This document shows, piece by piece, positions 1 through 64,000 of a DNA stretch of 64,000 bases (position 1 is its first letter; each line of letters opens with the position of its first letter). This stretch comes from Acidimicrobiales bacterium. GTDB lineage: Bacteria > Actinomycetota > Acidimicrobiia > Acidimicrobiales > Aldehydirespiratoraceae. The notes under the pieces are model-generated. The model searched no databases. It was not told where the DNA came from and saw nothing but the letters and a program-made list of their open reading frames with translations. The DNA lies in the NCBI GenBank assembly GCA_029247365.1, contig JAQWLJ010000038.1, forward strand, positions 1 to 64,000, read 5' to 3'. Position numbers and translations under genes: made by a program.

Positions 1-87
1 CGCATCGATCGGTCCGCCCTCGACCATCTCCTTGGCCGCTGAGAGGCGGTCGCCATAGAAGCCCGAGCAGTTCGCGATACGGATCAT
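1..87 (-). CDS. AtuA-family protein (DUF1446), N-terminal 29 codons only
   Basis: The reverse strand opens with ATG at 87 and reads 29 codons to the window edge without a stop. The N-terminus (MIRIANCSGFYGDRLSAA and on to EMVEGGPIDA) is the typical opening of the acyclic terpene utilisation AtuA / DUF1446 family, whose exact reaction is not known. Its ATG overlaps the TGA of the upstream biotin carboxylase gene (ATGA, 84-87), so the two are probably translationally coupled. AtuA proteins are commonly encoded beside geranyl-CoA-type carboxylases, which suits this setting. Only the start of the protein is visible, so the family call rests on about 28 residues. Confidence 0.75.
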   Translation of the reverse strand, partial: MIRIANCSGFYGDRLSAAKEMVEGGPIDA

Positions 88-2051
88 TCCGCCTCCTCGA
101 TCGTCAGGAGCAGCGCGCCGTTCCCGACCTGCCCGCCAGCCGCAATCGGCAGCTCGGCAACCGTGCCGTCGAAGGGCGCCGCGATGTGATGCTCCATCTT
201 CATCGCTTCGAGCACAACGAGGACTTGGCCAGCCGTGACTTCGTCGCCGACCGCACAGCGGACCTCGACCACTGAACCCGGCATCGGGGCCACAAGACCC
301 CCGGTCGGCAACTCCGATCCCGGGACCGTGAACCGAGGTTTCACCAGCAGGGTCACCGTTGTGCGACCGAGCGTGACATAGGCAACGCCTGCCTCTACCG
401 TAACTGCAGCCCGTAGCCGGCGGCGGCCGATCTCCACCTCAATGTCGTCAGGGGTCCAGTCATGGACCGCCACCGTCTCACCCGTGCCAAGAACGAAGCT
501 CCCGCCACGTTGCCGCGCGTACGCAACCCGATGCAGTTCCGTGGTTTCGCTGCTGGTGGCAGATCCCCCCAGCTCGAAGTCGATGTGCTGCAGCGGCAAT
601 GAACCCGTCCGAAAGTTCGATGGGGCGAAGCCCCAGACGTCGTCAACCGAACGGTTGCGACCCTGAATCCACATAGCCGCGACGATCGCCGCCGTAACGA
701 TGTCGGCGGCGGCCTGCGAGTCGCGAGGGTCAACACGCTCGATGAAGTCGGTAGTGGTATCGCCGGCGAGGAAGGCCTCGTTACGAAGCGTGGCAACGAG
801 GAAGTCACGGTTGGTGACGACGCCACCGAGGTGCATCCGTTCGAGCGCAAGCGCCAAACGGCAGGCGGCCTCTGAACGGGTGGGGCCGTGGGCGATCACC
901 TTGGCGAGCATGGGGTCGAAGTCGACACCGACCACGCTGCCCTGCTCGACGCCGCTGTCCCAGCGCACCACCGGCTCATTCGCCGGACGGTAGGCCGACA
1001 GGGTGCCGATGGCAGGCAGGAAATCGTTGTTGGGATCCTCGGCATAGAGACGGACCTCGATCGCCGAGCCTGTCCAGTTGATGTCGTCTTGTCCGTAGCC
1101 GAGTTCGGCGCCACCGGCGATCCGCAACTGCTCGCGGACTAGGTCGATACCGGTGACTTCTTCGGTCACAGGATGCTCGACCTGCAAGCGGGTATTGACC
1201 TCGAGGAAAAAGAATTCGCGGGTCGCGTCATCGACCAGGAACTCCACCGTTCCCGCCGACTCGTAGCTCATGTGCCGAGCGAGGGCGAGGGCAGCTTCAC
1301 CCATTGCGCTACGCATCTCGGCATCGACCACCGGCGACGGCGACTCCTCGACGATCTTTTGATGCCGACGCTGGATCGAGCACTCACGCTCGCCAAGGTG
1401 GACGACGTTGCCGCGGCTGTCGCCGAGGACCTGGATCTCGACGTGTCGGCTCGAGGCCACATAGCGCTCGAGAAACACGGTCTCGTCGCCAAACCCGCTG
1501 AGCGCCTCGCGCCGAGCCGACGCAACCGCCTCGTCAAGGTCGGTCGACGACTCAACGAGGCGAATGCCTTTGCCGCCGCCCCCCGCGGATGCCTTGACCA
1601 GCAGGGGATACCCGACCTCTGCATCTGCGGTTGGATCCTCCGATGACGGCAGCGTCGGCACACCGGCCTCGGTTGCGACGCGCTTCGCTGCGATCTTGTC
1701 GCCCATCGACTCGATGACCTCGGGCGAGGGTCCTACCCAGCGGATACCTGCGTCGATGACAGCCCTGGCGAAAGCCGCGTTCTCGGAGAGAAAGCCATAG
1801 CCAGGGTGGATGGCGGCAGCCCCAGTCGTCTTGGCCGCGGCGAGCACAGCGTCAGCATCGAGATAGGTCGACGGGAGCCGGACGGCCTCGTCAGCCTCCT
1901 GAACGAACGGGGCATCAGCGTCGGCATCGATAAAGACCGCAATGCAGCGCATACCCATCGCGCGTGCGGTTCGGAACACCCGGCGAGCAATCTCGCCACG
2001 GTTGGCGACCAAGACGCTCTGTAGTGACGATGACGTCAGCGGCGCAGTCAC
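84..2051 (-). CDS. Acyl-CoA carboxylase alpha subunit (biotin carboxylase + biotin carrier)
   Basis: This 655-residue protein carboxylates its own biotin with ATP and bicarbonate and hands the carboxyl group to the beta subunit encoded upstream. Domains in order: biotin carboxylase N-domain from about residue 10 (VLVANRGEIARRVFRTARA), ATP-grasp with the glycine-rich loop GGGGKGIRLV, the catalytic stretch EVNTRLQVEHPVTE, the carboxylase C-domain, and a C-terminal biotinyl domain with VLEAMKMEHH, the biotin lysine being K618. I chose GTG at 2051 because it overlaps the TGA of the beta gene (GTGA); a longer in-frame ATG at 2114 would only add unrelated sequence. The acyl substrate (acetyl, propionyl, methylcrotonyl or geranyl type) cannot be read from sequence alone; the AtuA neighbour hints at a branched or terpenoid acyl-CoA. 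Confidence 0.93.
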   Translation of the reverse strand: MTAPLTSSSLQSVLVANRGEIARRVFRTARAMGMRCIAVFIDADADAPFVQEADEAVRLPSTYLDADAVLAAAKTTGAAAIHPGYGFLSENAAFARAVIDAGIRWVGPSPEVIESMGDKIAAKRVATEAGVPTLPSSEDPTADAEVGYPLLVKASAGGGGKGIRLVESSTDLDEAVASARREALSGFGDETVFLERYVASSRHVEIQVLGDSRGNVVHLGERECSIQRRHQKIVEESPSPVVDAEMRSAMGEAALALARHMSYESAGTVEFLVDDATREFFFLEVNTRLQVEHPVTEEVTGIDLVREQLRIAGGAELGYGQDDINWTGSAIEVRLYAEDPNNDFLPAIGTLSAYRPANEPVVRWDSGVEQGSVVGVDFDPMLAKVIAHGPTRSEAACRLALALERMHLGGVVTNRDFLVATLRNEAFLAGDTTTDFIERVDPRDSQAAADIVTAAIVAAMWIQGRNRSVDDVWGFAPSNFRTGSLPLQHIDFELGGSATSSETTELHRVAYARQRGGSFVLGTGETVAVHDWTPDDIEVEIGRRRLRAAVTVEAGVAYVTLGRTTVTLLVKPRFTVPGSELPTGGLVAPMPGSVVEVRCAVGDEVTAGQVLVVLEAMKMEHHIAAPFDGTVAELPIAAGGQVGNGALLLTIEEAE

Positions 2052-3727
2052 AGTCGGAACACCCCGTAGGCCTCGGCGCCCTCGATCGGGCGGTTGCGGA
2101 CCAAACTCAGGCACATGCCGAGCACATCGCGCGTGTCTCTTGGGTCGATGATGCCGTCATCGCTGATCGCGCCAGTCGCGCGTAGTGCGAGCGAACCCTT
2201 GTCGTGGGCAGCCTCGTGGGCAGCGACGATTTCAGCATCTGCTTCCTCGTCGAACTCGATGCCCTGCCGCTCGGCCTGACCTCGCCGCACCTGGGCCATG
2301 ACGCCGGCAATCTGCTTCGGTCCCATGACGGCAATCTTGGCGGTGGGCCACAGGAACGTGAATCGGTTCCCGAACGCGCGCCCCGACATGCCGTAGGTGC
2401 CGGCCCCATACGACGATCCGACAATGACGGTCAGGTGTGGGACCGTCGAGTTGGTGACTGCGTTGATCATCTGCGACCCCTTCTTGATGATCCCATCAGC
2501 CTCGAAGTCCTTACCGACCATGTAACCGGTGATGTTCTGGAAGAACACGAGCGGTGTGTCGATGGCGTTGCACAGTTGGATGAAGTGCGCCGCCTTCTGC
2601 GCTGAGTCGGGGTAAATGACCCCGTTGTTGCCGAGAACACCAACCGGATAGCCATGGATCGACGCCCAGCCGCAGATCATCGAGCTGCCGTAGCGGGGCT
2701 TGAACTCCTCGAACCGGCTGCCGTCGACCACCCGTCCGATCACCTCACGGATATCAAGCGGCTTTGCGAGGTCCTTTCCGACGAGACCGAGCAGTTCGTC
2801 GGGATCGAGGGCGGGAGGCTCGGCGGAAAGGGTTGGCGCACCGTCGGGCTTGCGCCAGTTGAGGTGGGAAACCACCTCCCGACACATCCGGATCGCGTCC
2901 ATCTCGTCCTCGGCGAGATACTCGGCAAGCCCGGAAACCTCGGCGTGCTTCTGCGCGCCACCGATCGTCTCGGAGTCGGCGATCTCACCGGTGGCCATCT
3001 TCACCAGGGGTGGACCGGCGAGGAAGGCGTACGTCTGCTCCCTGATAAAGATGTTGTAATCACTGAGGCCAGGTTGATACGCGCCACCGGCCGTGGACGA
3101 CCCAAACGTCACGCACACCGTCGGAATCTTCATCTTCGAGAGCTCGATCATCTCGTAGAAGAATCGGCCTGACTCGGCGAAGTGTTGCGGAATCACGGCG
3201 GAGCCGATCGCGTCGTGTGGATTCTCGTCGCCCGATGGGCTCTTACCTCCACCCCCGCCGGGGCGGAGGTCACCACCGGCCGACTCCACGAAACTGATGT
3301 ACGGAATGCGGTTGTCTCGGGCGATCTCGAGTGCTCGCATCCATTTTTTGGAGGCATACGGCGTGAGCGCGCCAGCCGCCACCGTCGGGTCATTGCCCAT
3401 GATCACGCACTCAGTGCCCGCGATGATTCCGATGCCGGCAACCATGCCACCGCCGAGGTGGTACTGGCTGCCGAAGCCAGCCAGCGGTGTGATCTCGAGG
3501 AACGGCGTATCGGGATCAAGGGCAGCGGCGATGCGCTCGCGGATGGGGAGCTTGCCTCGCCCCCGGTGTCGAGTAATGGCCTTCTCACCGCCAGCGTTGG
3601 CGGCCATCTCCAATAGTTCGTCATGCACGTTGAGCAGTTCGCTCATGTCCTCCCGGTTCTGGAGGTAGAGGTCGCTGCTGGTGTCGAGCGCCGACCGCAT
3701 AGCCAGTGCGAGGAGTGTTCGGGGCAT
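2048..3727 (-). CDS. Acyl-CoA carboxylase beta subunit (carboxyltransferase)
   Basis: This 559-residue carboxyltransferase of the AccD/PccB/MccB type transfers CO2 from biotin to an acyl-CoA. It shows the conserved opening RHRGRGKLPIRERI, the crotonase-like N and C halves, and the glycine-rich acyl-CoA/biotin pockets (GGGSTAGGAYQPG-like stretch read as FGSSTAGGAYQPGLSDYN and, later, GSSYGAGTYGMSGRAF). Length is normal for methylcrotonyl/geranyl-type beta subunits. ATG 3727 is preferred because TACGGT lies 7 bases upstream (3735-3740), a leaderless-type promoter; ATG 3700 is the alternative. The gene ends in a GTGA overlap with the alpha subunit and starts the AtuA operon. It diverges from an enoyl-CoA hydratase gene. 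Confidence 0.92.
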   Translation of the reverse strand: MPRTLLALAMRSALDTSSDLYLQNREDMSELLNVHDELLEMAANAGGEKAITRHRGRGKLPIRERIAAALDPDTPFLEITPLAGFGSQYHLGGGMVAGIGIIAGTECVIMGNDPTVAAGALTPYASKKWMRALEIARDNRIPYISFVESAGGDLRPGGGGGKSPSGDENPHDAIGSAVIPQHFAESGRFFYEMIELSKMKIPTVCVTFGSSTAGGAYQPGLSDYNIFIREQTYAFLAGPPLVKMATGEIADSETIGGAQKHAEVSGLAEYLAEDEMDAIRMCREVVSHLNWRKPDGAPTLSAEPPALDPDELLGLVGKDLAKPLDIREVIGRVVDGSRFEEFKPRYGSSMICGWASIHGYPVGVLGNNGVIYPDSAQKAAHFIQLCNAIDTPLVFFQNITGYMVGKDFEADGIIKKGSQMINAVTNSTVPHLTVIVGSSYGAGTYGMSGRAFGNRFTFLWPTAKIAVMGPKQIAGVMAQVRRGQAERQGIEFDEEADAEIVAAHEAAHDKGSLALRATGAISDDGIIDPRDTRDVLGMCLSLVRNRPIEGAEAYGVFRL

Positions 3728-3734
3728 GAGCCGG

Positions 3735-3817
3735 ACCGTATCGGGTAATCCAGAGGGGTTCAAATTATCCCCCCACTGCCCCAAGGTGAGTCCCGGTGGC
3801 GACCGTAGCGCTAGCGT
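3735..3817. promoter_or_regulatory. Divergent promoter region, carboxylase operon / enoyl-CoA hydratase
   Basis: The 97 bases between the two divergent starts hold one TANNNT hexamer for each direction: TACGGT on the reverse strand (3735-3740), 7 bases before ATG 3727, and TAGCGT on the forward strand (3812-3817), 7 bases before ATG 3825. Both would give leaderless transcripts. Confidence 0.6.
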
Positions 3818-3824
3818 CCGCGAC

Positions 3825-4529
3825 ATGAGCGAGCTCTTGACGACCGAACGCCACGATCAGGTCATGGTTGTCCACCTCGATGACGGCAAGGCCAACGCAC
3901 TGTCCTTCGCCATGATTGGCGGGATCATGGCGGCCTTGGCCGAGGCCGAGAACGACGACGAGATCGGCGCGGTGGTGTTGCACGGCCGCGAAGGGAAATT
4001 CTCCGCGGGGTTTGATCTGAGCGTGATGATGGCCGACAACCTGTCGGCGACCATCAACCTCGTCGCCGACGGCGGTGAACTGGTCCGCACTATCTACGGC
4101 TGCTCCGTGCCGGTTGTCGCGGCGTGCACCGGCCACGCCCTGGCCGCCGGCGCGCTGATCCTGCTCGGCTCTGACGTCCGGATCGGCGCTGCTGATGTGC
4201 CGGCCAAGATCGGTCTCAACGAGGTTGCGATCAAGATGGTGTTGCCCGACTGGGCGCTCACGATCGCGCACGTACGGTTGAGTAACCGCCACAAGCAACG
4301 GGCGATCATGAACGCACGGGTGACGGGACCAGCTGATGCTGTCGACGTCGGCTTTCTCGACGAGGTCGTGCCAGCTGGTGAACTGCTTGATCGAGCGATC
4401 ACCGCGGCCGCCCACCTCGCCTCGACCCTCGACCCCAGGGCCTACCGGGGCAGTGTCCAGGCATTTCGAGGCGAGACTCTCACCACGATGGACGCCCATA
4501 TCGCAACCGCTCGAGCTTCGGTTCGCTGA
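3825..4529 (+). CDS. Enoyl-CoA hydratase/isomerase family protein (crotonase)
   Basis: This 234-residue crotonase-fold protein begins MSELLTTERHDQVMVVHLDD. It has the oxyanion-hole motif HGREGKFSAGFDLS near residue 50 and the second loop ALAAGALILLGSDVRIGA near 110. Crotonases hydrate or isomerise enoyl-CoAs in fatty-acid and branched-chain oxidation. The two glutamates of classical hydratases are not obvious, so the reaction is uncertain. The start at 3825 is supported by TAGCGT 7 bases upstream; the longer open frame from 3681 overlaps the divergent carboxylase promoter. It faces away from the carboxylase operon and may serve the same acyl-CoA route (inference). Confidence 0.85.
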   Translation: MSELLTTERHDQVMVVHLDDGKANALSFAMIGGIMAALAEAENDDEIGAVVLHGREGKFSAGFDLSVMMADNLSATINLVADGGELVRTIYGCSVPVVAACTGHALAAGALILLGSDVRIGAADVPAKIGLNEVAIKMVLPDWALTIAHVRLSNRHKQRAIMNARVTGPADAVDVGFLDEVVPAGELLDRAITAAAHLASTLDPRAYRGSVQAFRGETLTTMDAHIATARASVR

Positions 4530-4544
4530 GCACTGCGGCCGAGC

Positions 4545-5753
4545 TTAGGTTGCGTCGCGGTCGGCGCGCAGTTCGTTGGCGACACGTGGGCGAAGCGCCG
4601 TGGCAAGCGCCAAGACAGCAGCAACTACCGCCACCACGGCGGCCCTGTCGAGCACACGGGGCAGACGGTCAGCAGCGATGCTCAACAGCACCATGGCGTA
4701 AGCACAGCGTCCGAACAACGACGTCACCGAGAGCACCGTGGCGCGGTGATGTTGCTCGACCCGCCGCGAGATGATGCCCGGAACGAATACCTGGGTAGCG
4801 GCCATTTGGACACCACGAGAGACGATCAGAGGCAGCACGAATGGCGACACAACCAGGGCCATGGTGACCGAAGTTGTGGCAGTGAGGAAGGCCAAGACGA
4901 CCAACACCACGCCAGCGCTGAAGCGCTGCCTCGCCCGCTCGGTGTACCGCAACGAAAAGCCGCCAACACCAGCGACGGTGGCCACCACGAGGCCGGCGAT
5001 GACCGCCGCACCGGCCGGGTCGTCGGCTGGACGTTCGAGGACCATCGTCAGGTACGGAGGGGCCAACTCGGCCACGAGGTGGATGAGAATCACCTCCACC
5101 ACGACATAGAACGTGATCCAGGCCAGCAGTGGACGCCGGAGGTGGCGCCTGACCGAACGCAAGTCCGAGGTGAAGCTCGCGCTTCGGGTTGAGCGCGGTG
5201 GTTCGCTCATCCGCAGGGTCAAACCGAGCTGAACCGCAGCTGCAAGCAGTGCCGCCGCGAACGGCAGCCGGAGATCGACGAAGGCAAGACATCCACCGAC
5301 GACCGCAGTGACCGCAGTCGCGTAGTGCAGCCCGGTGCGCGCTCGTACCTCACGGCGCTCGAACTCTGATGACAGCCCGTCGGCGTCGAGTACATCGAAG
5401 TGGAACGTTGAGTCCGTCCCTGACAAGAACGCAAAGCCAACGGCCAGGAGCACTTGGGCGCCTGCGATCGGGACGGCACCACCCACCAGGAACAGTGCAT
5501 GGCAGCCAACCCACGCCACGCCGGTTACCCGAAGCGCTGCGACCCGACCGACATGATCACTGAACCAGCCCGACGGCACCTCGACGACAACGACGGTCAG
5601 GTAGTAGAGCGCACCGAGCTGAAGCGCCTGCGTGAGCCCAACCTGATCGATGAGGTAGAGAAGCACGGTGGGAAGCCAGAAGAGCGACCCGACCACTCGC
5701 TGATGAACGACGTAGGCGCGAAGGTTCGCCTCGGTGTGACTGTCAGTGCTCAT
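4545..5753 (-). CDS. MFS transporter
   Basis: This 402-residue polytopic membrane protein of the major facilitator superfamily has a hydrophobic profile of about 12 helices. It carries a motif-A-like loop after helix 2 (PSGWFSDHVGRVAALR) and a basic central loop near residues 185-200 dividing two six-helix halves. The substrate cannot be told. It converges on the preceding hydratase gene with only 15 bases between stops, and diverges from the serine hydrolase gene. No regulator lies next to it. Confidence 0.85.
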   Translation of the reverse strand: MSTDSHTEANLRAYVVHQRVVGSLFWLPTVLLYLIDQVGLTQALQLGALYYLTVVVVEVPSGWFSDHVGRVAALRVTGVAWVGCHALFLVGGAVPIAGAQVLLAVGFAFLSGTDSTFHFDVLDADGLSSEFERREVRARTGLHYATAVTAVVGGCLAFVDLRLPFAAALLAAAVQLGLTLRMSEPPRSTRSASFTSDLRSVRRHLRRPLLAWITFYVVVEVILIHLVAELAPPYLTMVLERPADDPAGAAVIAGLVVATVAGVGGFSLRYTERARQRFSAGVVLVVLAFLTATTSVTMALVVSPFVLPLIVSRGVQMAATQVFVPGIISRRVEQHHRATVLSVTSLFGRCAYAMVLLSIAADRLPRVLDRAAVVAVVAAVLALATALRPRVANELRADRDAT

Positions 5754-5893
5754 TCATACCCGAGTCTCGGCACGACCCGCACCGACAAGCCGTGCCTGAC
5801 GCTGAGGTCTGATTCCATTGAGCGCGTCGAGGACCACGGGTCAGGATCGATCGTTGGGCGCCGCAGCATCCGGCGAGGGTAGCGTCCGACCCA

Positions 5894-6817
5894 GTGAGCG
5901 ACTTTGCCGAGCTGACCGAGTGGTGTGGTGGCACCAACACCACACAACTCGTGGTGGTCGTCAACGACGAAACCGTCGTCGACCGTTCGTGGCGGGTCGC
6001 GCCCAGCGAGCCACACGATGTGGGATCGATTCAGAAGCTCCTTACCGGCATTGTCCTCGCCCAGCTCGTGGCCAGCGGCAACATCGGCCTCAATCAACCG
6101 ATGAGCGACCTCCTCGGGCCGGGCTGGTCACGAGCCCCGGCAACCCACGAGCAGACGATCACCATCTCGCACCTTGCAACGATGACCGCTGGGCTCGATG
6201 ATGACTTTCACGCCATCCATTCGCCGGGCCAAGGTTGGTACTACTGCAACAACGGCTACCACCTGCTGCGTCGAGCTCTCGAGGGTGCCGATGGTCGGTC
6301 AACCGACGCCATGTTTCGGACCCGGATATTCGAACCCTGCGGCATGACCACCTCGTCGTTCGTGCCCCGCGACCCGAACGATCCGTCGTCACTGCCCGGA
6401 CTGATCTCGACCGGGCGCGACATCGCCCGGTTCGGTCAGGCATTGCTCAAATCCAAGCCGTTTGGCATCGAGGGCGAGTTGCTCTCCAACCTTCGGCAGG
6501 GGACGGCATCGAATCCCTCGTACGGCCACCTGGTCTGGAAGTACGGCGGCCACGCCGCAATCGTGCCCGGCCGCCGCTCGGGCCAGGAACCGATTCCAGG
6601 ACGCGTCTTCGGCGGTATCAAACTCGATCGCCCAATTGCGGCTGCGATCCCTGCGGACGGGTTCGGGGGCACCGGGCTCGGCGAGCAACGACTCACGATC
6701 GTCCCCTCGCGCCACCTCGTGATCGTCCGTCTCGGCAGGTTCGCCAATCCACCGTTCGGCGCCTACGACCGAGAGCTGTGGGCTCACGTCCCTCCGGAAC
6801 TGAGGAGCGAACCGTAA
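5894..6817 (+). CDS. Serine hydrolase of the beta-lactamase/DD-peptidase (class C) fold
   Basis: This 307-residue protein has the catalytic S-x-x-K at S45-K48 (GSIQKL) and the Y-x-N at Y117-N119 (WYYCNNGYH), the pattern of class C beta-lactamase-related serine hydrolases and esterases. No signal peptide is visible, so it is probably cytoplasmic and more likely an esterase or peptidase than a true beta-lactamase. The GTG start at 5894 has TAGCGT 8 bases upstream (5880-5885). The natural substrate is unknown. Confidence 0.85.
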   Translation: MSDFAELTEWCGGTNTTQLVVVVNDETVVDRSWRVAPSEPHDVGSIQKLLTGIVLAQLVASGNIGLNQPMSDLLGPGWSRAPATHEQTITISHLATMTAGLDDDFHAIHSPGQGWYYCNNGYHLLRRALEGADGRSTDAMFRTRIFEPCGMTTSSFVPRDPNDPSSLPGLISTGRDIARFGQALLKSKPFGIEGELLSNLRQGTASNPSYGHLVWKYGGHAAIVPGRRSGQEPIPGRVFGGIKLDRPIAAAIPADGFGGTGLGEQRLTIVPSRHLVIVRLGRFANPPFGAYDRELWAHVPPELRSEP

Positions 6818-6840
6818 CCAACAGCCGACGACTCGCGAGG

Positions 6841-7181
6841 CTCCCGATCTGCTTCACCGGTGGAGGCAGCCGAATCGGGCGGGGTGCGGCAGCGCGCTTG
6901 GCTGGCGAGAGGCCTGTCGCGGCTGCAATCCGGACAATGGTCCACTGCTTCGGCAGCCTGTGGGGCCTCTTCACCAAAGCCGGCGCGGCCGGATGAGGCT
7001 GGCTGCAACAAACGGATGTGCCGTCTGGCATCGAGTCCTCGGCGAAAACCGCCACGGCGTGTTCTGCTCGCACAAGCACGCGCTCGCCCGTGTGATGAAC
7101 GGAGTCGATGGCTCGATTGTGGCCATCGCTAGCTCGGCCACACCGTTGGCCATCTGCACCTCGATGCCCCCTCATGCTTGA
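6841..7181 (+). pseudogene. Decayed short-chain dehydrogenase/reductase (SDR) remnant
   Basis: Two out-of-phase frames still read as parts of one SDR. From 6841 one frame gives the Rossmann start ICFTGGGSRIGRGAAARLAG and then, with about 40-50 residues missing, VHCFGSLWGLFTKAG, matching the usual 'FGxLDxLxNNAG'. After a stop near 6996 the next frame (6990-7181) continues WHRVLGENRHGVFCSHKHAL and GSIVAIASSATP, matching 'W..v..vNl.GvFl..khA' and 'GsIVniaSxa'. The catalytic YxxxK and the rest of the C-terminal half are gone. No start codon or intact frame remains. It fills most of the 415-base gap between the hydrolase and the TIGR03084 gene. Confidence 0.8.
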
Positions 7182-7232
7182 TGTCCGAGACGACGTTTTC
7201 CTCGTCGATCGACCGCGTGCGACACTGCGGCC

Positions 7233-8021
7233 ATGACCAAGCCGACCGTCGCCTCTGTCACCGCCGATCTGATTGCAGAACAAGCGGCGCTCGACGAGGT
7301 GGTCACCAACCTCGATGACGATCAGTGGGAACAAATGACGCCGTCACCGGGATGGGCGATCCGCGACCAAGTCGGCCACCTTGCCTTCTTCGACATGACC
7401 GCTGCGCTCGCCATCCGCGACCCCGAAGGTTTCGACACCCATCGCAAGGAGCTGATGTCCACCCTTGACGGCGATGGTCTCACCCTCGGCGCGGCTCGGG
7501 TCATGGCTCCAGCCGAACTACTTGCCCACTGGCGCCAACACCGCAACGAACTCGCCGTCGCCGCAGCGGCGTGTGCCGAGGACGCCCGCATCGAGTGGTA
7601 CGGCCCCTCGATGGGGGCCAAGTCCTTCCTCACCGCCCGCCTGATGGAGGCCTGGGCGCATGGTCAAGACATCTGCGACACGGTGGGAGCCGAACGCGAG
7701 GCCACCGACCGTCTGCGTCACATCGCGCAACTCGGCTTTATCACGCGTGGATGGACCTATCTCAACCGACGGCTGGAGATGCCGGCCGGCGAGATCCGTC
7801 TCGCACTCGCCTCACCCGGTGGCGACAGCTGGACGTGGGGGCCCGACGATGCCGGTGCCACGGTAACGGGGGCCGCGCTCGACTTCTGCCTGGTCACCGC
7901 ACAACGCCGCAACCTCGCCGACACCGACCTCACGATCGACGGCGACATCGCTACCGACTGGCTCGAGAAGGCGCAGCTGTTCGCGGGTCCGCCGAGCAAC
8001 CCCCCGGCCGCCCGGCACTGA
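7233..8021 (+). CDS. TIGR03084-family protein (mycothiol-dependent maleylpyruvate isomerase-like, DinB fold)
   Basis: This 262-residue protein has the MDMPI N-terminal/DinB helical-bundle signature: PSPGWAIRDQVGHLAFFD near residues 36-53 with the first metal-binding His, and a middle helix ARLMEAWAHGQDICD with the H-x3-D ligands. These match the actinobacterial TIGR03084 group, thought to bind a metal and perhaps act with mycothiol; its reaction is not established. The ATG at 7233 is preceded by GACACT 6 bases upstream, a variant of the local promoter hexamer. It is convergent with the Ppx operon, with a small hairpin between. Confidence 0.85.
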   Translation: MTKPTVASVTADLIAEQAALDEVVTNLDDDQWEQMTPSPGWAIRDQVGHLAFFDMTAALAIRDPEGFDTHRKELMSTLDGDGLTLGAARVMAPAELLAHWRQHRNELAVAAAACAEDARIEWYGPSMGAKSFLTARLMEAWAHGQDICDTVGAEREATDRLRHIAQLGFITRGWTYLNRRLEMPAGEIRLALASPGGDSWTWGPDDAGATVTGAALDFCLVTAQRRNLADTDLTIDGDIATDWLEKAQLFAGPPSNPPAARH

Positions 8022-8028
8022 ACCACGG

Positions 8029-8045
8029 TTCGCCAACGTGGCGAA
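8029..8045. terminator. Short perfect hairpin between convergent genes
   Basis: TTCGCCA (8029-8035), loop ACG, TGGCGAA (8039-8045) form a 7-bp perfect stem just between the converging stops at 8021 and 8051. No U-tract follows, so it is a candidate bidirectional terminator only. Confidence 0.4.
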
Positions 8046-8050
8046 ATCGA

Positions 8051-8959
8051 TCAGTCGAGCAGCGAGAAGACGAGGCCGTCGAGGATGTCGGACTCCGACA
8101 CCACCAGCTCGTCGATATCGAAGTGCCGCATGGTTCGCACGAGGATGCACAGACCACCGACGATCACATCGGCGCGTGCCTCTTCGAGACCCGGGTTGTG
8201 GATGCGGGCATCTCGGCTCTCGGTCACGAGCGTTCGATAGACGTCCTCCGCTGCCTCTTTGGTCAAGCGGAAGTGGTGGATCTGGTCGCGGTCGTACTCG
8301 GCCAAGCCGATCTCGACCGCCGCTGCTGCCGAGACGGTGCCAGCGAGGCCCACGAAGGTCCGGGCGTGCACCGACTGCGGCATCTCTCGGACAACATCGT
8401 CAAGATGCGCCTCGGTGATCGAGAGGCAGGCAACGAGTTCTTCGGGCCGGGGCGGGTCGTGTTCGACGTACTTCTCGGTAAGCCGCACGCAGCCGATATC
8501 GAGCGACAGAGCGGCTTCGGCCTCATCGGTGCCGAACGCAAACTCCGTCGATCCACCGCCGATGTCGAACACGAGGAACGGACCATCGGCCGGGTCGAGA
8601 TCTGCGGTGGCCCCGCGAAACGACAGCTGCCCCTCCTCGAGGCCCGAGAGAAGCTCCGGACGGGCCCCGACGACCTGCTCGACGGCATCAAAGAACTCGT
8701 CGCAGTTGGCAGCATCACGGGCAGCCGACGTCGCCGCGGCCCGGACCCGCGTAACGCCGAACCGATCCATGACCGCCTTGTACTCACGAAGGCAGGCAAG
8801 AACGCGTTCGATCGCCTCGTCGGCCAATCGACCGGTGCGGTCGACGTCCTGGCCGAGCCGGGTGATCGTCATGAGTCGCTCGAGCGTCTGCTCGCCGTCG
8901 TGGACGAGCAGGCGGGTGGAGTTCGTGCCGAGATCAAGCGCGGCGACCGGGTCAAACAT
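8051..8959 (-). CDS. Ppx/GppA-family phosphatase (exopolyphosphatase-like)
   Basis: This 302-residue protein has the ASKHA fold: phosphate-1 loop AALDLGTNSTRLLV near residue 7 and second phosphate loop FDIGGGSTEFAFG near 133. Family members hydrolyse polyphosphate or pppGpp. It is the short two-domain form, as in mycobacterial Ppx2 next to eno. It overlaps the upstream DUF501 gene by 8 bases and is the last gene of the MobA-CoxG-DUF501-Ppx run. Substrate choice between polyP and (p)ppGpp cannot be decided here. Confidence 0.9.
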   Translation of the reverse strand: MFDPVAALDLGTNSTRLLVHDGEQTLERLMTITRLGQDVDRTGRLADEAIERVLACLREYKAVMDRFGVTRVRAAATSAARDAANCDEFFDAVEQVVGARPELLSGLEEGQLSFRGATADLDPADGPFLVFDIGGGSTEFAFGTDEAEAALSLDIGCVRLTEKYVEHDPPRPEELVACLSITEAHLDDVVREMPQSVHARTFVGLAGTVSAAAAVEIGLAEYDRDQIHHFRLTKEAAEDVYRTLVTESRDARIHNPGLEEARADVIVGGLCILVRTMRHFDIDELVVSESDILDGLVFSLLD

Positions 8960-9449
8960 GGTCAGATTCCTCTGGAAGGTCGTGGCGGTCTTCGTAGTCG
9001 GCGAACCGCTCGGCGACCCAGCGGCCTACCGGATCATCACCGCCGGCGAGATACCAGGCGTAGTGCGCGTGCAGGCACTTCACTCCGTTGCGGGTTCCGC
9101 CCACGCCGCCCGAAGGCCGGGGACCATCGTGACCGGCGGGGATCTCGGCGTCGCGTTCGGCGGCGTAACAGACGTGAGCTGCATTGATCGCGGCGAGTCC
9201 AACATCGAGTTCGGCGCGCCGGACGCCACCGTCACCCTCGAGTCGTCCGACAATGCGGCGTTCGTACTCCCCGGCCAGCCAGTACAGCGTCGGCATTGGA
9301 CGACCACTCTCGAGGATGGGCGCGTTACGGAGGACCACCGGATCATCATCGGTGTTGCGCACCACGACTTCGTACGCGCCCGCCGGCTCGCGGCCAAGTA
9401 ACTCGGCCACACGGATGCGGTCACCCGCAGGATCGACCTGCTGATTCAT
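8952..9449 (-). CDS. DUF501 domain protein
   Basis: This 165-residue protein matches the actinobacterial DUF501 family. Its recognisable core is LGREPAGAYEVVVRN, the strongly conserved PMPTLYWLAGEYERR-type stretch and GGVGGTRNGVKCLHAHYAWY. Function is unknown. In mycobacteria it sits between ftsB and ppx2. Here it keeps ppx as its 3' neighbour (8-base overlap) but has lost contact with ftsB, replaced at its 5' side by a CoxG-like gene (4-base ATGA overlap). Confidence 0.9.
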   Translation of the reverse strand: MNQQVDPAGDRIRVAELLGREPAGAYEVVVRNTDDDPVVLRNAPILESGRPMPTLYWLAGEYERRIVGRLEGDGGVRRAELDVGLAAINAAHVCYAAERDAEIPAGHDGPRPSGGVGGTRNGVKCLHAHYAWYLAGGDDPVGRWVAERFADYEDRHDLPEESDHV

Positions 9450-10084
9450 CGGCCCGCCACCCGCACAAATCGACGTCGCCGCAGACGCCGTACAGCGGGT
9501 CGCCCCAAGGCCAGCACTGCGGCCAGCGGCAGCAAGCGCTTCATGATCGGACGACGTGCCGTGTCGAGAAGGTCGAGCGCCTCAGGCTCGGGCATCTCGA
9601 TCCGCGGGCCTCCGGTTGGGACAAAGACATCGCTCCCAAGGTGCGTTTCGACAGCAAACGACGCCGCGAGGTTGCCAGCGAACTGGGCCGTGAGCGCCGT
9701 GCTTACCTCGGTGATGACACCGCTACTCATCTGGGCGAAGCGACCCCCGATCTGGAGATCGGTGTCGACGTTGACCTGGGTCGAGTCATCCGACAGCGGC
9801 TCAAGCCGAGCCGTGATGTGCGCCTCGGCATCGCCATGGTTACCAGCGCCGGTCGCTTGCACCGTGATTCGACGCCGATCGTCGTCGTAATTGAACGTGG
9901 CATTGCCTTCGAAGCGGGCCGCAAGCACGCCGAGACGCACCGAGACGATGCCGTCATAACGGTCGCCGTGGACTGCGGTGAGCTGCGCCCCTGGGACACA
10001 TGGGGCCAGGCGGCTCGGATCGTGCAGGAACTGCCAAGCCTCGTCGACGGGACGGGCGATCGAGAACGTGTCGCTCAACTGCAC
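9446..10084 (-). CDS. SRPBCC / CoxG-like carbon-monoxide-dehydrogenase subunit G family protein
   Basis: This 212-residue protein has a START/SRPBCC-like hydrophobic cavity domain (residues 1-145: 'PVDEAWQFLHDPSRLAPCVPGA' region, GNATFNYDD, GGRFAQMSSGVI) followed by a C-terminal hydrophobic stretch and an Arg-rich tail (LLPLAAVLALGRPAVRRLRR). That is the architecture of CoxG, which helps anchor or mature CO dehydrogenase and related Mo hydroxylases at the membrane. It lies 1 base downstream of a MobA-like gene and near XdhC, two more Mo-hydroxylase accessory types. No coxSML structural genes are in the window. Confidence 0.85.
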   Translation of the reverse strand: MQLSDTFSIARPVDEAWQFLHDPSRLAPCVPGAQLTAVHGDRYDGIVSVRLGVLAARFEGNATFNYDDDRRRITVQATGAGNHGDAEAHITARLEPLSDDSTQVNVDTDLQIGGRFAQMSSGVITEVSTALTAQFAGNLAASFAVETHLGSDVFVPTGGPRIEMPEPEALDLLDTARRPIMKRLLPLAAVLALGRPAVRRLRRRRFVRVAGR

Positions 10085-10085
10085 C

Positions 10086-10688
10086 TCAACCCCAACGCCG
10101 AAGGTCTTCGAGGGTGTCGATGTCGTGCGGGTTTCCCTCGACGGGGACCGGCCGCACGAGATCCGGCCGCGACCGCATCAGCGCACGCGCGCCCTCGTCA
10201 CCGCTCACCGGCAGGCTGGCCCACATCGCCGCCGCCAGCCTGACCGGCGGACGAAGATCACCGTCATAGCGCGCCGACGCAAGGTCCTCGTCGACGACCG
10301 CTACGGCATTCCAGATCTCGGTTGTAACGCCAGGACTATCGCCGAGCCCAACGATGATCACACCGTGCCCCCGCGCATCGGCGTAGGCGATAGCGGCCCG
10401 GATCGACGTCGCCTGGCCGTCCTCCCAGAGTTCGTTGTGGAGAAGGGTGACGTCATCCGGCACGATCGACGCGAGGTCAACAGCTCCACTGACAACCACG
10501 ACCTCGTCGACATTGGCTTCGCGCGCTGCGTCGATGACACGACGAACGATGGGAACTCCATCGATTTCCGCCAGCAGCTTGTGCTCGTCTCCGGCAAAAC
10601 GTGAGCCGGCTCCCGCAGCGAGAATTACCGCTGCGATCGACTGGCGGCGTTCATGGGGTCGGGGTTCAGCGTGGTCGGACTCGGTCAC
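10086..10688 (-). CDS. MobA/MocA-like molybdenum cofactor nucleotidyltransferase
   Basis: This protein of about 200 residues has the NTP-transferase signature IAAVILAAGAGSRFAGDEHKLL at its start and GLGDSPGVT around the metal-binding Asp. The family attaches CMP or GMP to molybdopterin, or acts on similar sugar-1-P substrates. With XdhC and CoxG beside it, a role in making MCD cofactor for xanthine- or CO-dehydrogenase-type enzymes is the best reading (inference). The GTG at 10688 is favoured because TAGGCT lies 6 bases upstream; GTG 10694 is also in frame. It leads the operon that continues into CoxG, DUF501 and Ppx. Confidence 0.85.
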   Translation of the reverse strand: MTESDHAEPRPHERRQSIAAVILAAGAGSRFAGDEHKLLAEIDGVPIVRRVIDAAREANVDEVVVVSGAVDLASIVPDDVTLLHNELWEDGQATSIRAAIAYADARGHGVIIVGLGDSPGVTTEIWNAVAVVDEDLASARYDGDLRPPVRLAAAMWASLPVSGDEGARALMRSRPDLVRPVPVEGNPHDIDTLEDLRRWG

Positions 10689-10694
10689 CAACAC

Positions 10695-10704
10695 AGCCTA
10701 GGGT
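10695..10704. promoter_or_regulatory. Bidirectional -10 element with shared TA
   Basis: AGCCTAGGGT contains TAGGGT on the forward strand (10699-10704), 7 bases before ATG 10712, and TAGGCT on the reverse strand (10700 back to 10695), 6 bases before GTG 10688. The two hexamers share the central TA at 10699-10700, so a single element seems to serve both divergent leaderless genes. Confidence 0.6.
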
Positions 10705-10711
10705 CGCTCAC

Positions 10712-11191
10712 ATGGACCCGACCGTTCCCGCCCCTGCTGCGCCGCCAACGCTTCGGGTCACAATGTTGCTCGCCGACTCGGCCCAAGTGGCCGACCGCAA
10801 GCTGTACGTCCTTGGCGGGGGCGTCTCGGTCATCGGGCCGCGCCCCCAACCAATAGGCGTGGCAATCCGCATCGAAGTTCCGTGGGATCGGGCCAACGTG
10901 CCCCATCTGTGGCGACTCGACCTCCTCGATGAGGACGGCCACCCGGTGATGATCAACGAGCAGCCGCTCGTGGTGCATGGGCGTTTCGAGGCTGGCCGAC
11001 CCGCAGGGTTGAAGGCCGGTACGCCTTTGTCGGTGCCCCTTGCGATCACATTCCCGTCTCTACCGGTCCAGCCGGGACAGAGCTACACGTGGCAATTGTC
11101 GATTGATGAAGCGACCCACGTCGACTGGCGACAGTCATTTCATGTACGCGCCGTGCAGACGCAGCCGACCGCACCACCGAAGCCCACCTGA
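10712..11191 (+). CDS. DUF6941-like protein
   Basis: This is a 159-residue soluble beta-rich protein. The core (LLADSAQVADRKLYVLGGG, then IRIEVPWDRANVPHLWRLDL and a C-terminal FPSLPVQPGQSYTWQLSIDE) is the pattern of the actinobacterial DUF6941 family, of unknown function. The N-terminus and C-terminal tail are Pro-rich. ATG 10712 has TAGGGT 7 bases upstream. It is the only forward gene inside the XdhC-MobA group and its 3' end lies 2 bases from the convergent XdhC stop. Confidence 0.75.
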   Translation: MDPTVPAPAAPPTLRVTMLLADSAQVADRKLYVLGGGVSVIGPRPQPIGVAIRIEVPWDRANVPHLWRLDLLDEDGHPVMINEQPLVVHGRFEAGRPAGLKAGTPLSVPLAITFPSLPVQPGQSYTWQLSIDEATHVDWRQSFHVRAVQTQPTAPPKPT

Positions 11192-11193
11192 CG

Positions 11194-12300
11194 TCAGCCG
11201 TGGATCGGACCGCTCGTCGCCGACAGCGCCGCGACCGTTCGGCCAGTTCGTTCGGCGATAATCTCCGCCACGATCGAGATGGCGGTCTCCTCTGGTGTCC
11301 GAGCACCGAGGTCGAGGCCGATTGGTGAGCGCAGCCGAGCGAACCCCGCGTGATCGACGCCGGCATCAACGAGGCGCTTCGTGCGGTCGTCATGGGTCCG
11401 CCGGCTACCCATCACGCCGATGTAGCCGACGCCCGTTGCAAGCGCCCCAGTAACGGCCGGAACGTCGAACTTGGCGTCGTGGGTGAGAATGCAAATGGCA
11501 TCTCGCGGTCCAAGCCCTTCGCCCACCTCGGTCAGCAGTCGGTCAGGCCAGTCGACGACGAGGTCGTCGGCCATCGGAAAGCGCTGACGGGTAGCGAAGA
11601 CCTCACGGGCATCGCAGACGGTGACTCGGTAGCCCAGAACCTTCGCGACTTTGGCCAGCGCGGCGGTGAAGTCGACTGCGCCGAAGATCAGCATTTGGGG
11701 AGGCGGGGCGAACGACTCGATGAACACCGAAACCACGTTCTCGCGTGCCTCGCCATGCTCGCCGTAGTGCCGCAGACCCGATTGGCCGGCGGCGAGCTCG
11801 CCGCGGGCGTCGCGCTCGATGACTCGGTCAAGACCTTCGTCGCCGAGGGTCCCGATCGTGAGCGGGCCAGAGGCCTCATCGGTGCGCACCAGAAGCTTTC
11901 GACCTGCGTTGGGACCCTCGATTACCGTCGCCAAGGCCACCGCCCGTTCGGCCGAGATGTCAGCCTTCAGCGGCGCGTACCAGTCGGCCGGATCAAATGT
12001 TTCGATGAAGAGGTGAATCGTGCCGCCGCACGTGAGCCCGACTGCAAAGGCCTCGTCATCGCTGTATCCGAACGTGACGACTCGGTGGGCGTTGTTCTCG
12101 ATCACGTCGAGCGCCTCGATCACCACGGCGCCCTCGACACACCCTCCGCTTACCGAACCGCGAACATCTTGGTCAACGGTGACGGCCATGGCCGCGCCCG
12201 GAAGCCGAGGGCCAGAGCCGTCGAGGTCGACGACTCGGGCGATAGCAGCCGGTGTGGCGGACCCGACCCAACGGTCGAGCGGGTTGAAGAGCTCTTTCAC
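11194..12300 (-). CDS. XdhC/CoxI-family molybdenum-hydroxylase maturation protein
   Basis: This 368-residue protein has an N-terminal XdhC/CoxI domain (ATPAAIARVVDLDG, GSVSGGCVEGAVVIEA with the conserved GC, FGYSDDEAFAVGLTCGGTI) and a C-terminal Rossmann domain (IFGAVDFTAALAKVAKVLGY, VCDAREVFATRQRFP, ending GARTPEETAISIVAEII). XdhC binds Mo cofactor, promotes sulfuration and inserts it into xanthine dehydrogenase-type enzymes. GTG 12300 is chosen because TAGGGT lies 7 bases upstream (12308-12313); GTG 12309 is the longer alternative. Its partner enzyme is not in the window. Confidence 0.92.
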   Translation of the reverse strand: MKELFNPLDRWVGSATPAAIARVVDLDGSGPRLPGAAMAVTVDQDVRGSVSGGCVEGAVVIEALDVIENNAHRVVTFGYSDDEAFAVGLTCGGTIHLFIETFDPADWYAPLKADISAERAVALATVIEGPNAGRKLLVRTDEASGPLTIGTLGDEGLDRVIERDARGELAAGQSGLRHYGEHGEARENVVSVFIESFAPPPQMLIFGAVDFTAALAKVAKVLGYRVTVCDAREVFATRQRFPMADDLVVDWPDRLLTEVGEGLGPRDAICILTHDAKFDVPAVTGALATGVGYIGVMGSRRTHDDRTKRLVDAGVDHAGFARLRSPIGLDLGARTPEETAISIVAEIIAERTGRTVAALSATSGPIHG

Positions 12301-12370
12301 GCCCTCCACCCTACGCCTGCAGGGCGAGGGACCCTAGATCGCCAAACCCGGAGACCATGGCAGCCGAGAC

Positions 12371-12517
12371 TCAGCCGGCAAAGCGGAGCTGATCAAGCGC
12401 AAAGCGAGACGCAGCGAGCGCAGTGACGGCGGCACCGTTGCGCCGAAGGTCCTGATGTCGGTTCCAGGCCTGCAGCAGTTCGTCGAAGTCAAGGCGAAGA
12501 TCGTTGGTGCTGTTCAT
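12371..12517 (-). CDS. Small uncharacterised protein, 48 residues
   Basis: The frame reads MNSTNDLRLDFDELLQAWNR onward to a natural TGA (48 aa), helical and charged, ending LDQLRFAG. It is too short for usual calling, but ATG 12517 has TAGAGT exactly 7 bases upstream (12525-12530), the same layout as the surrounding genes, and AGAGG just before the start. It diverges from the Lrp/AsnC regulator gene, so it is a natural candidate target of that regulator. I do not recognise a family. Confidence 0.5.
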   Translation of the reverse strand: MNSTNDLRLDFDELLQAWNRHQDLRRNGAAVTALAASRFALDQLRFAG

Positions 12518-12530
12518 GACCTCTACTCTA

Positions 12531-12544
12531 GGAAGGTTCTTTCC
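12531..12544. promoter_or_regulatory. Imperfect palindrome in an AT-rich divergent spacer
   Basis: GGAAGGTTCTTTCC (arms GGAA/TTCC) sits directly upstream of the -10 of the 48-residue gene and within the AT-rich spacer to the Lrp-family gene. Lrp proteins bind degenerate AT-rich palindromes and often regulate themselves and their divergent neighbour, so this is a plausible operator (inference). Confidence 0.35.
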
Positions 12545-12642
12545 ATCAAATCCGTGTTTCTCACCCCGTCAATCCCTCTGATGCCCCTACTTTCATAAAC
12601 TGAATCAATATTTCGGCGTTGTTTTCACGGTAGCCTCGTTCA

Positions 12643-13080
12643 ATGCCCGACACAATCGATCAGCAGATACTTGACGAACTCCAAAGCGATGGACGCATCT
12701 CGTATCGCGACCTCGGTGAACGGGTCGGACTCTCGGCCCCCGCTGTCACCGAACGGGTCCGCCGCCTGGAGCGCCGCGGCGTGATCACGGGTTACACCGC
12801 CACGATCAACCCCGCCGCGCTGGGCTCACCGATCCTGGCGATCATCCGGGTTCACTCCGCTGGGCCCAAGGCACCCGATATCGACGCTCTGGCCGCATCG
12901 ATGCCGGAGGTGATCGAGTGCAACCGAGTCACCGGCAGTGAGAGCCACGTTTTGCGAGCCTGGTGCCGCGACCTCGCCCACCTGGACGAGTTGATCGAGG
13001 CCTTCTGGCAATACGGCGACACGATCACCAATGTGGTCACCGCCACCCCTGTTCAACGGCGGTCGTGTCGCTTCTGGTGA
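12643..13080 (+). CDS. Lrp/AsnC-family transcriptional regulator
   Basis: This 145-residue protein has the standard two-part layout: winged helix-turn-helix DNA-binding domain (DTIDQQILDELQSDGRISYR, then LGERVGLSAPAVTERVRRLE) and a RAM/AsnC effector domain from about residue 65. Members sense amino acids or related small molecules. TAGCCT lies 6 bases upstream of ATG 12643. The nearest divergent gene encodes the 48-residue protein. It converges on ftsB with 16 bases between stops. Confidence 0.93.
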   Translation: MPDTIDQQILDELQSDGRISYRDLGERVGLSAPAVTERVRRLERRGVITGYTATINPAALGSPILAIIRVHSAGPKAPDIDALAASMPEVIECNRVTGSESHVLRAWCRDLAHLDELIEAFWQYGDTITNVVTATPVQRRSCRFW

Positions 13081-13096
13081 ACGACCGGCGCGTCGA

Positions 13097-13411
13097 TCAG
13101 TCGTCGCAGGTGAGCAGCCCCTGCACCACGTAGGTCTCCTCGCCAATCGGGACCCACGTGTTGAAGCAGCGAGCCCGCTCCTCGTTGCGCTTCTCGGCGT
13201 CGCTCAGCTTGGTCTGAGCCTCGAGTCGGGCGATGTCGAGTGCATCGGCTTCAGCCTCTGCCTCGGCCGACTGGCCACGCATATCGATGTACTGGGTGAC
13301 GGGGACGTACGCCAGTGCCCCACACCCACCAAGCGTGGCTGCAATGAGAAATCCGCGCACGACAAGGCCCGACCGAAATGGTCGGCGCTCAGGAGCAGAC
13401 TGTTTCGCCAT
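13097..13411 (-). CDS. FtsB/DivIC-family septum formation protein
   Basis: This 104-residue bitopic membrane protein has a basic N-terminus, one transmembrane helix (residues 17-37, LVVRGFLIAATLGGCGALAY), a coiled coil (about 45-80, Glu/Ala-rich) and a conserved C-terminal piece NTWVPIGEETYVVQG that matches the 'v.pGE..y.v' end of DivIC/FtsB. It stabilises the FtsL-FtsQ part of the divisome. It lies 2 bases after eno, as in other actinobacteria. The usual next gene, DUF501, is displaced by 3.6 kb. Confidence 0.8.
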   Translation of the reverse strand: MAKQSAPERRPFRSGLVVRGFLIAATLGGCGALAYVPVTQYIDMRGQSAEAEAEADALDIARLEAQTKLSDAEKRNEERARCFNTWVPIGEETYVVQGLLTCDD

Positions 13412-13413
13412 GA

Positions 13414-14811
<1,398 letters not shown>

Positions 14812-16251
14812 TCAGTCTGCCAGAGATTCTCGCGATTTCGCCAGCGACCACCAGTCGGTGAGTTGACGCTCATCAGCGGCCCCGAGCGTGGCTGCGTCGC
14901 CGGCCAGCGACTCGACAATTCGGAACCGCCGTGCGAAGCGACCTGCCGCCCCTCGGATCGCATCCTCCGGGTCGATCTCGAGCCGACGAGCGACCTGCAC
15001 CGCAGCGAACAGCAGATCACCGACCTCATGTTCGGACGGATCGTCGCGAACCTCCGCAAGCTCGGACTCGACGTCGGCGTACGCGACTTCAACGCCGCCA
15101 TCCCAGTCAAACCCTGCATTGCACGCGCGCGCCTGCACCTTCGCCGCAAGGGCCAGCCCCGGAAGCGCGGCCGGGATGCCATCCATTGCCGACTCTCGCC
15201 CCTTCTCCTCGGCCTTCACCGCATTCCAGATCGGCATGACCGACGCGGCATCGGTTGCTTCGGTATCGCCGAAAACGTGTGGGTGACGAACAACGAGCTT
15301 GTCGTGGATCTCGCGGGCGACATCGGCAATGGTGAACGAGCCCCGCTCGGCACCGAGACGGGCGTGGAAGTAGATCTGATACAGCAGGTCGCCAAGCTCT
15401 TCGATCAAGTGGTCGTCGAGCTCCGGCGCGTCGATGTCGTCGGCGACAGCTGACCGGGCGTCGAGTGCCTCGAGGACCTCATAGGTCTCTTCGAGGAGAT
15501 GACGCCGCAAGCTCGCGTGTGTCTGTTCTCTGTCCCATGGACACTGCTCGCGTAGGACCCGCACGAGCTCGTCGAACCGAGCGAACTCGTGGGCGACAGG
15601 TTCGGCAAGCTCAGGGATGTAGAGCGACGTCAGATGGTCAGCATCGATGGAACGGTCGATCTCGGACCACGCAACGTCGACGATCGTCTCATCTGGCAAG
15701 CCAAGCCGGTGCAACAGCACCACTCGCTCGGGCGGCTCGTCGACCGCGAGCTTGATATCGCTCAGCACATGGTTCGCATGGGTGTGGGCGACAAGGAGCG
15801 GACCGGTTTGCCCGGCAGCCGCACTGGCAAAGACGTGACCGTCGACGAGACGCACGCCAACCTCCACGGGATCAATGGCGAGTCGCGCCCACACCGCGTC
15901 GAGAAACGAGACCGCCGGAAGGATTTCGATGTCGAACCGTCCAGCCTCGGCTCGCAGAAGCTCGACCGTGCGCTCGAGCACGAGCGGCGAACCAGGGACG
16001 GCGTAGACGACGGAGCAATCAGTCGCCTCAACATCGGCGATCAGTCGTTCGGTGATCTCGACATACACGTCGGCGAACGTGTCAGCAGCCTCGTACACGT
16101 CATCGAACGATGGGGCATCGATGCCGGCGGCGGCCGGATGACGGCTCGTTCGCAACCACACCCGATCGGCACCATCGATCGCAGCGCGGGTCTGGGGCGT
16201 GATCAGCTCGGGGCCCGCCGGACCGAGTCCGACGATCGTCAGCTGGCCCAC
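14812..16251 (-). CDS. mazG: Fusion of tetrapyrrole-methylase-like domain with MazG NTP pyrophosphohydrolase
   Basis: In this 479-residue protein the first ~215 residues are an SAM-dependent tetrapyrrole methylase-like domain (LTIVGLGPAGPELITPQT). The rest is MazG (ELVRVLREQCPWDREQTHAS, LLEETYEVLEA, then HLIEELGDLLYQIYFHARLG), with a second partial MazG-like repeat towards the C-terminus (LLFAAVQVARRLEID). The same fusion is known as YabN in Bacillus. MazG removes non-canonical or excess NTPs; the methylase domain's role is unclear. It lies 5 bases after the SurA-like gene in the mfd operon. Confidence 0.93.
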   Translation of the reverse strand: MGQLTIVGLGPAGPELITPQTRAAIDGADRVWLRTSRHPAAAGIDAPSFDDVYEAADTFADVYVEITERLIADVEATDCSVVYAVPGSPLVLERTVELLRAEAGRFDIEILPAVSFLDAVWARLAIDPVEVGVRLVDGHVFASAAAGQTGPLLVAHTHANHVLSDIKLAVDEPPERVVLLHRLGLPDETIVDVAWSEIDRSIDADHLTSLYIPELAEPVAHEFARFDELVRVLREQCPWDREQTHASLRRHLLEETYEVLEALDARSAVADDIDAPELDDHLIEELGDLLYQIYFHARLGAERGSFTIADVAREIHDKLVVRHPHVFGDTEATDAASVMPIWNAVKAEEKGRESAMDGIPAALPGLALAAKVQARACNAGFDWDGGVEVAYADVESELAEVRDDPSEHEVGDLLFAAVQVARRLEIDPEDAIRGAAGRFARRFRIVESLAGDAATLGAADERQLTDWWSLAKSRESLAD

Positions 16252-16256
16252 AGGCG

Positions 16257-17228
16257 TCAGCCGCCGATCGGCACAACGGAAAGGCTTGCTGTGTCCCAGC
16301 GGCCGTAGCGCGAGTCGACGAACACATCGGCCCCCACAGCGCTGAACCGGGCCAGGGCGTCGGACTCGAGCGCTCGACGAACCTCATCCAATGCCGCCTG
16401 ATTCCCGGCGGAAGCAGTGTTCTGCAGGAGTGCATCGACGGTGGTCGGATCCATCTCGGGGTGGGTATCGGCAGCGAGCGGCCCGATCGAGCGGACCTGG
16501 ATCACGTGCCACCCGAACGACGACTGAACGGGCGCCGAAACCCCGACACCGGTTTCGCGAGCTCCGTCGGCAAACTCCGCCACGAAGTTGGAACTGGGCA
16601 CGCAGCCAAGGTCGCCACCGTTGGGACCCGATGGCCCCGTAGAGAACTCCATCGCCAGCTGGGCGAAGTCCCGACCATCGTCGAGGAGGGTGATGATGTC
16701 GAGCGCGTCCTGCTCGGAGACGAGGAGGACGTGCGCCGAGCACAGGTACTCAGGGGCGTCGGCGGGAACCGAGCCGGCCTCATCGGCTGCGTAACGGTTG
16801 GCAACTGCAATCTCGGCTTGAAGCCCCATCAGGAAAACACCGAAGCCCGAGGACGGGTCGAAGGTGGGGTCGTTGACCATCGCAGTGAGCGCAGTGGCCC
16901 GATCTTGATCGTCGGCGACATAGCCCCGATCAGCGAGTTCGGCCCGCAACGCCGCGTACTGCATCCATTGGGTGATGACCTGACCTGGCACTGCCTTACC
17001 CATGGTGCCGTGGTCGATCGCAGCGGGAACATTGGGCGGCAGCGACTCGAGGATCGCGTGAAGCTCACCAGCCGTGAGTTCTTCATCATGGAAGCTCGCG
17101 ACGACTGCGTCATCGCCGCGCTCGTTGAGCCATGCGAAGGCGATAGCGGCGAGCAGGCCGGCGAGGGCGACGATCGTCAGGCCGAGCCGAACGTTCGAAG
17201 CGGAGGTGGTGGACGAATCAGAGCTCAC
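16257..17228 (-). CDS. Membrane-anchored parvulin-type peptidyl-prolyl isomerase (SurA/PrsA-like)
   Basis: This 323-residue protein has a cytoplasmic N-tail, one signal-anchor helix (residues 13-33, RLGLTIVALAGLLAAIAFAW), a SurA-like N-region with FHDEELTAGELHAILESLP, and a parvulin domain around 160-255 (CSAHVLLVSEQDALDI, FAQLAMEFSTGPSGPNGGDL, SSFGWHVIQV). It probably helps fold secreted proteins outside the membrane. There is no lipobox. The GTG start at 17228 overlaps the mfd TGA (GTGA), so it is translationally coupled to mfd. Confidence 0.85.
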   Translation of the reverse strand: MSSDSSTTSASNVRLGLTIVALAGLLAAIAFAWLNERGDDAVVASFHDEELTAGELHAILESLPPNVPAAIDHGTMGKAVPGQVITQWMQYAALRAELADRGYVADDQDRATALTAMVNDPTFDPSSGFGVFLMGLQAEIAVANRYAADEAGSVPADAPEYLCSAHVLLVSEQDALDIITLLDDGRDFAQLAMEFSTGPSGPNGGDLGCVPSSNFVAEFADGARETGVGVSAPVQSSFGWHVIQVRSIGPLAADTHPEMDPTTVDALLQNTASAGNQAALDEVRRALESDALARFSAVGADVFVDSRYGRWDTASLSVVPIGG

Positions 17229-20200
17229 GAGTCGTGGAGGTTATCGGGCCGATCAGGGCTGTCGGGGATCAGGTCGGCCATCGCGTCGACCAGTTGGTCA
17301 ACGGCGGCACCCCGCTTCTTCTGCATCGGCAGCTGCAGTTGGCCGACGGCGTCCTTGTAAACGGCCGCGTTGCCCGAACCCTTGCCCGAGTACAGACGTT
17401 CCATTCGCACCTGGCGACTATCGGGCAAGTGAACCGGCGACAGTCGGGCGATGTGATCAGGCCCACCGAAACCAGGCCCCTTCGTGACGGTGATCTCCCG
17501 AACGCCGGTTCGAACACACTCGGCCCGCAATCGACCGACCTGCAACAGCGCCTCGGCTGGCGGCGGGATGGGACCAAACCGATCGAGCCACTCGGCGCGG
17601 ACGTCGGCGAGCTGCTCGTGCGTCTCGATAGACGCAAGCCGACGGTACGCCTCGAGCCGGTTGGTCTCTTTCAGCACGTAGTCGTCGGGTAGGTGTGCAT
17701 TGCCCGGAACCTCGATGGCTATCTCCACGGGCTTATTCGGCTTTTCGCCCCGCAGCTCCCCAACCGCCTCGGTGACCATCTGGCAGTAAAGGTCGTAGCC
17801 GACAGCTGCGATGTGACCCGACTGACCGGTACCGAGAAGATTGCCTGCACCACGAATCTCGAGGTCGCGCATGGCGATGCGGAAACCGGAGCCGAGCTCG
17901 GTCGCCTCACCGATCGTCTTGAGCCGCTCGTAGGCCTCCTCGCTCAGAATCTGATCGCGCGGGTGGAACAGATAGGCGTACGCCCGCTGGCCGGCTCGCC
18001 CGACACGGCCGCGCAGTTGGTGCAGTTGGCCGAGGCCAAGGAGATCGGCGCGGTCGACAACGAGGGTGTTGACCGTGGGCATATCGATGCCCGATTCAAT
18101 GATGGTGGTGCACACCAGGACGTCGTACTGACCTTCCCAGAAGTCAATCACCACCCGTTCGAGCGTTCCTTCATCCATCTGGCCGTGAGCGATCGCAATC
18201 CTGGCCTCCGGCACAAGATCGCGGATGCTGGCCGCAACGTGCTCAATGTCGCGCACCCGATTGTGCACGAAGAACACCTGACCCTCTCGCAACAACTCGC
18301 GGCGAATCGCTTCGGCGACCGGCTGCTCGTCATACTCCCCAACGTAGGTAAGGATCGGCTGGCGGTCGGCGGGCGCCGTGTTGAGCAGCGACATGTCGCG
18401 GATACCGGTGAGGCTCATCTCCATCGTGCGGGGAATGGGCGTCGCCGTGAGCGTGAGCACGTCGACGTCGTGACGTAACTCCTTGATCTGCTCCTTGTGC
18501 GATACGCCGAACCGTTGCTCCTCGTCGACGACAAGCAGGCCGAGGTTCTTGAACGCCACACCGTCACTCAGAAGTCGATGCGTACCGATCACAAGATCAA
18601 CCGAACCGTCCCGGAGACCATCGATGACCTCCCTGGCCTGTTTGTTGGTGAGGAACCGGCTCAGCACCTCAACCCGGATCGGATACGCGGCCATGCGCTC
18701 AGAGAACGTGGTGAAGTGCTGCTGGGCGAGCAGCGTGGTCGGCACCAGCACTGCAGCCTGCTTGCCCCCCTGGATCGCCTTGAACGCAGCACGGAGCGCG
18801 ATCTCGGTCTTCCCGAACCCGACATCACCCACGACGAGCCGGTCCATCGGCGTGGGCTGCTCCATGTCCCCTTTGACGTCGATGATTGCGTTGATCTGAT
18901 CGGTGGTCTCCTGGAAGGGGAATGACGCCTCAAATTCACGCTGCCAGGGTGTATCGAGTTCGAACGGGTGACCCGGCGTGGTGACGCGGCGCTGGTACAG
19001 CACCACAAGTTCCTGCGCGATCTCCTGGACCGCTGATCGCACTTTCGCTTTGGTCTGATTCCAGTCGGCGCCGCCCATCTTCGACAGCGTCGGGGTGTCG
19101 CCACCCGTGTAGTGACGGACCGACTCGATCTGGTCGGACGGCACGTAGAGCTTGTCTCCGCCGCGGTACTCCAGCAGCAGATAGTCGCGCTCGTTGCCGC
19201 CGATCGCTCGCGTGACCATCCCACCGAACCGGGCCACACCATGCTGGTGATGCACGACGAAGGAGCCTTCGCGGAGGTCCTCGAAGAACCGCTGTGTGTC
19301 GCGCTTACGCCGCCGCGATGGGCGGTGCGTGCGACGCCGTCCAGTGAGGTCGGACTCTGCGAGTACCGCCAGTTTGACGTCGGGCAGCACGACGCCGCGA
19401 TCGATCGGGGCCACGACTACGCCACCGGTACGCGCCCGGTCGGCGGCGGTGAAGGAGACGCCGTGATCGGTCAACAGCGAGGCGAGTCGCTGCGCGCTCG
19501 CCTCACCGTCGGCGGCAACAACGACGGTGTACTCGTCATCGAGCAACGACCGTATCTGTTTGGCAGTCGGTGTCAGATCGCCGACCACCGGTTCCCAGCC
19601 GGTGGCTGCGACGACCGGGGTAGACGGCTGGTCAGGCGTCGCAAGCACCGACCAGGCGGCGGCGTCACTACGCGCAAGCAGCCGGTCAAATGGCAGATGG
19701 AGGCGGTGGACCTCGTCGGCATCGACGTCCCAGGTACGGGCGAGGGAGGATGCAAGGTCGGCCTCCTCTGCAATGATCTCGGCCGCACGGTCACGGACCC
19801 GGCGGGGCTCCACGAACGCAACGAGACCGTCGCTCCCAATCAGATCGGTGAGGAGATGCTCACCGTCGACAAGCCATGGCAACCACGACTCCATACCGTC
19901 GAAGAGCGTTCCATCGGCAAAGCGGTCCCACTGCTCGCGTCCCCACGGCTCTTCCCCAACCAATTCCGCAGCCCGAGCCTGACGTTGCTCAGTCGGCCGG
20001 AACTCGCGGCACGGGTAGATCACCGCCTCCTCGATGCCCACGGTCGAACGCTGGTCAGCAACCGCAAACTCGGTCAACCGATCGACCTCATCGCCCCACA
20101 GATCGATCCTGACCGGGGCATCGGCGGTGCTCGGGTACACGTCAACAATTGAGCCACGCACGGCGACCTCACCCCGGTGCTCAACCTGGCCCTCGCGTCG

Positions 20201-20704
20201 ATAGCCGAGCATGACCAGTCGCTCGACAAGCTCGACTGGGTCGATCTGGTTTCCAGGGCGAACGACGATCGGTTCGATCGCGGCTGCCGGGTCGATGCGC
20301 TGCACCAACGCTCGAGCAGATGCCACAACGAGGGCAGGCAGATGTTCGGAACCAAGGCGGTGGAGCACGCGAAGGCGCTGACCCATCGTCTCGACGCCCG
20401 GACTCACCCGCTCGAATGGCAATGTTTCCCACGCCGGGAAGTGCAGGACCCGATCGGCGCCGAGCACCGCAGCAGCATCGCTGGCGAGTCGTTCGGCCTC
20501 GGCTTGGGTGGGGGTCCCGACCAGCACCGGCCGACGATCCGACGCCGCAACCAGGCCGGCGAGCACCAGCGCGCGACCGGCATCACCGATCACAATGACC
20601 GGCTCGCGGCGCCCGAGAGCCGCGTCGATCGAGGGCTCGTCGCTGAGCCGGTCGAGAAGGTCGCCGAGAGGGGCGCGGCGCGAGCCGGCGTCAGAGTTGG
20701 TCAC
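17225..20704 (-). CDS. mfd: Transcription-repair coupling factor
   Basis: This 1159-residue Mfd displaces stalled RNA polymerase and recruits UvrA to lesions. It has the UvrB-like N-part (from about 25), the RNAP-interaction domain ([34 protein letters not shown] around 480-535), the RecG-like helicase with Walker [17 protein letters not shown] and the [10 protein letters not shown] DExx box, and the C-terminal TRCF domain. It stands 5 bases after pth and starts the mfd-SurA-like-mazG run. Length and order are normal. Confidence 0.98.
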
Positions 20705-20709
20705 AGAGA

Positions 20710-21321
20710 TCAGCGGCTGTTGAAGCGGTTCATCGTGGCTTCGATGTCAGAAACGGCCAGGTACTCCACCGCATCAGCGGCATCGGCCACAATCCTCTCC
20801 AGAAGTGGACGCTCTGCGCGTGAGGGCCGCTTCAACACCCAGTCGCGGCCCGTCATCGTGCCGCTCTCGGGCTTGCCGACCCCGACCCGAAGCCGGGAGA
20901 ACACGTCGGAACGCAGATGCGCGCGGATCGACTTGAGACCGTTGTTCCCCGCCAACCCACCACCGATCTTCAGCTTCATTCGGCCAACGGGCAGATCGAG
21001 CTCGTCGTGGACAACGAGCAGGCGCGAAACGTCGATAATCCCGTGGCGCTGGACGAGCGCCCCCGCAGCCCGGCCTGCCTCGTTGTAGAACGTGATCGGA
21101 ACGGCGACCGCGACAAGCTTGTCGCCAATTCGAATGACGTCGCTCTCGGCGTGGTCTCGCTTCCCACGACGAAGCCGCCCGCCATGACGGCGAACGAGCT
21201 CATCGACAACCCAGAATCCCGCGTTGTGACGAGTCTTCGCGTACTGCTCGCCGGGGTTGCCGAGGCCAATGACCAAAAGGTCGGCCGGCGCACCGGATCG
21301 TTCGTGTTTGCGCCGCACCAT
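20710..21321 (-). CDS. pth: Peptidyl-tRNA hydrolase
   Basis: This 203-residue Pth recycles peptidyl-tRNAs dropped from ribosomes. Signatures: LLVIGLGNPGEQYAKTRHNA with the catalytic His of 'TRHNAGF', VHDELDLPVGRMKLKIGGG and AGNNGLKSI. A short, basic N-terminal extension (MVRRKHERSGA) precedes the core. It sits between rplY and mfd, 20 bases after rplY, as in mycobacteria. Confidence 0.96.
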   Translation of the reverse strand: MVRRKHERSGAPADLLVIGLGNPGEQYAKTRHNAGFWVVDELVRRHGGRLRRGKRDHAESDVIRIGDKLVAVAVPITFYNEAGRAAGALVQRHGIIDVSRLLVVHDELDLPVGRMKLKIGGGLAGNNGLKSIRAHLRSDVFSRLRVGVGKPESGTMTGRDWVLKRPSRAERPLLERIVADAADAVEYLAVSDIEATMNRFNSR

Positions 21322-21341
21322 CTCTCGGGCGGGCCGGAGGA

Positions 21342-22010
21342 TCAGCCCTCGTCGCCGTCGGCGTCGTCGGCGTCGGCTTCTGCCGCGCCGCCTTCGCCCT
21401 CTACACCCTCGCCAGCCTCGGCTGCTTCAGCCTGCCGCATAGCCTCACGAGTGGAGCGGGTGATCAGCGCGATTGCGACAGTTTCCTCCGGGTCCATCAC
21501 ACTCTCGGCACCGGCCGGCAGCGAGATGTCGCTGACCTTGATGGTTTCGCCGAGCTCAAGATCGGTGACGTCGATAACGATCTGCTGGGGGGCATCAGCG
21601 GGCCGGACCGACACGGTAATCGTGTACATCGACTGGTCGATCATGCCGTCGTACATCGTGACGTTGCGAGCCTCGCCTTCAAGGACGATGGGGACCTCAA
21701 CCTCGATCATCTGATCCTCGGTGACGCGCATGAAGTCAACGTGGACGACGTCACGACGCACAGGATGACGCTGCAAGTCCTTCACGACCGCCAGCAACTG
21801 GTCGCCGTCAATGTCGAGGGTGACGAGTGCGTTGAGACCGAGGTCGGTGGTGAGCACCTCGCGGAGCTCTGGCCACTCGACGGAGACGGTGACGGGGTCG
21901 ATGCCCAGGCCGTATACAACGGCAGGGACCTTGCCTTCACGACGGAGACGACGTGAGGGGCGGGAGCCTTCCATGCGCCCGGTTTCGGCGCTCAGCAGCA
22001 GTTCAGACAT
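21342..22010 (-). CDS. rplY: 50S ribosomal protein bL25 (CTC form)
   Basis: This 222-residue bL25 of the long TL5/CTC type binds 5S rRNA: N-terminal 5S-binding domain (LSAETGRMEGSRPSRRLRRE, VPAVVYGLG) and C-terminal beta domain (VEVPIVLEGEARNV), ending in a strongly acidic low-complexity tail of Glu, Ala, Gly and Asp. I start it at ATG 22010, where AGGAG stands about 9 bases upstream; the longer open frame has no family similarity. It is upstream of pth. Confidence 0.95.
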   Translation of the reverse strand: MSELLLSAETGRMEGSRPSRRLRREGKVPAVVYGLGIDPVTVSVEWPELREVLTTDLGLNALVTLDIDGDQLLAVVKDLQRHPVRRDVVHVDFMRVTEDQMIEVEVPIVLEGEARNVTMYDGMIDQSMYTITVSVRPADAPQQIVIDVTDLELGETIKVSDISLPAGAESVMDPEETVAIALITRSTREAMRQAEAAEAGEGVEGEGGAAEADADDADGDEG

Positions 22011-22105
22011 GGGATTCGGCTCCTGAAAGGGCACGGTGAAAAAGAAGGGACCCGGACACGGGCCGACCCACAACGTTATCGGGGGCGACGTGTTGCGCCA
22101 CCGAC

Positions 22106-23089
22106 CTACGCCAAATGGTTGCCGCCGAAGATCTCGCTGACGGAGGTGTCTTCGAACACGGCGGCGATTGCCTGGGCAATGATCGGTGCCACCGAGAGCA
22201 CCGTGATCTTGTCGGCACGTTTCTCGCTTGGGAGTGGCAGGGTGTCGGTGACAAGCACGGTCTCGACCGGCGCGTTCTTGAGACGGTCGATCGCGGGGCC
22301 AGAGAACACGCCATGCGTGGTTGCGATGATGATCTTCTTGGCTCCGTGCTCGTGCAAGAGTTCGGCCGCAGCACAGATCGTGCCACCGGTGTCGATCATG
22401 TCGTCAATCAGGACGCAGGTACGGCCTTGTACCTCGCCGATGATCTCCTTGGCCTCGACCGTGTTCATCTCTTCGGTCGAACGACGTTTGTGGACGTAGG
22501 CGAGATCGGCGTCGAGCAGGTTGGTGTAGCGCTCAGCGACCTTCATGCGCCCGGCATCAGGTGACACGATGGTCATGTCGCCCTCGTGGAGCTCGCTGAG
22601 ATAGTCGATCAAGACGGGCATGGCCGTGAGGTGATCGACGGGGCCGTCGAAGAAGCCTTGAATCTGTCCTGAGTGCAAGTCGACCGAGATCAGCCGGTCG
22701 GCACCCGCACTCTGGAAGAGGTCGGCGATCAAACGGGCGGTGATGGGCTCGCGACCCGATGCCTTGCGGTCCTGACGGGAGTAGCCGTAGAACGGTGCGA
22801 CCGCCGTAATGCGCTTAGCCGAGGCGCGCTTCGCTGCGTCAACCATGATCAGGTGTTCCATGATCTGGTCATTGATCGATCGACCGTTCCACTCGGTGTG
22901 GGTCTGGACGATGAACACGTCCGACCCGCGAATCGACTCGCCGTACTTCACGTGGATCTCGCCGTTCGCGAACTCCGCGATGTTGGGGGTCCCCATCCCA
23001 ACGTTGAGTTCGTTACAGATATCGGTGGCGAGCTCTTGTGTGGCCCGCCCCGCGACGATGTGAAGCTTTTTGTGATTGAGCAGTTGCAT
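22106..23089 (-). CDS. prs: Ribose-phosphate pyrophosphokinase (PRPP synthetase)
   Basis: This 327-residue enzyme makes PRPP from ribose 5-phosphate and ATP for purine, pyrimidine, His and NAD synthesis and for the phosphoribosyltransferase Upp encoded later in the window. Motifs: ELNVGMGTPNIAEFANGEI, DLHSGQIQGFFDGPVDHL, and the PRPP loop VLIDDMIDTGGTI. The ATG at 23089 starts the conserved region; the longer open frame to 23224 is only the translated tRNA-Gln gene. In mycobacteria prs is paired with glmU; no glmU lies beside it here. Confidence 0.97.
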   Translation of the reverse strand: MQLLNHKKLHIVAGRATQELATDICNELNVGMGTPNIAEFANGEIHVKYGESIRGSDVFIVQTHTEWNGRSINDQIMEHLIMVDAAKRASAKRITAVAPFYGYSRQDRKASGREPITARLIADLFQSAGADRLISVDLHSGQIQGFFDGPVDHLTAMPVLIDYLSELHEGDMTIVSPDAGRMKVAERYTNLLDADLAYVHKRRSTEEMNTVEAKEIIGEVQGRTCVLIDDMIDTGGTICAAAELLHEHGAKKIIIATTHGVFSGPAIDRLKNAPVETVLVTDTLPLPSEKRADKITVLSVAPIIAQAIAAVFEDTSVSEIFGGNHLA

Positions 23090-23147
23090 CCCGTAGCCCT
23101 TGACTCGCGTCCCAGGCGCAGCATACGGCGCGCGTTCGCCGCGCGAG

Positions 23148-23223
23148 TGGCTGGCCCGGCAGGACTCGAACCTGCAACATCCGGCTCCAAAGGCCGGCGT
23201 TCTACCAATTGAACTACGGGCCA
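23148..23223 (-). tRNA. tRNA-Gln (anticodon UUG), CCA encoded
   Basis: The reverse strand folds as a complete cloverleaf: acceptor TGGCCCG/CGGGCCA, D-stem GTTC/GAAC, anticodon stem CCGGC/GCCGG around loop CTTTGGA (anticodon TTG), T-stem GCAGG/CCTGC with TTCGAGT loop, discriminator G (23151) and genomic CCA (23150-23148). It lies 58 bases upstream of prs and may be co-transcribed with it. Confidence 0.95.
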
Positions 23224-23235
23224 CTGCGCTGCGTC

Positions 23236-23241
23236 ACCGTA
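23236..23241 (-). promoter_or_regulatory. -10 hexamer of tRNA-Gln
   Basis: TACGGT on the reverse strand lies 12 bases before the mature tRNA 5' end, consistent with a -10 box and a few-base precursor. The rest of 23242-23511 shows no gene on either strand. Confidence 0.45.
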
Positions 23242-23511
23242 GCGGCCACCGACGCTCAGCGGCACACCGATTGAACCGGTCGGCCCGCCGCAGCCCGAAA
23301 CGTCACCGCGGCACACGGATCTGGGTCCAACCCGACGGGGCCGACGCAAAGATCAGGTCGAGAGTCACAAACGGTCTGCAAGTGGTGAGCGCACGGCGAT
23401 GTCGGAGTCGCTGGTCGCCCCGTTCGGCGTCGAGCGGCGGCACCGGTTACGCCCACCTCCAGAAGCCGTGAAGGGTGGCGCTCCGACGCGAAGCCGGTAG
23501 CGTCGGCTGCC

Positions 23512-23601
23512 GTGGGTTCACTCATCAAGAAGCGCCGCAAGCGCATGCGCAAGAAGAAACACAAGAAGATGCTCCGAAGGACCCGTCACCAGCGGAAGTA
23601 A
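23512..23601 (+). CDS. Small ribosomal protein bS22 (AURKAIP1/COX24 domain)
   Basis: This 29-residue, extremely basic protein (GSLIKKRRKRMRKKKHKKML, then RRTRHQRK) is almost identical in pattern to the mycobacterial 30S protein bS22, which was first seen in cryo-EM maps. It is too short for ordinary gene calling. The GTG start at 23512 is supported by TAGCGT 8 bases upstream (23498-23503). It stands alone on the forward strand, convergent with ispE. Confidence 0.9.
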   Translation: MGSLIKKRRKRMRKKKHKKMLRRTRHQRK

Positions 23602-23653
23602 GGCCTTGCGGTCACCGCCTTTCGCCGTCCGCTCCCTTCCTTTCCTTCGACGA

Positions 23654-24373
23654 TCAGTCCGTCGGCCACTGAGCCGGCACCGCTTTCGCAACGCGCCCAG
23701 CCTCCGGGTGGGCGCCGTGGACGAACCACGTTGACCCGCTCCCGGCAAGACGAGGCCGCTGACCAGTTGCGTCGGCCAGTTCATCGCGCCAACGCGCCAG
23801 TTCTGGCGCAACGACGAGGGCAGCCGGCTCGAGGTCATTGCCGTTATCACCCGTAGGGCCGCCCATCTCGTCCCACGCGTTGTACACGACGGGAGTCGAG
23901 CAGAACACAGGCGGCGAGACGAGCGTGAAGGTCTGCTCGACGAAGGGGAGAGAATCGATGATCTCGCCAATGCCGGTCACCTGCGCCCGCCCGCCAACCA
24001 AACAAAACGCCACGTCGGCACCCAGGCCAGCCGCCGCCTCGAGGTCGATGAACCCCGCCCAGCGCAGGATCGCCGCAGCATCAGAGGACCCTCCGCCGAG
24101 TCCCGCCCCAGCAGGGATGTCCTTGTAGATCGTGACCGCGGCATCACGGTCGACCAGCCGAAGCGCTTGGGTGACGAGGTTGTCGTCGTCAAGACCAATG
24201 CTCTCAGCCCCAGCCCGTCCCTCGATCGTGAGCTCCGAACCGTTGCGGAGCTCAAGGGTGTCGTGGAAATCGAGAGAGACCATCTCGGCGTCGACGAGGT
24301 GATAGCCGTCATCACGCACTCCGGTCACGCGGAGGCTCAGCGTCAACTTCGCAGGGGCCACGAGTCGGATCAC
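23654..24373 (-). CDS. ispE: 4-diphosphocytidyl-2-C-methyl-D-erythritol kinase
   Basis: This 239-residue GHMP kinase of the MEP isoprenoid pathway shows the N-terminal VAPAKLTLSLRVTGVRDDGYH, the ATP loop DIPAGAGLGGGSSDAAAILR and the C-terminal ARLAGSGSTWFV-like GHMP motif (PRLAGSGSTWFVHG). It is slightly short for IspE. The GTG at 24373 has TAGTCT 6 bases upstream in an element shared with the divergent metallo-beta-lactamase gene. It is the ispE expected next to rsmA and rpf in actinobacteria. Confidence 0.95.
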   Translation of the reverse strand: MIRLVAPAKLTLSLRVTGVRDDGYHLVDAEMVSLDFHDTLELRNGSELTIEGRAGAESIGLDDDNLVTQALRLVDRDAAVTIYKDIPAGAGLGGGSSDAAAILRWAGFIDLEAAAGLGADVAFCLVGGRAQVTGIGEIIDSLPFVEQTFTLVSPPVFCSTPVVYNAWDEMGGPTGDNGNDLEPAALVVAPELARWRDELADATGQRPRLAGSGSTWFVHGAHPEAGRVAKAVPAQWPTD

Positions 24374-24379
24374 GCCCGC

Positions 24380-24389
24380 AGACTACGGT
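24380..24389. promoter_or_regulatory. Bidirectional -10 element with shared TA
   Basis: AGACTACGGT gives TAGTCT on the reverse strand (24385-24380), 6 bases before ispE GTG 24373, and TACGGT on the forward strand (24384-24389), 7 bases before ATG 24397. The two share TA at 24384-24385, the same arrangement as at 10695-10704. Confidence 0.6.
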
Positions 24390-24396
24390 GCTCTTC

Positions 24397-25356
24397 ATGG
24401 CGCAGCTCGGCACCCGCCCCTACGAACACGGCCTCCTCGACCTCGGCAGCGACAACTACGCGTGGCTACAGCCCGACGGCGGTTGGGGCTGGAGCAATGC
24501 CGGCCTGATCGTCGACGGCGACCAGGCGCTCCTCATCGACACCCTCTTCGACCTACCGCTGACCCACGCGATGCTCGACTCGATCTCCGCTGCGCTTCCC
24601 GGCGTCGACATCACGACGCTCGTCAACACCCACAGTAACGGCGACCACTGCAACGGCAACGAGTTAGTGCACGGCGCAGAGATCATCTGCTCGGTCACCG
24701 CCGCCGAAGAGATGGCGCACGAGAGCCCCGAGATGATGGCCGGGCTACTGCGGGCCGCCCCCGAAATGGGAGTCATGGGTGAGTTCTTTCTGCACTGTTT
24801 CGAACAATTCCAGTTCGCGGGAATCAACCGACCCGACCCCGATACGACCTTTACCGGCGAGATCACCAGAACGGTCGGCGACACCATGGTCAACCTGGTC
24901 GAGGTCGGCCCCGCGCACACCGGTGGCGATGTCTTGGTTCACGTCCCGGGCCGCTCCACCACCTACACCGGCGACATCTTGTTCGTCGAAGGACATCCAA
25001 TCTTGTGGGCCGGATCGATCCCCGACCTCCTCCAAGCCCTCGATCAGATCGTCGCGTGGAATCCAGAAACGATCGTTCCAGGTCACGGACCAATTACCGA
25101 TCTTGCCGGTGTGGCCGAGATCCGTTCGTACTTCGAGTACTGCCACACCGAGGCACGACGCTGCTTCGACGCGGGAATGGACATCGCGACCGCAGCTACC
25201 CGGGTCTCGCTCGACAAATACGCGAACTGGGGTGATCCCGAGCGGATCATCACCATTCTCGACAGCTGTTACCGCGAGTTCGGGCACGTTGCCCAACCGT
25301 CGGAGATCACCGACCTCTTCGGCCAGATGGCAACCGTTTGGGCCGCCGGCCGCTAG
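24397..25356 (+). CDS. Metallo-beta-lactamase-fold hydrolase
   Basis: This 319-residue MBL-fold protein has the metal-binding motif NTHSNGDHCNGNE, where the first position of the common HxHxDH reads H-S-N-G-D-H, so the second His is an Asn. Further ligands: EVGPAHTGGDVLVHVPGRST, TGDILF and VPGHGPITD. With a C-terminal helical tail this resembles the broad 'MBL-fold hydrolase' group near cyclase/lactonase types; the substrate is unknown. It interrupts the ispE-rsmA adjacency of the core block, and its TAG shares CTAG with the convergent rsmA stop. Confidence 0.82.
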   Translation: MAQLGTRPYEHGLLDLGSDNYAWLQPDGGWGWSNAGLIVDGDQALLIDTLFDLPLTHAMLDSISAALPGVDITTLVNTHSNGDHCNGNELVHGAEIICSVTAAEEMAHESPEMMAGLLRAAPEMGVMGEFFLHCFEQFQFAGINRPDPDTTFTGEITRTVGDTMVNLVEVGPAHTGGDVLVHVPGRSTTYTGDILFVEGHPILWAGSIPDLLQALDQIVAWNPETIVPGHGPITDLAGVAEIRSYFEYCHTEARRCFDAGMDIATAATRVSLDKYANWGDPERIITILDSCYREFGHVAQPSEITDLFGQMATVWAAGR

Positions 25357-26171
25357 GCACCGGGCCGGGCCGCAGCGAGACGGTCCCAGTCGAAGAGCGT
25401 CAGCGTCTCGGGGCGGGCTGTCGGGTCAACCCCCGCGCCGCTGATTGCCGCTTCGTCGAGCAGGCCGCTCAGCGACTTACGAATCATTTTGCGGCGCTGG
25501 TTGTATGCGGCGCGAACCAGCGGCTCGATCTCGGAGAAAGCAGCGTCGATCAACGGCTCCACATGCCGGTTGATCCGCACGAGGGCCGAGTCAACACGGG
25601 GCCTCGGGTGAAACACCGTCGGTGGGACCCGCCCGACGATCTCGGCCTCACCGTGAAAGGTCACGAGCACCGACGGAATACCGATAGCTGAGTCGCCTGG
25701 CATGGCGACGAGGCGCTCGGCGACCTCGAACTGAACCATCACGAGCATCGACTCGATCTTCGGAACATCGCGGAGCAAGTCGAGTACCAGCGGTGTTGCG
25801 ACGTTGTAAGGCAGGTTCGCAACGAGCGACCACGAGTCGGCGGCAGCGAGAACCGTGTTCCAGTCGACCTGCAGGGCATCACCCTCGACGATCTCCACGT
25901 CGAGGCCCTCGATGACCTCACGCAAGACCGGCACGAGTTCGTCGTCCATTTCGATTGCGGTCACGCGAGCACCGACCTCGAGCAACGCCAGCGTGAGCGA
26001 ACCGAGGCCCGGTCCGATCTCAACCACCGGATCACCCACCCCTACACCGCTGAGCAAAGCGATCTTGCGGACCGTGTTGGGGTCGACCACGAAGTTCTGA
26101 CCGAGCGCTTTGCGGGCTGCAAGGCCGTGGCGGTCGAGAAGCGCTCGGATATCAGCACCGGAATGCGTCAC
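25353..26171 (-). CDS. rsmA: 16S rRNA (adenine1518/1519-N6)-dimethyltransferase
   Basis: This 272-residue KsgA/RsmA dimethylates two adenines near the 3' end of 16S rRNA late in 30S assembly. Signatures: HGLAARKALGQNFVVDP, SAM loop VVEIGPGLGSLTLALLE, EMDDELVPVLRE and the catalytic NLPYNVATPLVLD. The GTG at 26171 overlaps the TGA of the Rpf-like gene (GTGA), which also marks the family N-terminus; the longer ATG at 26201 is not needed. Confidence 0.96.
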   Translation of the reverse strand: MTHSGADIRALLDRHGLAARKALGQNFVVDPNTVRKIALLSGVGVGDPVVEIGPGLGSLTLALLEVGARVTAIEMDDELVPVLREVIEGLDVEIVEGDALQVDWNTVLAAADSWSLVANLPYNVATPLVLDLLRDVPKIESMLVMVQFEVAERLVAMPGDSAIGIPSVLVTFHGEAEIVGRVPPTVFHPRPRVDSALVRINRHVEPLIDAAFSEIEPLVRAAYNQRRKMIRKSLSGLLDEAAISGAGVDPTARPETLTLFDWDRLAAARPGA

Positions 26172-26800
26172 GACAGCAGGTAGACGCCGCAGTGTGGCCA
26201 CGGCCTGGCACCCTGGCGCTCGTACAAGGCTTGGGCGTGCGCGTCTTGGTCAGCGACAGACGCCGTGATGGGATCGACCCCCGCCAGGGCTGGGTTGGCA
26301 AAGCTCGCCACCCAGTCCCACGTCGCCTGCGAAAATTGGTACGCCCCTCGGTATCGGCCACTCGGGCTGACCGCGTCATAGCGCCCACCAGACTCACAGT
26401 TCCGAAGTGCGGCCCACTGTTCGAGCGTGGGGCCACCTGGAGGCGGCGAAGTCGTCGTCGAGGATTCGATTGAGGCCACCGCAGCGGTCGTGGTCGTCGT
26501 TGTGGTGGTCGACGGTGGGGCCGTCGTGGTGATCGCGACGCGAAGTGCCTCCGCAGCAGCCTCCTCTGCGGCCTCGCGCTCGGCGGCTTCACGGCCGAGT
26601 TCTTCGGCCCGGACAAGATCGGCGGCACGGCGTTCGTTGCTCGCCGTGGCCCAAGCGGTGGCGCGTTCGCTGAAGCTGGCAACGTCGACACCGAGCACGA
26701 TGGTCGACTGAGCGGCTGCGGGCGCGATCCAAAGTGCCAAGACGGCGGTCATCGCAGCCGCCCACAACCCGGCGCGCTCACGCCTCTCGTTTCTGGCCAT
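26168..26800 (-). CDS. Resuscitation-promoting-factor-like secreted transglycosylase
   Basis: This 210-residue protein has a signal peptide (residues 1-31, ending IAPAAAQ), an Ala/Glu/Arg-rich coiled region (about 45-90), a poly-Thr linker (TTTTTTTT), and a C-terminal Rpf domain (WAALRNCESGGRYDAVSPSG, YRGAYQFSQATWDWVA, ending near PWPHCG). The catalytic Glu is the one in NCESGG. Rpf proteins cleave peptidoglycan glycan strands and stimulate growth of dormant actinobacteria. ATG 26800 has TACCGT 6 bases upstream. As in mycobacteria (rpfB-ksgA), rsmA follows directly. Confidence 0.9.
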   Translation of the reverse strand: MARNERRERAGLWAAAMTAVLALWIAPAAAQSTIVLGVDVASFSERATAWATASNERRAADLVRAEELGREAAEREAAEEAAAEALRVAITTTAPPSTTTTTTTTAAVASIESSTTTSPPPGGPTLEQWAALRNCESGGRYDAVSPSGRYRGAYQFSQATWDWVASFANPALAGVDPITASVADQDAHAQALYERQGARPWPHCGVYLLS

Positions 26801-26880
26801 GAGAAAACGGTACGGCCGTCGTAACACAAATGCAATGTTGCGTCATTCCTCCTCGGATTGACGCCCCAGATCCACACCCC

Positions 26881-27663
26881 TCAGTCAGCCAACGCCTGCG
26901 TCTTCGCGGCATCAGCCGCACGGAGCTCGTAGAACCTCGCTGCCGTCGTCCACGTTGCGGCAGCGACTTCAGCGACAGGCACACCCTTCACCTCCGCAAT
27001 CTTCTCGCCCACCAGCGGCACGAGTGCGGGCCGGTTCGGCTTGCCTCTGTGTGGGACCGGCGCCAGGTACGGCGAGTCGGTCTCGACCAGCAACATGTCA
27101 AGTGGGCAGATCACAGCAGCGTCGCGCAAGTCTTGGCCGCTCGGGAAGGTGACGATGCCGCTGAACGACACCAAGCAGTTCCGAGCCAGCGCCTCTCGAG
27201 CTTCGTCAGGGCCACCAGTGAAACAATGAAAAACTGTGCGCTCGGGCACGCCCTCCCGATCGAGGATCTCGAAGGTCTCATCCCACGCTGAGCGGGAGTG
27301 GATCACCAGTGGCAGGTGGTGCCGCTGTGCCATCTGGATCTGCGCCGCAAACACATCTCGTTGAATTGGCCGCGGCGAATGGTCGTAGTGGTAGTCGAGA
27401 CCGGCCTCCCCCACCGCCACCACTTGCGGCAGTTCGAGAAGTTCCTCAATCCCAGCAAGTCCCTGCTTCGAGTCGTGGGGATGCACACCAGCGGTCGCGT
27501 AAACACCGACATGCTCAGCTGCGACCGTTGCCATCTGCTGTGACTGCTCGAGATGACACCCGACCGTGACCATCCGCTCAACGCCAGCATCACGAGCAAC
27601 CTTGACCTGCTCCGCGCCGCTCGCACCGGGCTCGAGATGGCAATGCTGATCGATCCAGCGCAT
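26881..27663 (-). CDS. tatD: TatD-family metal-dependent hydrolase/DNase
   Basis: This 260-residue TIM-barrel hydrolase of the TatD family has the metal-binding start WIDQHCHLE, then GVHPHDSKQG, GEAGLDYHYDHSP, HSRSAWDE and VETDSPYLAPVPHRGKPNRP, all in family order. It probably removes 3' nucleotides from DNA or processes small substrates. It lies 12 bases after metG, as in other actinobacteria. Confidence 0.95.
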   Translation of the reverse strand: MRWIDQHCHLEPGASGAEQVKVARDAGVERMVTVGCHLEQSQQMATVAAEHVGVYATAGVHPHDSKQGLAGIEELLELPQVVAVGEAGLDYHYDHSPRPIQRDVFAAQIQMAQRHHLPLVIHSRSAWDETFEILDREGVPERTVFHCFTGGPDEAREALARNCLVSFSGIVTFPSGQDLRDAAVICPLDMLLVETDSPYLAPVPHRGKPNRPALVPLVGEKIAEVKGVPVAEVAAATWTTAARFYELRAADAAKTQALAD

Positions 27664-27675
27664 CTGGGCCCCAAC

Positions 27676-29325
27676 TCAGTCGGTGTCGTCGTCGGCCAGC
27701 AGTGCGTCGACGTCGACTTTGGTGAATAACGGCGTCGGCTTTGCGATCGGTGTTCCGACCGGAACGGGTACCCGCTCCCAAGCGGTGACCGGGCCAAGCA
27801 CCTCGTCGAGCGCCATCGCACTGAACGGCAAGTACGGAGCGAACGCGACCCGAGCGCCGTTGATGGCATCGAGCGCTGTACCGAGCAAAACACCTCCGCG
27901 CTCCTTATCGTCCTTGACGACCTTCCAAGGCTCGGTCGCGTTGAGGTAAGCGTTCACAGCCTGGGCCGCATCCATTGCGGCTCGCAGACCTGCCCGCAGC
28001 TCGACCTTGGTGATGTGGTCGTTTGCTGCGACCAGTGCGGTATCGACGGCGGCGAGCAAGGCTTCATCCTCGGCTGTACGGCCATCGACCGACGGCTGCT
28101 CACCGAAGTTCTTGTTGACCATCGACAGCACTCGGTTGACGAGGTTGCCCCACGTTGCCACCAGCTCTTCGTTGATTCGGCGAGCAATCTCTTCAACCGA
28201 GATGTCGGTGTCGGCCTGCTCGGGCAGGCTGGCAGCCAAGGCGTAGCGCAGGCCATCGACCTGAAAGAGTTCGAGCCCCTGATCGATGGTGAGGCCGATG
28301 CCACGGCTCGCCGAAGCCTTGCCGCCCTTGAACGTGACGTACTGATTGGCCGGCACGTCGTCAGGCAGGTGGATCTCGCGGTCGTAGCTGAGTAATTGCG
28401 CCGGCCAGAACAGGCAATGGAAGGGGATGTTGTCCTTGCCAATGAAGTACACGTGGCGGCTGTCGGGGTTGTACCACCAGTTGCGCCAATGGTCGGCGTC
28501 ATCGGTGTTGCTCGCCCATTCCTGGCTGGCCGATAGGTAGCCGATCACAGCGTCGTACCAGACGTAAATTCGCTTGCCGGGACCCAGATCGTCGACCGGG
28601 AGTTCGACGCCCCAGTCGAGGTCGCGGGTGATCGCTCGGTCGAGCAGGCCCTCTTCATCGACCCAGCTCCGCACGAAGTTCAGTACGTGGGGGCGCCAGT
28701 CGGACTTGTCCCCGAGGTAGGCGCTGATCTCGTCGGTGAAGTCTGAGTAGCGGAAGTAAAAGTGTTCGGTCTCGCGCAGCACCGGCGTGGCCTGAGAGAG
28801 CTTTGACCGAGGCTCGATCAAATCGGTCGGGTCGAGCGTCCGACCACAGTTGTCGCACTGGTCACCGCGGGCGTCCTCGTAAGAGCAGTGCGGGCACGTG
28901 CCTTCGATGTAACGGTCAGGCAGGAAGCGTTCGGCGTCCGGGTCGAAGAACTGCTCGCTGGTGCGCTTGTCGATGTGACCGTTGCGGAGTTGCTCAAGGA
29001 ACATTCCTTGGGTCACCCGAGCGTGGTGGGCCGTGCCGGTGGTGGTGTAGTTGTCCCAGCTGATACCGAGCGCCTCCCACTGGCGAAGGAACTCGTTGTG
29101 GTACCGATCGGCGATGTCTTGGGCAGTCACCCCCTCGTCGTCGGCGCGGACCGTGATCGGCGTGCCATGCACGTCGGAACCGCTGACCATCAACACGTCA
29201 TTACCCGCTAGGCGCTGGTGACGGGCGAACACGTCGGCCGGCAGATACGCGCCGGAGACATGTCCGAGATGACGCGACCCTGAGGCATAGGGCCACGCGA
29301 CAGCGACGAGTACGGGGGAGCTCAT
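27676..29325 (-). CDS. metG: Methionyl-tRNA synthetase
   Basis: This 549-residue class I synthetase has the HIGH-type motif HLGH (PYASGSRHLGHVSGAY), a zinc knuckle (CPHCSYEDARGDQCDNCG) and an anticodon-binding domain (WGNLVNRVLSMV). The KMSKS loop reads KASAS (FKGGKASASRGIGL), so the second lysine is missing; actinobacterial MetG proteins are often relaxed here. No C-terminal EMAP-like domain is present. TAACCT stands 8 bases before ATG 29325. It is followed by tatD. Confidence 0.95.
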   Translation of the reverse strand: MSSPVLVAVAWPYASGSRHLGHVSGAYLPADVFARHQRLAGNDVLMVSGSDVHGTPITVRADDEGVTAQDIADRYHNEFLRQWEALGISWDNYTTTGTAHHARVTQGMFLEQLRNGHIDKRTSEQFFDPDAERFLPDRYIEGTCPHCSYEDARGDQCDNCGRTLDPTDLIEPRSKLSQATPVLRETEHFYFRYSDFTDEISAYLGDKSDWRPHVLNFVRSWVDEEGLLDRAITRDLDWGVELPVDDLGPGKRIYVWYDAVIGYLSASQEWASNTDDADHWRNWWYNPDSRHVYFIGKDNIPFHCLFWPAQLLSYDREIHLPDDVPANQYVTFKGGKASASRGIGLTIDQGLELFQVDGLRYALAASLPEQADTDISVEEIARRINEELVATWGNLVNRVLSMVNKNFGEQPSVDGRTAEDEALLAAVDTALVAANDHITKVELRAGLRAAMDAAQAVNAYLNATEPWKVVKDDKERGGVLLGTALDAINGARVAFAPYLPFSAMALDEVLGPVTAWERVPVPVGTPIAKPTPLFTKVDVDALLADDDTD

Positions 29326-29346
29326 TCTCGCCGAGGTTACCGGTGG

Positions 29347-30669
29347 CTAGCCGGCGCTGCGGTCGGTTACCTCTCGCAACGCCGGAAGCGTTGCCTGACC
29401 GAGGACCGACGATTCGTCGTCGACACCGTTGCGCGATCGCACATCGTCGATGCGGTCGAGCTGTCGTTCGAGCTGACGGCGGCGCGTGCCAGACAGATCG
29501 CCGAAGCTGCGGGTGAGGGTGTCGAGGTGCCGGTCGACCTTGTCGATTTGCTCGGAAAACTTCCGCCACTGCTCGCCAAACCCGGCGAGGCACTGCACGA
29601 TCTCTTCGCTGGCCCGCTCGACCGCGAACGCATCCATCGCTTGGCGGATGACCCCAAGCACGGCGAACAGCGTGGTCGGCGAGCAAAGCACGACCTGCTG
29701 GGCGAGCGCGTCGTCGAGCAGGGTGGAGTCGTTCTCGTGGATGAAGCCGTAGACGCTTTCGTTTGGGATGAATAACAGCAGATAGCCGAGGGTGGAGTCG
29801 CTTGCCGCGTAGCCCCGACCGTTGAGCTCCTTGACCCGGTCGCGTACGTCGCGAAGGAAACGATCGCACCGTTCGGCAGCCTCAGTGTCAGACGGCGCCT
29901 CGAGGTAGCGGAGATAGTTGGTGACCGGGAATTTGACGTCCATGTGGAGCTTGTTGTCATCGGGCAAAAGGAACGTGAAGTCGGGCTTGGTGCCGCCCTC
30001 GATCAACTTCTGCTTGCGATAGTTGACGCCCTCGCGCATCCCGGCCGAGCGCAGCACATCCTCGGCCATGCGTTCGCCCCACTGGCCGCGGGCCTGCGGG
30101 CTCGCAAGCGCGTCGCGTAGATGGCCGGTGGTCTCCGCCAGCTGCTTCTGCTGACGCGTTGCTGCCTCAAGCGACTCGACGAACTGGCCGTGCTGCTGCG
30201 CTCGTTCTTTCTGCAGCTGGGTAACGAGCAACCGCAGCTGGGTGAGCTCAGCGTTCATCGTGTGCACCTGCTGACCCATCTGCTTTGACATGCCACCAAC
30301 CCGTTCACCGACCGTGTCGGATATGCCACCGACCTTCTCGGTCACGAGCTTGTCGACCGACTCGACCTTCTCGGTCAGTGCCCTGAACGCGTGCTCGACC
30401 TGCTGCTCGATCGCTGCGCGACGCAGATCGAGTTCGACCGTACCCGTCTGAAGACGGCTGTCGAAGCTCTCACCTGCGATGCTCACCACTCGCTCGACGA
30501 CGCCGTCGACCTGCGCCTGCTGGCGGCCCGCCAACTCCATAGCAAGGCGATCGACGGTTGCAGCGTTCGTTCCCCGACCGTGCCGGCCGAACCAGAGGCC
30601 GGCGTAGGCACCGATACCGGCCAGGAAAGGAGAGGCGACCAGAATCGAGATCACGAGCGCGGGGTTCAT
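29347..30669 (-). CDS. rmuC: RmuC-family DNA recombination protein
   Basis: This 440-residue protein has an N-terminal membrane anchor (ALVISILVASPFLAGIGAYA), a long coiled coil (about 40-195, Gln/Glu/Val-rich) and the RmuC nuclease-like domain (RGQWGERMAEDVLRSAGM, KPDFTFLLPDDNKLHMDVKFP, with the D/K residues of a PD-(D/E)XK-like core). RmuC limits DNA rearrangement at inverted repeats. ATG 30669 is supported by TAGTGT 7 bases upstream (30677-30682). It stands 21 bases before metG. Confidence 0.93.
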   Translation of the reverse strand: MNPALVISILVASPFLAGIGAYAGLWFGRHGRGTNAATVDRLAMELAGRQQAQVDGVVERVVSIAGESFDSRLQTGTVELDLRRAAIEQQVEHAFRALTEKVESVDKLVTEKVGGISDTVGERVGGMSKQMGQQVHTMNAELTQLRLLVTQLQKERAQQHGQFVESLEAATRQQKQLAETTGHLRDALASPQARGQWGERMAEDVLRSAGMREGVNYRKQKLIEGGTKPDFTFLLPDDNKLHMDVKFPVTNYLRYLEAPSDTEAAERCDRFLRDVRDRVKELNGRGYAASDSTLGYLLLFIPNESVYGFIHENDSTLLDDALAQQVVLCSPTTLFAVLGVIRQAMDAFAVERASEEIVQCLAGFGEQWRKFSEQIDKVDRHLDTLTRSFGDLSGTRRRQLERQLDRIDDVRSRNGVDDESSVLGQATLPALREVTDRSAG

Positions 30670-31139
30670 GGTTGAGACACTACGGAGGGGGGTATGACAC
30701 CCACCGCAAAGACACCCAAGCGCACGTGCCCATCCGGGACTCAGCAGCACGGACTCTCACGCGTGGTTAGACACCAGGGGTGCGGACTTAACCCGGCTGC
30801 CCTGGGACGGGCTGGCCGGTTACCGCACCGCCAGGCACAGAAGCATCCTCACCCAGAGGGAACTGCTCAAGATTGGATACCTGAGCGGTGAGATCTTCAT
30901 GGGGGGCGCTATCGATCATGTCAACGAGGATCGAGAGGACCCGCGTTCGTTGCCTTACGGAATGCACTACCAAAGCTTCGTCACCGAGACGGCCGCCACC
31001 GTCCGGCAGCTGACCGCGCGAGAGCTAGTGGGCCGGCTGCTCCCTGGCCCGGCTGCTCAGTGGGGCCCCGCGGGCATCCAAGAACGCCAAGACGCCCGTC
31101 AGGTCATCGGCCGAGCGAAGGTTGGCGGTAACGGGTCGC
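30670..31139. other. Stretch without a confident gene
   Basis: Apart from the rmuC promoter at its left edge, no recognised gene lies here. A stop-free forward frame runs from 30698 to 31246, but its only usual start is ATG 30899. It reads like protein (LTQRELLKIGYLSGEIF; GMHYQSFVTETAATVRQLTA) and has high G+C in third positions, yet I recognise no family. A competing reverse frame (30788-30973) also reads plausibly. It could be a decayed or recently acquired gene. Confidence 0.4.
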
Positions 31140-31445
31140 TTACTTCCCGCCGCGGCAAAAGGCGAGATTGTTGGCCATCCACTCAGTTTTCACATCAACC
31201 GATTGAATATCTCGGTTCGGAAAGGAGGCACCCTTCATCACCTTGATCTCTGGGTAATCATCGAACAAGCGGAGCAACGGACTCAGGTTGTTCTTCGACA
31301 CAAAGAGATCCGACCCCTCGAATGTTGCCCGAACGTCGATCTCTACGCCGTCGACCGGCATGGCAACGACCGAGCGCGCAAGAAGGTCCACCCCCGCAGG
31401 AGCTGCATGAGCGGGCTGCCGCAGATAGCTCGCAGAGAGCGCCAT
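31140..31445 (-). CDS. Hypothetical protein coupled to rsmI, 101 residues
   Basis: The ATG at 31445 overlaps the rsmI stop by one base (TGATG), suggesting translational coupling. The protein is soluble, with a plausible folded core (VEIDVRATFEGSDLFVSKNN, then LLRLFDDYPEIKVMKGASF) and a short Lys end. I recognise no family. Codon third positions are less GC-rich than in neighbours, which could mean a recent arrival. The true start might be a later GTG. Confidence 0.4.
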   Translation of the reverse strand: MALSASYLRQPAHAAPAGVDLLARSVVAMPVDGVEIDVRATFEGSDLFVSKNNLSPLLRLFDDYPEIKVMKGASFPNRDIQSVDVKTEWMANNLAFCRGGK

Positions 31446-32269
31446 CAGAGATTGAGTGCAAGCTCGTAGACCCGTCGCTTCTTTGCACCGGTTTCCGCGA
31501 CCACCGCGTCGACTGCGTCACGTCGGCTGGCCCCACCAGCACGTGCAACGGAGAGTCGCTCGACGAGTTGTGCATCTTCGAGTTCGGCCACATCGGTCGC
31601 CCCGTCGATCACCAGTACGACCTCACCCTTCACGCCACCCGCCGCCCAGGTGGCCAGTTCGGCCAGGGTGCCACGGCGGAACTCTTCATGGAGTTTGGTG
31701 AGCTCACGGGCGATGACCGCTCGGCGATCAGCCCCGCAGCGCTCAGCCAGCAGCATCAGCGTCGCGGCCACTCGGTTGGGTGATTCGTACAACACGACGG
31801 TGCGCCGCTCGCCCGCGATTGCCGCGACTTGCTCGTCTCGTGCCCGGCCCTTCCGGGCGAGGAAACCTTCAAAGACGAACCGGCCGGTCGGGAGCCCTGA
31901 AGCCACCAGCGCTGAGATCGCCGCCACGGGCCCCGGAATCGTGGTGACCTCATGATCGGCCGAGATCGCAGCCGAGACGAGCCGCTCCCCGGGATCACTG
32001 ACACCCGGCGTACCTGCATCGCTCACCAGGACAATCTGCTCGCCCGCCGACAGTCGGTCGAGCACCGCGGGGATCGCCTCGAACTCCGTGTGCTCGTCGA
32101 CCCGCTTGAGCTCGGCGGCTCGCACCCCGACATGCTTCAACAGCGAACCCGTTCGTCGCGTGTCCTCACAACAGACCAGGTCGGCACCTGCAAGAGCTTC
32201 AACCGCGCGCGGTGACAGATCGCCGAGGTTGCCAATCGGAGTGGCGACGAGGGTCAAGGTGCCGTTCAT
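31445..32269 (-). CDS. rsmI: 16S rRNA (cytidine1402-2'-O)-methyltransferase
   Basis: This 274-residue SAM-dependent methylase of the tetrapyrrole-methylase fold shows LVATPIGNLGDLSPRAVEAL, CCEDTRRTGSLLKHVGV, LVSDAGTPGVSDPGERLV and the RsmI-specific RKGRARDEQVAAIAGERRTV. It methylates the ribose of C1402 in the decoding centre. Its start overlaps the DUF192 gene by 4 bases (ATGA). Confidence 0.96.
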   Translation of the reverse strand: MNGTLTLVATPIGNLGDLSPRAVEALAGADLVCCEDTRRTGSLLKHVGVRAAELKRVDEHTEFEAIPAVLDRLSAGEQIVLVSDAGTPGVSDPGERLVSAAISADHEVTTIPGPVAAISALVASGLPTGRFVFEGFLARKGRARDEQVAAIAGERRTVVLYESPNRVAATLMLLAERCGADRRAVIARELTKLHEEFRRGTLAELATWAAGGVKGEVVLVIDGATDVAELEDAQLVERLSVARAGGASRRDAVDAVVAETGAKKRRVYELALNL

Positions 32270-32598
32270 TCGACGCGGACCTCAAATTCCATTCCCGTCT
32301 CCACACCCCACCGTCGAAACGATCCGGCCTCAGCTTCAAGCACTGCGGCGGCCCGCCGCGCCCACCTGCCAACGCGTCCGGGGGGCATCTCGGTGGTCGA
32401 CAGCACTCGGAGCTCGTCGTCGAGGTGCGCGACATCGATCGCAAACCGCATACGGATCGTGTGCACGCTGCGAGCCGGCCGCAGCAGAATCGCGCCGTCG
32501 ATGCCCTCTCGCCCGAGAAGACCTTGACGGCGGGTCTTGCCGGTCTCGGCGATCTCCAGGGAAGCCACCACGCGCCCCTCATGAACCAACCACGCCAT
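32266..32598 (-). CDS. DUF192 domain protein
   Basis: This 110-residue protein spans one DUF192 domain: VASLEIAETGKTRRQGLLGR, the conserved S-V-H-T-x-x-M segment (RSVHTIRMRFAIDVAHLD) and a C-terminal AAAVLEAEAGSFRRWGVETG. The function of this small beta-barrel family is unknown; there is no signal peptide here. TAGCGT lies 6 bases before ATG 32598, so the DUF192-rsmI-31140 run starts at this promoter. Confidence 0.88.
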   Translation of the reverse strand: MAWLVHEGRVVASLEIAETGKTRRQGLLGREGIDGAILLRPARSVHTIRMRFAIDVAHLDDELRVLSTTEMPPGRVGRWARRAAAVLEAEAGSFRRWGVETGMEFEVRVE

Positions 32599-32655
32599 GC
32601 AATGACGCTAACCGCAGCGGCGCCCCGACGCCGACCGCGATCGACCGGGGACGGA

Positions 32656-33594
32656 TCAGGCCCTGACCGGTTCGCGCTCGGCCTGCGCGGCGAGCCGCTT
32701 TTCGCGGCGTTCGACCATGCGATACCCGAGCTTGCCGATCCGGTCGATCTTCGTCACGAGCGCCTCACGGGCCGCTTCGGCCTCCGGGGAGAGGCCCTCG
32801 ATCGACTCGACCCCCCAGTCACGCAACACGACCGGCCTCAAGATCTTGTCGTGGTGGATTGCAAAGTCGTAGATGCCGGCGTCGGCGATCGCCTTGGCGT
32901 GCGCGGCGAAACCCGGGATACCTGTTCCCGGCATCTGGAAGTCTTGGACCTGCTTGTTCACCGCAATGACCGCCGTCGACGGGTCGAGTTCGAAGATCGC
33001 CTGCATGGCGTCGCGATAGAAGAGATAGTGCAGATTCTCGTCGGCAGCGACGCGACGCATCACCGCCTTGCCGGCCGGATCGTCGAGCATGTTGCCTGTG
33101 TTGAAGTGGCTGATGCGGGTCGCAAGCTCCTGCAATGACACGTAGGCAAGACCCTCAGCCAACGTGGGTGGTTCGGGAACTTGCCCGCTCTGCACCTGCG
33201 CCATTCGGCCCCGCTCGAGTTCGACCGGGTCGATCGACCGAGTGGCCATCAGGTAACCGTTGATAACGATGCCGTGACGCCCCTCCTCAGCGGTCCATCG
33301 GCGAACCCACTCACCCCACGCGCCCTCGCGGCCCATCATGCGTTCAATGTCTCGGAAGTAGTACGGCAGGTTGTCTTCGGTGAGCACATTGACGAACAAC
33401 GCGCTTCGGACGGCCGCTGGGACCTTCGCCTCCTCGGACGACCACTCATAGTCGTCGGGAAAGTCCTCGGCAGCACTCCACGGGATGTAGGCGTGGGGAT
33501 GCCACTCCTGTGCCGTCTCAATATGACGGTTGATCAACTGTTCGGCCGTTTCGGCCAACACTTCGCGAAGATACGCGTCGGGGATCGTGGTCAT
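32656..33594 (-). CDS. Acyl-ACP desaturase (soluble diiron, DesA/FAB2 type)
   Basis: This 312-residue ferritin-like diiron enzyme introduces a double bond into an acyl-ACP or acyl-CoA. Iron-ligand motifs: LTEDNLPYY (E), WTAEEGRHG (EExxH) and DENLHYLFY (DExxH), with the extra Glu in LQELATRISHFN. It is the actinobacterial short form, like mycobacterial DesA2. Upstream, a 16-bp palindrome abuts its TAGGCT -10 box, so a TetR-type repressor probably controls it. It diverges from a phytanoyl-CoA dioxygenase homologue. Confidence 0.92.
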   Translation of the reverse strand: MTTIPDAYLREVLAETAEQLINRHIETAQEWHPHAYIPWSAAEDFPDDYEWSSEEAKVPAAVRSALFVNVLTEDNLPYYFRDIERMMGREGAWGEWVRRWTAEEGRHGIVINGYLMATRSIDPVELERGRMAQVQSGQVPEPPTLAEGLAYVSLQELATRISHFNTGNMLDDPAGKAVMRRVAADENLHYLFYRDAMQAIFELDPSTAVIAVNKQVQDFQMPGTGIPGFAAHAKAIADAGIYDFAIHHDKILRPVVLRDWGVESIEGLSPEAEAAREALVTKIDRIGKLGYRMVERREKRLAAQAEREPVRA

Positions 33595-33603
33595 GACCTC
33601 ACT

Positions 33604-33625
33604 AGCCTACCTGCCGGTCGGCAGG
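33604..33625 (-). promoter_or_regulatory. Desaturase promoter with a 16-bp palindromic operator
   Basis: CCTGCCG-GT-CGGCAGG (33610-33625) is a perfect 7-bp inverted repeat with a 2-base centre, lying directly upstream of TAGGCT (33609-33604 on the reverse strand). The -10 box is 9 bases before ATG 33594. Size and symmetry suit a TetR-family repressor; no such gene is adjacent. Confidence 0.6.
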
Positions 33626-33737
33626 CTGTAAACACTAGGTCAAACCCCGAAAATGCGGCAGATGTCACAGTGCCTTGGACGACAACAGAGCCAAGTTGAC
33701 TACAACCGAGCCCACAACGGGTAACTACGGTGTCCCG

Positions 33738-34610
33738 ATGGCTCTCGCGCTTGAACCGGCGACCTTCGATCGCTACGCCAGCGATGGCTACCTCCTGTTA
33801 CCAGGCCATGTCGACGCCGCCTGGCTCGGCCGACTGAACGAGGCAATGCGTCGGCTCGTCGACGAGTCACGCACCGCCGAGCCAGACGACCGACGGTTCG
33901 ATCCCGAGCCGGGACACGGTGTCGACAAGCCGCGCCTGCGGCGCATCAACTCGCCGGTCGATCTCGATGCCGCGTTTGCGGCGTTTGCGCTCGACGGTCC
34001 GGCCACCGACCTCGCCGAGGCCATCCTCGGGCCAAACATCCGCTTCCACCACTCCAAGCTCAACATCAAATGGGCTGACGGAGGCGAGGAGGTCAAGTGG
34101 CATCAAGACATTCAGTTCTGGCCTCACACCGACTTCTCGCCGTTGACGATCGGGGTGTACCTCGACGACGTTGATGACGATATGGGCCCGATGGGCATCG
34201 TGCCAGGCAGCCACACGGGCGAGCTCTACGACCTTCGAAACCCTGATGGCTCGTGGTCGGGCTCGCTTTCCGAAACTGATGTTGCCCGCGCATCGATCGA
34301 GCGAGCCGACTACCTCAAAGGGCCAGCGGGCAGCGTTACGGTGCATAACTGCTGTTGCGTGCATGGATCCGCCCCCAACCGGTCGAGTCGCTCGCGGCCC
34401 CTCCTCCTCCAAACGTACTCGCGGGCCGACTCCTACCCGCTGCTCGGGGTTGGCACGAATGGCAAGGCCGGCGAGAACGCGCACCAACTGGTGCGAGGCA
34501 CACTTCCCTTGACCCTCACCGTCCAGGGCCGCACGATGCCCACCGCCCCTGATTGGTACCGGGGCTCCTACGGGTCGATCTTCACGGTGCAACAGCAAGA
34601 ACAGGACTGA
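33738..34610 (+). CDS. Phytanoyl-CoA dioxygenase (PhyH) family protein, first copy
   Basis: This 290-residue Fe(II)/2-oxoglutarate oxygenase has the iron facial triad seen as H-x-D in KWHQDIQFWPHTD and a distal His in TVHNCCCVHGSAPNRSSRSR, where the following Arg could bind 2-oxoglutarate. N-terminal FDRYASDGYLLLPGHVD is the family opening. PhyH relatives hydroxylate acyl-CoAs or small metabolites. ATG 33738 is chosen because TACGGT stands 6 bases upstream (33726-33731). Divergent from the desaturase; a second PhyH lies at 49414. Confidence 0.85.
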   Translation: MALALEPATFDRYASDGYLLLPGHVDAAWLGRLNEAMRRLVDESRTAEPDDRRFDPEPGHGVDKPRLRRINSPVDLDAAFAAFALDGPATDLAEAILGPNIRFHHSKLNIKWADGGEEVKWHQDIQFWPHTDFSPLTIGVYLDDVDDDMGPMGIVPGSHTGELYDLRNPDGSWSGSLSETDVARASIERADYLKGPAGSVTVHNCCCVHGSAPNRSSRSRPLLLQTYSRADSYPLLGVGTNGKAGENAHQLVRGTLPLTLTVQGRTMPTAPDWYRGSYGSIFTVQQQEQD

Positions 34611-34642
34611 TTACCCCCACTCGGGACCCAGCTGCGCAGCCC

Positions 34643-35716
34643 TCAAACGTTAAAGCGGAACTCCATCACATCGCCGTCCTGAACGATGTAGTCCTTGCCT
34701 TCGGAGCGGACCTTGCCAACATCGCGGGCCGCCGCCCACGACCCGGCATCGATGAGCTCGTCCCACTGGATCGTCTCGGCGCGAATGAAGCCCCGTTGGA
34801 AGTCGGTGTGAATCACACCGGCCGCCTCGGGCGCGGTGGATCCAGAGCGGAAAGTCCACGCCCGAGACTCCTTCTCTCCCGTGGTGAGGTAGGTCCGCAG
34901 CCCAAGCATGTGGTACGCCGACGTCAAGAAGGCGGGCACCGCACCGTCGCCAAGGCCTAGCGCTTCGAGCATCTCCTGGCGGTCTTCCGTCGCCATCACG
35001 GCAGCTTCAGCCTCGAGCTGCACCGACAGCGGCACGACCTCGGCACCGTTCAGTTCGTCTCGAACCGGAGCAGCAATCCCATCCTCGTCGCCGATTTGAT
35101 CCTCGCCGATGTTGAGCACGGCCATGACCGGCTTGTTGGTGAGAAAGAAGAACTCCTTGAGCTCGGCGCGATCGTCGTCGTTGAGCCCGGCCCGGTAGAG
35201 CGGCGTGCCTTCGCCAAGGGTGTCAACACAGGTCGCAAGCAGGTCAACCGTGCGTTTCAGCGAACTGTCGCCCTTGAGCATGCGCTGGGTCTTGTCGTGG
35301 GCTTTCTCCGCACTCGCCAGGTCGGCCAGGGCGAGCTCAATCTCGACTACCCGTAGGTGCTCGAGCGGGTCCTGCGGACCAGGCACATCGTCGTCGGGGA
35401 ACGCCCGCAACACGAACACGATCGCGTCGACCTCGCGGATATGACTGAGGAACGCGTTGCCAAGCCCCTCGCCCTGACTCGCACCCTCGACGAGACCACC
35501 GATGTCGGTGAACTGCACCGCAGCATGGATCGTCTCCTTGCTCTGCGACATGATGCTGAGCTGATCGAGCCGATGGTCGGGCACCTTGGCAACACCGATG
35601 TTCGGATCGGTGGTGGCGAACGCGTAGGGCGCTGCGTGGGCACCACCACCGGCGAGCGCGTTGTAGAGCGAGGACTTGCCCGCGTTGGGCAGACCGACGA
35701 AGCCAAAACGTTCCAT
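34643..35716 (-). CDS. ychF: YchF/OLA1 ribosome-associated GTPase/ATPase
   Basis: This 357-residue Obg-family protein has the G1 loop at the very N-terminus (MERFGFVGLPNAGKSSLYNA), G3 DIGGLVEGASQGEGLG, a relaxed NKxD position (NIGED, as in YchF, which prefers ATP), a central coiled coil and the C-terminal TGS domain (FQRGFIRAETIQWDELIDAG). ATG 35716 matches the family start; TAGCCT stands 10 bases upstream. The longer frame to 35872 is antisense to the next gene. Confidence 0.96.
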   Translation of the reverse strand: MERFGFVGLPNAGKSSLYNALAGGGAHAAPYAFATTDPNIGVAKVPDHRLDQLSIMSQSKETIHAAVQFTDIGGLVEGASQGEGLGNAFLSHIREVDAIVFVLRAFPDDDVPGPQDPLEHLRVVEIELALADLASAEKAHDKTQRMLKGDSSLKRTVDLLATCVDTLGEGTPLYRAGLNDDDRAELKEFFFLTNKPVMAVLNIGEDQIGDEDGIAAPVRDELNGAEVVPLSVQLEAEAAVMATEDRQEMLEALGLGDGAVPAFLTSAYHMLGLRTYLTTGEKESRAWTFRSGSTAPEAAGVIHTDFQRGFIRAETIQWDELIDAGSWAAARDVGKVRSEGKDYIVQDGDVMEFRFNV

Positions 35717-35762
35717 AGCCCGGTCGAGGCTAGCGACGTCCGCCCGAGTACCGTTGGGCCTC

Positions 35763-36101
35763 GTGACCGAGGTCCAGACCGCCACTTCTGACACACGGGA
35801 TATCTCTGCCGCTGATGCCGAAAAAACCTTCTCGAAGTCGGTTCTGGTATCCGCAGTGCGGTGCACGCTCACCTACGTCCTAATCCCCTTCGTGTTCCCG
35901 TTGATCGGCTTCGGTACCGGGGTTGGCCCGTGGATCGGGCTGCCGATCGGCATCGCTGCGATCATCGCGAATGTCGTATCGATCCGGCGCTTCCACCGGG
36001 CTGATCACAAGTGGAAGTGGCCGATGACCGTCATCAATGTCGGCATCATCGGCCTCCTGACGGCGCTCGTGATCCTCGATAGCGCCGACCTCTTCCGGTG
36101 A
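35763..36101 (+). CDS. Small predicted membrane protein
   Basis: This 112-residue protein has a polar N-terminal 30 residues, then about three hydrophobic segments (LTYVLIPFVFPLIGFGTGVG, GLPIGIAAIIANVV, MTVINVGIIGLLTALVIL) separated by a basic loop (RRFHRADHKWKWP). I recognise no named family. GTG 35763 has TACCGT 8 bases upstream (35749-35754), 47 bases from the divergent ychF start. Predicted to lie in the cytoplasmic membrane; function unknown. Confidence 0.7.
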   Translation: MTEVQTATSDTRDISAADAEKTFSKSVLVSAVRCTLTYVLIPFVFPLIGFGTGVGPWIGLPIGIAAIIANVVSIRRFHRADHKWKWPMTVINVGIIGLLTALVILDSADLFR

Positions 36102-36155
36102 CCCATCCGATCAACATCGTCGTAACCGGACGCAACGTTGCGATCGCCGAACAGC

Positions 36156-36608
36156 GTGAACGGTGAATTCAGGGCGCTCTCGCTCGGCTCGCTCGCCGCG
36201 ATTCTGATCGCGCTAGGCGTCTGGGCGGTGGCGTGGGGCCCCACCGAAACCCGTGATGTCGAGGCAGCGGAAAGCAACAATCTTGACGGCGCTGTGGTTA
36301 GGCACGCACTGCCGTTCGACACCGAGGGAGACGACGCCGAAATCATCGGCACGCTCGGCCTTGTCGACGGCTGCCTCGTGCTCATCCAAGGGGATGCCTC
36401 TTTTCTCGTGGTGTGGCCCGCGTCCACGACCTGGGCGGTCACTGCTGAAGAGGTCGTTCTTGCGAACGGTTTCCGCATCGGTTTGGGCGAACAGGTCCAG
36501 GAAACTGGCGGCTACCTTGAGGCGGCGCGCCTCGACTGGCTCGACGCGTCGGCTCGAGAACACGCCCTCACCTGCCCCACGAACCAGTGGGTCGCGTTCA
36601 ACAACTGA
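36156..36608 (+). CDS. Predicted signal-anchored hypothetical protein
   Basis: This 150-residue protein has an N-terminal hydrophobic segment (LSLGSLAAILIALGVWAVAW) followed by an exported acidic domain with two Cys (GCLVLIQGD and HALTCPTNQW) that may form a disulphide. There is no lipobox. GTG 36156 is the likely start; TTG 36138 is in frame. A perfect 12-bp palindrome CGCAACGTTGCG (36131-36142) lies just upstream. Function unknown. Confidence 0.6.
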   Translation: MNGEFRALSLGSLAAILIALGVWAVAWGPTETRDVEAAESNNLDGAVVRHALPFDTEGDDAEIIGTLGLVDGCLVLIQGDASFLVVWPASTTWAVTAEEVVLANGFRIGLGEQVQETGGYLEAARLDWLDASAREHALTCPTNQWVAFNN

Positions 36609-36826
36609 GGCGACGCCGCTCGATCGGGCTGACATCAGGGGGACACGTCGTCTTTGCGCTGGCCACACGCCGGCACCTCACCTCAGCCAGCGGAGATGGC
36701 GACCTCCACGTCACTCGCCCAGGCGCACCCGCTCCATGCCATCCCTGACGGCGCGACTGCGAGCCGAACCGTTGAACGCATCGACGCGTTGCGCACCGGG
36801 ACGTTCACCGAACAGTCGACGAACCC

Positions 36827-37420
36827 TCAGCCCGGAAGTGGTGCCACGCCGGGCGCCCTCGACGCCCGTGCGAACACCTCGTCGAGCATCGGGCGGAAGT
36901 CCTCGATCGCCATCACCGGGTAGTTGGGGTCGAAGCAGTTCTGGTCGTACTCGTGACAGAAGTCAACGCAGCGATCGAAGTACGGCGAGTCCTTGTGCAT
37001 GTCACGGGCGTTGCGGTCGCCGTCGTGGTGGTGGAAGTAGTAGTAGCCCTGGAACATGCCGTGGTACTTGATGACCCAGTGCGTCTCGTCGTCGACGTAG
37101 GGGCGAAGCAGCGCAGCTGCGGCATCGGAGTGGTTCTCGGGAGCGAACCCGTCGGCGATGTCGTGCAGCAGCGCAGCAACAACCATGTCGACCGACTCGT
37201 TGTTGCGATACGCCCGAGTGCCCGACTGCAATGAGTGCGAGTAGCGATCGCACTGGTAGCCGAGGGTCGGCCCCTTCAACAGGCCGAGCAGGTTGAGCAG
37301 GTTGTCGATCAACGCGCCACGAGCATGATCGTCGAATGCCTCACCGAGGTAGGCGTAGTGCTCACGGGTGCCATGCTGCATCTCGGTCCAAGGGACCTGG
37401 AAGTTCGGGTCGAGCGACAT
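36827..37420 (-). CDS. HD-domain protein, possible mixed-valent diiron oxygenase
   Basis: This 197-residue protein has the HD fold with the histidine/aspartate series H62 (DRYSHSLQSG), H86-D87 (ALLHDIAD), H97 (ENHSDA), H120 (VIKYHGMFQG) and a later Asp around 153-159 (CVDFCHEYDQ). Six ligands with two extra His between HD and the final Asp is the layout of the diiron HD oxygenases (PhnZ, TmpB, MIOX) rather than simple HD phosphohydrolases, though some phosphohydrolases also carry six. TAAGCT stands 6 bases before ATG 37420. Substrate unknown; no phosphonate genes are nearby. Confidence 0.75.
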   Translation of the reverse strand: MSLDPNFQVPWTEMQHGTREHYAYLGEAFDDHARGALIDNLLNLLGLLKGPTLGYQCDRYSHSLQSGTRAYRNNESVDMVVAALLHDIADGFAPENHSDAAAALLRPYVDDETHWVIKYHGMFQGYYYFHHHDGDRNARDMHKDSPYFDRCVDFCHEYDQNCFDPNYPVMAIEDFRPMLDEVFARASRAPGVAPLPG

Positions 37421-37460
37421 GGGCGCAGCTTATGCGTGCCTGGCACTACCGTCACCAGCG

Positions 37461-38294
37461 ATGAACGACTCCCTCCCCCACGTCCTCATCGTCGGCGCCG
37501 GCGACGTCGGTCTCACTCTCGCCGCCGTTCTCGTCGAAGCTCAGCTGCCAGTCTCGACCCTGAACCGAACCGGCCGCGGAGTCGACGGGGCAACCCCGAT
37601 CATCGGCGACCTGTCGGCCCCCGGAACCCTGGGTGGCATGCCCGCCGCCGATGTCGTTGTGTTCACCACTGCGCCACCAACCCGAGACGTAGCTGGTTAT
37701 CGGCTCGCCTACCTCGACGGTCCTCAGGCGCTGCTCGATGCAATGCCGACCGAACCGGCTCGCGCTGTCCTCACGTCGACTACGGGCGTCTACGGCGCCG
37801 ACGACGGCCGCTGGATCACTGCGGCTGATGCGACGGACCCCACACGTCCGACAGCGGAACTCGTAGTTGCCGGCGAAGTCGCCCTCGCCTCTCGCATCCC
37901 GGCCGCGATCGTCCGCTCGGCCGGGATCTACGGACCTGGTCGCCGCCGGCTAATCGACCAGGTCCTCGAGAACGCCGTCGGCGTCACGCCGGGTACTCCC
38001 GACCGCTGGACCAACCGCATTCATCGCGACGACCTGGCGGCTGCGCTTGCCCTGTGTGCCATCCATCCGAGCCCTCCGGCCGTCGCGATCGCGGTCGACG
38101 GGGCACCAACCCCGCGCGACATCGTCCTGCGATGGTTGGCTGAGCGGCTCGGAGTCGAACTCGGCCTCGACCCCAATCCCACCGGCCGCCCCATGGGGAA
38201 ACGGTGTCGCAATAGTGAGCTGAGAGACCTCGGTTGGGAGCCCGCGTACCCCAGTTACCGCGAGGGATACTCGAGCGTGCTCGCTAGCCTGTAG
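37461..38294 (+). CDS. NAD(P)-dependent epimerase/dehydratase-like protein (YeeZ-type SDR)
   Basis: This 277-residue extended-SDR protein has the nucleotide loop VLIVGAGDVGLTLAAVLVEA, the active-site region LTSTTGVYGADDGRWI (STxGVYG with Tyr) and RSAGIYGPGRRRLIDQVL, ending in the C-terminal 'KRCRNSELRDLGWEPAYP' region typical of sugar-epimerase-like YeeZ proteins. ATG 37461 has TACCGT 8 bases upstream. Its last codons contain the promoter of the bL37 gene, which starts 3 bases after its stop. Confidence 0.85.
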   Translation: MNDSLPHVLIVGAGDVGLTLAAVLVEAQLPVSTLNRTGRGVDGATPIIGDLSAPGTLGGMPAADVVVFTTAPPTRDVAGYRLAYLDGPQALLDAMPTEPARAVLTSTTGVYGADDGRWITAADATDPTRPTAELVVAGEVALASRIPAAIVRSAGIYGPGRRRLIDQVLENAVGVTPGTPDRWTNRIHRDDLAAALALCAIHPSPPAVAIAVDGAPTPRDIVLRWLAERLGVELGLDPNPTGRPMGKRCRNSELRDLGWEPAYPSYREGYSSVLASL

Positions 38295-38297
38295 GCC

Positions 38298-38387
38298 ATG
38301 TCTAAGCGCACCCACAAGAAGAAGGCCAAGGTCCGCCGCAGCAAGGCCAACCACGGCCGCAAGCCCAACCTGGGCCGCAACAGCTGA
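38298..38387 (+). CDS. 50S ribosomal protein bL37
   Basis: This 29-residue basic protein (MSKRTHKKKAKVRRSKANHG, then RKPNLGRNS) carries the SKANHGRKPN core of the actinobacterial bL37, a small 50S protein found in mycobacterial ribosome structures. It starts 3 bases after the epimerase gene, but TAGCCT 7 bases before ATG 38298 (38285-38290) suggests its own leaderless transcript. A strong hairpin follows. Confidence 0.9.
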   Translation: MSKRTHKKKAKVRRSKANHGRKPNLGRNS

Positions 38388-38426
38388 TCTGATCTGGTGG
38401 CCTCAGAGCCGCCGGACAACCCGACC

Positions 38427-38454
38427 AACGCCGCCGCCTCACCGTGGCGGCGTT
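38427..38454 (+). terminator. Strong hairpin after bL37
   Basis: AACGCCGCC (38427-38435) pairs perfectly with GGCGGCGTT (38446-38454) across a 10-base loop, 40 bases after the bL37 stop. A short T-run (GTTT) overlaps its end. It is a good rho-independent-type terminator candidate and also lies between convergent genes. Confidence 0.65.
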
Positions 38455-38484
38455 TGCGCGCTCAGCCCATCACTGACTTATCGA

Positions 38485-40197
38485 TCACACTCGGTCGACG
38501 CCTGCATCGGTCGCCTTCAGCGTGCGGCCGGGACGAGCGTCGGTGATCTTGTCGTGGTCGACCACGATCTCACCAGCCTTCACGGTAGCCAGGTAGCCGT
38601 CGGCGTCCTGGACGAGACGGCGACCGCCGGCGGGCAAGTCGTGGATCATGTAGGGCTTGTGCAACGTGAGGCGGTCGTGGTCGATCACGTTGACGTCGGC
38701 GAGCATGCCGGGTACGAGCACACCACGATCGTGCAGGCCGTAGACCCGGGCCGTGGCCTGAGTCTGCTTGTGCACAACCAACTCGACCGGCAGCTTCGGC
38801 CCCCTTGAACGATCACGGGCCCAGTGGGTCAGCAGGTAGGTGGGCATCGACGCGTCGCAAATCAACCCGCAGTGAGCCCCGCCATCACTCAGGCCGAAGA
38901 TCGATGCTGGGTGCTCGATCATCGCTCGGATCGCTTCATGGTCTTGATCGACGTAGCTGCCAAGCGGCATGAACATCATCGCCTTGCCGTCCTCGGCGAG
39001 CATCCAGTCGTAGACCACCTCTTGTGGTGCACGTCCCTCGCGTTCGGCGACGGCGGCCACCGACGTTGACGGGGACGGTTCGTAATCGGTCGGATCTCCA
39101 AGCGGAAACATCTGATGAAACGAGGTCGTCATGAACCGGACAAAGGGGTTCGTGCTGGCCGGCTCTTCGGCGAGGAGACGAGCCCGAAACTCGGGGTTGC
39201 GCATGCGGGCGACGATCTCGGCATGCGACTCATCGGCGATGGCCCGGAACGAGGGGTGGGCACGGAACGGGTGCATGCTCGATTGGAGGCCGTAGAGCAT
39301 GCCGGTCGGTCGGGCCGGAACCTGTGGGGCGATGGATTGTCCGGCCTCATTCGAGGCCTGGTTGCGTTCGAGGCAGGCCCGGAAGCCGTCAGGCTCTCGG
39401 GGTTCTTGGGCCATCGTGTACGTCACGGGGACGCCGACCTGGCCGAGGTGATCGAGCCAGCGCCACTCGTCTTGTTGGAACGTGTTGTCGCTGACGAACT
39501 GGAAGAGGCCGCGCCCCACACCGGCAACCTCGTCTGCGATCGCCATCAACTCTTCGTCGAGGGAGAAGGTGCCCGGCTCGAAGCCGTGCTTGCTGGAGTG
39601 CAGCACAGTGCGACTCGTCGACACCCCGAGTGCGCCGTCGCGGACGCCGTCGGCCATGACTGTGGCGATCTGAGCGATCTCCTCAGCACTGATGTCGTAT
39701 TCGTGACAGCGGTCGCCGAGCACATACGCACGGACCGCAGCGTGGGGGACGGTTGTGCCGAGGTCGAGGGTGCGGGGTAGCGAGGCGAGCGCATCGATGT
39801 ATTCACCGAAGGTCTCCCATCGCCAGTCGATGCCCTCGTGCAGTGCGGTGCCAGGAATGTCCTCGATCGCCTCCATGAGCTCGATCAGAAACGCCTCACC
39901 GCCGGCACGAACCGGCGCAAAGCCGACACCACAGTTGCCCATGACCGCCGTGGTGACGCCGTGGTCGATCGAGGGGCGCATGACCGAATCCCAGGTGGCT
40001 TGACCGTCATAGTGGGTGTGAACGTCGACCCAGCCGGGCGCAACCAGCGCGCCGTCGGCATCGACCTCGTGCCGACCGACCTCCTCGACCGACCCAACTA
40101 CGACGATCTGCTCGCCGTCAATCGCGACGTCGGCGGTGCGCGGAGCGGCTCCGGTTCCGTCGACAACCGTTCCACCACGGATCACGAGGTCATGCAT
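38485..40197 (-). CDS. Amidohydrolase, D-aminoacylase / N-acyl-D-amino-acid deacylase type
   Basis: This 570-residue metal-dependent amidohydrolase shows LVIRGGTVVDGTGAAPRTAD, the metal motif GWVDVHTHYDGQATWD, NCGVGFAPVRAGGEAFL, GLSDGGAHCGLICDASMPTY and the C-terminal DVNVIDHDRLTLHKP. This is the D-aminoacylase-like branch, which removes acyl groups from D-amino acids or similar amides. GACACT lies 6 bases before ATG 40197. It diverges from a DUF393 gene. Exact substrate cannot be told. Confidence 0.9.
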   Translation of the reverse strand: MHDLVIRGGTVVDGTGAAPRTADVAIDGEQIVVVGSVEEVGRHEVDADGALVAPGWVDVHTHYDGQATWDSVMRPSIDHGVTTAVMGNCGVGFAPVRAGGEAFLIELMEAIEDIPGTALHEGIDWRWETFGEYIDALASLPRTLDLGTTVPHAAVRAYVLGDRCHEYDISAEEIAQIATVMADGVRDGALGVSTSRTVLHSSKHGFEPGTFSLDEELMAIADEVAGVGRGLFQFVSDNTFQQDEWRWLDHLGQVGVPVTYTMAQEPREPDGFRACLERNQASNEAGQSIAPQVPARPTGMLYGLQSSMHPFRAHPSFRAIADESHAEIVARMRNPEFRARLLAEEPASTNPFVRFMTTSFHQMFPLGDPTDYEPSPSTSVAAVAEREGRAPQEVVYDWMLAEDGKAMMFMPLGSYVDQDHEAIRAMIEHPASIFGLSDGGAHCGLICDASMPTYLLTHWARDRSRGPKLPVELVVHKQTQATARVYGLHDRGVLVPGMLADVNVIDHDRLTLHKPYMIHDLPAGGRRLVQDADGYLATVKAGEIVVDHDKITDARPGRTLKATDAGVDRV

Positions 40198-40241
40198 GCT
40201 CCCAGTGTCGCAAACTTTGGCGATGGTGGGACAATAGGGGG

Positions 40242-40634
40242 ATGCTCTTGATCTTCGATGGCGACTGCGGGTTCTGCACCACTTCGGCCGAGTGGATCGA
40301 GCGACGGCTCCCCGACGCGGTACGAGTCGCGCCGTGGCAGATTCTCGACCTCGCCGAGTTCGGCCTCACCGAGCACGATGTGACGACCGCTGCGTACTGG
40401 GTTGACCCCACCGGTCAGACCCATCGCGGCCACCTTGGTATCGGTCGAGCACTCATCGCAGCGGGCGGCGCCTGGCGGCTCGTCGGCCAGTTGATCATCA
40501 CGCCGCCGGTCAGTTGGATTGCTCGACTGATCTACAGCTTCATCGCCAAGAACCGACATCGGATGCCCGGCGCAACTGATGCATGTCGGGTCGATCTGGG
40601 CGCGTCATCTGGCCGTCCCGACGAGCCTGCGTGA
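40242..40634 (+). CDS. DCC-family (DUF393) thiol-disulfide oxidoreductase-like protein
   Basis: This 130-residue protein starts MLLIFDGDCGFCTTSAEWIE, the DxDCxxC motif (C9, C12) of the DUF393/YuxK family with a thioredoxin-like fold. WQILDLAEFGLTEHDV and the AFRAIA-like helix (GHLGIGRALIAAGGAWRLVG) complete it. Probably cytoplasmic redox role; no partner is known. ATG 40242 follows GACAAT by 6 bases. The synthetase beta gene starts 13 bases after it. Confidence 0.88.
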   Translation: MLLIFDGDCGFCTTSAEWIERRLPDAVRVAPWQILDLAEFGLTEHDVTTAAYWVDPTGQTHRGHLGIGRALIAAGGAWRLVGQLIITPPVSWIARLIYSFIAKNRHRMPGATDACRVDLGASSGRPDEPA

Positions 40635-40647
40635 TACAACCCACGGC

Positions 40648-41310
40648 GTGAGCATCACCCTTTCCGAAGCCGAGTCCCGCCGAGTGGTCGCAGGGTACGG
40701 CGTTCCGGTATCGCCGTTCGTAACCGGCACCTCCGCCGACGAGGTCCTGGCCGCGGTCGACAGCGACGCAACTGTCACCTACCCGGTCGTCGCCAAACTC
40801 TGCGGCCGGGCCATCGCCCATAAGACCGAACGGGGCTTGGTTCGTCTGCGTATCGCCGACGCCGACTCGCTGCGCACTGCCTGCGACGAACTGCTCGGCA
40901 AAGCGGTACCCGAAGATGGCGATGTCGAGGTGCTGGTGTCATCGATGGTCGATGGCAACCGGGAGCTGATCGCCGGCCTCAACGACGATCCACAGTTCGG
41001 CATGACGGTGATGGTCGGTGTCGGAGGGATCCTTGCCGAGGCAATCCGGGACGTCAGTTTCCGGCTGGCCCCGATCAGCGAGGTCGATGCGGCCGAGATG
41101 CTCGACGATCTCGCGACGCAACGGCTGTTCGACGAGTTCCGCGGCGAACCGAAGGCCGATCGGGCTGCGATCATCGATGCGCTCGTCGCACTCGCTCGGG
41201 TTGGGGCCGAAGAAGTTGGCCTTCGATCCGCCGACCTGAACCCGCTGATCCTGGTCGACGGCAAGCCGATGGCCGTCGACGCGTTGCTGGAGATCGATTC
41301 CAATGGCTGA
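40648..41310 (+). CDS. NDP-forming acyl-CoA synthetase, beta (ATP-grasp) subunit
   Basis: This 220-residue protein has the ATP-grasp domain of NDP-forming acetyl-CoA synthetases: LSEAESRRVVAGYGVPVSPF, VVAKLCGRAIAHKTERGLVR (with the conserved HK), then MVGVGGILAEAIRDVSFRLA and LRSADLNPLILVDGKPMAVD. With the alpha subunit next to it, it interconverts an acyl-CoA plus NDP and Pi with the free acid, CoA and NTP. The order is beta then alpha. The genes overlap by 8 bases. GTG 40648 is preceded by TACAAC at 7 bases. Confidence 0.88.
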   Translation: MSITLSEAESRRVVAGYGVPVSPFVTGTSADEVLAAVDSDATVTYPVVAKLCGRAIAHKTERGLVRLRIADADSLRTACDELLGKAVPEDGDVEVLVSSMVDGNRELIAGLNDDPQFGMTVMVGVGGILAEAIRDVSFRLAPISEVDAAEMLDDLATQRLFDEFRGEPKADRAAIIDALVALARVGAEEVGLRSADLNPLILVDGKPMAVDALLEIDSNG

Positions 41311-42760
41311 CCTCTCTGCCCTCTTCGATCCGAGGGGAATCATCATCACCGGCGTGTCGAACCATCCCGGAAAGTTTGGCTTTGTCACGCTGCACAACAT
41401 CCTCGCCAGCGGGTACGAGGGCCAGGTGTTTCCGATCGCGCGCGAGCCGGGTGAGGTGCTGGGGCTCGACGTGCTCGGGTCGATCGATGATGTGCCTGAC
41501 GGCGCCGCCGACATGGTGTTCATCTGCACCCCGCCAGCGATCAACGAAGGTCTGCTGCGGCAAGCCGCGGCAAAGGGCGTGACGGCTGCGTTCTGCGCAG
41601 CCGGCGGCTACCGCGAAGCCGGCCAAGAGGGCGTCGAGGCTGAGGAGCGTCTCGTCGACGTGTGCAACGAACTTGGAATTGCCCTCGCTGGGCCGAACGG
41701 ACAAGGCGTTGTATCGACGCCAGCCAAGATGTGCGCCCAGATCGTCGCGCCCTACGCACCACCCGGAAAGATCGCAATCGCTAGCCAGTCCGGCAACTTT
41801 GTTTCGTCGTTCCTCAACCTCGCCAACCACACCGGTGTCGGCGTGTCGCGTGCAGTCGCGGCCGGCAACGCGTCGGTGCTCGGCATTGCCGACTACCTCG
41901 AGTACTTCACCAACGATCCCGAGACCGCCGTGTCGCTCGTGTACATCGAGTCTGTTGAGGATGGCCGTGAGATGTTTGAGCGCGTGCGGCCGCTGTCGCA
42001 GCGAAAGCCGATCGTGGTGGTGAAGGGTGGCGCATCGGCCGCCGGTGCCCGGGCGGCGGCCTCTCACACCGGAGCCTTGGCATCCGATGACGCAGTGTTC
42101 GACGGCATGTGCCATCAGGCTGGTCTGATCCGCGCGAGGGACGTCGAGGAGGCGTTCGAAGCTGCCGCCACGTTTGCGTCTCAACCCCTGCCGAGCGGAG
42201 ATCGTGTCGTCGTCGTGACAACGGTCGGAGGCTGGGGCGTCGCTGCGGTCGATGCGATGGCCGATACACGCCTCGACCCGACCCCTCTCCCAGGGGACCT
42301 TCTGGCGGCGATTGACGCCAAGCTCCCGCCTCGGTGGAGCAAAAACAACCCGATCGACATGGCAGGAGGCGAGACCCGTGACACGGTTCCCGAAATCCTG
42401 CAGCTCGTCGCCGAGCACCCCGACGTCGACGGCGTCGTTCTCCTCGGTACCGGGATCCAGTCCAACACCGCCGCCATGATGCGACGGGGCCCGTTCTTTC
42501 CCGAGCACGGCCTCGAGCGCATCGTGGGATTCCACGAACGCCAAGACACCCGTTATGCCGAAGCAGCCACCGAGATCAGTGCGGCCACTGGCACGCCGAT
42601 CATGGTGGCGACCGAGCTCGCCACCACCGATCCGTCGAATCCGGCGCCGGCGAGCCGGCGAGCGGCTGGCCAGCTGTGCCATGCATCGGCCGGCCGAGCC
42701 ATCCGGTCGCTGCATCACCTGGCGGGCTATGCAGCGTGGCGTTCGGCACGCGGACTCTAG
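41303..42760 (+). CDS. NDP-forming acyl-CoA synthetase, alpha (CoA-binding/ligase) subunit
   Basis: This 485-residue protein has the CoA-binding Rossmann domain (LSALFDPRGIIITGVSNHPG, NILASGYEGQVFPI), the succinyl-CoA-ligase-like domains (GPNGQGVVSTPAKMC, IASQSGNFVSSFLNLANHTG) and the phosphohistidine segment AASHTGALASDDAVFDG, where His carries the phosphate. Together with the beta subunit it makes a split acetate/acyl-CoA synthetase able to conserve energy from acyl-CoAs or to activate acids. A large antisense open frame over it is a codon-bias shadow. Confidence 0.9.
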   Translation: MADLSALFDPRGIIITGVSNHPGKFGFVTLHNILASGYEGQVFPIAREPGEVLGLDVLGSIDDVPDGAADMVFICTPPAINEGLLRQAAAKGVTAAFCAAGGYREAGQEGVEAEERLVDVCNELGIALAGPNGQGVVSTPAKMCAQIVAPYAPPGKIAIASQSGNFVSSFLNLANHTGVGVSRAVAAGNASVLGIADYLEYFTNDPETAVSLVYIESVEDGREMFERVRPLSQRKPIVVVKGGASAAGARAAASHTGALASDDAVFDGMCHQAGLIRARDVEEAFEAAATFASQPLPSGDRVVVVTTVGGWGVAAVDAMADTRLDPTPLPGDLLAAIDAKLPPRWSKNNPIDMAGGETRDTVPEILQLVAEHPDVDGVVLLGTGIQSNTAAMMRRGPFFPEHGLERIVGFHERQDTRYAEAATEISAATGTPIMVATELATTDPSNPAPASRRAAGQLCHASAGRAIRSLHHLAGYAAWRSARGL

Positions 42761-42769
42761 ATCCGGCCC

Positions 42770-43099
42770 ATGGCAACCACCCCAGCACCCCCGTACTTGG
42801 CCGTGATCTTCACCAACCGCCAGGCACCCGGCAACCGCATTGAGTACGACCATGCTGCTAGCCGTATGGTCGAGTTAGCCCAAACGATCGACGGCTACCT
42901 CGGCATCGAGGCCGTCCGAAGCGCGGACGGGACCGGCATCACGGTGTCGTACTGGCGCGACCACGCCGCCATCGAACGGTGGCGATCCCATCCCGAGCAC
43001 CTCGATGCCCAGGCAAAGGGCCGATCCAACTGGTACGCCTGGTACGAGTTGCGGGTGGCGACGGTCGAACGGGCATCCAGCTACGTTCAGCCGGCGTGA
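42770..43099 (+). CDS. Antibiotic biosynthesis monooxygenase (ABM)-fold protein
   Basis: This 109-residue single-domain ferredoxin-like protein has LAVIFTNRQAPGNRIEYDHA, GYLGIEAVRSADGTGITVSY and WRDHAAIERWRSHPEHLDAQ, the common pattern of ABM/YdhR-type monooxygenases and heme-degrading relatives. The reaction is not predictable. Its TGA overlaps the GTG of the queuosine-salvage gene (GTGA), so the two are translationally coupled. Confidence 0.85.
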   Translation: MATTPAPPYLAVIFTNRQAPGNRIEYDHAASRMVELAQTIDGYLGIEAVRSADGTGITVSYWRDHAAIERWRSHPEHLDAQAKGRSNWYAWYELRVATVERASSYVQPA

Positions 43100-44058
43100 C
43101 CACCACGATCTTCGACCGCATCCGGACGTCGTGTGCCGCCGTGGCGGCCGTGTCAACCCATGTCCGGGTCGACGAGTCGGCGATTGCATCGTTCGCAGCT
43201 CGACTCGACCTCGATCTGCCGCCCAACGACCCCGGGCAACAACCGATCGGGAACGCCGAATCGACCGCAGCGTTCGTGCTGACGCTCGATGCGGTCAACT
43301 TCGGCTCAGGCTACTTTCCGCACCTGCGCAAGCGTCCGGGCCACTCCGGCTATCACACGGTCGCAGCATCGCTTCGTGACTGGGTCGAGGCCAACGGCAC
43401 GATCACAACCGCCGAACTCGCCTCAAACACCGTCGATGAATGGGCCGTTGTCTTCGGGCAGGAACTCGACGGCTCACCTGCCCAGGAACTCATGGAGCTG
43501 TTCACTCTTGCGCTGGCCGATCTGGCCGAGTTTGTCGACCGGCGAGCGGACGGAGCGTTCGTCGGCGTGATCGAAGCGGCAGACGGTTCGGCCGCCGCCC
43601 TCGCCGAGTCGCTGACGGCCATGCCGTTCTACCGTGACCTCCACGATCATCCCGTCGTCGGACCGATCTCGCTCTACAAGCGTGCTCAGATCACCGTCCA
43701 AGATCTGGCGGTCGCGTTCGACGGAGCGGAGCTCGGCCGATTCGACGATCTCGATCAGCTCACGATGTTTGCCGACAACTTGGTCCCCCACGTCCTGCGA
43801 CTGAACGACGTGCTGATCTTTTCCGACGAGCTCCTCACCCGGATCGAGGCGGTTGAGGACATCCCGGTCGGTTCATCGGCGGAGCTCGAGATCCGAGCAT
43901 GTGGCATCCATGCGGTCGAGCTGCTCGCTGCCACAGTTCGAGAAACCAGGCGACCCGACCTCACCATCGGCAGCCTCGACAACCTGCTGTGGAACCTCGG
44001 CGCCGAAGCGGCCTACAAGGCTGTGCCGAGACATCGTTCGAGGTGCGTTTTTTATTGA
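43096..44058 (+). CDS. Queuosine salvage protein (DUF2419, Q nucleotide N-glycosylase type)
   Basis: This 320-residue protein of the DUF2419/Qng1 family frees queuine from queuosine 5'-phosphate so that it can be reused in tRNA. Recognisable stretches: LTLDAVNFGSGYFPHLRKRP, YKRAQITVQDLAVAF, FDDLDQLTMFADNLVPHVLR with the catalytic-region Asp residues, and the family ending YKAVPRHRSRCVFY. GTG 43096 is set by the overlap with the ABM gene. No queuosine synthesis gene or tgt is in the window. Confidence 0.88.
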   Translation: MTTTIFDRIRTSCAAVAAVSTHVRVDESAIASFAARLDLDLPPNDPGQQPIGNAESTAAFVLTLDAVNFGSGYFPHLRKRPGHSGYHTVAASLRDWVEANGTITTAELASNTVDEWAVVFGQELDGSPAQELMELFTLALADLAEFVDRRADGAFVGVIEAADGSAAALAESLTAMPFYRDLHDHPVVGPISLYKRAQITVQDLAVAFDGAELGRFDDLDQLTMFADNLVPHVLRLNDVLIFSDELLTRIEAVEDIPVGSSAELEIRACGIHAVELLAATVRETRRPDLTIGSLDNLLWNLGAEAAYKAVPRHRSRCVFY

Positions 44059-44208
44059 GTGCACCCGATCCGGGGCCAAGAGTTTTCCCCAGGTGATGCC
44101 CTTGCATGAACAGTGGGTGGGCAGAGTACCGTGCACTGACCCCGGCGCGACTGTCGTGTCGGACTCAATGTATTGCCGCCCATGGGGTGGCCTGGAGGGA
44201 AACTCAAC

Positions 44209-45360
44209 ATGCGTAAGCGTTTACTGCTCTTGCTGTCAATTCTTCTGTCGTTCTCGCTCATCGCCGCCGCCTGCGGTGACGACGACGGCGCTACCGACGC
44301 TGGCTCCGACGACGCTGGCTCCGACGACGACGCTGGCTCCGAAGACATGGCGGATGATGCCTCGTCCGACACCACGGTCGGACTCGTCTACGACATCGGT
44401 GGCCGTGGCGACCTGTCGTTCAACGACTCTGCTGCTGAAGGCCTAGACCGTGCCCAGAGTGAACTTGGTATTGCATTCGCCGAGGCCTCGCCCAACGACG
44501 ACGGCTCGAACCGCGCTGAGCTCCTCCAGCTCGCCGCTGACGCCAACCCGATCGTGATCGGCGTCGGCTTCCTCTTCGAGGGCGACGCTGCTGCTGTTGC
44601 TGCGGAAAACCCCGACACCAACTTCGCCGTCATCGACTCGTCGATGCTCGACTTCAGCCAGGATCCGCCCGGCCCCTACGGCCCGAACGTCGCCGGCCTC
44701 GTATTCGCCGAAGAGCAGGGCTCGTACCTCGTCGGTGTGGCCGCTGCGCTGAAGACCGAATCCGGCAAGCTCGGCTTCATCGGTGGCGTCTGCTGCTTCG
44801 GGTTGATTGAGAAGTTCGAGGCCGGCTTCCGTGCCGGCGTTGCATCCGTCGACCCGTTAATCGAGGTTGTCTCCGTGTACATCACCGACGCCCCCGACTT
44901 CGACGGCTTCAACCAGCCCGACCGTGCGCAGGTCATCGCAACCACCATGTACGAAGACGGCGCCGACATCATTTACCACGCCGCCGGCGGTGCCGGTAAC
45001 GGCATGTTCCAGGCAGCCAAGGACTACTCCGAAGATAACGGCACCAAGGTGTGGGGTATTGGCGTCGACTCTGACCAGTACAACACGATCGGTGCGGTAG
45101 ACGCGAGTCTCCAAGAATACGTGCTCACTTCGATGCTGAAGCGCGTTGACACCGCCGTCTTCGAGATCCTAAAGAGTCAGGCCGAGGGCTCCTTCGTAGC
45201 TGGCCCGACCGTGTACGACCTGTCGGTCGACGGTGTCGGCTACTCCAGCACCGGCGGTTACGTCGACGACATTGCCGACGACCTCGAGTCTGCCAAGGCT
45301 GCCATCATCGCTGGCGATGTTGTGGTCCCGACTGACCCGACTGAGGTCACCAACGGCTGA
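44209..45360 (+). CDS. BMP-family nucleoside-binding lipoprotein (ABC transporter)
   Basis: This 383-residue lipoprotein has a signal peptide with lipobox-like SLIAAACG, an acidic Asp/Ser/Gly/Ala linker (about 23-55) and the BMP/PnrA domain (VGLVYDIGGRGDLSFNDSAA, LGFIGGVCCFGLIEKFEAGF, IIYHAAGGAGNGMFQAA, WGIGVDSDQYN). BMP proteins bind purine nucleosides. ATG 44209 has GGAGGG about 10 bases upstream. A TACCGT box near 44138 suggests a leader of about 65 bases. The ABC genes follow after a hairpin. Confidence 0.92.
   Translation: MRKRLLLLLSILLSFSLIAAACGDDDGATDAGSDDAGSDDDAGSEDMADDASSDTTVGLVYDIGGRGDLSFNDSAAEGLDRAQSELGIAFAEASPNDDGSNRAELLQLAADANPIVIGVGFLFEGDAAAVAAENPDTNFAVIDSSMLDFSQDPPGPYGPNVAGLVFAEEQGSYLVGVAAALKTESGKLGFIGGVCCFGLIEKFEAGFRAGVASVDPLIEVVSVYITDAPDFDGFNQPDRAQVIATTMYEDGADIIYHAAGGAGNGMFQAAKDYSEDNGTKVWGIGVDSDQYNTIGAVDASLQEYVLTSMLKRVDTAVFEILKSQAEGSFVAGPTVYDLSVDGVGYSSTGGYVDDIADDLESAKAAIIAGDVVVPTDPTEVTNG
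44296..44340 (+). repeat. Three copies of a 12-bp direct repeat in the lipoprotein linker
   Basis: GACGCTGGCTCC occurs at 44296-44307, 44311-44322 and 44329-44340, separated by GAC or GACGAC, all in frame and coding Asp-Ala-Gly-Ser units. It is likely to vary in copy number by slippage. Confidence 0.85.
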
Positions 45361-45363
45361 TAG

Positions 45364-45392
45364 CAGCTGAGGCGGCCTAGTCGCCTCAGCTG
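45364..45392 (+). terminator. 11-bp perfect hairpin between binding protein and ABC genes
   Basis: CAGCTGAGGCG (45364-45374) and CGCCTCAGCTG (45382-45392) pair perfectly around a 7-base loop, 4 bases after the BMP gene stop. No long U-tract follows. It probably stabilises the upstream mRNA or partly terminates, giving more binding protein than transporter. Confidence 0.6.
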
Positions 45393-45444
45393 GGTACTTG
45401 TGAACGAGCGAGGCCGGAACCTCCGGAGCCTCCGGTCCGTTTCG

Positions 45445-45460
45445 ACCGAAGGCCTTCGGT
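45445..45460. promoter_or_regulatory. 16-bp perfect palindrome upstream of the ABC ATPase gene
   Basis: ACCGAAGGCCTTCGGT is fully symmetric and lies 68 bases before the ATPase start. TAGGGT follows immediately (45461-45466). It may be an operator controlling the transporter genes, or a second hairpin in the intercistronic RNA. Confidence 0.45.
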
Positions 45461-45527
45461 TAGGGTCCGGTCTTGCTCGTTTCACGTTTAGGGGAGGACA
45501 CGTGGGGCAGAGGACAGAAGTGACGGC

Positions 45528-47057
45528 ATGAGTGCGGCCATCGAACTCACCGGGATCACCAAACGATTTCCCGGGGTCGTTGCGAACGACGACGTCAATC
45601 TCACCGTCGAGCAAGGCGAGATCCACGCAATCTGCGGTGAAAATGGAGCTGGCAAGTCGACGTTGATGAAGATCCTCTACGGCATGCAAGGTGCTGACGA
45701 AGGGACCATGAAGATCAACGGTGAAGTCGTTGACTTCACATCGCCAACTGACGCCATCGATTGCGGGATCGGCATGGTGCACCAACACTTCATGCTCGCC
45801 GATCAGCTCACCGTACTCGAGAACGTCATTCTCGGCGCCGAGCCCACCCTCACGGGTGGCCGACTCGACTTCAAGAAGGCAGAGACACACCTGCGCGAGG
45901 TTGCCGACGAGTATGGCCTTACCGTCGACGTACACCAGATGATTGAGACGCTCGAGGTCGGCGAACGGCAGCGAGTAGAGATCATCAAGGTCCTCTACCG
46001 CGGCGCTGAGATCCTGATCCTCGACGAGCCGACGGCCGTCCTCGTTCCGCAAGAAGTCGAAGCACTTTTCGAGAACATGCGGGAGTTGAAAGCGAGCGGC
46101 ACCACGATCCTCTTCATCGACCACAAGCTCGATGAAGTCCTCAAGATTTCCGACAGCATCACAGTTCTCCGCCACGGCAAAACGGTCGCCAGCCTGAAGA
46201 ACGAGGGAGTCACTGCACACGAATTGGCCGAGTTGATGGTGGGTAGCGAGTTGCCGACCCCGGCCACCACCAGCTCCACGGTTACCGATGAGGTAGCTCT
46301 GCGCCTTTCGGGTGTGACGGTGCTCAACGAGGCCAATCGACCAGTCGCTAGCAATATCAACCTCGCAATTCGCAAGGGCGAGATCGTCGGTATCGCTGGC
46401 GTCGAGGGCAACGGCCAGGGCGACTTAGTCGATGCGATCATTGGAACCACGCAGATCTCATCAGGCACGATCGAGCTTCTCGGCAACGACATCACCTACG
46501 AATCGGTTCGCAAGCGCCGTGAGGCAGGTGTCGCCTATGTTCCAGAGGACCGTCAACACGAGGGACTGCTCCTCTCGTCCCCGCTGTGGGAGAACGCGGC
46601 GCTCGGCCATCAAACCCAGGCACCGTTCGGCTCGAACTGGTGGCTTAACCGCGACGGCGCCCGACGCCAGACCGAAGCCATCCGCCAACAGTTTGACGTT
46701 CGCACCCCCAACATCGACGTCGCCGCCCACGCTCTCTCAGGCGGCAATCAACAGAAACTCATCATCGGCCGTGAGCTGACCTCCAACCCCGATGTGCTCA
46801 TCGCAGCACACCCAACGCGAGGCATCGACGTCGGTGCCCAGGCCGCTGTGTGGGACGACATTCGAGCGGCGCGTCGCAACGGTTTAGCGACGCTCCTGAT
46901 CTCCGCCGACCTCGACGAACTGATCGGATTGTCAGACACCATCGTCGTGATTTTACGGGGCGAGTTCGTCGCCACCCTGTCCCCAGACGAGGTAACCCCT
47001 CGAGATCTCGGTGCCTATATGACCGGTGCCGCCCTGCAGAACGGAGGGGTCGCCTAA
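45528..47057 (+). CDS. Nucleoside ABC transporter ATPase (duplicated ATP-binding domains)
   Basis: This 509-residue protein has two fused ABC domains. The first has Walker A GENGAGKSTLMKILYG, signature EVGERQRVEIIKVL and Walker B EILILDEPTAVL. The second has a Walker A changed to GVEGNGQGDLVDAI, signature ALSGGNQQKLIIGRE and DVLIAAHPTRGID. That asymmetry is normal for the YufO/RbsA type. It powers uptake through the two permeases that follow. Its TAA overlaps the next ATG (TAATG). Confidence 0.95.
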   Translation: MSAAIELTGITKRFPGVVANDDVNLTVEQGEIHAICGENGAGKSTLMKILYGMQGADEGTMKINGEVVDFTSPTDAIDCGIGMVHQHFMLADQLTVLENVILGAEPTLTGGRLDFKKAETHLREVADEYGLTVDVHQMIETLEVGERQRVEIIKVLYRGAEILILDEPTAVLVPQEVEALFENMRELKASGTTILFIDHKLDEVLKISDSITVLRHGKTVASLKNEGVTAHELAELMVGSELPTPATTSSTVTDEVALRLSGVTVLNEANRPVASNINLAIRKGEIVGIAGVEGNGQGDLVDAIIGTTQISSGTIELLGNDITYESVRKRREAGVAYVPEDRQHEGLLLSSPLWENAALGHQTQAPFGSNWWLNRDGARRQTEAIRQQFDVRTPNIDVAAHALSGGNQQKLIIGRELTSNPDVLIAAHPTRGIDVGAQAAVWDDIRAARRNGLATLLISADLDELIGLSDTIVVILRGEFVATLSPDEVTPRDLGAYMTGAALQNGGVA

Positions 47058-48175
47058 TGCGCACGTACGCACTCTCGCTCGCCGCCCCGGTTGGCGCCTT
47101 CGTGTTGACGGTGATCGTGTCGACCCTCGCGCTTCTTGCCTTTGGATCGAACCCGGTGGAGGCGTACGGCGACATGTTGAGCCACGCCTCCAAGCTCGAG
47201 ACACAGGTTGACATCCTCAACCGGGCCACGCCCTTCTACCTGTCGGCTGTCGCCGCAGCGATCGGGTTCCGGATGAACCTGTTCAACATCGGCGTTGAGG
47301 GCCAGTACCTCGTGGCGTTTCTCTTCGCCGCTCAGATCGGCGGCCTCATCAGCCTGCCGCAGGTGCTGCACATCCTTGTGATCATGCTGGTAGCTATGGC
47401 CGTCGGCTCGCTGTACGCAGGACTCGCCGGCATCCTCAAGACAGCCCGAGGTGTGAACGAGGTGATCTCAACGATCATGCTCAATTCGATTGCTGTCGGA
47501 GGTCTGCTCGCCTGGCTCCAACAGGAGTGGCAGGCCGAGCAAGGCGAGGCCTTCACGTCGACCACCCTCGGCACCAACCCGATCGACGAGTCGGGCTTAT
47601 TCCCGACAATCAACGGGCTGCTCGAGATCTTCACAAGAGACATCGGGCAGGGCAAGCAACTCACCGGCATGCTCCTGATCGCGATCCTCGTCGGTGTCCT
47701 GTACAACCTGTTGCTGAACCGAACTCGGTTTGGCTTTGACTTGCGCGCCAGTGGCATCAACCCCTTCGCCGCCCGTGCTGGCGGCATCCCACCCAAGCGC
47801 ATGGTGCTCGCCGCCATGATGTTGTCGGGAGCAGTCGCCGGCCTGATCGGCGTGGTCGAACTCGCCGATCGAGGCAAGTTTCCGCCCGATCCGATCCAGG
47901 GCCTCGGTTTCCAAGGCATCGCCGTAGCGCTGCTGGGGCGTAACAACCCCGGCGGCATGGCCTTCGCCGCTCTGTTGTTCGCGTTTCTCGATGTCTCCTC
48001 GGGTGTGCTCGACTCCACTGGCGCGGCGTCGCGTGAGATCGCCGTGATCATGCAAGGTGTTGTCCTCCTCACTGCAGTGGTCGCCTACGGCGTCGCCAAC
48101 CGCCTGCGAGAGCGAGATGAGGCCAGCGAGGCCGCAGAGGCGTTGCTCGCCGAGCGAGAGGTGGTGCCGGCATGA
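47057..48175 (+). CDS. Nucleoside ABC transporter permease 1 (YufP type)
   Basis: This 372-residue inner-membrane permease of the BPD_transp_2 class has about ten helices and the coupling region RASGINPFAARAGGIPPKRM, and RATPFYLSAVAAAIGFRMNL near the start. It pairs with the next permease. ATG 47057 overlaps the ATPase stop; the longer open frame beginning inside the ATPase gene is not used. The C-terminal tail is acidic and cytoplasmic. Confidence 0.93.
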   Translation: MRTYALSLAAPVGAFVLTVIVSTLALLAFGSNPVEAYGDMLSHASKLETQVDILNRATPFYLSAVAAAIGFRMNLFNIGVEGQYLVAFLFAAQIGGLISLPQVLHILVIMLVAMAVGSLYAGLAGILKTARGVNEVISTIMLNSIAVGGLLAWLQQEWQAEQGEAFTSTTLGTNPIDESGLFPTINGLLEIFTRDIGQGKQLTGMLLIAILVGVLYNLLLNRTRFGFDLRASGINPFAARAGGIPPKRMVLAAMMLSGAVAGLIGVVELADRGKFPPDPIQGLGFQGIAVALLGRNNPGGMAFAALLFAFLDVSSGVLDSTGAASREIAVIMQGVVLLTAVVAYGVANRLRERDEASEAAEALLAEREVVPA

Positions 48176-49410
48176 CCTCCCGTCTCAGTTCCATGCCTGC
48201 CTGGGCTCGCTGGATGATCTACGCCGCGTCCGGCGTACTGCTTCTGACCATCGTCCAGAGCATCAGCGACACCGACCGCCTGACCCAGATCTCGACCTCA
48301 CGCGAGATGCTGCGTTGGGCCGTCCCGATCTTTCTTGCCGGTCTCGGGGGCCTGTTCTCTGAACGAGCCGGGGTCGTGAACATCGGCCTCGAGGGCATGT
48401 TGATCCTCGGCATGTGGTTTGGGGCCTGGGGGTCGATCGAGTACGGCGCCTGGTGGGGTCTCCTGATCGGCATTGTTGGCGGCATGATCGGTGGCCTGCT
48501 CCATGCGGTTGCCACAGTCACGTTCCAGGTCGACCACATCATCTCCGGCGTCGCCATCAATATTCTGGCACCAGCCATAACCCGGTATCTGTCCGAGGAG
48601 GTGTGGGACTCCCCAACCACCTCGCCGCAGACCGCCGAGGTCGGCACGTGGGACGTCCCGTTCCTCGCCGGCGGCACAATCTTCGGCTGGGAGTCACCTG
48701 ACTGGCTGCTCACTGCGTCGAAGTGGGAGATCTGGTATCTCTCCGATGTTGCGCAACTGTCAAGGGGCCTACTCCGCAGCACCAGCTGGGTGTCGATCAT
48801 CGCCCTACTCCTGGTGCCGTTCACCGTGTGGCTGGTATGGCGCACCCGATTCGGCTTGCGTCTTCGGATCTGCGGTGAGAAGCCTGCGGCAGGAGAGGCG
48901 CAGGGCATCAATATCATCCGCTACAAGTACATCGCCGTGATCATCTCGGGCGGGCTGGCCGGGTTAGGTGGCGCGTTCATATCGACGGAGCTCTCGGGCC
49001 TGTTCCAGGGCGGTAACTCCGCAGGTCGTGGCTTCATTGGTCTCGCCGCGCTCATCTTCGGCAACTGGCGCCCCGGTGGCGTGCTGCTCGGTGCCCTCTT
49101 GTTTGGCTACGTGTTCGGTCTCGACCTCAAGGACCTCGACGGCACCGCCTCACATGCCATGTTGCTTGTCAACGCCATCGCGCTCGCCGGTGTTGCGGCA
49201 TGGGCGTTCTCTCGCCGCCGGGTTGCAGACACGGTGCTTGCCAGTGCTCTCGGCGTCGGCGCGCTCTGCTGGTGGCTCGTCGCAGACACAGTGCCCAGCT
49301 GGTGGTCAAACACGCTTCCATACGTGATCGTGCTGCTGGTACTCGTCTTCTTCAGCCAGCGACTCCGGATGCCGGCCGCCAACGGGCAGCCATACCGCAA
49401 GGGTGGATAG
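48172..49410 (+). CDS. Nucleoside ABC transporter permease 2 (YufQ type)
   Basis: This 412-residue permease has the family segments FLAGLGGLFSERAGVVNIGL, EGMLILGMWFGAWGSIEYGA and the coupling region LRICGEKPAAGEAQGINIIR. It overlaps permease 1 by 4 bases (ATGA). The C-terminal third holds additional helices and a basic end. With the BMP lipoprotein and ATPase it completes a four-gene purine nucleoside importer. Confidence 0.93.
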   Translation: MTSRLSSMPAWARWMIYAASGVLLLTIVQSISDTDRLTQISTSREMLRWAVPIFLAGLGGLFSERAGVVNIGLEGMLILGMWFGAWGSIEYGAWWGLLIGIVGGMIGGLLHAVATVTFQVDHIISGVAINILAPAITRYLSEEVWDSPTTSPQTAEVGTWDVPFLAGGTIFGWESPDWLLTASKWEIWYLSDVAQLSRGLLRSTSWVSIIALLLVPFTVWLVWRTRFGLRLRICGEKPAAGEAQGINIIRYKYIAVIISGGLAGLGGAFISTELSGLFQGGNSAGRGFIGLAALIFGNWRPGGVLLGALLFGYVFGLDLKDLDGTASHAMLLVNAIALAGVAAWAFSRRRVADTVLASALGVGALCWWLVADTVPSWWSNTLPYVIVLLVLVFFSQRLRMPAANGQPYRKGG

Positions 49411-49413
49411 CAC

Positions 49414-50256
49414 GTGCTCAACTCCGAACAGCTCGAAACCTGGGACCGCGATGGCTTTGTCGTGCTCCCCGGCTTCGTTTCCAAGCAGCGGTGTGCCGAA
49501 CTCAAAGCGCATGTCGAGGGGCTGTTGGCCGATATCGACCCCGACAACGAGGGCGCAATCAGTGTCTTCTCCACTACCGAGCAAAGCCATGCCCAGGACG
49601 AATGGTTCCTGGGGTCAGGGGACACGGTTCGGTGGTTTTTTGAGGATGGGGCGATCGTCGATGGTCAACTGACCCGCCCGTTGCCGCTTGCGGTCAACAA
49701 GATCGGGCACGCCATGCACGATCTCGATCCAGTGTTCAGCGACTTCTCCCGCACAACCGACATGGCGGCGCTGGCATCCGACGTTGGGATCGCTGAGCCA
49801 CAGCTACTGCAGTCGATGTACATTTTCAAGCAGCCTGGGATTGGCGGTGAGGTGACCTGCCACACCGACCACACCTTCCTGTGGACCGAACCGCAATCCG
49901 TTATCGGATTCTGGGTCGCAATCGAGGACGCCACCGTCGAGAACGGCTGCCTCTGGGCCCTTCCGGGCGGTCATCGCATACCGGTGAAGAGCCGCTTTCG
50001 CCTTGACGGCGAGGGTGGCACGACCAACGACGTCTTCGATGATGAGCCATACCCGACCGAGAACCTTGTGCCGATCGAGGCCGAGGCGGGAACGCTAGTC
50101 GTGCTGCACGGCACACTCCCCCATTGGAGCGGCCCGAACACATCACCCATCAGCAGGCACGCCTACACGCTGCACGTGATCAATAGCGAGGCCGATTATC
50201 CAGCAGACAACTGGCTGCAGCGCCGACCCGAGCTACCGTTGCGGGGATTCACCTGA
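49414..50256 (+). CDS. Phytanoyl-CoA dioxygenase (PhyH) family protein, second copy
   Basis: This 280-residue Fe(II)/2-oxoglutarate oxygenase has the triad as HTD in EVTCHTDHTFLW and the distal His in VVLHGTLPHWSGPNTSPISR, with R-H-A-Y near the 2-oxoglutarate site. It starts GTG at 49414, 3 bases after the permease stop, so it belongs to the nucleoside transporter operon. The sequence is closer to human PHYHD1-like proteins than to the copy at 33738 (inference from motifs). What it oxidises, perhaps an imported compound, is unknown. Confidence 0.85.
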   Translation: MLNSEQLETWDRDGFVVLPGFVSKQRCAELKAHVEGLLADIDPDNEGAISVFSTTEQSHAQDEWFLGSGDTVRWFFEDGAIVDGQLTRPLPLAVNKIGHAMHDLDPVFSDFSRTTDMAALASDVGIAEPQLLQSMYIFKQPGIGGEVTCHTDHTFLWTEPQSVIGFWVAIEDATVENGCLWALPGGHRIPVKSRFRLDGEGGTTNDVFDDEPYPTENLVPIEAEAGTLVVLHGTLPHWSGPNTSPISRHAYTLHVINSEADYPADNWLQRRPELPLRGFT

Positions 50257-50410
50257 GCGAGCCCGTCGCTGCTGAACCCCCAGCACGCCACAACGTTCTC
50301 GACCACCCGCACCAGAAACACCAACCTTCAGCTTCGGGCAATCCCGCGCACAACCGGCAAACCGGAGAAGCCAATCACCGGGTAGAGGACAACACGCCGT
50401 GTGCGCGGAC

Positions 50411-51583
50411 CTAGGGAACTTCGGCTCTTGTGGACCGCTTCATGACGATGAAGGAAACTGCCGCCAAGGCCACCGAGAGCCACCACACAAGCTCGTACGA
50501 GCCTCGCTCATCGACGATCAGACCAGCGACAGGACCGGCGATCGTCAGTCCCATGAAGAAGCCCAGCATGATGATTCCCGAAGCGCGGCCAGCCTGACTC
50601 GTAGGCACGTTCACGATGACCGCAAGATTGATCACCGCGTTCCAGGCTGTGTGGCCAAGGGCATACAGCACCACGGCAGGCCACAGCATTGACCGACCCA
50701 CGCTCGGAGACACCGCTAGAAGGCTCGATGACACGGCTGCGATCAACGAGAGCTGCATCAGCAACGTCGAGGGTCGCACACGGTGCTCGGCACGCCGCGC
50801 CGCCCAGATCCGGAACCCCATACCGAGCAGGCCCGAAAGCGCGACCGCAAGGCCGGCGATCGTCGATGTGTAGCCGAGGGACTCCTCGGCAAACAGCGCC
50901 AGGAAACGCCCAATCGACCCTGACGCCACTCCCATCAGCAAGGCGTAGACAGCCAACCGCCGGATGACCGCCGGCAACGGGTCGGTCGAATCCTCCACCG
51001 GGCCACAGGACGTGACGCCGACAGCATCCGCAGGCGGGAGGATAAAATATGCCCCGACAGCGAACAGTGCAAACACCGCAGCGAACACAAGACAGCCGGT
51101 CTGCCATGATCCCAACTGTTCGAGACCGGGCAGGGTCGCTCCGGCCAGAAACACCGCGAACGTCACCCCACTTTGCTTGATGCCGGTCATGACGCCGCGG
51201 GTACCCGGTTCAACGGTGGCGGCGATCAGTGCGTTGGTCGCCGGGTTGCCCCAACCCTGCGGGATGCCGCCGATGACGCCGGCCACGATCAGCATCCAGG
51301 CGCTCGAGGAGACCCCCATCAACAACAGCGTGAACGAGGAGATCACCATCAAAACAAGCACGGCGTTTCGGGGTCCGATGCGGTCGGTCAGCCTGCCCGA
51401 GTAGGGCGCGCTAAGGGCACCGACGCCGGTGTTGACCGAACCGATCACGCCAATCATCGTCCGACTCACCCCGAGATCATCGATAATCGCCGACGCGAGC
51501 ACCGCGAGGGCGAAGATCGAGAACGCCGACCCAATCATCGCTGTGACCAAGACGATGGAGAGCGGCCCCCGCCGAATCGACAT
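50411..51583 (-). CDS. MFS transporter
   Basis: This 390-residue polytopic protein has about 12 helices, with the motif-A-like loop SGRLTDRIGPRNAVL after helix 2 and a variant in the second half (RIWAARRAEHRVRPS). The substrate is unknown. ATG 51583 is preferred over ATG 51586 because TAGGGT (51590-51595) then stands 6 bases upstream. It diverges from the adenosine deaminase gene. The 154 bases downstream (50257-50410) hold nothing I recognise. Confidence 0.87.
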   Translation of the reverse strand: MSIRRGPLSIVLVTAMIGSAFSIFALAVLASAIIDDLGVSRTMIGVIGSVNTGVGALSAPYSGRLTDRIGPRNAVLVLMVISSFTLLLMGVSSSAWMLIVAGVIGGIPQGWGNPATNALIAATVEPGTRGVMTGIKQSGVTFAVFLAGATLPGLEQLGSWQTGCLVFAAVFALFAVGAYFILPPADAVGVTSCGPVEDSTDPLPAVIRRLAVYALLMGVASGSIGRFLALFAEESLGYTSTIAGLAVALSGLLGMGFRIWAARRAEHRVRPSTLLMQLSLIAAVSSSLLAVSPSVGRSMLWPAVVLYALGHTAWNAVINLAVIVNVPTSQAGRASGIIMLGFFMGLTIAGPVAGLIVDERGSYELVWWLSVALAAVSFIVMKRSTRAEVP

Positions 51584-51639
51584 CATAGGACCCTAACGGC
51601 ACCCTCCTAGCCCACGAACCGAACGGGTTAGAGTTTGGC

Positions 51640-52758
51640 GTGGAGAGCACTCCCCCAGGCCCCGACGCGGGCCCCCTACCCTCGAGCGCATCCGTCGCGC
51701 CCCCAAGGTCGTGCTCCACGACCACCTCGATGGTGGCCTGCGTCCCACAACGATCATCGAACTCGCCGACGAGATCGGGTGCGCCAGCCTCCCCATAACC
51801 GATGCCGATGCGTTGGCGGCCTGGATGCTGCGAGGGGCGAACCGGAAGGATCTCACGCTGTACCTCGAGACATACGCGCACACCGTCACGGTGATGCAGA
51901 CCGCAGCGTCGATCGCGCGGGTTGCCCGTGAGTTCGCCGAAGACCTCGCCGCCGACGGCGTTCGTCTATGCCGAGATCCGGTTCGCGCCCGAACTCCACA
52001 CCGAGCAGGGTCTCAGCCTTGACGAGGTCCTCGAATCCGTGCTCGTTGGCTTCGCCGCCGGTTCTGCGGGAACCGACCTCACCATCCGGGTGATCTGCTC
52101 GGCTATGCGCCATCTCGATAACGGACTTGAGGTTGCCCGCGCCGCAGTCCGCCACCGCAATCACGGCGTGGTTGGCTTCGACATCGCCGGACCCGAGGAC
52201 GGGTTCCCGCCCGACGACCATCTCATTGCGTTCCAATACTGCAAGCACGAGAACTTCCATGTGACGATCCATGCTGGCGAGTCGTACGCCCCCCCCCCGA
52301 TCTGGAAGGCAGTCCAGTTCTGCGGTGCCGAGCGACTCGGTCACGGTATTCGGGTCGTCGAAGACTGGTGGCACGACGACGACGGTGACATCCAGTTGGG
52401 ACGGCTCAGCCATTTCCTTCGCGACGCCCGTATTCCGCTCGAGGTCTGCCCGACCAGCAATGTCAACACCGGCCTTATCAACTCGATCGAAGAACAGCCG
52501 ATTCACTTGTTGGTACAGCTGCGTTTCCGGGTCACCGTCAACACCGACAGCCGACTGATGTCGGGGGTGACGAGGTCGTCGGAGATAGCAGCCCTCGTCG
52601 ATGCATTCGGGTACAGCTGGGATCGACTCTGGTGGCTTACCGTCAACGCAATGAAGTTGAGCTTCCTGCCGTTCCGGGAACGGCTGCAGATCATCGAGAA
52701 CATCATCAAGCCGCGCTACGCCCCGCTGGAGGCCTGGCAGGTCGAGCCGCCACTCTAG
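51640..52758 (+). pseudogene. Adenosine deaminase, interrupted by two compensating frameshifts
   Basis: Together the frames encode a full-length adenosine deaminase of about 370 residues: VVLHDHLDGGLRP with the metal HxH, VYAEIRFAPELHTEQGLSL, the catalytic HAGES, RLGHGIRV, LEVCPTSNVNTG and VNTD. The start GTG 51640 (TAGAGT 5 bases upstream) is in one frame. A base appears missing from the C-run at 51672-51676, moving the reading to a second frame (TLERIRRAPKVVLHDH). An extra base at about 51960-51963 moves it back. As read, no complete protein results; an assembly error at C-runs is possible. It deaminates adenosine to inosine if intact. Confidence 0.8.
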
Positions 52759-52767
52759 GCTTCGGCC

Positions 52768-53010
52768 GTACTTCACTTCGCAGGACCACGGCTCGCGGCG
52801 CTCGCTACCATCCTTGCCGCAGCGATCCTCGCAGCAGCATGCTCATCGAAATCTCCCCAGGAACTCTCCGACGACAACCGATATCGCTTACTCGAGGGTG
52901 TCACCGCCACGACAGTTCGCGACTTCGTACGCCGAGTGTTCGACTACGACGCCTACATCGAGGTACAGCGCTCCTGGCGGCGGATCATCGTCGCCGGCGA
53001 CCGGCGTGGC
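52768..53010 (+). other. Lipoprotein-like leader without a start codon, in frame with upp
   Basis: Right after the deaminase stop the frame is open into upp and reads a near-perfect lipoprotein signal (GPRLAALATILAAAILAAAC) followed by SSKSPQELSDDNRYRLLEGV and a charged stretch. TAGGCT (52756-52761) stands 6 bases before codon GTA at 52768, exactly where a start codon should be. There is no ATG, GTG or TTG ahead of the signal sequence. It may be a lipoprotein gene that lost its start and stop, or one using a non-standard start. Confidence 0.45.
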
Positions 53011-53643
53011 ATGCTCACGGCCGTGCGTATCGACGTCATCGACCACTCCGTGGTTGCCGCCCAACTGACCGAAATGCGAGCGGCGGTGACCGAACGTCCT
53101 CGTTTTCGGGATTTACTCCACCGCATCTCACGAACCCTCGTGTACGAAGCAGCCCGCGCGATCCCTCTCGAGTCGATCACCATCGAGACGCCGATGGGCT
53201 CCGCCACGGGAGTCGAACTCGTCCAGCAGCCGGTACTCGTCCCGATCCTGCGCTCCGGACTCGGCATGCTTGATGCTGCGCTCGAAGCGCTACCGCACGC
53301 CGAGACCGGCTTCCTCGGCCTCAAGCGAGACGAGGCGACGCTGCGGCCTGAGGTGTACATGAACACGATTCCACCGCTCGACGGACGATCAGCGTTCCTC
53401 CTCGATCCGATGCTCGCAACCGGCGGTTCAGCCAACTACGCCGCGACGCAGGCGTTGGAGCGAGGGTCGGGCGAGGTCACGCTCGTGGTCCTGCTTGCGG
53501 CGCCCGAGGGCATCGATGCGGTGCGTGACGCCGGAGTGGTTGATCGGGTGGTTACTGCTTCGATCGACTCACACCTGAATGACATCGGTTTCATAGTTCC
53601 CGGCCTCGGTGACGCCGGCGACCGGCAGTACGGAGTCGACTGA
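53011..53643 (+). CDS. upp: Uracil phosphoribosyltransferase
   Basis: This 210-residue enzyme converts uracil plus PRPP to UMP. It has the family start (RIDVIDHSVVAAQLTEMRAA), FRDLLHRISRTLVYEAARAI, VPILRSGLGMLDAALEALP and the PRPP loop FLLDPMLATGGSANYA. ATG 53011 best fits the family length; the same frame is open upstream into the lipoprotein-like leader. The gene lies downstream of the deaminase and the importer, fitting a nucleobase and nucleoside salvage group. Confidence 0.93.
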   Translation: MLTAVRIDVIDHSVVAAQLTEMRAAVTERPRFRDLLHRISRTLVYEAARAIPLESITIETPMGSATGVELVQQPVLVPILRSGLGMLDAALEALPHAETGFLGLKRDEATLRPEVYMNTIPPLDGRSAFLLDPMLATGGSANYAATQALERGSGEVTLVVLLAAPEGIDAVRDAGVVDRVVTASIDSHLNDIGFIVPGLGDAGDRQYGVD

Positions 53644-53645
53644 CG

Positions 53646-54569
53646 GTGGACCGACATCTCATCGCCGTCGAACCCGCTACCCGCCCTGCGATGCACGAAA
53701 TCATGGTCGCTGCCGTCGAGGAGGCGGGCGGAACCGTTGTGCCGATCGAACAGGCCAGCGCCTTGATGTTTGCGGATCCGATGGCGGCCAACGCCTTCCG
53801 CGGCATTCTTGATCCCGCTCCCAACGTCGAGTGGGTCCAGCTGCCCTACGCTGGCATCGAGACGTTCTCGCACAACCTCGACACCGACCGCATCTGGACG
53901 TGTGGCAAGGGCGTGTACGCAGCTCCCGTCGCCGAGTGGATCCTGACCGCGGTGCTCGCATCATTTCGCGCGATACCTCGCTACGTGCGTGCGACGAGCT
54001 GGCAGAGCCAGGAAGGTCGAGATCTACGCGGGGCCAAACTTGCGATTCTCGGCGGCGGCGGCATCACCGATGCCTTCATGGAACTCACCGCTGCGTTCGA
54101 GTGCGATGTCACCGTGGTGCGCCGACGAGACACGCCATACCCGGGGGCCTCGCGCACGATGACCACCGACCATCTGCACCAGGCAATCAGCGATGCCGAT
54201 GCGGTGATCATTGCGCTGTCACTCACCGAAGAGACGACCGGGATCATCGACGCGGCGGCGCTCGCGGCGATGCGATCCGATGCCTTCCTGCTCAATGTTG
54301 GTCGTGGTGGCCATGTCGTCACCGCAGACCTCGTCGATGCGTTGCGCAATGGCGTGATCCAGGGCGCAGTACTCGACGTGACCGATCCCGAGCCGCTCCC
54401 CGACGGTCACCCCCTGTGGCACCTTGACAACTGTGTGATCACGCCGCATGTAGGGAACACGGCCGAGATGGGGCTCCCGCTCATCGCCGGGCGTGTTCGA
54501 GACAACGTCGCTCGCTGGATCGCCGGCGACGATCTCCTCGGGCCCGTCAACGTCGACCTCGGCTACTAG
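53646..54569 (+). CDS. D-isomer-specific 2-hydroxyacid dehydrogenase family protein
   Basis: This 307-residue protein has the NAD domain near LRGAKLAILGGGGITDAFME (the usual GxGxxG is GGGGIT), then SLTEETTGIIDAAALAAMRS, LNVGRGGHVV, AVLDVTDPEPLPDGHPLW with the catalytic Glu, and NCVITPHVGN with the His. It reduces 2-oxo acids or oxidises D-2-hydroxy acids. GTG 53646 begins 2 bases after upp, so the two are probably co-transcribed. Confidence 0.88.
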   Translation: MDRHLIAVEPATRPAMHEIMVAAVEEAGGTVVPIEQASALMFADPMAANAFRGILDPAPNVEWVQLPYAGIETFSHNLDTDRIWTCGKGVYAAPVAEWILTAVLASFRAIPRYVRATSWQSQEGRDLRGAKLAILGGGGITDAFMELTAAFECDVTVVRRRDTPYPGASRTMTTDHLHQAISDADAVIIALSLTEETTGIIDAAALAAMRSDAFLLNVGRGGHVVTADLVDALRNGVIQGAVLDVTDPEPLPDGHPLWHLDNCVITPHVGNTAEMGLPLIAGRVRDNVARWIAGDDLLGPVNVDLGY

Positions 54570-54578
54570 CCTCACGCC

Positions 54579-55160
54579 ATGCTCGACCACGTCTTCACCG
54601 ATGCCATCGGCGCCCTGCGTGACGCGTTCGAGTTGGCCCGGCTGGAACGACAGGCGTTCGAAGAACGCTTCCAGTCCGACGTCCTCCTCGGCGATGTCAG
54701 CTGGCAGACCTCGTATGGGCTCCCCGGCGAAGGCCTGCCACCGCGCGTGCAGGCCGATATCGCCTGCACCTGGCCGACGTGGAGTCAGACGGCCTACCGG
54801 AGCTGGTACGTCGACGAGGACTTCACCGAACCCCCGCGTATCGAGATCGAGATTGTGTTCCGGCGCCAGCGGCTTTCTGCGGCGCCCGACCCGAAGGTCG
54901 TCCTCGACGCGCTTCCGCTTGACTCCCCTGCAATCGGCCGCGAAGCGCTCACCCGATCGGGACCCACGGTCGAGTCGATCTATGGCGATGACCTGAGCGA
55001 TCCCGAGTACGCGATTGAGGTCGGCTACGAGGGTTCGTACGAACTCAACGAGGCCCGACTCGAGGACGGCGCGAGTCTCGATGACGACTTCGGCGGCCTC
55101 GGTGGATGGATTGCGTCCACCCTGGTCCAGGTTGGTGACGTCGCTCTGGCCGAGCGGTGA
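54579..55160 (+). CDS. Uncharacterised protein, 193 residues
   Basis: This soluble acidic protein begins MLDHVFTDAIGALRDAFELA, with a helical start, then a beta-rich middle containing many aromatic residues (SWQTSYGLPGEGLPPRVQAD, CTWPTWSQTAYRSWYVDEDF, IEIEIVFRRQRLS) and an acidic tail. I do not recognise a family. TAGCCT stands 6 bases before ATG 54579 (54567-54572). It sits 10 bases before an enoyl-CoA hydratase gene and is likely co-transcribed with it. Confidence 0.7.
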   Translation: MLDHVFTDAIGALRDAFELARLERQAFEERFQSDVLLGDVSWQTSYGLPGEGLPPRVQADIACTWPTWSQTAYRSWYVDEDFTEPPRIEIEIVFRRQRLSAAPDPKVVLDALPLDSPAIGREALTRSGPTVESIYGDDLSDPEYAIEVGYEGSYELNEARLEDGASLDDDFGGLGGWIASTLVQVGDVALAER

Positions 55161-55170
55161 GAGACGATCG

Positions 55171-56007
55171 ATGACCGAACTCCCCTGGCTCAACGTCGAG
55201 GTCCACGACTCCCACACGGTGCTGACCCTTTGCCGCGAAGACGCGATGAACGCACTCACGCCCCCGATGGTGGCCGAACTCGACGTTGCGCTGCGCGACG
55301 CTGCAGCTCGCCGGTCGTGTCGTGCGATCATGCTCACCGCCGTTGGCAGGGGCTTTTGCGTCGGGATCGATGTCAAGGAGGTCGCGGTCCGCGACGCAGG
55401 CACCAGGGCCGGCGGTATCGACCCCCTCCTCGCTGGCTTCGAGAACCTCCATCATCGGCTCAGCGCAGTGATCCGCACGATCCACTCGCTACCGATCCCG
55501 GTCATCGCTGCCGTCAACGGGCACGCGATCGGCCTCGGCTTCGCCATCGCGGCGGCGTGCGATCTTCGGGTCGCTGGGCCAAGCGCAACGTTCGCCGATG
55601 GTTTCGTGAAGCGCGGTATCTCCGGCTGCGAGCTGGGCCTGTCGTATTTCCTTCCGCGGATCGTCGGGCCCGCAGTGGCTCATGAGCTGATGCTTACCGG
55701 CCGGCGGGTCCGTGCCGACGAGGCACTGGCGATTGGGCTCGTCAGCAGCGTGACCGATGACGTCGACGGTGCGGCGAACGAGCTCGTTTCTGCCCTGGCC
55801 GAGAACGCGCCGGCTGCTGTCTCGATGACCAAGGAAGTCATGTGGGCAAACCTCCACGCATCGAACCTCGACCAGGCACTGGCACTCGAAGCCCGTACCC
55901 AGTCGCTGCTGCGAGCGACGTTGGACGCCCAGGAAGCTCGAAAGGCCTTCCTAGAGAAGCGGGCGCCCCAGTTTGGCAACCCACCGACCAAGCGCCCGCT
56001 ACGCTGA
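55171..56007 (+). CDS. Enoyl-CoA hydratase/isomerase family protein (crotonase)
   Basis: This 278-residue crotonase-fold protein has the oxyanion-hole loop TAVGRGFCVGIDVKEVAV, the second loop VNGHAIGLGFAIAAACDLRV, FVKRGISGCELGLSYFLPRI with a Glu in the catalytic region and LTGRRVRADEALAIGLVSSV. It is typical of actinobacterial enoyl-CoA hydratases in beta-oxidation clusters. The ATG at 55171 follows the 193-residue protein gene by 10 bases. It converges on the dienoyl-CoA isomerase gene with 6 bases between stops. Confidence 0.9.
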   Translation: MTELPWLNVEVHDSHTVLTLCREDAMNALTPPMVAELDVALRDAAARRSCRAIMLTAVGRGFCVGIDVKEVAVRDAGTRAGGIDPLLAGFENLHHRLSAVIRTIHSLPIPVIAAVNGHAIGLGFAIAAACDLRVAGPSATFADGFVKRGISGCELGLSYFLPRIVGPAVAHELMLTGRRVRADEALAIGLVSSVTDDVDGAANELVSALAENAPAAVSMTKEVMWANLHASNLDQALALEARTQSLLRATLDAQEARKAFLEKRAPQFGNPPTKRPLR

Positions 56008-56013
56008 TCTCGC

Positions 56014-56877
56014 CTACAGGCCCCGACGCTGCTCGTTGAGGTCGTCGAAGGCAGCGTCGCGCTTCTCAGCCTGCGCGTTGAAAGCCTCCATCATGTCGGC
56101 CGGTTGAAACATGCCGGTCTGCCATAGCGAGATGAAGTCGAGACTCTCGGCCACCGAGTGATCGCGGGAGTAGATGATCGACTCCTTGGTCCCCTGGATG
56201 GCGAGGGGCGATTTGCTCGCAATCTCGGCTGCGATCTCGTGCACCGCTGACAGCATCGTCTCTTGATTGGCGTAGATCTCGTTGACTAGCCCAACTTCCT
56301 TCGCCCTTGCCGCAGGCATCCGAGCACCGGTATAGGCGAGTTCGCGAACCACACCCTCGGGGATCAGCTTTGGGAGCCGTTGGAGGGTGCCGACATCGGC
56401 GGTCATACCGATGTTGATCTCCTGAATACAGAACCAGGCGTCGTCGGTCGCGTAGCGACAGTCAGCCGCAGTCACGAAGTCGACCGCCCCGCCGACGGCG
56501 CCACCCTGAATGGCCGCCAACACGGGCATCCGGGCCTCTTCCAGGCAGGAGAACGTTCGCTGGAGATGACGCACATTTTTCCGGAGCACGGCCCGCTGGC
56601 GGCCGACCTCCTTGCTGGTGTTCCCCGTGGCAGGACCGTCGTTATTGCCGATGTTTGAGCCGGCAGTGAAGACCGAAAGGTCCATGCCGGCACAAAAGTG
56701 CTTGCCCGTCGACGAGATGACCAGGACCCGGGTGCCGCCAGAGTCGCTGAGCTCGTCGACGATCTCAGGAAGCTCCGTCCAGAAGGCCGGGATCATCGAG
56801 TTGAGTTCGTCGGGGCGCGAAAGGATCAAGTGGGCAACGCCCTCCGTCTCCTCGATCTCGAAACAGGTGTAGCCCAT
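56014..56877 (-). CDS. Crotonase family, delta3,5-delta2,4-dienoyl-CoA isomerase type
   Basis: This 287-residue protein has STGKHFCAGMDLSVFTAGSN and GGAVGGAVDFVTAADCRYAT, plus the segment EINIGMTADVGTLQRLPKLI. That segment matches the diagnostic 'aDvGTLqRlpk' of dienoyl-CoA isomerases, which handle odd-position double bonds in unsaturated fatty acids. ATG 56877 is preceded by TACCCT at 8 bases, so it may have its own start site in addition to read-through from the diiron gene upstream. Confidence 0.9.
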   Translation of the reverse strand: MGYTCFEIEETEGVAHLILSRPDELNSMIPAFWTELPEIVDELSDSGGTRVLVISSTGKHFCAGMDLSVFTAGSNIGNNDGPATGNTSKEVGRQRAVLRKNVRHLQRTFSCLEEARMPVLAAIQGGAVGGAVDFVTAADCRYATDDAWFCIQEINIGMTADVGTLQRLPKLIPEGVVRELAYTGARMPAARAKEVGLVNEIYANQETMLSAVHEIAAEIASKSPLAIQGTKESIIYSRDHSVAESLDFISLWQTGMFQPADMMEAFNAQAEKRDAAFDDLNEQRRGL

Positions 56878-56896
56878 GACGCCGAAGGGTACGGGA

Positions 56897-58102
56897 TCAG
56901 TCCCCGTTGGTCCCCATCGCTGCTGCGGCGGTTTCGTGCATTTCCTGAGCCCGATCATCGAAGTTCTCTGCTTCGAGGTCGTAGTCGATGAACTCGGCTC
57001 CAGTGTCAGGCAGATGTTCAAACTCGATGACGCCGATCTCGGTAAACCGCTCGCGCAGCCAACCCTCGCCGGCGTCAAGCAGGCCGAGCTTCTTGCAGTT
57101 TGGAACGATCTTAGAGAAGAGCATGCGCTGGAAGACCATGGCTTCCTCGGGGGCATTGAGCAGTCGTTCGGTCATGATCCGGCTGTCAACACCCATGTGC
57201 TCCCACACCTCTTGCTGGAGGAATCGATCGCGCATCCGCAGCGCTGCCTCGAAGGCGAACTCCTGGCGGTGCTGGATCTCGGCGGTAGTCATGTCCTGAT
57301 AGACCTCTTGCAAGCTGAGAACCCCGAAGGCCACATGGCGGGCTTCGTCGCTCATCACATAGCGCAGGAGCTTCTTGAGCAACGGCTCCTCGGTGAGGTC
57401 GTGCATGAAGCCAAAGGCCGCCAGTGCCAGGCCCTCGACCATGATCTGCATCCCGAGATAGGTCATATCCCACTCGGAGTCGTTGATGATGTCGTCGAGT
57501 AGCAGGCCGAGGTGGGCGTTGATCTGATAGCCGCCGTCGAGCTTCTCGTCGAGGTAACGAGCGAAGACCTCAACATGGCGAGCCTCATCGACGACCTGTT
57601 GGGCGGCGTAATACTTCGCGTCGATCCACGGCACCGTTTCAACAATCTTGGCGGTGCAGAGCAGCGCGCCCTGCTCGCCGTGAAGGAACTGGCTGAGGCG
57701 CCACTTGGCCGACTGAAGACCAAACTCGCGCCACTCCTTGTCGCCCCACTTGTAGAGCGGCGAGGAGGGGTCTTCCACATGCGACGGGTCCATCTGAAGT
57801 TCAGCCTGCAGGTTGAGCGCCTCGTACGGATCGACCTCAATCGACCAGTCCAGATCGGTGGTGGCGTTCCACTGGCTCGTCTTCGACTTCTCATAGAGCT
57901 TGTCGAGCTTGGGGCGCTCTCCCTTGTCGTAGTTCCATGTGAAGATCGCCTCGGCGTTGTCTTCGACGAGGTGGATCAGCTCATCCTTGTTCTGGTTCGC
58001 CTGCGCGATCTCCATGATCCGGTCGACGTTGTTGGGATCGGCGTAGCCCGTGAGAGCAGGACCGTCGGCGGCACCGGAATGCGGGTTATCGGTAATGGCC
58101 AT
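56897..58102 (-). CDS. Ferritin-like diiron protein (R2-like/AurF-like oxygenase candidate)
   Basis: This 401-residue helical protein has two EARH motifs, VVDEARHVEVFARYL and MSDEARHVAFGVLSLQ, and upstream Glu residues (LHGEQGALL and the MVEGLALAAFGF helix) that can complete a dinuclear iron site. Such proteins include N-oxygenases and other soluble diiron oxygenases; the reaction is open. GGAG lies about 9 bases before ATG 58102. It is 14 bases after a TetR gene, probably its regulator, and precedes the dienoyl-CoA isomerase, hinting at an unsaturated acyl substrate. Confidence 0.8.
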   Translation of the reverse strand: MAITDNPHSGAADGPALTGYADPNNVDRIMEIAQANQNKDELIHLVEDNAEAIFTWNYDKGERPKLDKLYEKSKTSQWNATTDLDWSIEVDPYEALNLQAELQMDPSHVEDPSSPLYKWGDKEWREFGLQSAKWRLSQFLHGEQGALLCTAKIVETVPWIDAKYYAAQQVVDEARHVEVFARYLDEKLDGGYQINAHLGLLLDDIINDSEWDMTYLGMQIMVEGLALAAFGFMHDLTEEPLLKKLLRYVMSDEARHVAFGVLSLQEVYQDMTTAEIQHRQEFAFEAALRMRDRFLQQEVWEHMGVDSRIMTERLLNAPEEAMVFQRMLFSKIVPNCKKLGLLDAGEGWLRERFTEIGVIEFEHLPDTGAEFIDYDLEAENFDDRAQEMHETAAAAMGTNGD

Positions 58103-58116
58103 GGGTTGAACTCCGA

Positions 58117-58743
58117 TCAGCCGCGGACAGCGGCCGGTTTAGGGGCAGGGGCAGGAAGCGCGGCACTGATGAGACGGTGGATGACCGCGTTCCACTCATC
58201 GGCTGGCGCTGTGGACTTGTCGATTGCGCCCATGACGACGAAGCCGAACGAGATCGCCTGACAAAGGGTCACGATGGCAGCGGTCGACAGCGCTGGGTCG
58301 ACGATCCCAGCCTCCTTGCCGTTATCAATGAGGAGGGCGAGATGTCCTTCTTCGTCACGAACTCTGGCATTGAAGAGCTCGCGGAAGTCCGGGTCGCGAC
58401 GCGCAGTAACCATCGCCTCAAGCAACAGTGCATCAGAGGCGGCCTCGCGGTCGAGCAAATGAGCGCCGAGGGATTCGAGAACGTCAGCGGCACTGGCTTG
58501 GGGCCCGGCTGCCAAGAGGTCGGCCACCTGCTGAACAAGCACGACATCAAGGGCATCTAGCAGGAGCTCCTGCTTCCCCTCCCAACGGCTGTAGATAGCG
58601 CCGGTGGTTACACCCGCCCGGCGGGCGATCGCAGCAACACCGGCCTTCTCGATGCCGCGGTCGGTGAAGACCTCGATCGCGGCCTGGAGCAGACGATCGG
58701 TGAGTTCGTCGCTTCTGGCACGAGGACCTAGCGGCTGGACCAT
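58117..58743 (-). CDS. TetR-family transcriptional regulator
   Basis: This 208-residue protein has the N-terminal TetR helix-turn-helix (LLQAAIEVFTDRGIEKAGVA, AIARRAGVTTGAIYSRWEGK) and a C-terminal ligand domain. TATCAT stands 6 bases before ATG 58743, and an inverted repeat overlaps it, so the gene probably represses itself and the diiron/isomerase genes that follow in the same direction. An acyl-CoA ligand is plausible (inference). Confidence 0.93.
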   Translation of the reverse strand: MVQPLGPRARSDELTDRLLQAAIEVFTDRGIEKAGVAAIARRAGVTTGAIYSRWEGKQELLLDALDVVLVQQVADLLAAGPQASAADVLESLGAHLLDREAASDALLLEAMVTARRDPDFRELFNARVRDEEGHLALLIDNGKEAGIVDPALSTAAIVTLCQAISFGFVVMGAIDKSTAPADEWNAVIHRLISAALPAPAPKPAAVRG

Positions 58744-58751
58744 GCACCGAT

Positions 58752-58767
58752 GATAACGACCATTATC
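58752..58767. promoter_or_regulatory. Inverted repeat over the tetR promoter
   Basis: GATAA (58752-58756), six bases, TTATC (58763-58767) straddle the TATCAT -10 box (58755-58750, reverse strand) of the tetR gene. This is the expected place for an autoregulatory operator. Confidence 0.55.
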
Positions 58768-58972
58768 CGCGCGTCAAGCGCACCCAGCGCTGACCTTTTG
58801 GCGATCTTCGCAACAATGGCCCTACTCATCGATGAAGCGCTGGCAATCGCAGCCAGCGCTGCGGGCGATTCGTTCGGCCCCTCAGCCGATCGTCTCCATC
58901 AGCGCCGGAACTTCGACAGCGCCGCGATGCTCGCCGTTGGCGTCGGCGTCGTCGCCTTGTTCGGCTGAGCGC

Positions 58973-59959
58973 TCAGATCAGCGTCGTCAGCTCGACGTGG
59001 GGGCGCGCACCCACGTGTGAGATGACCTCACCCGCAGCGATCGATCCAAGCTCGGCACACCCAGCCATATCGGCGCCGATCGAGAGGCCGTACATGAACC
59101 CCGCTGCGTACAGATCACCGGCGCCGGTAGCATCGACAACCCGCTCGACCGGGGTGACACCGATGTCGAGACGGTTGCCGCCGGCCATCACCACCGAACC
59201 CTTGGCGGAACGGGTGAGCGCCGCAACCTCGACCAGCTCGGCTATCTGGAGAGCGGCCGAGTCAAAGTCATCGGTCTCGAACATCGAGCAGACCTCCGCC
59301 TCGTTGGCGAATACGAGATCGACACGATCGGCGACCAGACCGAGCCACTCGTCGCGGTGACGATCGACGCAAAACGAATCGCTCAGGGTGAGCGACACAA
59401 TTCGGCCGGCAGCGGACGCGACGTTCATGGCGTGGCGAATTGCGTCCTTGGCCTCGGGTCGATCCCAGAGGTAGCCCTCGCAGTAGGTGATGGCTGCTGA
59501 CTCAACGAGCGTGTCGTCGATGTCGGAGGGGCTCAGGTAGGCGGAAATGCCGAGGAACGTGTTCATCGAACGCTCGCCATCGGGGGTCACCTGGATGAGT
59601 GACCGAGCAGTGGGCTCACCGGTGGTCGCAGCTGGGGCATCGAAGGCGACACCGCCAGACTGGGTGTCGTGGCGGAATACATCGCCGAGCTGATCGTCGC
59701 GGACCTTTCCGATGTACGACGCGTGACCGCCGAGGCTTGCGATCCCGGCCATCGTGTTGGCAGCCGAGCCACCGGAGGTTTCGATACCAGGCGGCATGGC
59801 TGCGTAGAGCGACGAGGCCCGCTCGGTATCGATGAGGGTCATTGCACCCTTGACCACGTCCTGCTCCGTGAGGAACTCCTCTGAGACGTTCGCGATCACG
59901 TCGACGATGGCGTTGCCGACGCCGACGACGTCGAGGGGCAGATCAGGGTTGGCGCGCAC
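58973..59959 (-). CDS. PfkB-family kinase, adenosine-kinase-like
   Basis: This 328-residue ribokinase-fold enzyme has VVGVGNAIVDVIANVSEEFL, the N-terminal signature GGSAANTMAGIASLGGHASY, and the C-terminal VDATGAGDLYAAGFMYGLSI with the catalytic Asp. The opening and 'GGSAANT' fit the adenosine kinase-like branch, which turns adenosine into AMP. That agrees with the nucleoside importer and adenosine deaminase upstream. GTG 59959 has GGAGG about 5 bases upstream, with TAGGGT (59992-59997) ahead of a leader of about 25 bases. Confidence 0.88.
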   Translation of the reverse strand: MRANPDLPLDVVGVGNAIVDVIANVSEEFLTEQDVVKGAMTLIDTERASSLYAAMPPGIETSGGSAANTMAGIASLGGHASYIGKVRDDQLGDVFRHDTQSGGVAFDAPAATTGEPTARSLIQVTPDGERSMNTFLGISAYLSPSDIDDTLVESAAITYCEGYLWDRPEAKDAIRHAMNVASAAGRIVSLTLSDSFCVDRHRDEWLGLVADRVDLVFANEAEVCSMFETDDFDSAALQIAELVEVAALTRSAKGSVVMAGGNRLDIGVTPVERVVDATGAGDLYAAGFMYGLSIGADMAGCAELGSIAAGEVISHVGARPHVELTTLI

Positions 59960-60067
59960 AGGGGCCTCCGGGCCGAGAGCGGAACCCGGGCACCCTAGCG
60001 CCGAGTGGGGCGCCGAGGGTGAGCGTCAGGCCACCTCTTCGAGCTCTCGTACCTTTGCGATCGCCGC

Positions 60068-60154
60068 CTAAAACCCCTCATCGTCGACGTCGACCTCCGA
60101 CTCAGGCCACTCAGCCAAGTCGTCGTAGTCCGTTCGATCTCGCTCGTCACTCAT
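60068..60154 (-). CDS. Possible small acidic protein, 28 residues
   Basis: The frame reads MSDERDRTDYDDLAEWPESE and on to VDVDDEGF with a natural stop. The composition is strikingly acidic, but no TANNNT or strong ribosome site precedes it. It fills part of the 326-base gap between the kinase and the aminopeptidase genes; nothing else is seen in that gap besides their promoters. Confidence 0.3.
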   Translation of the reverse strand: MSDERDRTDYDDLAEWPESEVDVDDEGF

Positions 60155-60285
60155 AACAGCCGCCTTGCTTGGTGGGAGGCGCACGGCTCTTTCGACCCGC
60201 ACTGGTTCAACCACACCTCCACGACGCACTCATCTCGTTTCCTTTACGGTCCCGTGTCGGTTGGGTCGGCAGTACTCTTCGCGGT

Positions 60286-62784
60286 ATGAGCAACTCGGCC
60301 GATCCTCGCCTCCCACGCCTCGCCGTACCGTCCGCGTACCGCCTCGAACTCGTCCCTGATCTGGACATGTTCACGTTCACCGGGTCGGTTGAGATCGACG
60401 TCGAGATCGTTGCCCCCACCGACCATCTCGTAGTGAACGCAACCGAGCTCACGATCCATACGGCGACGATCACTGCTGGCGGCAAAACGCATACAGCCGG
60501 CATTGATCTTGACATGGAGACCGAGCGGCTGACGCTCAGCGCCAGTTCCGAGTTGTCCGCCGGTCCGGCCACGATTGCCATCACATTCGACGGCATCCTC
60601 AACGACCAACTCCGCGGCTTCTACCGGTCGAGCTACACCGACGAAACCGGAGCTGAGCATGTCATCGCTACCACACAGTTCCAGTCGACCGACGCTCGCC
60701 GCTGCTTCCCGTGCTGGGACGAACCCGAGTACAAGGCGACGTTCGAAACCACCCTGATCGTCGACGCCGACCATCTGGCTGTGTCAAATACCGCAGAGAT
60801 TGAGCGCACACCCGAGCCCAACGGCCGGATGCGGGTTCGCTACGCACCCACCATGGTCATGAGCACCTACCTCGTGGCGTTCGTGGTTGGCCCGCTGGAA
60901 GCGACCGAGCCAATCGATGCCGACGGCGTTCCCGTCCGAGTGATCCACCGTCCGGGCCAGACCCATCTCACGCTCTTCGCGCTCGATGTCGCCAAACACG
61001 CATTGCATTGGTTATCCGACTATTTCGCACTCCCGTATCCGTCCGACAAGGTCGACCTGATCGCGATACCCGACTTTGCGTTTGGGGCGATGGAGAACCT
61101 CGGTTGCGTGACCTTCCGTGAGGTCCTCCTGCTCGTCGACCCCGACGAGGTGAGCCAACCCGAACTCCAGGTCGTCGCCGACGTCATCAACCACGAGCTC
61201 GCCCACATGTGGTTCGGCGACCTCGTCACGATGCAGTGGTGGGAAGGCATCTGGCTCAACGAGGCCTTCGCCACATTCATGGAGATCAGCTGCAGCAATG
61301 CGTACCGGCCCGACTGGCGGGTCTGGGACAGTTTCGCCCGCTCCCGGGCTCGGGCCTTCGACGTTGACGCACTCGCCTCGACTCGACCGATCGAGTACCC
61401 CGTCCTCACCGCCGAAGACGCAGAAGGCATGTTCGACCTCCTCACCTATGAGAAGGGCGCTGCTGTCGTCCGCATGCTTGAGCAGTACCTCGGCGAAGAC
61501 ATATTCCGAGACGGTGTGCGGCACTACATCGCGACCCACGCCTACAAGAACACCGAGACGACCGATCTGTGGGATTCACTGGAACTCGTCTCCGGTCAGC
61601 CGGTGCAGGCTCTCATGAACGCATGGATCTTCCAGGGTGGCCACCCCGTCGTGACCGCCACGCCAAGCCCACATGGTCTTCGGCTCGAGCAACACCACTT
61701 CACGCTCGACCCATCGGTCGCTGACGACCGCACCTGGTCGATCCCGCTGGTGATCCGACACGTCGGCGGCACCACGTCGGTGCTCATGGACCAGCGATCG
61801 ATGCTGCTCACCGGCATTCAGGGCGCCCCGATCACTGTCAGCGAGGGTGCAAGCGGCTTCCTCCGCACCGCGATTACCACACATGCGCTTCCCGACCCGG
61901 CCGACCTCAGCCCTGCCGAGCGGCACAGCGTGATCGACGACGGCTGGGCGGCGTGCGTGGCGGGTTCGCTCACCGCCGCTGAGTTTCTGACCCTGTGCCG
62001 CCACTTTGCCGGAGAAGAGGACCTCAACGTCTGGCAGGCGATGAGTACGGGGCTCCACGGGCTCGATCGGCTTGTCGACAATGACGCCCGCCCCTCACTC
62101 CAAGCGGCCGTGCGACAGCTCGCTGAGCCCGCGCTCGCTGCGGTCGGCAATGAACCCGGTGCCAACGACGATGATCGAACACGAGAACTCCGTGCCACGC
62201 TCGTGCGCGTGCTGGGCACCGTGGGTGGCTCCCACAGCGTGATAGCGGCGGCCGCCGAGACACTCGATCACGACGATGCCTCACTCGCCGCAGCAGCTCT
62301 CGCCGTCGTGAGTCACAACGGCAGCGAGAACGAGTACGACACGGTCCACGACCGGTGGCAGCGAGCGGACGACCCCCAGAGCGAGGTCCGTAACCTGCGT
62401 GCGCTCACAAACTTTCCGTCCGTTAAGTTGATTGATCAGCTTCTCGCCGAGATCAGCGACGGGTCGGTCCGCACCCAGGACGCTCCATACGTGCTCGCCC
62501 GGGCCATGCACAACCGATTCGTCGACCGCTACGTCTGGGCCTATGTCCGCGACAACTGGGACGACCTCGACAACCGTTTCCCGAGCAACTCGATCCCAAG
62601 GATGCTCTCGGGCATCACTGCACTCGACGAACCCGACCTGGTCGATGAGGTGGCGGACTTCCTCGCCGACCATCCAACTCCACAGGCTGGCAAGCAGGTC
62701 GAACAGCACCTCGAGCGTCAAGCGATCAATGCTCGCCTCCGAAGCCGGGAGCACCAGCGGTTCAGCCGTTCGCTCCACAGCTGA
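60286..62784 (+). CDS. M1-family aminopeptidase (aminopeptidase N type)
   Basis: This 832-residue zinc metallopeptidase has the substrate-anchoring GAMENLG motif (DFAFGAMENLGCVTFRE) and the zinc site H303-E304-L-A-H307 with E326 (HELAHMWFGDLV, then WLNEAFATF). The N-terminal beta domain, catalytic domain and a long helical ERAP1-like C-terminal domain are all present. It removes N-terminal residues from peptides in the cytoplasm. ATG 60286 is supported by TACTCT 7 bases upstream (60273-60278); the longer frame to 60169 is not. Confidence 0.95.
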   Translation: MSNSADPRLPRLAVPSAYRLELVPDLDMFTFTGSVEIDVEIVAPTDHLVVNATELTIHTATITAGGKTHTAGIDLDMETERLTLSASSELSAGPATIAITFDGILNDQLRGFYRSSYTDETGAEHVIATTQFQSTDARRCFPCWDEPEYKATFETTLIVDADHLAVSNTAEIERTPEPNGRMRVRYAPTMVMSTYLVAFVVGPLEATEPIDADGVPVRVIHRPGQTHLTLFALDVAKHALHWLSDYFALPYPSDKVDLIAIPDFAFGAMENLGCVTFREVLLLVDPDEVSQPELQVVADVINHELAHMWFGDLVTMQWWEGIWLNEAFATFMEISCSNAYRPDWRVWDSFARSRARAFDVDALASTRPIEYPVLTAEDAEGMFDLLTYEKGAAVVRMLEQYLGEDIFRDGVRHYIATHAYKNTETTDLWDSLELVSGQPVQALMNAWIFQGGHPVVTATPSPHGLRLEQHHFTLDPSVADDRTWSIPLVIRHVGGTTSVLMDQRSMLLTGIQGAPITVSEGASGFLRTAITTHALPDPADLSPAERHSVIDDGWAACVAGSLTAAEFLTLCRHFAGEEDLNVWQAMSTGLHGLDRLVDNDARPSLQAAVRQLAEPALAAVGNEPGANDDDRTRELRATLVRVLGTVGGSHSVIAAAAETLDHDDASLAAAALAVVSHNGSENEYDTVHDRWQRADDPQSEVRNLRALTNFPSVKLIDQLLAEISDGSVRTQDAPYVLARAMHNRFVDRYVWAYVRDNWDDLDNRFPSNSIPRMLSGITALDEPDLVDEVADFLADHPTPQAGKQVEQHLERQAINARLRSREHQRFSRSLHS

Positions 62785-62828
62785 CGCCTGACTCTTTTCG
62801 TTCCTCCGTATGTCGTAACGTCGAGGCC

Positions 62829-62867
62829 ATGGCACCAGTCGGGCTCACGCCGATGGAGCAGACGTGA
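62829..62867 (+). other. 12-codon leader frame overlapping the metallophosphoesterase start
   Basis: ATG 62829 follows TAACGT (62816-62821) by 7 bases, so a leaderless transcript should begin with this frame, MAPVGLTPMEQT. Its TGA overlaps the GTG of the next gene (GTGA). It may couple translation to the metallophosphoesterase, or simply be the remnant of an older start. Confidence 0.4.
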
Positions 62868-64000
62868 CCCCGACCCTTCCGTTCACCGGTCTTTCACCAG
62901 TCGACGTGTTCGCCGTAGAGGACACGGTCGCGCAGTTCACGTGGCGCGGACTGCCCGATGGTGCGCTGCGACTTGCGGTGCACCACACGCGCGGAACCCA
63001 GATGATTGAGCTCGGCGAGGCCGACACCCCCGGAGCCGCCGATGTCGACGGTTTCGCGGCGGGCACCGCCACGAACGTCGATGTCGACGTCGACGGGAGA
63101 CCTATCGCTCGTTGTGTGGTCACCACCCTGCCTGCGCTTGACGGACCGCCGACCACCAAGATCGCAACAATCAGCGACCTCCACCTCGGCGAGGAAGGGT
63201 TTGGGCTCATCCGCCGACTTCGCGAGCCGAAGAGCATCGAACCCTACGCGCTGCGCTGTGCCAAGGCGGCGGTGCGCGAGGCGCAGGCGTGGGGGGCTGA
63301 ACTCCTCGTCATCAAGGGCGACATTACGGAACTTGGCATGCCTGCCGAGTGGGAACTCTTCGACAAGCTCCTGGCCGACATCCACATCCCGATTGCTGCG
63401 GTACCCGGGAACCACGACACGTTCGCCAAGCCCGGCTCGCTCGACGCCACCGAAGAGCTCCAGCGTCGCGGTCTGTTCCCCGAGCCGGTCCACACGATTG
63501 AGGTCAGCGGAGTGACCATCGTGATGGCCGACTCAACCGTCCCCGGCCACGGCTTCGGCCGGCTTGGAAGATGGATTGAGCAACTCGTCGATGCAGTTAA
63601 GTACAACCAGCCAGCGCTCCTCTTCACCCACCACCACCTCGAAACCAGGACCTACCCATACTTCTGGCCCCTTGGGGTCCAGAAGTATGACGCCGCCGAT
63701 CTGCTTCGGTCGTTGTTCCAGACCAACCCCAACCTGGTGATCTCAAGTGGACACACGCATCGCAACCGGGCCCGTCAGCACGCAACCGGCCTGATCACTG
63801 AAGTCTCAGCGACCAAGGACTATCCGGGTGTGTGGGCCGGCTACACGATCCACGCTTCGGGGGTCCGCCAGGTGGTGCGCCGCGTGGCCGAACCAACATG
63901 TGTTGCGTGGAACGATCGCACGCATGCGGTGGTGGGCGGTATCTGGGGCCGCTGGTCACCGGGTCGCATCGACGACCGCTGCCGCAACCATGAGTGGACG
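62864..64000 (+). CDS. Metallophosphoesterase (calcineurin-like), 3' end beyond the window
   Basis: The frame is open for 379 codons from GTG 62864 to the window edge. From about residue 100 it has all five metal motifs in order: ISDLHLGEE, KGDITE, VPGNHDTF, THHHLE and SSGHTHRN. The first ~100 residues form an added beta-rich domain. Such phosphoesterases hydrolyse cyclic nucleotides, lipids or other phosphodiesters; the substrate is unknown. It was not delimited by a stop inside the window, so the C-terminus is missing. Confidence 0.9.
   Translation, partial: MTPTLPFTGLSPVDVFAVEDTVAQFTWRGLPDGALRLAVHHTRGTQMIELGEADTPGAADVDGFAAGTATNVDVDVDGRPIARCVVTTLPALDGPPTTKIATISDLHLGEEGFGLIRRLREPKSIEPYALRCAKAAVREAQAWGAELLVIKGDITELGMPAEWELFDKLLADIHIPIAAVPGNHDTFAKPGSLDATEELQRRGLFPEPVHTIEVSGVTIVMADSTVPGHGFGRLGRWIEQLVDAVKYNQPALLFTHHHLETRTYPYFWPLGVQKYDAADLLRSLFQTNPNLVISSGHTHRNRARQHATGLITEVSATKDYPGVWAGYTIHASGVRQVVRRVAEPTCVAWNDRTHAVVGGIWGRWSPGRIDDRCRNHEWT

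Follow-up and report, generated by a model that had tools for sequence, protein, structure and literature searches.

Two divergent genes stand head to head in the window, a stretch of 64,000 nucleotides from an uncultured actinobacterium that was analyzed as a whole. The forward gene (10712..11191, + strand) encodes a DUF6941 protein of 159 aa (PF22091, E 1.6e-11), and the reverse gene (10086..10688, - strand) encodes a MobA-like NTP transferase (NTP_transf_3, PF12804, E 5.9e-25) of 200 aa when read from GTG 10688; both genes are predicted to be leaderless. The intergenic region between the two coding sequences is exactly 23 nt long (10689..10711) and holds the symmetric element AGCCTAGGGT (10695..10704), which contains two TANNNT hexamers, one on each strand. 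The predicted -10 hexamer of the DUF6941 gene, TAGGGT (10699..10704, + strand), ends 7 nt before ATG 10712, while that of the mobA-like gene, TAGGCT (10700->10695, - strand), lies 6 nt (10694-10689) before GTG 10688. T10699 and A10700 are common to the two opposite-strand hexamers, which have an offset of 4 and thus overlap in the manner of bidirectional promoters, and A10695, the final T of the reverse hexamer, is the reverse-specific base. Both sides show the conserved TANNNT at 6-8 nt from the start that marks leaderless genes, at 7 nt for DUF6941 and at 6 nt for mobA, the latter kept in 8/8 loci of the genus. A preliminary description had placed TAGGCT for the mobA-like gene and TAGGGT for the DUF6941 gene on a single TA, with the starts 6-7 bases away and about 23 bases between the coding sequences, and our reading of the sequence agrees with it on each of these points.

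The preliminary description was silent on an ambiguity in the start of the mobA-like gene, the frame of which offers three start codons, namely GTG 10688, TTG at 10691 and an alternative GTG (10692..10694, - strand) that is a GTG in 8/8 genus loci. Beyond GTG 10694 and TTG 10691 the frame continues with GCT and then with an in-frame TAG (10698..10700, - strand, read 10700-10698), which is made by the -10 itself and sets the upstream limit, so that the start can only be one of these three codons. When the sequence and the N-termini were compared, no in-frame start was found to remain downstream before the conserved LAAG motif. The upstream TAG, together with this lack of a further start before LAAG, pins both gene starts to the element. 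GTG 10688 fits the predicted transcript start; GTG 10694 is equally conserved and, as the mobA-like start, would need a different transcript start.

The mobA-like gene is the first of a minus-strand gene run. A CoxG-like gene (9446..10084, - strand) begins one base past it and would be co-transcribed with it from the predicted reverse promoter. On the far side of the DUF6941 gene lies xdhC (11194-12309, - strand), which has the same direction as mobA and coxG, and the convergent stop codons of DUF6941 and xdhC are 1-2 nt apart in 8/8 genus loci. Over 9446-12309, the DUF6941 gene (+) thus lies antisense between the co-directional xdhC and mobA-coxG, forming a candidate noncontiguous operon. A scan of the minus strand of 9400-12800 found no terminator-like site.

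Predicted leaderless promoters are common in this organism. In a genome sample of 1.18 Mb that includes the window, 1110 genes were called with our own simple codon-usage caller, and 1107 of them had enough upstream sequence. Distances of 6, 7 and 8 nt between TANNNT and the start were found for 104, 85 and 39 of these genes, a total of 228, compared with about 2-3 genes at each other position. A -35 consensus was not visible in the 228 leaderless-type genes of this sample, and a search for -35 and sigma-70 consensus promoters found none. Among the same 228 genes, the base after the hexamer was rarely A (4%, avoided) and most often C (49%, preferred), and A and T were rare directly before the hexamer (8% and 7%). 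According to the available text of two earlier papers, TANNNT at about leaderless distance marks leaderless genes in Actinobacteria (PMC3160421), and promoters of M. tuberculosis have TANNNT without a conserved -35 (PMC3898074).

The preliminary description had suggested checking whether A-NNN-TA-NNN-T recurs between close divergent starts, and it does recur. The pattern was searched as a start codon, 6-8 nt, A-NNN-TA-NNN-T, 6-8 nt and a second start codon, with spacers of 12-14 nt as the shifted-spacing control. This genome contains 27 pattern sites versus 3 with shifted spacing. The corresponding counts were 160 versus 12 in nine genomes of the genus, 896 versus 226 in 51 genomes of the family, and 2118 versus 1714 in 119 genomes of the phylum. 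The 68 of the 119 phylum genomes with no more than 7 control matches gave 530 versus 138, the pattern exceeding the control in 60 and equalling it in 5; the remaining 51 gave 1588 versus 1576, that is, no enrichment where chance matches abound. With a backwards-pattern control (AT for TA), this genome gave 27 versus 15 sites at the right spacing and 3 versus 12 at the wrong spacing. We judged this control weak because AT was taken to be commoner than TA in a genome of 64% GC, and therefore used the spacing-shifted patterns instead. An N7/N7 scan of 345 class genomes, in which the backwards control was often equal to or above the pattern, was uninformative by that control.

The caller's starts are ambiguous or wrong here (10694 and 10763), and the pair tests were therefore made with start-codon patterns and reading-frame agreement. 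In the 1.18 Mb sample, 17 two-sided matches were found, whereas 3.5 would be expected if one side were genuine and the other start codon random. Among the divergent leaderless pairs of this sample, 17 had the shared-TA offset (4), 9 of them gene-confirmed, and no other offset occurred more than twice. Some stretches of the sample had been included because earlier pattern scans matched there, so the offset test was repeated on six wholly fetched contigs, which gave 10 pairs with the shared TA (5 gene-confirmed) and again at most 2 for every other offset. Divergent leaderless pairs prefer a single geometry, that of the shared TA. For comparison, the TANNNTA geometry (offset -1) was seen in 1 such pair versus 17 for the shared TA, and separate -10s at fixed N7/N7 spacing gave 6 sites over 31 spacings genome-wide versus 3 for the single shared spacing. 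The 9 confirmed shared-TA pairs correspond to 5% of the 180 divergent pairs called in the 1.18 Mb.

Coding-like ORFs flank both sides at 21 of the 27 sites in this genome; at the other 6 a coding-like ORF is missing on one side, and thus the pattern alone is no proof of two genes. At 18/27 sites, one or both of the sister species G006 and G007 retain the two genes together with the shared TA, and at 14 sites both species do. The 27 sites have only A-NNN-TA-NNN-T in common, while their middle bases differ. Pfam was run on the 20 two-sided pairs other than mobA/DUF6941, most of whose proteins were truncated to about 200 aa. The pairs consisted mostly of unrelated-looking metabolic or housekeeping genes, and their members included an NAD-dependent DNA ligase, a CDP-alcohol phosphatidyltransferase with HIT, CofC with glycerol-3-phosphate dehydrogenase, and a pyridoxamine-phosphate-oxidase family gene with CrcB. 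Pfam assigned none of the 40 proteins flanking these 20 sites to a transcription-factor family, and 12 of the 40 had no match at 1e-5. The contents of the pairs fit plain two-way constitutive expression. Co-regulation of functionally linked genes was also considered and was not supported, as the 20 other pairs are mostly unrelated and include no regulator family.

The DUF6941 gene is present in 8 of the nine genus genomes, and the decamer AGCCTAGGGT is invariant in all 8, as is the 14-nt core CACAGCCTAGGGTC (10692-10705). Fourfold degenerate sites that are invariant in the genus number 19/69 in DUF6941 and 6/69 in mobA. Comparison of the DUF6941 locus covered 96 rows, of which 10 were second copies, leaving 86 distinct loci (8 in the genus and 78 others); the related genome records are nearly all MAGs. 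A TANNNT precedes the DUF6941 start by 5-9 nt in 89 of the 96 rows, or 79 of the 86 distinct loci. A10695 is present in all eight genus loci, and an A at the equivalent position was found in 0/21 of the other family loci with the DUF6941 hexamer (rows L009-L030). The position is occupied by an A in two more distant rows, L180 and L226, at neither of which a two-sided pair was found. Conservation of the shared TA, which the preliminary description had expected in relatives, therefore stands within the genus (8/8 loci) and fails outside it, where the shared form was found at none of the 78 distinct loci. As the shared form was not found beyond this genus, its conservation rests on 8 related genomes.

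Retention of the sharing in the genus and its absence from the 78 other loci indicate a derived state, and the comparison makes the TA sharing look like a derived trait peculiar to this genus. Among its sister genera in the family, only the DUF6941 hexamer is kept; the mobA-like start lies further off and is usually closely preceded by a CAGACT-like box of its own. On the simplest reading, the mobA-like gene would have moved beside the DUF6941 gene and taken over its TA; in this genus it may have given up a more distant start with a -10 of its own and gained A10695, thereby using the TA of its neighbour. Within rows L009-L030, most of the 12 loci compared have CAGACT, CACACT or CACAAT about 6-8 nt before the mobA-like start. 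This CAGACT-type box, with C for the first T of the -10, is possibly a conserved weak leaderless promoter of the mobA-like gene. More distant DUF6941 genes (L187-L230, from Acidimicrobiales-like MAGs, with protein identity of about 42-52% and mostly no mobA neighbour found) also keep a leaderless-type -10, often CCTAGGCT, the position of which is strikingly stable.

Based on these results, we consider it likely (probability about 0.78) that AGCCTAGGGT acts as a bidirectional housekeeping promoter with a shared TA and that both of its mRNAs are leaderless. The sequence evidence supports the earlier proposal that one symmetric -10 drives two leaderless genes in opposite directions; from the sequence, gene calls, spacing, recurrence and conservation we infer the two-way transcription, the start points, the sigma factor, the low activity and the direction of the evolutionary change. 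In this model, the self-complementary TA would serve as the upstream TA of the TANNNT -10 on each strand (TAGGGT and TAGGCT), and RNA polymerase with the main sigma factor would bind as a single molecule at any one time, facing one way or the other. The first base of either start codon, 10712 (+) or 10688 (-), would be the first base of the RNA, so that the two RNAs would start 24 bp apart and both be leaderless. Because no -35 would be needed, one -10 could serve both ways and the intergenic region could shrink to 23 bp. The genome would hold about 20 promoters of this kind, most of them flanked by metabolic genes with no relation to each other, and expression from the element would most likely be low and constitutive in both directions, with little interference.

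Two polymerases should not fit on AGCCTAGGGT at once. The claim of the preliminary description that this geometry forces the polymerases to compete found no support, as five bidirectional promoters tested in E. coli were too weak at the basal level for measurable competition, according to the available text of PMC12825309. In the same text, Warman et al. (2026) report that competition appeared only with one direction substantially activated (PMC12825309). With little basal competition in the E. coli tests, mutual exclusion at the element would be structural, and competition is not forced.

The main rival is a one-way DUF6941 promoter, with mobA read from xdhC, antisense across DUF6941, and the reverse hexamer incidental; we regard it as unlikely, and such read-through could coexist with a local reverse promoter. 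The gene order suits it, since xdhC, mobA and coxG run in one direction and enclose DUF6941, which runs in the other, and so do the nearly abutting stops of DUF6941 and xdhC and the minus strand free of terminator-like sites. Noncontiguous operons, in which an opposite-strand gene is nested among co-directional, functionally related genes as in xdhC/DUF6941/mobA-coxG, are moreover already in print (PMC7154746 and others, in the parts available to us). The layout here, known from sequence alone, is compatible with them, but a local reverse promoter explains mobA expression without read-through. A10695 and its spacing to the GTG are invariant in 8/8 genus loci although this A is dispensable for forward function, as the other family loci without it indicate. 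Read-through would also leave unexplained the recurrence of the two-sided geometry at about 20 other sites, and the sister genera, in which mobA is closely preceded by a -10-like box of its own, argue against it as well.

It is highly improbable that the near-palindrome is instead the operator of an unknown regulator between both genes, its symmetry coming from a protein other than the polymerase. Such an operator could account for the 14 invariant bases at the eight genus loci, which include the non-consensus middle positions GCC and GGG, but the middle bases are precisely what the 27 sites do not have in common. The distances to the start codons cluster at the spacing typical of leaderless genes, distant DUF6941 genes for which no mobA neighbour was found keep TANNNT at the same distance, and the 40 proteins flanking the 20 other sites include no transcription-factor family; all three speak against an operator. 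The least probable reading is chance, that is, a real forward promoter with a second TANNNT fortuitously at the right distance from the GTG. Of the 17 two-sided matches in the 1.18 Mb sample, about 3.5 would be expected to arise in this way, and the 6 of 27 sites without a second coding-like ORF are in line with it; at this locus, however, Pfam shows both genes to be real, no other position is open to the mobA start, and the core does not vary among the 8 genus loci.

The founding study of prokaryotic bidirectional promoters is reportedly a Nature Microbiology paper of 2021. As described in the portions available of the work of Warman and Grainger, these promoters resemble AGCCTAGGGT in having one symmetric -10 for both strands and a poor or absent -35. 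They are defined there by divergent TSSs 7-25 bp apart (PMC10268837), and in the examples described the TSSs are separated by 18, 10 and 23 bp (PMC12825309). The TSS spacing predicted here, on the premise of two leaderless genes, is 24 bp, which falls within this range and next to the 23-bp class. Unlike in the promoters covered by those texts, both RNAs are predicted to be leaderless here and 23 nt separate the two start codons. The 18-bp class, the most frequent in E. coli and Salmonella and equated by us with the TANNNTA geometry, is nearly absent among the leaderless pairs here (1 versus 17), and the rarity of A after the -10 (4% of 228) would disfavour it.

The leaderless TANNNT promoters of Actinobacteria and Deinococcus-Thermus, as presented in the accessible parts of PMC3160421, PMC3898074 and PMC12340547, likewise have TANNNT shortly before the start codon and serve about one fifth of the genes; a conserved -35 is lacking in M. 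tuberculosis. These parts treat one gene at a time and do not discuss the sharing of a TA by two leaderless genes, and the words "divergent" and "bidirectional" are absent from the text of PMC12340547 that was available. Closely juxtaposed divergent promoters are described as common in M. tuberculosis, with one divergent gene pair having leaderless mRNAs (PMC3898074, available text). No report of shared-TA leaderless gene pairs was found among the titles, abstract openings and text passages covered in the open-licence literature.

Judged by its sequence, AGCCTAGGGT appears to be an unusually compact, leaderless variant, without a -35, of the bacterial bidirectional promoters already known. The odds seem evenly balanced for a broader statement, namely that about 20 gene pairs per genome have no regulatory DNA beyond one shared -10, that they are leaderless without a -35, that their start-codon distance (22-26 nt) is fixed by the polymerase, and that the bias against A removes the 18-bp class dominant in enterobacteria. 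If true, the minimal control region of two genes in bacteria would be about 23 bp, and such sites could arise by one gene taking the TA of its neighbour; comparison of the genus with its sister genera suggests a case in which one gene appears to have captured the -10 element of the other. Bidirectional -10 symmetry and leaderless TANNNT promoters would thereby be joined in a discrete architecture that is countable from sequence, recurrent and conserved. It would offer about 20 natural sites per genome for the study of basal polymerase interference, free of a 5' leader and of any evident -35. When genomes are annotated, two divergent start codons that flank A-NNN-TA-NNN-T and lie 22-26 nt from each other would be a strong cue for both true starts.

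The pattern occurs at two further places in the window. At the third match, AGGGTAGCGT (5876..5885), the reverse ORF has 39 aa only and is not coding-like, and this site is probably a one-way promoter. The second shared-TA element, AGACTACGGT (24380..24389), lies between a GHMP-kinase-like gene (-) and a metallo-beta-lactamase-fold gene (+), and this pair (24371-24399) is conserved in both sister species examined.
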